A stretch of 24,100 nt of DNA from a virus: positions 1 through 24,100 of the IMG/VR virus record IMGVR_UViG_3300010885_054968; one strand, written 5' to 3'. The notes under the pieces are model-generated. The model saw only the letters and a list, made by a program, of their open reading frames with translations. It was not told where the DNA came from and ran no database searches. Shown piece by piece: positions 1 through 24,100 of the stretch (the first letter of the stretch is position 1; every line of letters starts with the position of its first letter). The translations under genes were made by a program, and so were the position numbers.

Positions 1-2
1 AA

Positions 3-911
3 TCTACGATTAATTATCTACAACACGCAGACATGTTTATTGGTATTGGGTCGGGTTTAAGTTGGCTTGCGTGGTCAGTCGGCACACCGACTGTACTTAT
101 TTCAGGTTTTAGCACTCCAAATACTGAAATGCTGGACGATACTGTGATTCGAATATTCAATAAAAATTCTTGCAATGGCTGCTTTAATCGAGTGAGACTA
201 GATGCGAGCGATTGGAACTGGTGTCCAGATCACAAAGGGACCGATCGTCAGTTTGAGTGTACTCGTTTGATACATTCAAAGGAAGTGATTAGCGCAATCC
301 AAGATTTTTGGAAAAACGGAAAGACTGAAGTTGGAGTAGAACAAATTGTGCAAGAATCATATAACTTGGGAATGGTACAAAATCATTCTGAAATTATGGG
401 AGCAGCCGAATTTTTTCGTAAGTTAGAGGTACAAAACTTCATGGAAATAGGTACTGATCAGGGAGGAACCTTTGCTATTTGGAGTAAACTCTCAAAAGAT
501 GGTATACATATTTCTCTTGATCTACCGCATGGAAATTTTGGTCGAATGTATGATCTAACAAAAAGAGATCAATATCTAACATCGTTAGGAAACAATGTCC
601 ATATCATTCATGGAAATTCTCACTTACCAGAAATGAAGAAAAAGTTGTCCACCATTTTAGGAGAAATAAAACTTGATTTTCTTTTTATTGATGGCGATCA
701 TACTTACGAAGGAGTAAAAGCAGATTTTGAAATGTACAGGGAATTTGTAAAACCTGGAGGATGGATCGGTTTTCACGATATTAAAGACACGCTATTTCAC
801 AGAAATGCTAACTGTCGAGTAGATCAGCTATGGCAAGAACTAGCTTTTGAAAAAATTGAGTGGTGTGATTCTAGCTCAGAATTTGGAGGAATCGGATTTA
901 TTTGTGTGTAA
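3..911 (+). CDS. Heptosyltransferase-like / class I methyltransferase fusion (5' end outside window)
   Basis: The frame is open to the left edge and residues before the first ATG (position 33) fit the family, so the true start lies outside the window. Numbering from that ATG, residues 1-80 resemble the C-terminal end of the bacterial autotransporter heptosyltransferase (BAHT/TibC) family: a FIGIGSGLSWLAW stretch, then four cysteines (C47, C50, C64, C76) in a CNGC...NWCP...FEC arrangement that matches the iron-binding finger of those enzymes. Residues about 115-290 form a Rossmann methyltransferase of the Methyltransf_24/CmcI type, with motif I MEIGTDQGG (137-145), acidic D163, FIDGDHTYEGV (218-228) and KPGGWIGFHD (240-249). 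The expected role is sugar transfer plus methylation of a glycan or protein; the substrate is unknown. Its 3' end overlaps the convergent gp46 gene by 14 bases. Methyltransferase call is firm; the transferase half is strong but incomplete. Confidence 0.85.
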   Translation, partial: STINYLQHADMFIGIGSGLSWLAWSVGTPTVLISGFSTPNTEMLDDTVIRIFNKNSCNGCFNRVRLDASDWNWCPDHKGTDRQFECTRLIHSKEVISAIQDFWKNGKTEVGVEQIVQESYNLGMVQNHSEIMGAAEFFRKLEVQNFMEIGTDQGGTFAIWSKLSKDGIHISLDLPHGNFGRMYDLTKRDQYLTSLGNNVHIIHGNSHLPEMKKKLSTILGEIKLDFLFIDGDHTYEGVKADFEMYREFVKPGGWIGFHDIKDTLFHRNANCRVDQLWQELAFEKIEWCDSSSEFGGIGFICV

Positions 912-2586
912 CAGTGGACTGAACTTTTACTACTCTCATTTCAGAAAAGTGATTTGATGATTCAACTAAAATCTTAGCGTTAAAAAATTCCTCAGGCAAG
1001 GCTTCGTGAGAAACTACAAAGATTGTCATATTATAACGCTCTGCGTATTCTTTAAGAATTTCTATTGCTTTATACACGTTATTCTTATCTAATGAACTAA
1101 AGATTTCATCTAAAAACATGACATTCATTTGGCTATGTTTCATTTTGATGATTTCAATGAATGCAAGAAGAACTATTAGGTTCATTTTCTTACGTTGTCC
1201 GCTAGAAAGGCTTTCTGCAGAAACTTGCATGCCAAGATACGTGATAATTGGATTAAAATCGCTGTCGAATTCAAATTGAAACTTAAATTCAAGCCTTTGA
1301 GAAATTTCAAATATTCTTGCATTTAAAGTCGGAATGATTTTATCAAGTAACGTTTTCTTGATTCCAGTGTCAGACAATAGATCGTCTAATGTGCTGAACA
1401 GATTAACTTCCTGTTCTTTAGACGAGGCAGTTTGAGTACTATCATATACTTCATTACGTAAAGATTCAATTATTGTCTGGATAGATTCAGTTTCATCTGA
1501 TTCAATCGAATCGATTGTATTTCTAAGTTCGGCTAAAAGCTGATCGACATCAGCATTAATCTTGAAATATTCCTCTTTTGAAAGATTCTGTTCGTCGATC
1601 GTCCTATTAAGTTCTTCAGTTAATGAAGTAAAAGTAGAGCTTAATTCAGGTAGTTTTTCATCTAATACCTTTTTACGAGATATAAGAGCATCTTTTGTTT
1701 TTACTGAAGATTCGCTAGTAAGATCGTTTAAGCAATGAGGACATCGATTCTTTTGATAGAGCTCCAATTTTTCATTTAGATCAGAAATACTAGCCCTAAT
1801 GTTTGCGTTATCATTCCTAACGGCGTTTATCTTTTTTTGAACGTCGTCAATAGTTGATTTAAAGGAGGAATATTGAGATTTGACCTCAGCTAAGTATAGT
1901 TTCCTTTGATCGATCTTGAGTGTAAGATCGTCGGACTTTGCTTCTTTCTTTTTTGAAAGTCTGATTTTTAGTTCGTCAAGCTGAGTAACAGAAGAATGTA
2001 AAGTTTGAGTACGACTCTCAATCAAAGACTTTACCGATTCAAGCTCACGCCTATTTTGTTTTAGGTCTTCTTTTACAACCGTCCGCATATCAGTAAGAAT
2101 ATCGATGCCAAAAATTCTATCAACGATCTTACGTTTATCTGCTTGGCTTAAATTAACAAAGGATTTAAAATCATCAAAAGAAAGACTAATCGTATTACAG
2201 AATACAGTAAATGGTATTTTTACTATTTCTTCTTCGATAAATTCATCTACTTTTCTCTTATCTGGAAGATTAAATTGAGCTCCATTTATTTTTACATCAC
2301 TGAAATTAGGATCGATTCCTCGGCCAATCTCAATAAAATCACCAGAATTTGTAAGAAATTTTATTTGAGTATAGGCGTTCTTATTGATCCAATTTGGAAT
2401 ATCTTTCATCTTACGAATCGCAGACCTTCCATAAATAGAGACAGTAAGCGCTTCTTTGATTGAAGATTTACCAGATCCATTTTCTCCCTCAACTAAAACT
2501 AATTGTGGAGTGTCCTCAAACTTAAAAGTTTGAAGAAGATTGCCGTATGACAAGATATTTTTATATGAGAGCTCAAGTAATTTCAT
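898..2586 (-). CDS. 46: gp46-like recombination endonuclease subunit (SbcC/Rad50-type ATPase)
   Basis: ATPase subunit of the gp46/gp47 (Rad50/Mre11) complex, which resects DNA ends for recombination-dependent replication. The 562 residues match T4 gp46 in length. Visible parts in order: Walker A GENGSGKSS (34-42); a long coiled coil interrupted by the zinc-hook motif CPHC (282-285); ABC signature LSSGQRKK (460-467); Walker B with D-loop VMFLDEIFSSLD (489-500); and a conserved switch histidine in VVSHE near the end. The start ATG overlaps the gp47 stop in a TAATG junction, so the two subunits are translationally coupled. It is the last gene of the minus-strand cluster and its stop lies inside the end of the convergent methyltransferase gene, leaving no room for a terminator. 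Confidence 0.97.
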   Translation of the reverse strand: MKLLELSYKNILSYGNLLQTFKFEDTPQLVLVEGENGSGKSSIKEALTVSIYGRSAIRKMKDIPNWINKNAYTQIKFLTNSGDFIEIGRGIDPNFSDVKINGAQFNLPDKRKVDEFIEEEIVKIPFTVFCNTISLSFDDFKSFVNLSQADKRKIVDRIFGIDILTDMRTVVKEDLKQNRRELESVKSLIESRTQTLHSSVTQLDELKIRLSKKKEAKSDDLTLKIDQRKLYLAEVKSQYSSFKSTIDDVQKKINAVRNDNANIRASISDLNEKLELYQKNRCPHCLNDLTSESSVKTKDALISRKKVLDEKLPELSSTFTSLTEELNRTIDEQNLSKEEYFKINADVDQLLAELRNTIDSIESDETESIQTIIESLRNEVYDSTQTASSKEQEVNLFSTLDDLLSDTGIKKTLLDKIIPTLNARIFEISQRLEFKFQFEFDSDFNPIITYLGMQVSAESLSSGQRKKMNLIVLLAFIEIIKMKHSQMNVMFLDEIFSSLDKNNVYKAIEILKEYAERYNMTIFVVSHEALPEEFFNAKILVESSNHFSEMRVVKVQSTVTHK

Positions 2587-3698
2587 TATTCGTATTGCTT
2601 GTTGTTTCGCAATAAATCGTAAACGCTTTTAAATTTCTCAAAAATCTGCTTTGAAAAATGTTCGGGCAAATTAGAAACAGCAAGATGCTCTTCTAATACT
2701 TTAAAGATATTATACTCATAATTTGAGTCTATTTCAACTTCGCTACTAGTTTTTGCCATTTCCTTTGAATAGGAAATAAAATCAAGTCGACGTTGTCCAA
2801 ATCCCTTGACCATTTCAGTAAATCTAGCAATGGGAAATCTGTTTGCAAATTCAGATTCGAGTGAAATATCAACAAAGTTATTTTTAAACAGCTGCTCTAT
2901 TTCAGGTAAAGATAAATTGAGCAGATCGAGAATATCATACTTAACATATCTTGGAGAAAAAGTGTTTGCTATAAATTTTTCTTCTACACTATTTTGAGAA
3001 ACTTCTAAAACATAAAAGCCTTTTTGGTTTCCTCGATCGCCTCTATCCATTTCATATGGAGTTCCAACATAGAGAAGATTCTCTTTTTCTTGTCTAATAT
3101 GAATATGTCCTGAGTATACTCGCTTAAATCTTAGTATGTCATCTTTATCTAATCCATGCATTACTTTGGTCGCCTTATTTAAGACAGCACCCTTAAAGTC
3201 TGCATGACAAAAAATATAATCGGCCCATGAATTAGTAGAGACAGTTGATTTTAAAGTTTCAGAGTCCTCTATCCATGGCATTAATAAAAATTTATGAGTG
3301 TTTATTTGAAATCTTTCCGGGTTTACAAAAACATGAAAGTTCGGATAGATCTGATCAAATCCCTCTAATGAATGAGTATCATTGCGATCTTTATAATAAA
3401 CGTCATGGTTTCCAAGAATTACATAGACTCCGCGTTTAAACTTTTTTGAAAGTTCTTTTGCAATATTTAACGAAACTTTGTAAATTCTAGTGTTAGTGGA
3501 CTCTCGAACATGATTCCAATCACCGACTTGCACTAAAATATCTCTTTCAGGATCAAAACCTTCTTCGTCAACCTTTTGAATAAAAAAATTCAAAAGAAAT
3601 TCGCTTTGGATTTCTGACCATTCAAGAGAATTATTCCTAACTCCAAGGTGAAGATCGCCAAGAACAAAAATTTTACGAATGTTCTCTAATTTGATCAC
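2586..3698 (-). CDS. 47: gp47-like recombination endonuclease subunit (SbcD/Mre11-type nuclease)
   Basis: Metallophosphoesterase subunit of the gp46/gp47 end-resection complex. All signature motifs of the Mre11/SbcD family are present: GDLHLG with D15 and H17, GDWNH with D60, GNHD (96-99), CHADF with H165, and GHIH (197-200). These residues bind the two catalytic metal ions. Residues after about 210 form the capping and partner-binding region, which is divergent. At 370 residues it is slightly longer than T4 gp47 (about 339). It overlaps the upstream 74-residue gene by four bases and the downstream gp46 gene by one base, so stoichiometric production is likely. Confidence 0.97.
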   Translation of the reverse strand: MIKLENIRKIFVLGDLHLGVRNNSLEWSEIQSEFLLNFFIQKVDEEGFDPERDILVQVGDWNHVRESTNTRIYKVSLNIAKELSKKFKRGVYVILGNHDVYYKDRNDTHSLEGFDQIYPNFHVFVNPERFQINTHKFLLMPWIEDSETLKSTVSTNSWADYIFCHADFKGAVLNKATKVMHGLDKDDILRFKRVYSGHIHIRQEKENLLYVGTPYEMDRGDRGNQKGFYVLEVSQNSVEEKFIANTFSPRYVKYDILDLLNLSLPEIEQLFKNNFVDISLESEFANRFPIARFTEMVKGFGQRRLDFISYSKEMAKTSSEVEIDSNYEYNIFKVLEEHLAVSNLPEHFSKQIFEKFKSVYDLLRNNKQYE

Positions 3699-3919
3699 TG
3701 TTGTGCTAGTTTATCGATGTCAATAAGTCTAATTATGCTCTCAAACTTTTGTAGAAATTCGTCCTTCTCAGCAGAAGAGGCAAACGTATACGTCGTTGGC
3801 AAAATTGAATTTGCATCATAGAACGTAAGATCAGTTGATGCGGTTTCGGCAATACGATAGACTTGATCTAAGTTGATCGTTTCCCATCCGCCAGTGTGTG
3901 TAATTTTTAACCAGGCCAT
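3695..3919 (-). CDS. Small conserved-looking protein, function unknown
   Basis: A 74-residue protein with an N-terminal strand-rich part (residues 1-50, beginning MAWLKITHTGGWETINLDQV) and a C-terminal helix (51-72). The pattern of a short ligand-like strand, 'I..DQVYRI' and a later strand loosely recalls small FlbD-like beta proteins, but I do not assign it to that family. It is joined to both neighbours by overlapping stop and start codons (TAATG with the gene upstream, ATGA with gp47), which supports it as a real translated gene and suggests co-expression with the recombination nuclease. No catalytic motif, signal peptide or membrane segment is visible. Confidence 0.8.
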   Translation of the reverse strand: MAWLKITHTGGWETINLDQVYRIAETASTDLTFYDANSILPTTYTFASSAEKDEFLQKFESIIRLIDIDKLAQQ

Positions 3920-4524
3920 TAGTGTATTCTTTTTTTATGCATTTTTCCTTCTAAAAACTTGTACTTTTTATTTAATTCAATTAGTAGAAGCTCTTGAATT
4001 TCAGTATCAAACATGTCAAATAGTTTTCTATATTCAATTGAAGAGAGTGATGCAATTACTTCAACAATATAGATTGGACTATAAAACATTATTACACTTG
4101 ATTTAATTTCAAGTTTTTCATTGATTCTGCTAAAAATGATATTTACTTCTTCTTTTGATAGCTTTAATCTAGTTGTATTTGAATCTTTAGTAGATCTCTC
4201 AATTATATTCAAAATTATTTCATCGGTCTGTATGAATTTAAAGATCGTATCAAGAATAAAAGAGTTTTCTAGCGATTCTTCATATTCATATAGATCCTTC
4301 AGATATGCATCTGAATAGTCTAAAGAAACTGAGATCTTATTGGAGTAAGTATACTCATCCGAATGGGATAAGCCTTCTCCAGTGTTGTATCGGTTATTAA
4401 AGATCTTATCTTCCCTAAAGGTAAGCGTAATATCTTCTTCAACATCAGACTCTTCTTCACTATCTAGATTAGGATCGTCATTTTCGTCTAATTCAGCATA
4501 TTCTCCTGTTTCATCTGGAAGCAT
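3919..4524 (-). CDS. Acidic helical protein, function unknown
   Basis: A 201-residue protein with a strongly acidic, probably disordered N-terminus (residues 1-32, rich in D and E), then a mostly helical body with a KLSKEEVNIIFSRINEKLEI segment near residue 120, and a basic C-terminal end (KKRIH). There are no cysteine pairs, nucleotide-binding loops, membrane segments or signal peptide. It starts 15 bases after the helicase stop and its stop overlaps the next start, so it is part of the replication cluster. An acidic tail plus helical body would suit an accessory replication or DNA-mimic factor, but that is only a guess from composition. Confidence 0.8.
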   Translation of the reverse strand: MLPDETGEYAELDENDDPNLDSEEESDVEEDITLTFREDKIFNNRYNTGEGLSHSDEYTYSNKISVSLDYSDAYLKDLYEYEESLENSFILDTIFKFIQTDEIILNIIERSTKDSNTTRLKLSKEEVNIIFSRINEKLEIKSSVIMFYSPIYIVEVIASLSSIEYRKLFDMFDTEIQELLLIELNKKYKFLEGKMHKKRIH

Positions 4525-4539
4525 TCATTATTGATTATT

Positions 4540-6039
4540 TTATATTGAATTAAACAGAGCATCGTAATCATCGTCCGGCGCAAAATTTTCTTCAACTTTC
4601 TGTGGCACAGATGGCTTTTGAGTCTCTTCGGTGGTTATGCCTGAGTATTCGCTTCTAAGTTCATCCTGCATTTTATTTACTTCTTCATCGTCACTATAAA
4701 ATTCGCTGTTGGCTCCTACTTCTTCGACTAGCCTAAAGAAATCTTTGTGCATAGAATAGAACTTATAGCTTTCCTCATATCCATTATCACGATTTGCAAT
4801 AACTTTTATTTTCATTCTACTGTCAAGAGGACTACGCATCAATCCAAATAGAGAATCAACTGTATGGATCAAGCCAAACGATTCAGCAACAGATTCCATG
4901 CCCAAGTCAAAATTACCGACGTCTTCTCTTCTAATTTGCGTTGCGCTAATTATACACCATTCATTTCTCATTGCAACTCCTCTTAACTCTTCTGAAATAC
5001 ATTTTATTTTTTCATAGAGTCCATTTTGATCTTTAATAGGTCTTAATAGATTCAAGTAGTCAACGACAATAATCTTGAATTTTTTATTGATCTTGCTCTC
5101 AAGACGTAAGAAGTAATTTTCAATGTCGATTGCGGTAGCGCTACCTGTGGGAAACTCTTTTACATAAAGATCGCCTTTGCATTGCTCTTTAATTAAAGAA
5201 ATTTTATCATTTAGAGTTTTTGCTTTTTCTGTGTTAATAATTGCAGAGTATTCATCTGATCGAACATTCAATATGTTAGAGCCAATACGTTTCATGTATT
5301 GGCGTTCGGGCAATTCTACAGTAACTAGGCCAGTAGTATTTCCCATCAAAAACGATCTAGCTGCAATGTTACCGAGAACCATTGATTTACCAACTTTAGG
5401 TCTTCCTTGGAAAACAACTAGTGCTTTTAAATTCCATCCGCCACCTAGCGCCTTATCGAAGAAAGGAAAACCAGTAGGGCTTCCATTTTTTGGAATCTGA
5501 ATATGCGAATCAGGATTGAAAAAATTTAATCCAGTATCTCCACTCGAAAAATTAATAGCAAGTTTACTACTTATATCATTTCTTACTTTTTCTGAAATCT
5601 TATCTATATTTTCAGGATCAATCGAAGTTGTCTTTAAATACGTGAGAAGATCAAATACAGTAAGATTAAGATTTCGGAGGAGAATAAAAGAGCGAACGTA
5701 TTTGTAGAGGTAATCATAGTTATATTCTCTAAGATTAAACGAATATAGGTCTTCAAAGTCATCATCATCTATTGTATAATTTGTTAAATCGAGATAGCTT
5801 TTTAGCTCTTTTCGATTGGGAATCTTTTCATATTCTCTAAAAAATTTTAGCGCAATTTTGAAAGCTTGACTTCTAGCATCCTCATTAAAATAAGAAAACT
5901 TGATCATTGTGATCAACTCTTCTCTTCTTAATGAATCGTGATTCTTAGGCTTAAGCTCGCTTTGATCGTTATCTTCATGTAAAATGAAGTTCCAAACCAT
6001 TTTCTCGAGCGAATCAATATTTTCAGTGAAATCTATCAT
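4540..6039 (-). CDS. 41: gp41-like replicative DNA helicase (DnaB superfamily)
   Basis: Hexameric 5'-3' replicative helicase of the phage fork. The C-terminal RecA-like motor carries Walker A GRPKVGKS (212-219), a catalytic glutamate in VELPE (E242), Walker B KIIVVDYLN (322-330), the DnaB motif ATQIRRE (366-372), and a following AESFGLIHTVDSLFGL segment typical of DnaB motif 4. The first 160 residues are helical, as in the N-terminal collar of the family. Length (499) is near T4 gp41 (475). The extreme C-terminus is an acidic tail ending DDDYDALFNSI, closely similar to the gp32 tail in this window. The start overlaps the stop of the 108-residue gene upstream (TAATG). The gene order uvsX - small gene - helicase matches T4 (uvsX-40-41). 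Confidence 0.96.
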   Translation of the reverse strand: MIDFTENIDSLEKMVWNFILHEDNDQSELKPKNHDSLRREELITMIKFSYFNEDARSQAFKIALKFFREYEKIPNRKELKSYLDLTNYTIDDDDFEDLYSFNLREYNYDYLYKYVRSFILLRNLNLTVFDLLTYLKTTSIDPENIDKISEKVRNDISSKLAINFSSGDTGLNFFNPDSHIQIPKNGSPTGFPFFDKALGGGWNLKALVVFQGRPKVGKSMVLGNIAARSFLMGNTTGLVTVELPERQYMKRIGSNILNVRSDEYSAIINTEKAKTLNDKISLIKEQCKGDLYVKEFPTGSATAIDIENYFLRLESKINKKFKIIVVDYLNLLRPIKDQNGLYEKIKCISEELRGVAMRNEWCIISATQIRREDVGNFDLGMESVAESFGLIHTVDSLFGLMRSPLDSRMKIKVIANRDNGYEESYKFYSMHKDFFRLVEEVGANSEFYSDDEEVNKMQDELRSEYSGITTEETQKPSVPQKVEENFAPDDDYDALFNSI

Positions 6040-6365
6040 TATATTGTGTAAAATTCTGCTATTCCCTTGATTGTTATTTTTATGTTTTCGCCATCTACTA
6101 AAAGGCGTTCAGTAGAAATGAGTTCTTTTATTGTTTTAACTAGATTAGATTTAAAGGTTTCATCTTTTATTTTATCTCCAAACACATATTTTAGCGATTT
6201 AGATGAAAACTTAAAAATGTCTGGCGAAACATCTTTGCTTTTCATTTGAGCTACTTTAATCAAGTATTGCATGATGTCAAAGAGGATTGACAAATTATCT
6301 TGTAAATCCTCTTCGTTATGTAGATTCAAATAATATTTTATTGGAAGATTAGAGCGAATCACCAT
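6039..6365 (-). CDS. Small protein between UvsX and the helicase, function unknown
   Basis: A 108-residue, lysine-rich helical protein. The last 30 residues (ISTERLLVDGENIKITIKGIAEFY) have the helix - two strands - helix rhythm of the end of a winged-helix domain. It sits exactly where T4 has gene 40, between uvsX and gene 41, overlapping uvsX by 17 bases and touching the helicase start. I do not see sequence similarity good enough to call it gp40, nor the gp59 helicase loader (about 217 residues). Position and possible DNA-binding fold would fit a helicase-loading or accessory role, which remains inference. Confidence 0.8.
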   Translation of the reverse strand: MVIRSNLPIKYYLNLHNEEDLQDNLSILFDIMQYLIKVAQMKSKDVSPDIFKFSSKSLKYVFGDKIKDETFKSNLVKTIKELISTERLLVDGENIKITIKGIAEFYTI

Positions 6366-7545
6366 CGTCGTTTAGGTCTCCAAGTTCATCATTTTCTAAA
6401 AGATCAATTCCATCTTGAGTATCAGGAAACATAAAGGTCGGCTTAATTATTTTTTCATCTAACTCTCTAAGAACAGCTTCGGTAAATAGGCGAGCAGTAA
6501 AAAATTCTCTAACTGGAACCTCATCTCCAGTATGGCGAATAATATATGATTTACCAAGTTTCTTTGGTAAAAAATAAAAAGTTTCTCCGTTTAAATTAAA
6601 CTTAGAACACAATGCTTGCTCTTCAGATTTAAGTTTTGAAAATTCCTTTTCAGTAAGTTTATTTCCTCTACCTACTCCACAATTTTCCCAATTTACAAAT
6701 TGTTCAAGTCCAACATATTGATTCATGCCCTTATGAAACGAAATATGAAACTCAATATCGATTGGTTTGGCAAGTCGATTTTTTCTTGTTTTCGATCTAA
6801 CAATAATTCCAGTAGTAGTTTTATTTTCATCACGCAAAGTTCCTTTACTTAGCATAATAATAATTGAGGCAGAAAACTCTGGACCTCCACCGCCGGACAT
6901 GCCCTTTGGAGTATATTGATCCATTGAAGCATATGTGTGATTGGTGAAAATAAAAGGTACCTTGAGATTTGATAACTCAAGAGTAAATGATTTAAAAAGA
7001 GCGCGCATTTCTTTTGATCGAAGACCCATATCAGAAGCATTTTTACCAGCTTCCATATCTCTTTTGCTCTTATCAGTATCTAACATTCCAACTGAATCAA
7101 CAAAGATCGCAGATTTAAGACCAGGATTTTCTTTCATTGTTTCAATAAAATCATTAATGAAGAACTTAACGTCACTAATCATTCCCATACGTAAATACTT
7201 TAATCTATCTAAATCTACACCAAATTTAAGGTAGTCTGATCTATCTATTGCGCCCTCAGTATCAATGTAAAAAACAAAATATCCTTTTTTCTGTTGTTCA
7301 CGAACAGCGTTTAGACATAAGAATGTTTTACCAGCACCAGAGTCACCAGCAATTCCAATGCTTCTTGTATTTGGATATCCTCCAAAAAGAGATCCAGAAA
7401 GTTGAGCGTTTAATAGATAATTGCCGGTGGGGATATATTCATCAATATCTGAAAATCCCATTAAGGTTATTTTTGTCTTAACCTTTTTTTCAAGCAAGTC
7501 ATTAAATTTATTGAATGCTGCTAGAACAGACTTTGTTTCTGTCAT
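6349..7545 (-). CDS. uvsX: UvsX-like recombinase (RecA/Rad51 family)
   Basis: Strand-exchange ATPase for recombination-dependent replication and repair. RecA core features: Walker A GDSGAGKT (67-74), catalytic glutamate in YIDTEGA (E97), Walker B SAIFVDSVGML (145-155), and a FTNHTYAS segment at the position of the RecA NT motif, followed by a glycine-rich loop (MSGGGGPEF) in the L2 region. Length 398 is close to T4 UvsX (391). Unlike T4 UvsX, the P-loop is of the classical GxxxxGKT form. The C-terminus is acidic (LLENDELGDLNDDGDSL), as in other UvsX and RecA proteins that use the tail to tune DNA binding. A 45-base gap with a small inverted repeat precedes it; it overlaps the next gene by 17 bases. 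Confidence 0.96.
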   Translation of the reverse strand: MTETKSVLAAFNKFNDLLEKKVKTKITLMGFSDIDEYIPTGNYLLNAQLSGSLFGGYPNTRSIGIAGDSGAGKTFLCLNAVREQQKKGYFVFYIDTEGAIDRSDYLKFGVDLDRLKYLRMGMISDVKFFINDFIETMKENPGLKSAIFVDSVGMLDTDKSKRDMEAGKNASDMGLRSKEMRALFKSFTLELSNLKVPFIFTNHTYASMDQYTPKGMSGGGGPEFSASIIIMLSKGTLRDENKTTTGIIVRSKTRKNRLAKPIDIEFHISFHKGMNQYVGLEQFVNWENCGVGRGNKLTEKEFSKLKSEEQALCSKFNLNGETFYFLPKKLGKSYIIRHTGDEVPVREFFTARLFTEAVLRELDEKIIKPTFMFPDTQDGIDLLENDELGDLNDDGDSL

Positions 7546-7557
7546 ACTATGTATTTT

Positions 7558-7577
7558 TAGTATTTTGTACTATACTA
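7558..7577. promoter_or_regulatory. Inverted repeat just upstream of uvsX
   Basis: A 6-base perfect inverted repeat (TAGTAT ... ATACTA, 8-base spacer) lies 12 bases before the uvsX start codon in one of the few real gaps of this cluster. It could be an operator or a translation-controlling hairpin in the leader. The stem is all weak pairs except one G-C pair, so a chance occurrence in AT-rich DNA is quite possible. Confidence 0.25.
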
Positions 7578-7590
7578 GGGCAAAAAGTTC

Positions 7591-8163
7591 TTATTCTGAA
7601 AAATAAGAAAGTAACAAAAGAGAACAGGAAAGAGCTAGTGAATCTGAAATGCCGCCCTTCAATATCCTATTGAATTTAACGCGCTCAATTGAAAGAGACC
7701 TATTATCATTTTCTAGAGAAAAATTAGAAAAACCGCTTGGATCTTGAGAATAGTTCGTTAAATTAACGGCATAGCATTTGTATTCTTTGGTAAAAGGCAC
7801 GCCATGACGAACTGTGCCTAGGTAATATTTGTCATGGATATCAATATCGTCGATGTTTAGCTTTTGCGTGACTATACTTGTCAATGCATCATAGTGTGAA
7901 TCATAAACATTAGGATCATACGTTTGACTCATGCAGCTATACTCATGTTTGCCTGAGATATAATCAAGATATTTAGTAAGGTATATGTTACGAATCTGTT
8001 GATGTTCATTCAGATCGAAAGGAAGGATACAGATAGATTCCTTTTCGCAAGTAAGGCGTCTAAATTTTCCTTTGTCATCTGATAGAGAGTACACTGTGTA
8101 TTTTCCATCAGAAAATTCCTGCTTTTTATGGAATTGATTAGGTGAAGCTGGTTGTGTCATCAT
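7591..8163 (-). CDS. Nudix-fold-like protein with a degenerate, probably inactive Nudix box
   Basis: A 190-residue protein. Its overall pattern follows ADP-ribose-pyrophosphatase-type Nudix proteins: a strand ESICILPFDL (42-51), a strand IRNIYLTKYLDY (57-68), a helix at the Nudix-box position, then YYLGTV (113-118), CYAVNLT (130-136), and a C-terminal GGISDSLALSCSLLLL (170-185) like the G.I.DAKT..ALLL end of that family. The catalytic box REUxEExGU would align with SIVTQKLNI (96-104), so the metal-binding glutamates are missing. It would then be a binding or structural protein rather than a hydrolase. The start overlaps the upstream stop (ATGATGA). The fold assignment is my reading of the pattern and could be wrong; the coding call is firm. 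Confidence 0.85.
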   Translation of the reverse strand: MMTQPASPNQFHKKQEFSDGKYTVYSLSDDKGKFRRLTCEKESICILPFDLNEHQQIRNIYLTKYLDYISGKHEYSCMSQTYDPNVYDSHYDALTSIVTQKLNIDDIDIHDKYYLGTVRHGVPFTKEYKCYAVNLTNYSQDPSGFSNFSLENDNRSLSIERVKFNRILKGGISDSLALSCSLLLLSYFSE

Positions 8164-8840
8164 TCGATCTCACGAACCTTTATATCAGGCTCAGAATCTT
8201 TTTTGATAGTCGCTTTTGTCGTTGGTGAAAGTATTTGTTCCACCGACTCACGTACTATTTTATTATTTATCATAGATTGAATGTATTCAGAAAGTTCGGA
8301 CAAAAACTTGTCTTTGTTTTCAGCATTAGTATACATCATCTTTAACAACTTTCTTTCAGGCAAACGAACTGTCACGTTCAGAGAGATTTGAGAATCTTCT
8401 GAATTGAACATAGAAAACATGTTTGTTTTTGGTTCAGGAGTAGGTGTAACTATTCGAGCTTCCTGCGATCTAGGCTCTCCAATAGGAGAAGAAGTCATTC
8501 TAGATTGCATGACAGGCTGAATGTTTGGATTTGGCGAAGGTTCAAGCGTCGGTTGATTAGAAAAAGCTGACTTTGGTTTATAAATTGCAAGAACTTCGTC
8601 CTTAGATAAAGGTTGCATATCTCCATGAATCATTAGCAGATTACGGTTAAGATCGGCAGTGTCTACTTTAGACCCATCGTCAAAATATGCATAAAATCTG
8701 CCGCCGGCTGCCTGATTTATATCTCTACACACGACTACTTTTCCAAGAAGTTCAAGACGATCTGTTTTAACCCATTGAAACTTTTGGCCAGTAAAATTTT
8801 CTTTGAGACTAACTAATTTCTCAATATCTTGATTATTCAT
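8160..8840 (-). CDS. Two-domain protein with proline-rich linker, function unknown
   Basis: I place the start at the ATG at 8840 (226 residues, beginning MNNQDIEKLVSL) because it follows the previous gene closely. A longer form from 8924 (254 residues) would overlap that gene by 68 bases and add a basic, low-quality extension. Residues about 10-65 look like a small SH3/KOW-type barrel (GKVVVCRD, RFYAYFDDGSKV). Residues about 85-135 form a proline-, serine- and glutamine-rich linker. The C-terminal part (about 140-205) has a strand LNVTVRLPERKLLKMMY and helices ending IVRESVEQIL. No catalytic motif is visible. It sits in the replication cluster and overlaps the next gene by four bases. Confidence 0.8.
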   Translation of the reverse strand: MNNQDIEKLVSLKENFTGQKFQWVKTDRLELLGKVVVCRDINQAAGGRFYAYFDDGSKVDTADLNRNLLMIHGDMQPLSKDEVLAIYKPKSAFSNQPTLEPSPNPNIQPVMQSRMTSSPIGEPRSQEARIVTPTPEPKTNMFSMFNSEDSQISLNVTVRLPERKLLKMMYTNAENKDKFLSELSEYIQSMINNKIVRESVEQILSPTTKATIKKDSEPDIKVREIE

Positions 8841-8856
8841 TGACTTTTCTGTTTTT

Positions 8857-9108
8857 TTATGATTCGAGAGCTTCCATGGTAGAAGCATTTTTATTTCGCT
8901 CAATTTCTTTAAGAAATTCTTCATCTATTTGCGGTTGAAGTGAATAGTAGGCAGGTTCGTTTAACGGTATCAAAACTTGCTCAGTTTGCATTTTTTGATA
9001 ATTGGTAATCTTTTTTCTAATCTCTTTTACTTGAGGAGTAGTTAAAGCATTTTTGCTAGCATCAAGGTATCCCTCAAGCCATGCAATGAATTTTTCAGAT
9101 GTTTGCAT
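8857..9108 (-). CDS. Small WLEGYLD-motif phage protein, function unknown
   Basis: An 83-residue protein. Its first 35 residues (FIAWLEGYLD ... LTTPQVKEIRKKI) follow a pattern I associate with small, widespread phage proteins of the form F..WL.GYL........Q...I...I, whose function is not known to me. The rest is a charged extension. It overlaps the preceding 83-residue gene by 14 bases. No membrane segment, cysteine pair or catalytic motif is visible. Confidence 0.8.
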   Translation of the reverse strand: MQTSEKFIAWLEGYLDASKNALTTPQVKEIRKKITNYQKMQTEQVLIPLNEPAYYSLQPQIDEEFLKEIERNKNASTMEALES

Positions 9109-9346
9109 CGTCGTTATTTAAAGTTTTAAGGTGGAGTGTTGTTTTTTCTATTAGTTCCTCAATTTCAACATCGGTTGAATTGATAGCATTTAATACTTGA
9201 AACTGTACGCTTTGTATCTCTTGTGCACGATATACAATAACATGATATTCTTCATTCAGAAGATAGTTTAACGATGTTCGAGTTTCTCCTAGCGCGGTAG
9301 AGTCGGCTTCCACTGGGAAACCTACTAAAAATATTGGTTTTGCCAT
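9095..9346 (-). CDS. Small protein directly behind the polymerase fragment, function unknown
   Basis: An 83-residue protein starting MAKPIFLVGFPVEAD, with a strand-helix-strand opening (IFLVGFP, then LNYLLNEEYHVIVYRA) and a helical C-terminus. Its ATG follows the polymerase-fragment stop codon with no gap and in the same reading frame (TAG then ATG), so an amber read-through product would be a direct fusion. The sequence does not resemble polymerase fingers or palm, so I treat it as a separate gene. It overlaps the next gene by 14 bases. Confidence 0.8.
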   Translation of the reverse strand: MAKPIFLVGFPVEADSTALGETRTSLNYLLNEEYHVIVYRAQEIQSVQFQVLNAINSTDVEIEELIEKTTLHLKTLNNDDANI

Positions 9347-10771
9347 CTATTTTAAATTTTTTAATGATTTAATTTCAGACTGTGTTTTGATCCGTTCGTC
9401 ATATAACCTAGTCAAAATAGTTCTGGCAACCGAATCAGTATCATTTGAGAATAACGTATCGTTTTTCGTATGAATTTCGGTACCTCTGGTTTTAACTTTT
9501 CCTTTTTTACCTAGATAGGTATCCGGAGAAATATTGAATTGTATTTGGATATTAGGATACATTGAAGAGAAATCATAACATGCAATATAATTATAATAGC
9601 CTGGAATAGGTTGTTTAACGTAAGCGCCTTCGTATGTTGCATCAGTATCCTTTGATTCTCCCCAAGGAAGTTTCATCATTCGCTGATTCTTATTTAAGAA
9701 CTCACGACACATTAAGATCTCAGCAATATACACTGGACTAAATACTTTGTTAACTTCTACTTGTGAAACGTTTGCAATAGAATAGGCAACATCTAGTAAA
9801 GAAAGCTTATCTTCGATCAATTTTACTAGAATAACGTCAATTACGTTATAGAGAGTAAAGAGATAAGTATCCTTCTGAAAAGAATAAAACGTTGGATATT
9901 TGTGCTTTAGTTTTGCAACTCCCAATACTAAACTGGCAATATAGTCTAATTTATAATTTTCAATTACTTTAAATGGCTTAAGCTTTTCAAAAACTTGCAT
10001 GTAATCTAGTACGCCAAGATGAACTGGAATCTTATTTTTTGAAACAGTTGATCGAGAAGGCATTTTTGCAACAGAATCGATCTTTAAGTTTTTACCACGA
10101 TTCATCAAGTATTTCCAGTCGAACTCAGTTACGTTCCAACCAGTAACAAATGAGAATTTTGGCATGATATTGTGAAAATAGAAGGTCATGAGTTCTTCTT
10201 CACTCTTAAAGAACTTATATTTGATCTTAAATTCCTGCTGGAACAACCATGCGTCTTGTGGACGAAGAGGCGTAGTCTTACGAAAATACTCGTTTACTTC
10301 TTTTTCCATTTTAACAATATCGTCTGACGAAAGACCGTCTGGCTTTTCATCATCGTTAAGAATAGAAAGAATATACGTGATATTGTCTTCGTTACAGAAA
10401 GAAATAAGACCGACTGGCATTCTAGCTCTTTCCGGATCTGGAAAAGAATCATCAATCAATTTGATCTCAATATCAAGATATGTCTTCTTTGGTAAGTTAT
10501 CAAAACTATAGATTGCTTCGATCTCGTCAGCTGTCAACTTTTCTCTAATTAGTTCTTGAACTCTAAATTGATTGACATATTGACCTGGAGAATTATTCTT
10601 TTTGACATATCGCCCATCCCAATTTTTAACTGCACTTGGAGTCGAGGACTCTACCCAATTAAATAGTTCATGGTCAACAAGTCTTTTTTGAATAAATTCT
10701 ATTTTGCCGGCCGAGTTATAATAAGAAATTAGTAGAGTTTTGTCCTCAAGGACTTCAGCGCCAATTATCAT
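9347..10771 (-). CDS. 43: Family B DNA polymerase, N-terminal half (exonuclease plus palm motif A); gp43 split protein
   Basis: N-terminal part of a T4 gp43-like replicative polymerase. The proofreading exonuclease is complete: Exo I TYLDIE (D100, E102), Exo II GWNVTEFDW (D218), Exo III YNVID (Y308, D312), all within a few to about a dozen residues of their T4 gp43 positions. Polymerase motif A follows (YDFSSMYPN, D400), then the beginning of the fingers (LYDERIKTQ, R460 at the place of the triphosphate-binding arginine), and the protein stops at residue 474. Motif B (K...NS.YG) and motif C (DTD) are absent here and nowhere else in the window, while full-length gp43 is about 900 residues. The end is a clean stop with the next gene touching it, so this looks like a split gene with its C-terminal half elsewhere. 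Split gp43 genes are known in some T4-related phages. Confidence 0.93.
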   Translation of the reverse strand: MIIGAEVLEDKTLLISYYNSAGKIEFIQKRLVDHELFNWVESSTPSAVKNWDGRYVKKNNSPGQYVNQFRVQELIREKLTADEIEAIYSFDNLPKKTYLDIEIKLIDDSFPDPERARMPVGLISFCNEDNITYILSILNDDEKPDGLSSDDIVKMEKEVNEYFRKTTPLRPQDAWLFQQEFKIKYKFFKSEEELMTFYFHNIMPKFSFVTGWNVTEFDWKYLMNRGKNLKIDSVAKMPSRSTVSKNKIPVHLGVLDYMQVFEKLKPFKVIENYKLDYIASLVLGVAKLKHKYPTFYSFQKDTYLFTLYNVIDVILVKLIEDKLSLLDVAYSIANVSQVEVNKVFSPVYIAEILMCREFLNKNQRMMKLPWGESKDTDATYEGAYVKQPIPGYYNYIACYDFSSMYPNIQIQFNISPDTYLGKKGKVKTRGTEIHTKNDTLFSNDTDSVARTILTRLYDERIKTQSEIKSLKNLK

Positions 10772-11034
10772 ACTTTAGGTTGAAACATTTCGTTAATATT
10801 ACCACAGTTTGAGCATACAATTACCGGAATTGGGACAATTGAGTCCTGTGCGCCACCGGTCATAAATCTCGAAACTTTTTTAATCTTCATTTTTTCCTCA
10901 AACACATCATTTTCGCACTTTTCACAAGTCATATAAGGAGCTTCTGCGAGATTAATGTTTAGATTAGGTGCTCCGCCTTGTCCAGATGGACCAGGTTGGC
11001 CTTGTGGCATGTTGCCGCCGATAATTTTTTCCAT
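10768..11034 (-). CDS. Small zinc-ribbon protein
   Basis: An 88-residue protein with a Gly/Pro/Gln-rich start (residues 9-24) and a zinc ribbon made of two CxxC knuckles (C37, C40 and C74, C77). Between the knuckles is a KVSRFMTGGAQDSIVPIPVIVC segment of the type seen in short zinc-ribbon proteins of marine T4-like phages; their role is not known to me. Its stop overlaps the polymerase start by four bases, so it is translated with the polymerase fragment. A DNA- or protein-binding accessory role is plausible but inferred. Confidence 0.85.
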   Translation of the reverse strand: MEKIIGGNMPQGQPGPSGQGGAPNLNINLAEAPYMTCEKCENDVFEEKMKIKKVSRFMTGGAQDSIVPIPVIVCSNCGNINEMFQPKV

Positions 11035-11062
11035 TATATTTAGATTTTTTTATTTTTAAGGA

Positions 11063-11530
11063 TTAATATCCACGAGACTGACGGTCTCTATTTTCTTGAT
11101 TTTTTGACATATACATGTTGTACATTTCATGAGGAGTCATTCCAATTGAAATTGCATAATTCATAAAGAAATGGAGCATGTCAACTATTTCAAACTTACA
11201 TTCAAGCTGGTCAGTTTGAGAAAGATCTGAAAATTTCATATTTTCGTACTTTCCATGATCCTTTTTCCAATACTTCCAGATAGCATTACCGGCGCCGTCT
11301 TTGATTCCTCCAAGAGCATCAGTTGCTTCGTGAATTTCATCAATTAAAGAATGATTGTTGGCATGCCAAAAAGCCATGATCTCACGAAGAGTCATATTTT
11401 TAAAGTCAAAGCCATAAACATTCTCCTGAGTATCTTTCTGGAGAGTCATAATGTCACCTAAAGTATTAGTACTTTTGGAATATAGATCTTCTATCTGGAG
11501 ATCAGCACACGTATTATCGATATTAGCCAT
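11063..11530 (-). CDS. dUTPase, all-alpha dimeric (MazG/dUTPase_2-type) nucleotide pyrophosphohydrolase
   Basis: Likely hydrolyses dUTP to dUMP and PPi, keeping uracil out of DNA and feeding dTMP synthesis. It has the two metal-binding helices of the all-alpha NTP pyrophosphatase superfamily: DEIHEATDA (E65, E68 from the chosen start) and ECKFEIVDMLHFF (E110, E114, D117). It also has the NQENRDRQSRGY C-terminus typical of phage dimeric dUTPases and a large insert with WKYWKK between the helices. I use the ATG at 11530 (155 residues); a GTG at 11560 would add ten residues. It is the first gene of the leftward replication cluster, so promoters for that cluster should lie in 11531-11645. dCTP/dUTP specificity cannot be told from sequence. 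Confidence 0.85.
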   Translation of the reverse strand: MANIDNTCADLQIEDLYSKSTNTLGDIMTLQKDTQENVYGFDFKNMTLREIMAFWHANNHSLIDEIHEATDALGGIKDGAGNAIWKYWKKDHGKYENMKFSDLSQTDQLECKFEIVDMLHFFMNYAISIGMTPHEMYNMYMSKNQENRDRQSRGY

Positions 11531-11645
11531 CACTGCTATTTTAATTTCTTGTACTATCACTAGTCGCCTAGGATCTTTATTTTTATCATTTTTTTAGAAT
11601 TATACGAGATATGACGGATAAATAATTAAAAATACTTGTACAGAA
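11531..11645. promoter_or_regulatory. Divergent promoter region between dUTPase and tail sheath genes
   Basis: This 115-base AT-rich gap separates the leftward replication cluster from the rightward sheath gene and must carry promoters in both directions. Rightward it holds the GATAAATA box listed separately. Leftward, the minus strand contains TATAAT (in TCGTATAATTC) about 75 bases before the dUTPase ATG, without a convincing -35 hexamer at standard spacing. No Shine-Dalgarno sequence precedes either start. Confidence 0.5.
11617..11624 (+). promoter_or_regulatory. Late-promoter-like box GATAAATA before the tail sheath gene
   Basis: GATAAATA differs by one base from the T4 late promoter TATAAATA, which needs only this -10 element. 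It ends 21 bases before the sheath ATG. The same eight bases occur at an equivalent position upstream of the other probable late operon (minus strand 19710-19703), which supports function. Confidence 0.55.
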
Positions 11646-14600
11646 ATGGCCGAACAAACGATTAACCTAAATAATTTTAAGGCGAGCGGTGTATATACAG
11701 TTGAAATCGACCAAAGTGAAAACGTTGTACTTCCTCTTACCACAGGTCGTCTTATCGTCGGATCTAGCCGAGTTGGTCCATTCAACACTGTTGTTTTAGT
11801 AAACGACATGAGAACGTTAAAAGCGGTATACGGAGATATTGATCCTAAGCTAGAAAAAGCAGGAAGTTTCTTCCATAGAACAATTGAAGTAGCTTTAAGA
11901 GAAGGACCCGTTTTTACAATGAGCGTTATTCCGTTAGATACAACAGATGATCCTCTTTTAAATACTGATCAGGCATATTTTGCAACGTTTAATAGCGAGT
12001 CAGCGTCAAATAATAATGACCGTAACGAAATCAACATTACTTATCCAGTAGTTGAATTCTTTAATCGTCAAAAGTTATGGTTTGCTGATTACCGCCAATT
12101 AAATCGTGCAAAAAATCTTGCATTAGGAGATGGTCTTTCTTCATCTGGTACATTTGGACAAACCACAATTGAATCAAACAAACTTCTCTCTTTTGTAAAC
12201 CTAGGTAATAGTAACTCAACAATTTGGGTAAGAAAAGCTAGTGTTAGTGGATACGATATTACTGCAAAAGAATGGTATACGACAGTCGGTGGAGGAAATG
12301 AAATAGATTTTCCTTCATTTGTTCACCCTGATGATTTTATTTCTGACTATTTTGTTGAAATAATCGTACTAAATGGTGACTGGTCAAACTATCTTAAACT
12401 TTCAAAGGACCCGATCTATAAGACATTCTTTGATGAGGCTGGTTTGATTAACGCAAAGGCTGGTGAATTTTTTGCACTTCGTGAAATTAAAGTAATTAGC
12501 AGAACAATCGGTTGCTTGATTCCAGAATTTAAGGACGAGCGTGGATTAACTGTTGCAATTGACAGAGTAATGAATCGTGCATTTGCAACTACTGGGATTC
12601 TTTGTTCTCTAGACGTTGAGAAAATTGACATGATTGACTTGTCACAAACTCCATTCAACGATCAAGACGTGATGACGCATCGTATTGATATCGTTGGCCA
12701 TGGATATGACGACTTAGATACTATTAATTCTTATAAAGCAGACGATGGTGGTTATTACACAGATGGAACAACTCCTGTTGACTTTACACCATTAATCGAT
12801 GTATTAAGTTACGCTAAACCGGCAGATAAGGAACTTGTTTTCACGATAACAAATAATCCTTCTGTAAATACTTTACTTGAGGCTGATTTCCTAAATGGAT
12901 ATTCAGATTCTCCAGGAAGCGTATCAGTCGCAGTAGGAGAAGCATATTTAGTAAATCCTACAAGCGGTGATAATTATATCGCTGCAATGGAAGGAAGTAC
13001 TCTTTACAAAGCATATACAAAAGGATTTATTAAAAATGGAGACACATATAGTGATGGTACTAGTACGTTCTATGTAAAAATAGCGGACAATAACTTCTCA
13101 GTGCTAAGCGCAAGCGTTACTCCAGTAAGCATTCCTTATGTTAATTTCCTGTTATTTGCTGATATTTCTCTTTTGAATCCAGAAAGTTTTGCTCCAAGTA
13201 ACGGTTATTATACTGCAATCGACAGTAACGACTATATCTTGATAACCATGGGATCAGGTGCAAACTTCAAATATACATTTGATTTAACAAATGATTTTTT
13301 TTATTATAGTGTTACCCAACCAAACAAAGTGATTATTGGAATCGATCCTTCAAATAAGGCACTAGTTGATGAATTCTTAAAGGTAAATCATTACATTAAA
13401 GCTCAATCATCTAGCGGAAGAACGCGTCTCTTAAAGATTATTTCTATCTCATCACGAGTTAACACAACGTTGAGTCCTAGTGTAACTGAATATACTGTTA
13501 CTACAATGGTACCAAGCGTTGACACTGTAAGTGGATTAGATATTACAAATGATATAAATACGGGTAACCCATCACTTAGAGTTTATAAGGGAGTTTATAA
13601 CTTTGCAACGTCTCTAAAAGGACAATATCTTGGAGGATTTAAGATTAAGGATTCTGAATTACCTAATGGTACAACAGATCGTCTAAGCAATATCTTAAGT
13701 TATTTGTTTGAATACACTAAAATTCCTCAGTCTCTTGCAACAGGAGAAGTAATCGATTTCAGATATGTAGTCGATAGCTACGAAGGAGAATTAAGTGAAT
13801 CTTCAAAGTATTACTTAGCAAAGATTGCAGCTTTACATGGTCAAGCTATGGCAATTCTAAATGCTCCTTCAATGCAGCAGTTTGAAAAATCAGTTGATCC
13901 TAGCTTCCTTGATTCTACGACGAAATTAGTTTCTCCTGAATATATTTCACAAGGTGCAAACTTATCTTTAAATCCATCATTTACTTTTGGATTTGCACAA
14001 GAAGATATTAATGGAGTTCCTCTTGCATCCTATGCAACATATCACTTCCCGAACTTAATTGTAAGAAGCGGTAATAAGAATATTTCAGTTCCACCAGCAG
14101 GATATATCTCTAACTTATACGTTAGAAAATTCAAAAATGGAACGCCATTCTTAATTGTTGCAGGTGGAAAACGTGGAGCAATTACTGATCCTGAAGTTGT
14201 AGGAATTGAATACGATCTAACAGACGAAGACCGTTCATTCTTAGAGCCAGTAGGTTTTAACTTAATCGTTAAGCGTAGAGGTTTCGGAATCCTATTGTAC
14301 TCTAACAATACTGGATATCAGCGAATTAACTCTGCTTTAAATAATGCGCACGTACGTGATAACCTTTCAACTATTGAAAGAGATATTGAGAGAATCTTGT
14401 TTAACTTCTTATTTGATTTTAACGATGAAATCACTAGAATGAGAGTTAAAACAATAGTTCAAAATTATCTAGACGCAGTAGTTTCAGCACGAGGATTAAC
14501 TACATATGAGATCATCTTTGATTCTTCTAATAACACAAACGACGTAATCTCAGCAAATACTGCAATCATCGATATTCGAGTAAATTTCCCAAGAGGTATT

Positions 14601-14684
14601 CACAAGTTTATCAATCGTATCACGATTACAAGAGTAGGAGGTCAATTAAGTTCAGACTCTACTGGATTTATTCCAAGCTTCTAA
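11646..14684 (+). CDS. 18: Contractile tail sheath protein (gp18-like), enlarged
   Basis: Forms the contractile sheath around the tail tube that drives DNA delivery. The N-terminus (GVYTVEIDQSENVV, VGSSRVGPFNTVVLVNDM, AVYGD) and the C-terminal domain (about residues 865-1012, with RRGFGILLYSNNTGY, RDNLSTIERDIERIL and ending RITITRVGGQLSS) are typical of T4-like sheath proteins and include the regions that form the inter-subunit handshake. Length is 1012 residues against 659 in T4 gp18. The excess lies centrally, roughly residues 350-620, and is rich in G, S, T, Y and D, as expected for extra surface domains on the outside of the sheath. It has its own late-promoter-like box and terminator, with no Shine-Dalgarno before the ATG. 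It is the only clear structural gene in the window. Confidence 0.95.
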   Translation: MAEQTINLNNFKASGVYTVEIDQSENVVLPLTTGRLIVGSSRVGPFNTVVLVNDMRTLKAVYGDIDPKLEKAGSFFHRTIEVALREGPVFTMSVIPLDTTDDPLLNTDQAYFATFNSESASNNNDRNEINITYPVVEFFNRQKLWFADYRQLNRAKNLALGDGLSSSGTFGQTTIESNKLLSFVNLGNSNSTIWVRKASVSGYDITAKEWYTTVGGGNEIDFPSFVHPDDFISDYFVEIIVLNGDWSNYLKLSKDPIYKTFFDEAGLINAKAGEFFALREIKVISRTIGCLIPEFKDERGLTVAIDRVMNRAFATTGILCSLDVEKIDMIDLSQTPFNDQDVMTHRIDIVGHGYDDLDTINSYKADDGGYYTDGTTPVDFTPLIDVLSYAKPADKELVFTITNNPSVNTLLEADFLNGYSDSPGSVSVAVGEAYLVNPTSGDNYIAAMEGSTLYKAYTKGFIKNGDTYSDGTSTFYVKIADNNFSVLSASVTPVSIPYVNFLLFADISLLNPESFAPSNGYYTAIDSNDYILITMGSGANFKYTFDLTNDFFYYSVTQPNKVIIGIDPSNKALVDEFLKVNHYIKAQSSSGRTRLLKIISISSRVNTTLSPSVTEYTVTTMVPSVDTVSGLDITNDINTGNPSLRVYKGVYNFATSLKGQYLGGFKIKDSELPNGTTDRLSNILSYLFEYTKIPQSLATGEVIDFRYVVDSYEGELSESSKYYLAKIAALHGQAMAILNAPSMQQFEKSVDPSFLDSTTKLVSPEYISQGANLSLNPSFTFGFAQEDINGVPLASYATYHFPNLIVRSGNKNISVPPAGYISNLYVRKFKNGTPFLIVAGGKRGAITDPEVVGIEYDLTDEDRSFLEPVGFNLIVKRRGFGILLYSNNTGYQRINSALNNAHVRDNLSTIERDIERILFNFLFDFNDEITRMRVKTIVQNYLDAVVSARGLTTYEIIFDSSNNTNDVISANTAIIDIRVNFPRGIHKFINRITITRVGGQLSSDSTGFIPSF

Positions 14685-14700
14685 TTAATAAAATAAACCG

Positions 14701-14728
14701 AAAAAGGGAGCATTTGCTCCCTTTTTTT
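14701..14728. terminator. Bidirectional intrinsic terminator between sheath gene and convergent gene
   Basis: A GGGAGC / GCTCCC stem with an ATTT loop, flanked by five A on the left and seven T on the right, so the hairpin has a U-tract on both strands. It ends the sheath transcript (stop at 14684) and can also end the leftward transcript whose last gene stops at 14761. Confidence 0.9.
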
Positions 14729-14760
14729 GATATTAAACTATAATCGATTGAAGTAATGGA

Positions 14761-15219
14761 TTATTGACTATTGTAGCTGTGATTTTCCTGATTATCATTT
14801 AGCTTCATATGAATATCTATAAGAATAGTAGTTAAACTTTTTTGAATCTTATTCATTACTTCTTGCTCCATTTTAGATCTACGATTTTCCATAACGCGTC
14901 GCAAATATCGCATGATATGTCGATTTATCGATTCAGTGTTAAAAATATCGTAGTGATATACTGAATTGATGATCGAGATTTGTTGGTAACTAACAATAAT
15001 AAAAAACTCTCCATTTCTGATATAATATCGATCAGAAATGGGAGCAACTAAAATTTCAGATTCTGCATTTCTGGCAAGAACCTTTACTATTTGAATACCT
15101 GCGCGCTGCTCCTCTGATAGTTTAGAAATATCAATATCTAAAGTATTTACGGAGAGCTTTAAGTAGATTCGACGAGATTTATATTTAAAGAAAGTCTTGA
15201 CTCTTGAAAAGATAGCCAT
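14761..15219 (-). CDS. Basic helical/strand protein, function unknown
   Basis: A 152-residue protein with a very basic N-terminus (KTFFKYKSRRIYLK, residues 9-22), a strand-rich middle (LVAPISDRYYIRNGEFFIIVSY, residues about 56-78) and a C-terminal helical region rich in R, K, E and M (RYLRRVMENRRSKMEQEV) that could form a coiled coil. No catalytic motif is visible. It is the last gene of the gp32-RNase H-GroES operon, two bases after the GroES stop, and ends at the bidirectional terminator. I do not recognise it. Confidence 0.8.
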   Translation of the reverse strand: MAIFSRVKTFFKYKSRRIYLKLSVNTLDIDISKLSEEQRAGIQIVKVLARNAESEILVAPISDRYYIRNGEFFIIVSYQQISIINSVYHYDIFNTESINRHIMRYLRRVMENRRSKMEQEVMNKIQKSLTTILIDIHMKLNDNQENHSYNSQ

Positions 15220-15221
15220 GC

Positions 15222-15521
15222 TTATTCAAATTCATCAAGTGATACTTCTGATTCGTCTTCTAAGATTGCAATAATCTCGTTTGACATGATTACAAAATGT
15301 TTTTCTCCTCTGTGCATTAATTCCAAGCCGGCATATCTGTTAAATAACACAAGATCTCCAGGTTTTACTAACATAGGATTAGTGACTGAGCCGTCTCCGC
15401 AGGAGATAACAGTTCCAATATTTGGGCGTTTTACTGCTTTTTCAGGAAGCATTACGCCACGTTTAGTAGTTGTTTCCTTTGCTCTAGGAAGAACTAATAT
15501 TCTCTCGTATAAAGGTTTCAT
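15222..15521 (-). CDS. groES: GroES-like co-chaperonin
   Basis: A 99-residue Cpn10/GroES-family protein that would cap host GroEL (or a phage chaperonin) and assist folding of virion proteins, the role of gp31 in T4. Family landmarks: PLYERILVLP (3-12), the mobile-loop region ETTTKRGVMLPEKA (16-29) with the hydrophobic VML tripeptide that binds GroEL, GTVISCGDGS (36-45), VKPGDLVLFNRYAG (52-65), and the C-terminal IIAIL strand with an acidic extension. Unlike T4 gp31, it keeps recognisable GroES sequence, so it may have come from a bacterial groES. It overlaps the RNase H stop by four bases. Confidence 0.9.
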   Translation of the reverse strand: MKPLYERILVLPRAKETTTKRGVMLPEKAVKRPNIGTVISCGDGSVTNPMLVKPGDLVLFNRYAGLELMHRGEKHFVIMSNEIIAILEDESEVSLDEFE

Positions 15522-16654
15522 AGGGTAGATTGATTATTTTTAAGAGCGGTAAAGTCTTTTATTGTGAATTTTGTCATTTGATATGATTCAAAATGACTCT
15601 CCAAAGGGTTTCTGATCTCATCAGGAAAAACATCTGTTGAGAGACGCATGATTCTAATATGAAATATTAGATGCGTTCTAAGTTCATCGAGTTTATCCTG
15701 TTCACGAATTTTATTGATTGCACTGATCGTATGAATCATCAATTCAATAAAAGATTCGTCTAGCATATCTATTTTTGAAAGAGTAGTTTCAGCATATGTT
15801 GCAAGAAGCACATCAATGACTTTTTTTGCTTTTGCTGGAGTTATTCCAGCTAATTTTGGGATATTATCTGATTTGTCTCCAAGTAAAATCTTTTCCAAGA
15901 CTTCATAGGAAGGGTCGATTGGATATTGTGCGTAGTCTTTTTCTTTTAAGCTCTTTATTACACGATCAGTAGAAGACCCAGAAATGTGAGACTCACTAAG
16001 AGAAAAGAAATCTTCTTCCTCTTCTTCTGCAAGATCTGGGTGCAGTTCGATTGTAGTATAAAGCTTTTTAGTTTTACTCATTTGTTTAGGAACGATTAGC
16101 ATAATGTTTTTGTCCCTAAAGGAAACTAATTGCTTTAGATCCTGGTCTACTGAATAGATCAAAATATCAGTTGATAAGGTTTCACATAGTTTAGCAATAA
16201 TATCATCACCCTCAGTATCCTTAAAACGATAGTGATTTATTCCACAGTTTTTAACTAAAGCAGGCATTATTGTGTAATGAAAATAATCAAAGAAAAGATA
16301 TTGATATTCATCATATCTTCGATTGCCTTTGTATGTAAATTCAGTAGGTGCTGAGCTTGTTTTAAAGTCTGAGTGCTTGAAAAAGCTAGCAATATATTCT
16401 TTTCTCCAGCTCTTAGAATCAAAAACACAATGCACCCTATCGAGAGAGGGCCCGATGGGTGCAATTAGTGAGTTTAAATAAGTAAAACAAAACCCACGAA
16501 AAGAATTCTTGACTCCTTCTTTCAACATAACTCCATCATTGAATAAATCATTGACAAAGTAGGTATCACCTATACGCTTGTCCTTTGAGGTAACAGCCTT
16601 AGTGACACTAATTGCGACGTTAATAAACGCGTTTCCATCAATGATTAAATCCAT
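15518..16654 (-). CDS. rnh: RNase H / 5'-3' exonuclease of the FEN family (T4 Rnh-like)
   Basis: Removes RNA primers and flaps on the lagging strand. PIN/FEN-domain acidic residues are in place: D6 (LIIDGN), D79 (CVFDSK), E148/D150/D151 (DTEGDD), D170 and D172 (YSVDQDL), and D260/D263 in LLGDKSDNI, followed by the helix-three-turn-helix DNA clamp (KLAGITPAKAKKVI). At 378 residues it is longer than T4 RNase H (305). Part of the excess is an acidic run of E residues with D (208-215) inserted before the clamp. Start overlaps the stop of the 105-residue gene upstream (TAATG). It lies two genes after gp32, with which this enzyme cooperates in T4. Confidence 0.93.
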   Translation of the reverse strand: MDLIIDGNAFINVAISVTKAVTSKDKRIGDTYFVNDLFNDGVMLKEGVKNSFRGFCFTYLNSLIAPIGPSLDRVHCVFDSKSWRKEYIASFFKHSDFKTSSAPTEFTYKGNRRYDEYQYLFFDYFHYTIMPALVKNCGINHYRFKDTEGDDIIAKLCETLSTDILIYSVDQDLKQLVSFRDKNIMLIVPKQMSKTKKLYTTIELHPDLAEEEEEDFFSLSESHISGSSTDRVIKSLKEKDYAQYPIDPSYEVLEKILLGDKSDNIPKLAGITPAKAKKVIDVLLATYAETTLSKIDMLDESFIELMIHTISAINKIREQDKLDELRTHLIFHIRIMRLSTDVFPDEIRNPLESHFESYQMTKFTIKDFTALKNNQSTL

Positions 16655-16971
16655 TAGTCTGGTTGTTCTGTTTGTGGAGGTTGATCTTGGCTTTTACGAA
16701 TAACTCGCATAGCAGTTGAAAGAGTTTCAGATTCAAGTAAGTTGAAAGACCCTTTAGCTTGAGCAGAATTTGCGGAAGCCATTAGAACAAACACTGCTTG
16801 ACTAAGATTCATCTTTTGCAGAAAGTTTTCATATGCTGATTCATCAGTATATGCAATAGTACCAAAAAGTACAGTTTTATTTACCTGATCAGCTGTATTA
16901 TTTTGCGCGTCCTGAGATTCAGTGTTCTTTTCAACTGAAGTTGGAGATTCTTGAAGGTTGTCTGTTGACAT
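16654..16971 (-). CDS. Small protein between gp32 and RNase H, function unknown
   Basis: A 105-residue protein with a disordered Q/N/S/T-rich N-terminus (residues 1-32), a compact helical middle (about 40-92, with YENFLQKMNLSQAVFVLMAS and ESETLSTAMRVIRK), and a polar Q/P-rich end. No catalytic motif, cysteine pair or membrane segment is visible. It starts 18 bases after gp32 and touches the RNase H start, so it is made with both. An adaptor to gp32 or the lagging-strand machinery is possible from context alone. Confidence 0.8.
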   Translation of the reverse strand: MSTDNLQESPTSVEKNTESQDAQNNTADQVNKTVLFGTIAYTDESAYENFLQKMNLSQAVFVLMASANSAQAKGSFNLLESETLSTAMRVIRKSQDQPPQTEQPD

Positions 16972-16989
16972 TATATGGAAGATTATTTT

Positions 16990-18012
16990 TTATAGATCTT
17001 TGAATAAATCATCATACTCATCAGATGACTCAGATTCAACTGGTGTACTAGGTGTCGACATAGCAACAGGAGTAGAAACATTTGGTGCAGAAGTAAATTC
17101 AAAAGAATCTTTCTGAGTTGCAAGAGGGGCATTCGATCTACTAGGAGTAAGACGTGCACGAATCAATTCGTTCATTTTTTGATCTTTACTCTTATCAAGC
17201 ACCATTTGTAAGATCTGACGCTGTGGAATAGCTGCAACAATTGCATCTGCTACTTGCGAGTAAGTATCTTCAGTCCACTCTTGATGAAAATATTCATCCA
17301 TTGTTGGTGTATTCTTTAAAAGAAATTCTGTCACCAATTTAACGGCTTTTTCATCATTTTTTACCTGAACGCTTGTATCTCCAATTTTAAATACAAATGG
17401 AGTGAGTTCGTCCATAAATTTACACTTTGACCAATCTCTAAATTCTTTGGTCTTTTTACCAACAACACAAAGAAAATCTTTACCTTCTAAAAGGTGATAT
17501 GGGTTTACTTTCTTTGAAAGATCGAGTCCATCTACTTGTTCAGGATTAAGTTGCTGATCAATGACTTGATCAATTTGATTTCTAAACTTGAAGATGAGAA
17601 TAGATCCTTCGAGGTCAGGACGTTGTGGATCTTTTTTAATATAAACTGGAGAGTGGTGAGTATACCATCTTGAAAAGTTTTTGCTGAGTTCCTCATGCAG
17701 CATAGGCTCTTCTTTCTTAAGAGAGCGAAGAACTGATTCTAGTGTCCATAAAATGGAAGGTTGTTCAATATTAGATGGGCAATCAACAATTAATGACTCC
17801 TTAGTCAATTGATTCCAAAATTTTGCCGAATACTTAGTGTACTTGCTTTTTTTCTTGTCGTGTAAGTAAGGAATAAACCTGAATACTGACTTGTAAGAGC
17901 CATTGTAGGCATTTGGGTCTGGATCGTAGACCTTAGGATCAACTTTTTTTGTTTTGGTTGCGTTTTTTCCTTTGTTGAATGTGTCTTCTGGTAGGTCAAA
18001 GAAGTCTGTCAT
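16990..18012 (-). CDS. 32: gp32-like single-stranded DNA-binding protein
   Basis: Coats single-stranded DNA and organises the fork. Evidence: an N-terminal basic region rich in K (residues 13-24), a YKSVFRFIPYLHDKKKSKY opening of the core like the AVIRFLPS region of T4 gp32, a large core with aromatic and basic residues, a flexible S/T/P-rich linker (about 290-325), and an acidic C-terminal tip ending SDEYDDLFKDL, comparable to DLDDLLNDL of T4 gp32. Length 340 against 301. The cysteine/histidine zinc site of T4 gp32 is not visible: only three well-separated cysteines occur (VDCPSN, FLCVVG, SKCKF). It starts a new operon after a terminator, and its leader has no Shine-Dalgarno. Confidence 0.88.
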   Translation of the reverse strand: MTDFFDLPEDTFNKGKNATKTKKVDPKVYDPDPNAYNGSYKSVFRFIPYLHDKKKSKYTKYSAKFWNQLTKESLIVDCPSNIEQPSILWTLESVLRSLKKEEPMLHEELSKNFSRWYTHHSPVYIKKDPQRPDLEGSILIFKFRNQIDQVIDQQLNPEQVDGLDLSKKVNPYHLLEGKDFLCVVGKKTKEFRDWSKCKFMDELTPFVFKIGDTSVQVKNDEKAVKLVTEFLLKNTPTMDEYFHQEWTEDTYSQVADAIVAAIPQRQILQMVLDKSKDQKMNELIRARLTPSRSNAPLATQKDSFEFTSAPNVSTPVAMSTPSTPVESESSDEYDDLFKDL

Positions 18013-18079
18013 GATAAGTTAAGTTTTTTATTTTAGAGTCTTTTACTGAGTGTTTATTTAAAAGTTTTAATCTGGTATA
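18013..18079 (-). promoter_or_regulatory. Leader and probable promoter region of gp32
   Basis: An AT-rich 67-base stretch between the upstream terminator hairpin and the gp32 start. Because transcription should stop at the hairpin, gp32 needs its own promoter here. It contains TTAAATAAA and long A-runs but no box I can assign with confidence, and no exact GATAAATA. Confidence 0.35.
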
Positions 18080-18106
18080 AAAAATGCCTCAAAAAGAGGC
18101 ATTTTT
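18080..18106. terminator. Intrinsic terminator after the Hc1-like gene
   Basis: A perfect 11-base stem (AAAAATGCCTC / GAGGCATTTTT) with an AAAAA loop, with T-runs on both strands. It lies 22 bases beyond the stop of the Hc1-like gene and separates the putative late operon from gp32. Confidence 0.9.
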
Positions 18107-18127
18107 AAATAATACAGAAGAAAGAGA

Positions 18128-18400
18128 TTAAGCGTTTACTTTGGTTTCTTCAACAAGCGTTTGGCGAAGTTCCTTTGCAGAATTTTGAATTGCAGTCATT
18201 TGTGATTTTACTGCAGGATGTTTAATTGCTTTGCGAATTTCTTGCATCTTCTTTTTAAGTCGATTGCCTGCACTACGAACGCCCTTATTATAATATTTGG
18301 TCGCATCGTCTTCCGCAGCTGCAATAAGTTCGTTGATTGGGCCGAAAACTGAATTTTGTGCTTCAGAGACAGCAGCCTTAAGTTGTTCAAACTGATTCAT
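18128..18400 (-). CDS. Histone H1-like (Hc1-type) DNA-binding protein
   Basis: A 90-residue basic protein resembling the small Hc1/histone-H1-like proteins of Bacteroidota and Chlamydiae, which compact DNA. The diagnostic core is A.KYYNKGVRSAGNRLKKKMQEIRK (about residues 33-57), matching the family pattern of an aromatic residue, then KG...AG.R.RK.MQ.L. Two long helices surround it. I use the ATG at 18400; an ATG at 18439 would add 13 residues of poor fit. It is the last gene of the operon headed by the putative internal head proteins and is followed by a terminator. It could condense phage DNA in the head or act on host or replicating DNA. Confidence 0.8.
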   Translation of the reverse strand: MNQFEQLKAAVSEAQNSVFGPINELIAAAEDDATKYYNKGVRSAGNRLKKKMQEIRKAIKHPAVKSQMTAIQNSAKELRQTLVEETKVNA

Positions 18401-18445
18401 GGTTATTATTTTTTGAAGTATTATACTTGTAACAACCATTAAGTT

Positions 18446-19192
18446 TTATATAGAATTGACTATTTTTTCTACTTTTTTTGAAAAGTCCGCATCAGGATAC
18501 CTCTGAAGCGCATATTTCACCCAAACTTGCATGACCTTTGAATATTCATCAGGACTAATATATTTTGAAATAATATACGGTCTAAGATATTCATGAAAAA
18601 TTTCATCGAGCGATCTTTGTTGTTCTTTTGAGCTAACGTACATGCCCTCAACCATTGACTCAATTTCATCAGGTAATAAAAAATATCTAAAATTAGTTTT
18701 TGCAGATTCTCTATCTTTAGGATAAGACGGATTTGCATTGTATGGAGTTTCATCTTCTCCCATTTGACCCAAATGATTTGTTTCATGAGTCAATATATCT
18801 AGCAAACGATAGCTTAATTTGGTATATACATGAGGCTCTTTGCGAGGATCCAGAATAAGGTAAATAGAAATTATTGATTTTATATTAGGGTCCTCTGAAA
18901 TGCGTGAGGTAGCATCAATTGCATATCCTTTTTCATTAAAGTTTATTTCTTCCCATGGTAAATTCTTAAAACGATCATCTGTTTTAAAATCAGGAGAGGA
19001 ATCTTTCTTAAGAAAAAGAATTAAGTTAAATGAATATGGTTCATCAAATGAAATTCCTGAAAACTTCGTGTATTCGTTTTCTTGTTCACGAAATTGGCGA
19101 ACCGTCTTAATTAAAGAAGACTTGAGTTTCTCTAAAAACTGCTGATCTTCTTCATAATTTTCATTAATAAATTGAGAAAAAGACTTTACCAT
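18446..19192 (-). CDS. Putative internal head protein with HExxH metalloprotease motif
   Basis: A 248-residue protein. Its N-terminus MVKSFSQFINE closely resembles the capsid-targeting peptide of T4 internal proteins and Alt (MKTYQEFIAE in IPIII), including an (I/L)xE site like those cut by the prohead protease, here after E11. A zincin motif HETNH (136-140) sits in a LDILTHETNHLGQ helix. It is followed by YFLLPDEIESMVEGMY (170-185), the usual place and form of the third-ligand glutamate in small zincins. The body has no signal peptide or membrane segment. It lies directly behind another protein with the same type of leader, under a late-promoter-like box. A packaged protease released into the host or used in the head is inferred; target unknown. 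Confidence 0.85.
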   Translation of the reverse strand: MVKSFSQFINENYEEDQQFLEKLKSSLIKTVRQFREQENEYTKFSGISFDEPYSFNLILFLKKDSSPDFKTDDRFKNLPWEEINFNEKGYAIDATSRISEDPNIKSIISIYLILDPRKEPHVYTKLSYRLLDILTHETNHLGQMGEDETPYNANPSYPKDRESAKTNFRYFLLPDEIESMVEGMYVSSKEQQRSLDEIFHEYLRPYIISKYISPDEYSKVMQVWVKYALQRYPDADFSKKVEKIVNSI

Positions 19193-19675
19193 TTACGTTT
19201 TAAATTTTATGAAAGTAATATTTATGTCGTCCGTTGTTGGAATACCATCGTGTGTAAATATTATGCTCACATATGGTTCACGACGGCCTGAAATATCGGT
19301 AGATAGAGAGTTTTTAAGTTTTTCTAGAAAAGGAACGTCTTCGTTTGAAACATTAAGTTTATCTCCTCTTACTATATCTGCAACATTTGAGCGGCGTAGT
19401 TCAATTACTGAATCTGTCATGTTATTCTTTTCAGTAGAAGCAATATTGGTTTTTGCCCACTTGTCTAGATCAGAATCAGTCATTGAAAATACTGGAAAGT
19501 CCATTGAAACACTTCCATCTGGATAGCGCTTTCTCTTTAATCCACTTAGTTCATCTAAAAAAATAAAACTATGTCTCTTTTCCTTTTTTGGAGCAGCAGG
19601 GCCGGCCGGAAGGCCGACAGTTGTTAGATCTTGCTCAGCTAAGAATTTTGAATATGAAGTAATATGTTTTCTCAT
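19193..19675 (-). CDS. Putative internal head protein with capsid-targeting N-terminus, function unknown
   Basis: A 160-residue protein. It begins MRKHITSYSKFLAE, the same arrangement (SY..FLAE) as T4 capsid-targeting peptides, with an LAE prohead-protease-type site after E14. A low-complexity G/P/A segment follows (21-30). The C-terminal third contains FLEKLKNSL, nearly identical to FLEKLKSSL near the start of the adjacent HExxH protein, and then a strand-rich end (YVSIIFTHDG, DINITFIKF). No catalytic motif is seen. First gene after the GATAAATA box; its stop abuts the next start. Packaging with DNA is inferred from the leader peptide. Confidence 0.82.
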   Translation of the reverse strand: MRKHITSYSKFLAEQDLTTVGLPAGPAAPKKEKRHSFIFLDELSGLKRKRYPDGSVSMDFPVFSMTDSDLDKWAKTNIASTEKNNMTDSVIELRRSNVADIVRGDKLNVSNEDVPFLEKLKNSLSTDISGRREPYVSIIFTHDGIPTTDDINITFIKFKT

Positions 19676-19702
19676 TAAAGACTGGACATTTTTTGTCTTT
19701 AT

Positions 19703-19710
19703 TATTTATC
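19703..19710 (-). promoter_or_regulatory. Late-promoter-like box GATAAATA before the internal-protein operon
   Basis: On the minus strand this reads GATAAATA, followed by AT as at the sheath gene. It ends 27 bases before the ATG at 19675. It sits immediately beyond the terminator of the OmpA-like gene, as expected for a fresh transcription start. Confidence 0.55.
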
Positions 19711-19742
19711 TAAATAAAAAGCCCCCTTATAATTAAGGGGGC
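19711..19742 (-). terminator. Intrinsic terminator after the OmpA-like gene
   Basis: A perfect 9-base stem GCCCCCTTA / TAAGGGGGC (19721-19729 and 19734-19742) with a TAAT loop, followed on the minus strand by five T. It lies 25 bases past the OmpA-like stop and ends the NrdB-NrdA-thioredoxin-OmpA transcript. Confidence 0.92.
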
Positions 19743-19767
19743 CGCAATGTTTAAGTAAGAAGTTAGG

Positions 19768-20904
19768 TTATTGCCATCTAACACTAACAATCGATTTTCT
19801 ATTGTCTGCATCAATTATAGCAGTAGCAGATTCTTCTCCATGTAAAGTAATTTCTATTAAGCTTCTAGGGATGCCAAAATCGGTAAATACTTTAGCTATT
19901 GTTTTGGCTCTACGCTCAACGATAATCAAATTGTGTTCTGGAGTACCTATCGTATCGCAATATGAATCAATAGTAATTTTTCTGCCTGGATTATTGATAA
20001 TATTTACTGCAATATCGGAAAGGAACGAATTATACATGAGTGGGTAATTCCACTTATTAAAGTCATAATAAATTACTGCAGTTAATGCATCTTTTGCAAG
20101 AGAATCTGAAACGTGTGCAAGAGCAGCTGAATCTACTTGAGTAGAAGGAAGAGGAACGGTCGTATCTTTTTCAATTATACGCTGTATTACAATAACTGTG
20201 TCTTTTCGATAAAATGGAGTAGTCTGCCTAGGTCGAGGATCGTGCCATTCTAATATACGATTTTGATCAGATCCAAAAGTATAGCTTGCGCCTATTGCAA
20301 ATTTAGAATAGTTATCGTATTCTGTCAATGAATTTGAATAACCGTCTAGATAATCTCCGTTTACTCGATTAAACGCATATTCTAAGTTAAGTGTAAGTTT
20401 ATTGCTTATATGATATTTGACACCCATTCCTACTGGGATAACCTGTTCGATTTTTTTGGTGCGAACCGTGCCCTTAGTATCGGTTAACTCAGTACTCGTA
20501 CGAATCGTTCCATATCCAATGAAACCATACAGCTGCATTTTGTTGAATTGATTGATAAATCTAATGTTGCCGGTTTGAATTTGACCCATAATCGATACTT
20601 GATAATCAATTGATGTCTTGTAAGAACGATAAAGATTGCTTCCATGTAAAGTAGATCGATATCCATCTAATGAAAAGGCGAGGTTATGTGAAATAAACTT
20701 GTTTACACGTAGTCCATAGCCAACATTGGATGAAACACCGGTGTAAAAAAGATTATTTTTAGCAATGTCGGTGTTGCCATAATTTATGGCAGCATTTGCT
20801 TGTACGGACCACGTGTTAAATTCGCGAAGATTTAAGTTTCGAGTTTGAGCAAAAGAGAAAGAACTCAAGAGAATTGCCCAAACCAATAAGATTGATTTTT
20901 TCAT
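19768..20904 (-). CDS. OmpA-like outer-membrane protein with peptidoglycan-binding domain
   Basis: A 378-residue exported protein. Residues 1-19 are a signal peptide (KK, hydrophobic core, SFSFA before Q20). Residues about 25-215 are rich in alternating aromatic strands with the YSKFAIGASYTFG type of ending, consistent with a small outer-membrane beta-barrel. A P/T-rich linker and a helix follow. Residues about 277-378 are an OmpA-C peptidoglycan-binding domain (YYDFNK ... SYCDTIG ... NLIIVERRAKTIAKVF ... HGEE) with the diaminopimelate-binding D317 and R332 at the same spacing as D271 and R286 of E. coli OmpA. It looks like a Bacteroidota host protein captured by the phage. It follows thioredoxin after 46 bases and ends at a strong terminator. 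Possible roles are blocking superinfection or stabilising the infected envelope. Confidence 0.92.
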   Translation of the reverse strand: MKKSILLVWAILLSSFSFAQTRNLNLREFNTWSVQANAAINYGNTDIAKNNLFYTGVSSNVGYGLRVNKFISHNLAFSLDGYRSTLHGSNLYRSYKTSIDYQVSIMGQIQTGNIRFINQFNKMQLYGFIGYGTIRTSTELTDTKGTVRTKKIEQVIPVGMGVKYHISNKLTLNLEYAFNRVNGDYLDGYSNSLTEYDNYSKFAIGASYTFGSDQNRILEWHDPRPRQTTPFYRKDTVIVIQRIIEKDTTVPLPSTQVDSAALAHVSDSLAKDALTAVIYYDFNKWNYPLMYNSFLSDIAVNIINNPGRKITIDSYCDTIGTPEHNLIIVERRAKTIAKVFTDFGIPRSLIEITLHGEESATAIIDADNRKSIVSVRWQ

Positions 20905-20950
20905 TAGTATGTTGGTTTTTTTGATAAGGATACTAAGAAAATAAGAGAAA

Positions 20951-21268
20951 TTAAATAAGTTGAGCTTCTAGCTTTTTTGAAAGAAAGGAAACTGGTGCAA
21001 CACCACTATGGCGGTCAACTATTTGGCCATTTTTAAATATAAGTAAAGTAGGAATATTACGAATTCCATACTCCATTGCAAGATCTGGACACGAGTCAAC
21101 GTTAACTTTGCCAATGATTGCACGATCAGCATATTCAAGGCTGAGTTCATCAATAATGGGTCCAAGTATTTTACATGGGCCACACCATTCTGCCCAAAAG
21201 TCTACCAGTACTAGTTTGTCTGAAGAGATAATCTCTTCAAAGTTTTCATAATTTAATTCTAATGCCAT
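20951..21268 (-). CDS. trxA: Thioredoxin
   Basis: A 105-residue canonical thioredoxin with active site WCGPC (28-32), cis-proline in NIPTLL (P73), and the usual FWAEWCGPCK and LLIFKNGQ contexts. It would reduce the C-terminal cysteine pair of the NrdA encoded just upstream, giving a self-contained electron supply for dNTP synthesis. It follows NrdA after 12 bases. One extra cysteine (C60 in VDSCPD) stands where most thioredoxins have a non-cysteine residue. Its sequence is close to bacterial thioredoxin rather than to the short T4 NrdC glutaredoxin-like protein. Confidence 0.96.
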   Translation of the reverse strand: MALELNYENFEEIISSDKLVLVDFWAEWCGPCKILGPIIDELSLEYADRAIIGKVNVDSCPDLAMEYGIRNIPTLLIFKNGQIVDRHSGVAPVSFLSKKLEAQLI

Positions 21269-21280
21269 ATTTTTTATTTT

Positions 21281-23080
21281 TTAGCCATCACATGATAAAC
21301 AGTCTTGTGTTGCACGAGCAGCAATATCTCCCCTAAGCACCGATTCTGTTCTCATATAATAGAGTGTCTTTATGCCGACTGCATATGCTTCAAGGTGAAC
21401 CTGATTAATAAATTTAGGTTCAGCTTCGGTAGGAAAAGCAAGATTCAAAGAAACTGCTTGATCTATGTATTGTTGTCTTAATCCAGCTTGACGAACAATT
21501 TCTAATTGATTGAGTTCCTTAAACGTAAGAAATACGTCTTTTAGAGAAACATATAACGGTTGTTCTATCTCAGGAAGTTTAGACCACTTATTGAGAGAAA
21601 TAGGGTTTGATTTTTCTCCAAGTTTAACTTTAAAGCTATTCATAAAATCTAATCCCTGTACAGATCCACCGTCTAATAGAATCTGATCCCAAGTTTCTTT
21701 TGTATTATATCCTATTTTCTCAAGAGCTTTTTCTAAAGTTGGGTTTTTACGAATGAATGTACCCTTTGCAGTTTGTTCAGTAAAAACATTCGCTGCCCAA
21801 GGCTCAATACCGGCAGAAACGTTACCAGAAAGCTTTGAATTTGAAACGGTTGGTGCAATTGCACGCAGGTGAGTATTTCTCATTCCAGTGCCTATACACC
21901 AAAGAGGCTCACCATATTCTCTTGCCGTGTCTCTACTTGCACGCTCGCTTTCGATTTTGATCTGAGAAAATATTTTTCTAGTTTCAAATTGCGCAGGTAG
22001 AGAATCAAATGGTATATTTCTTTCCTGTAAATAAGTATGCCAACCTAAGACGCCAAGACCAAGTGCTCTACCCTTTTCAGCTGAACGAACAGAATTATCG
22101 AAACCTCGCATATATTTTGCACGTTGAATAAATTCCTCTAAAACTCCATCTAAGAACCAAGTCGCAGTATAAATAAGATCAGTATCTTTCCACTCATCAT
22201 ATTTTGCTAAGTTCAATGATGAAAGACAGCATACAAATGAATGAGACTCGTCAGTATGCAGAGTAATTTCTGAACAGATATTTGTCATATAGACTTTTAA
22301 TCCATTCTTTTTGTAAGCTTCAGGATTCTGACGATTAATGTTTCCTTTATACATAATGTAAGGTTCGCCAGTTGATTTACGTTTTCTTAGAACTGCGGTC
22401 CACCTACGACGAGCTTCCTTGTCGCCTTGTTCCAGCTTATTCATGAAATCATCAGAAATAACAACACACTGATGTAAGTTTAAGCATTGTCGATTTATGT
22501 CTCCCTTAGGCTCTCTGATCTCTAAGAATTCCCAAAAATCTCCATGTTCTATATCTATGTTGACTGATGCTGCACCTCGTCTAACAGATCCTTGATTAGT
22601 TGCAAGGACAGCTGAATCGTATATTTTACAAAAAGGCACAACTCCATCAGACGTTCCGTTTTGACTTATCTTGCTCCCGGCTTGTCTAATTTGGTTTACG
22701 CCAATTCCCACTCCACCTCCATGTTTAGCAAGGAGCATCATTTCTAGGTTTTTTCCTCCAATTTCTTGTATAGAGTCACCAACATCTATTCCAAAACAAG
22801 AAATAGGTAAACCTCGTTCTGTTCCAGTATTTGAAAATACTGGTGTTGCTAGATTCAGCCAGCCTTTAAAAATATAATCGAAAAACTTAGAGGCTAGCTC
22901 AGGTTTACCGAGTCTTTTTGCAATCGCTGTAGAAACTCTCCAATATGCATCTTTTGGAGTTTCTCCAGCAAGCAAGTATCCTTTAGATACTGTTTTTACA
23001 TAAACTTCAGTATTTGCCCATACTGGAAAGTGAACTCCTATCTCCCAACCGTGGTCGGCGCCATAATTTACGTCAGTCAT
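21281..23080 (-). CDS. nrdA: Class Ia ribonucleotide reductase, large subunit (NrdA)
   Basis: Reduces ribonucleoside diphosphates to deoxy forms with NrdB. Active-site residues are visible: C95 and C284 as the redox pair (PISCFG, VCCLSSLNL), the N267-x-C269-x-E271 trio (TNICSEI), the radical-path tyrosines Y574-Y575 (TLYYMRTES), and the swinging C-terminal pair C594/C597 (DCLSCDG). At 599 residues it is shorter than E. coli NrdA (761). It starts close to the barrel (GWEIGVHFPVWAN), so the N-terminal ATP-cone that switches overall activity is absent and the enzyme should not be shut off by dATP at that site. It begins 18 bases after NrdB. Confidence 0.97.
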   Translation of the reverse strand: MTDVNYGADHGWEIGVHFPVWANTEVYVKTVSKGYLLAGETPKDAYWRVSTAIAKRLGKPELASKFFDYIFKGWLNLATPVFSNTGTERGLPISCFGIDVGDSIQEIGGKNLEMMLLAKHGGGVGIGVNQIRQAGSKISQNGTSDGVVPFCKIYDSAVLATNQGSVRRGAASVNIDIEHGDFWEFLEIREPKGDINRQCLNLHQCVVISDDFMNKLEQGDKEARRRWTAVLRKRKSTGEPYIMYKGNINRQNPEAYKKNGLKVYMTNICSEITLHTDESHSFVCCLSSLNLAKYDEWKDTDLIYTATWFLDGVLEEFIQRAKYMRGFDNSVRSAEKGRALGLGVLGWHTYLQERNIPFDSLPAQFETRKIFSQIKIESERASRDTAREYGEPLWCIGTGMRNTHLRAIAPTVSNSKLSGNVSAGIEPWAANVFTEQTAKGTFIRKNPTLEKALEKIGYNTKETWDQILLDGGSVQGLDFMNSFKVKLGEKSNPISLNKWSKLPEIEQPLYVSLKDVFLTFKELNQLEIVRQAGLRQQYIDQAVSLNLAFPTEAEPKFINQVHLEAYAVGIKTLYYMRTESVLRGDIAARATQDCLSCDG

Positions 23081-23098
23081 AAAATTAATTTTCTTTTG

Positions 23099-24100
23099 TT
23101 AACTAAATAAAGAATCTTCGTCCCAATTCTCGTCTTCACCAGCTTTTGAATAATCAGTTGGGCGAATTGCAAAAAAATCTGTATGAGTATGTCCACCAGT
23201 GAGATGATAAAACCATTCTAGTTTATCAGCACCTGCATCGTCTATATCAAAAATACCCAGATAACCCAATTCATTTAATTTTTCGTTTGCACGTTTCTTG
23301 ATAAACTGTTTAAGCTCATACGCTTTTAAATTTTCAAGATCTCCCATTTCAAACATCTTATCGATGAAGTTCATTTCCAAATCAACCATTAGTTTGGCAG
23401 CGTCATAGATCTGTGCTTCTACTGCGTCTTTAAGTTCAGGATATTCTTCACACATGTGTCTAAATAATTGACAGCCCATTTTAGAGTGTAAAGATTCATC
23501 GCGAACGGACCATTTCATCTGTTGACCAATTCCTTTTAAAAGATTTCTCATTTGAAAGGAATATAAAACAGCAAAAGATGAATATAGAGAAACTCCTTCT
23601 GCAAATGCTGAAAAAATAGCTAATGAACGAGCAACGTCTTTTCTAGCTTCAAATGAACTTAAAAGATCTTCATGTGTATAATCCGATGCTGTTTCCATTA
23701 AAAATTCGAACTTGGCTGATGTTGCAGGTTCCTTTAAAAAAGCTTTAAAATCTTCAAGGCCGAGTGTTTCATTTAAGTAGGAATAGGCAACTGCATGTAT
23801 TGTTTCTTGTGAACCAAAAATCATTGCCATTTGTCTGATTTCGTGTTTTGGAAACCATTTAGACACCATTCCAGTCCAATAATCAGACACGGCGCATTCA
23901 GTTTGAGCAAAGCCCAATAGGATAGTACCGACAAGGTTCTTTTCAGAAGGGTTTAGGTTTTCATTCCAGTCTTTGATATCGCCTTGCATAGAAATCTCAG
24001 TATGCAGCCAAAATGCTTGTGCTTGCTTGAGCCAGCCTTCTGTGTAATACACTGGATATTCAAATGGTTTGTATTCAACCCGTTCAGTAAAGAGAGTGCT
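23099..24100 (-). CDS. nrdB: Class Ia ribonucleotide reductase, small subunit (NrdB; start outside window)
   Basis: Houses the diiron-tyrosyl radical. The frame runs open to the right edge and the extra 16 codons (with VEYKPFEYPV) fit the family, so the start is beyond 24100; the GTG at 24052 is an internal valine. Metal and radical residues are present: the glutamate of FAQTECAVSDYW, E, H and radical Y in QETIHAVAYSY, the glutamate of FAEGVSLYSS, and E and H in RDESLHSK. The C-terminus EDENWDEDSLFS is the tail expected to dock onto NrdA. First visible gene of the nrdB-nrdA-trx-ompA operon. Confidence 0.95.
   Translation of the reverse strand, partial: STLFTERVEYKPFEYPVYYTEGWLKQAQAFWLHTEISMQGDIKDWNENLNPSEKNLVGTILLGFAQTECAVSDYWTGMVSKWFPKHEIRQMAMIFGSQETIHAVAYSYLNETLGLEDFKAFLKEPATSAKFEFLMETASDYTHEDLLSSFEARKDVARSLAIFSAFAEGVSLYSSFAVLYSFQMRNLLKGIGQQMKWSVRDESLHSKMGCQLFRHMCEEYPELKDAVEAQIYDAAKLMVDLEMNFIDKMFEMGDLENLKAYELKQFIKKRANEKLNELGYLGIFDIDDAGADKLEWFYHLTGGHTHTDFFAIRPTDYSKAGEDENWDEDSLFS

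Follow-up and report, generated by a model that had tools for sequence, protein, structure and literature searches.

The 24.1-kb virus fragment IMGVR_UViG_3300010885_054968, all 24,100 nucleotides of which we refer to as "the window," comes from the genome of a T4-like phage. Its T4-like gene set includes gp46/47-like genes, a replicative helicase, UvsX, part of a DNA polymerase, the tail sheath, GroES, gp32, and ribonucleotide reductase. The Family B DNA polymerase ORF, at only 474 aa, covers the exonuclease and part of the polymerase domain, and is possibly a split gp43. Here, we describe a gene on the minus strand of the window that an initial annotation proposed to encode a capsid-packaged metalloprotease. 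The ORF is exactly where that annotation placed it (Table 1), with an N-terminal MVKSFSQFINE ending in E11 and an HETNH motif at residues 136–140.

Table 1. Features of the locus and of related contigs; positions are in the window unless another contig is named.
Feature	Position	Strand	Remarks
T4-like late promoter motif GATAAATA	19703..19710	minus	35 nt upstream of partner gene
Partner gene	19193..19675	minus	160 aa; own leader MRKHITSYSKFLAE/Q (YSKFLAE/Q)
Leader-bearing putative zinc metallopeptidase (P0001)	18446..19192	minus	248 aa, ATG start; 49 distinct family members
T4-type capsid-targeting-like leader MVKSFSQFINE, residues 1–11	19160..19192	minus	predicted cut after E11 (L/I-x-E rule)
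HETNH zinc-binding/catalytic motif, residues 136–140 (predicted)	18773..18787	minus	HExxH conservation
E176, candidate third zinc ligand	18665..18667	minus	invariant in 119 proteins; start of predicted helix 174–191
Histone H1-like Hc1 protein	18128..18400	minus	~90 aa; PF07432 E=1.1e-10, above cutoff
gp32-like ssDNA-binding protein	16990..18012	minus	phrog_224 E=4.2e-15; anchor of conserved gene order
OmpA-like outer-membrane beta-barrel protein	19768-20904		between thioredoxin and leader operon
Family B DNA polymerase ORF	9347-10771		474 aa
S77 protease-scaffold fusion	L101 (G001 about 55503-57485), L102-L104, L274 (LR756504.1)		related phages
Immuto-type multidomain protein	L037:9733-12456		relatives L129-L208

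The putative protease gene lies directly downstream of a partner gene whose stop codon abuts the protease ATG. The partner protein has a leader of its own, and in a profile comparison of the partner with the protease family, this leader is the only segment that aligns. Besides the window, 46/46 distinct relatives with enough upstream sequence show the pairing, and the two ORFs mostly overlap by 1 or 4 bases. Upstream of the partner gene is a T4-like late promoter motif that, judged by its sequence and position, probably drives both leader genes. In related contigs, GATAAATA upstream of genes is strongly strand-biased (50:12 and 43:5); for the operons of many relatives, the upstream sequence gave no exact match to it. 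The next gene downstream of the protease gene encodes the Hc1 protein, whose start we placed, by comparison with relatives, at an internal ATG of the ORF at 18128-18439; in most relatives, a gap of ~45 nt separates the two genes. The order leader partner, protease, Hc1-like gene is retained in relatives; in the window, the Hc1 gene is the neighbour of gp32. On the other side of the operon, the phage encodes an OmpA-like outer-membrane beta-barrel protein. The arrangement of the leader genes supports late expression and head targeting of the putative protease, as far as gene context can indicate.

Two scans of viral contigs yielded a protease family of 49 distinct proteins, full or partial and counting the query, with matches sharing 37–55% identity with the query. 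A search of 84,980 bacterial and archaeal genomes recovered no relative, and hence no sign of a host-gene origin. The family proper is likewise absent from the cultured phages of the collection searched; the sole find among phage records was a distant domain of Flavobacterium phage immuto. No significant match to the family was found in Pfam, NCBIfam, or PHROG, and a Pfam scan of every member of the family and sister alignments (see below) returned only scattered sub-threshold matches. The nearest relatives of the clade's sheath and scaffold proteins are in uncultured huge phages, a Flavobacterium phage, and Prevotella Lak phages, which makes Bacteroidota the likely hosts.

The domain in phage immuto is at the C-terminus of a 907-aa protein annotated as NadR-like, and is homologous to the query (tblastn E 2e-7), with the motif HE[IV]EH...KE[VI]DANLQGMY. 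Comparison of the immuto-type and query family profiles with hhalign gave a probability of 98%. We refer to the immuto-type domains as the sister family: there are at least 80 relatives in viral contigs, of which we analysed 70 distinct proteins. Mostly, the sister domain is one domain inside a protein of 500–1300 aa that has a second HExxH domain. For example, the L037 protein and its relatives combine NTase-like and NMN-adenylyltransferase-like parts with two HExxH domains; these proteins are polyvalent-like, and their annotation is NadR-like only. Two sister domains, L187 and L194, stand alone and have an IP-like leader ending in NE. The late-promoter motif was not seen upstream of sister genes. 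The protease family showed no significant similarity to the other HExxH domain that immuto-type proteins contain (HEMIHH); a value of 99.9% between the sister set and the HEMIHH domain was an artefact of sequences that contain both domains.

The HETNH motif, which the initial annotation read as a zincin motif, is borne out by the relatives: HExxH is intact in 49/49 distinct family members and in 70/70 sister domains. In the joint alignment of 119 proteins, H136, E137, and H140 are all invariant, as are R161, Y170, E176, G183, and W224. A third zinc ligand had been proposed within PDEIESMVEG (residues 174–183), which contains both E176 and E178. Of the two, E176 is preferred to E178, which is D in 70/70 sister domains; E182 is Q in the sister family, and neither E178 nor E182 is retained as the preferred ligand. 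Because a glutamate is kept at position 176 in all 119 proteins while E178 becomes D, E176 is most likely the third ligand, on this alignment. In the family alignment, mean entropy is 0.90 bits in the HExxH block and 0.81 bits in the E176 block.

An AlphaFold model of the query (pLDDT 86) has a long N-terminal helix, in which the leader is of low confidence, followed by four strands, the HExxH helix (residues 122–143), and a later helix (174–191) that bears E176. The model of a sister domain (pLDDT 82), derived independently, has the core elements in the same order, and both resemble the MPTase core of polyvalent proteins (PMC5512222) in this order. Thus, the zincin arrangement of HExxH on one helix and a glutamate on a later one is present, as judged by conservation and predicted secondary structure. 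The order of elements fits a zincin fold, whereas a Foldseek search of the two models against the PDB gave no solved structure at E <= 0.001. The top PDB matches (PIH1, nucleotidyltransferases, and McrBC) were dismissed for their low probability and high rmsd, and the family profile, run as an HMM against solved structures, had no match. Among viral models, Foldseek found one clear same-family protein, the uncharacterized A0A6J5SV68, plus weaker uncharacterized matches. Since there is no significant solved match, it is the motif, its conservation, and the predicted topology that point to membership of the zincin fold. The lack of a significant match to solved peptidases would also suit a zinc protein that has lost catalysis or was never a peptidase and is packaged as an internal protein with a structural or DNA-associated role, and the gene next door is histone-like. 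We consider this very improbable: the general-base residue, E137, varies no more than the ligands do in the 119 proteins, and a structural role alone would not require it.

The leader is similarly well conserved. Across 48 full-length proteins, F5 is found in 48/48, S4 and E11 each in 47/48, and residue 9 is I, V, or L in 47/48; one relative, L032, has S and D at the cut site in place of I and E. Mean entropy is 0.93 bits in leader columns 3–11 and 2.28 bits in columns 12–40; therefore, the leader is under a constraint of its own, as measured in the alignment. The T4-style leader of the initial annotation is thus confirmed as a sequence feature. T4 IpII and IpIII begin with MKTYQEFIAE, which follows the same pattern. 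In T4 IPIII, targeting depends mainly on residues 4 and 7, and processing on residues 8 and 10, with the prohead protease cutting after L/I-x-E (PMC9026906). With an offset of one, these four residues correspond to F5, F8, I9, and E11 of the query, all conserved in the family, and the leader ends in a predicted prohead-protease site, I9-N10-E11.

Leaders of this type are not confined to the protease and its partner. In two related large contigs, with the scaffold protein excluded, [FY]xx[FYHW][LIV]xE is enriched at protein N-termini: 10 observed versus 0.63 expected in the first (p 1.5e-9) and 8 versus 0.83 expected in the second (p 2.6e-6). Genomes G001 and G002 each encode ~10 proteins with IP-like N-terminal leaders (L109-L128), plus variants such as LNFKNWLNE and YKNWRALYE, and many of the genes are downstream of late-promoter motifs; these proteins are candidates for a large set of head-packaged proteins.

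The scaffold itself contains a related sequence. The S77 prohead protease and gp23 are each found in 4/6 large related contigs; the S77 protease is not in the window, which at 24 kb is too short to show its presence or absence. In related phages, the S77 protease and a scaffold-like region form a single fusion protein; the scaffold-like region contains about eleven repeats of 14 residues with the form [YF]xx[YFH][LIV]xE. Shuffling the scaffold stretch 10,000 times never gave more than three motif matches, against nine in the actual sequence. A repeat array of this kind, with units such as YSEYIAE, is also present in an uncultured huge phage. The resemblance of the repeat unit to T4-type leaders is clear by eye and modest by position matrix: matches to a matrix derived from the scaffold repeats are only weakly enriched at N-termini, and the matrix does not cleanly single out the leaders. 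Mimicry of the scaffold by the leader is therefore an idea rather than proof. It is conceivable, although we lean against it, that the leader is a copy of one scaffold repeat unit, that late proteins gaining such a unit at their N-terminus enter the core and are cut free, and that the zincin is an obligatory member of this head-borne set rather than an optional weapon. Such a scheme could also account for the origin of the T4 leader (compare MKTYQEFIAE with the repeat YSEYIAE).

The number of leader-like motifs on late proteins of this lineage, some of them large, bears on another reading, in which the query is a late protease acting inside the infected cell, in lysis, on the envelope, or by cleaving a regulator, with a leader that serves some other purpose in assembly or localisation. 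A late operon does not require its products to be packaged. Nevertheless, the query's leader fits the T4 capsid-targeting pattern, I-x-E cut site included, and the scaffold that is fused to the prohead protease repeats this pattern; we regard an intracellular role as improbable.

How the protein compares with known systems depends on which part is considered. Like T4 IPI–III and Alt, it has a short N-terminal leader of the form aromatic-x-x-aromatic-[IL]-x-E with a predicted prohead-protease site at its end, and it is probably the product of a late gene; the phage is T4-like, and an S77 protease is encoded by relatives. Unlike them, its body is a putative zincin, its gene is core and syntenic rather than accessory, and it belongs to a two-leader operon; membership of the T4 internal proteins is established for the leader only. 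The second comparison is with the MPTase domains of polyvalent proteins such as P1 DdrB and N4 vRNAP (Iyer et al. 2017). Shared features are the HExxH helix and downstream glutamate helix, the order of elements, the tie to head-packaged phage proteins, and, for the sister domain, a place within multidomain proteins with NTase-like and NMN-adenylyltransferase-like parts. In contrast to polyvalent MPTases, the query is a stand-alone protein of 248 aa with a predicted cleavable T4-type leader, and it has no significant profile or structural match to described MPTase clades. Polyvalent architecture implies at least two domains; the query has one domain plus the leader, and only the sister family is multidomain. 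Third, the C-terminal domain of phage immuto is homologous and shares the HExxH and conserved glutamate motifs, whereas the immuto protein itself does not begin with a leader. Our literature search found no stand-alone metallopeptidase with a CTS tag. The query is best described as a stand-alone, probably head-targeted zincin; zincins of this sort are otherwise known mainly inside large polyvalent proteins. By analogy, it would act like a CTS-delivered internal protein with an MPTase-like domain.

The distribution of the gene within the clade bears on what such a protein might do. In a survey of the best 80 gp32 loci, the protease gene is kept in 68/68 contigs that have this clade's gp32 and enough upstream sequence, although more distant phages may be without it. 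Because of this retention, the gene looks like a core function of the clade rather than a variable weapon of the T4-IP type, and the putative protease is probably packed with the DNA, for head maturation or early infection. The initial annotation offered both an early weapon and a head-maturation factor; the first half is weakened by the gene's fixed, syntenic status, since the internal proteins of T4 are accessory and poorly conserved (PMC9026906). Core status disfavours a purely host-specific weapon and leaves room for head maturation; overall, we give roughly equal weight to a host-specific weapon and to a role in head maturation or, more generally, after ejection.

In the strict form of the head-maturation reading, the zincin is directed to the prohead core, where it would act on proteins of the head or core, such as its co-expressed partner, while DNA is being packaged or earlier, and would do nothing in the new host. 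Processing ahead of packaging has been suggested by Iyer et al. for zincins such as P1 DdrB (PMC5512222). The retention of the gene in synteny, unlike the variable T4 IPs, and its constant pairing with a second leader protein are both in keeping with this reading. On the other hand, the lineage already has an S77 prohead protease for the task, and we know of no demonstration of zincin-type head maturation in a T4-like phage. We consider it a real but distinctly less probable alternative, with perhaps a one-in-several chance of being right.

The best reading, which we favour with some confidence, is that the protein is a late-expressed, head-targeted zincin. Conservation, late-gene context, and a predicted zincin-like topology give good support to its two components, a head-targeting leader and a zincin active site. 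From these, we infer packaging, cleavage, and peptidase activity, together with zinc binding, ejection, and a substrate. The proposed sequence of events is as follows. The zincin-type zinc metallopeptidase would be made late in infection along with the second leader protein. Docking in the prohead core would depend on the 11-residue leader, which might imitate one unit of the repetitive scaffold fused to the S77 prohead protease. The prohead protease would then cut after I-N-E11, and the mature enzyme of ~237 residues would remain in the head and exit with the DNA at the next infection. In the new cell, it would most likely cleave either a protein that all hosts of the clade share or phage proteins ejected alongside it.

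If it is indeed head-borne, the protein would give widespread uncultured T4-like phages a concrete candidate for proteolysis within the head or as infection begins. The resemblance between leader and scaffold repeat, in turn, makes an old question, how T4 leaders recognise the core, directly testable.
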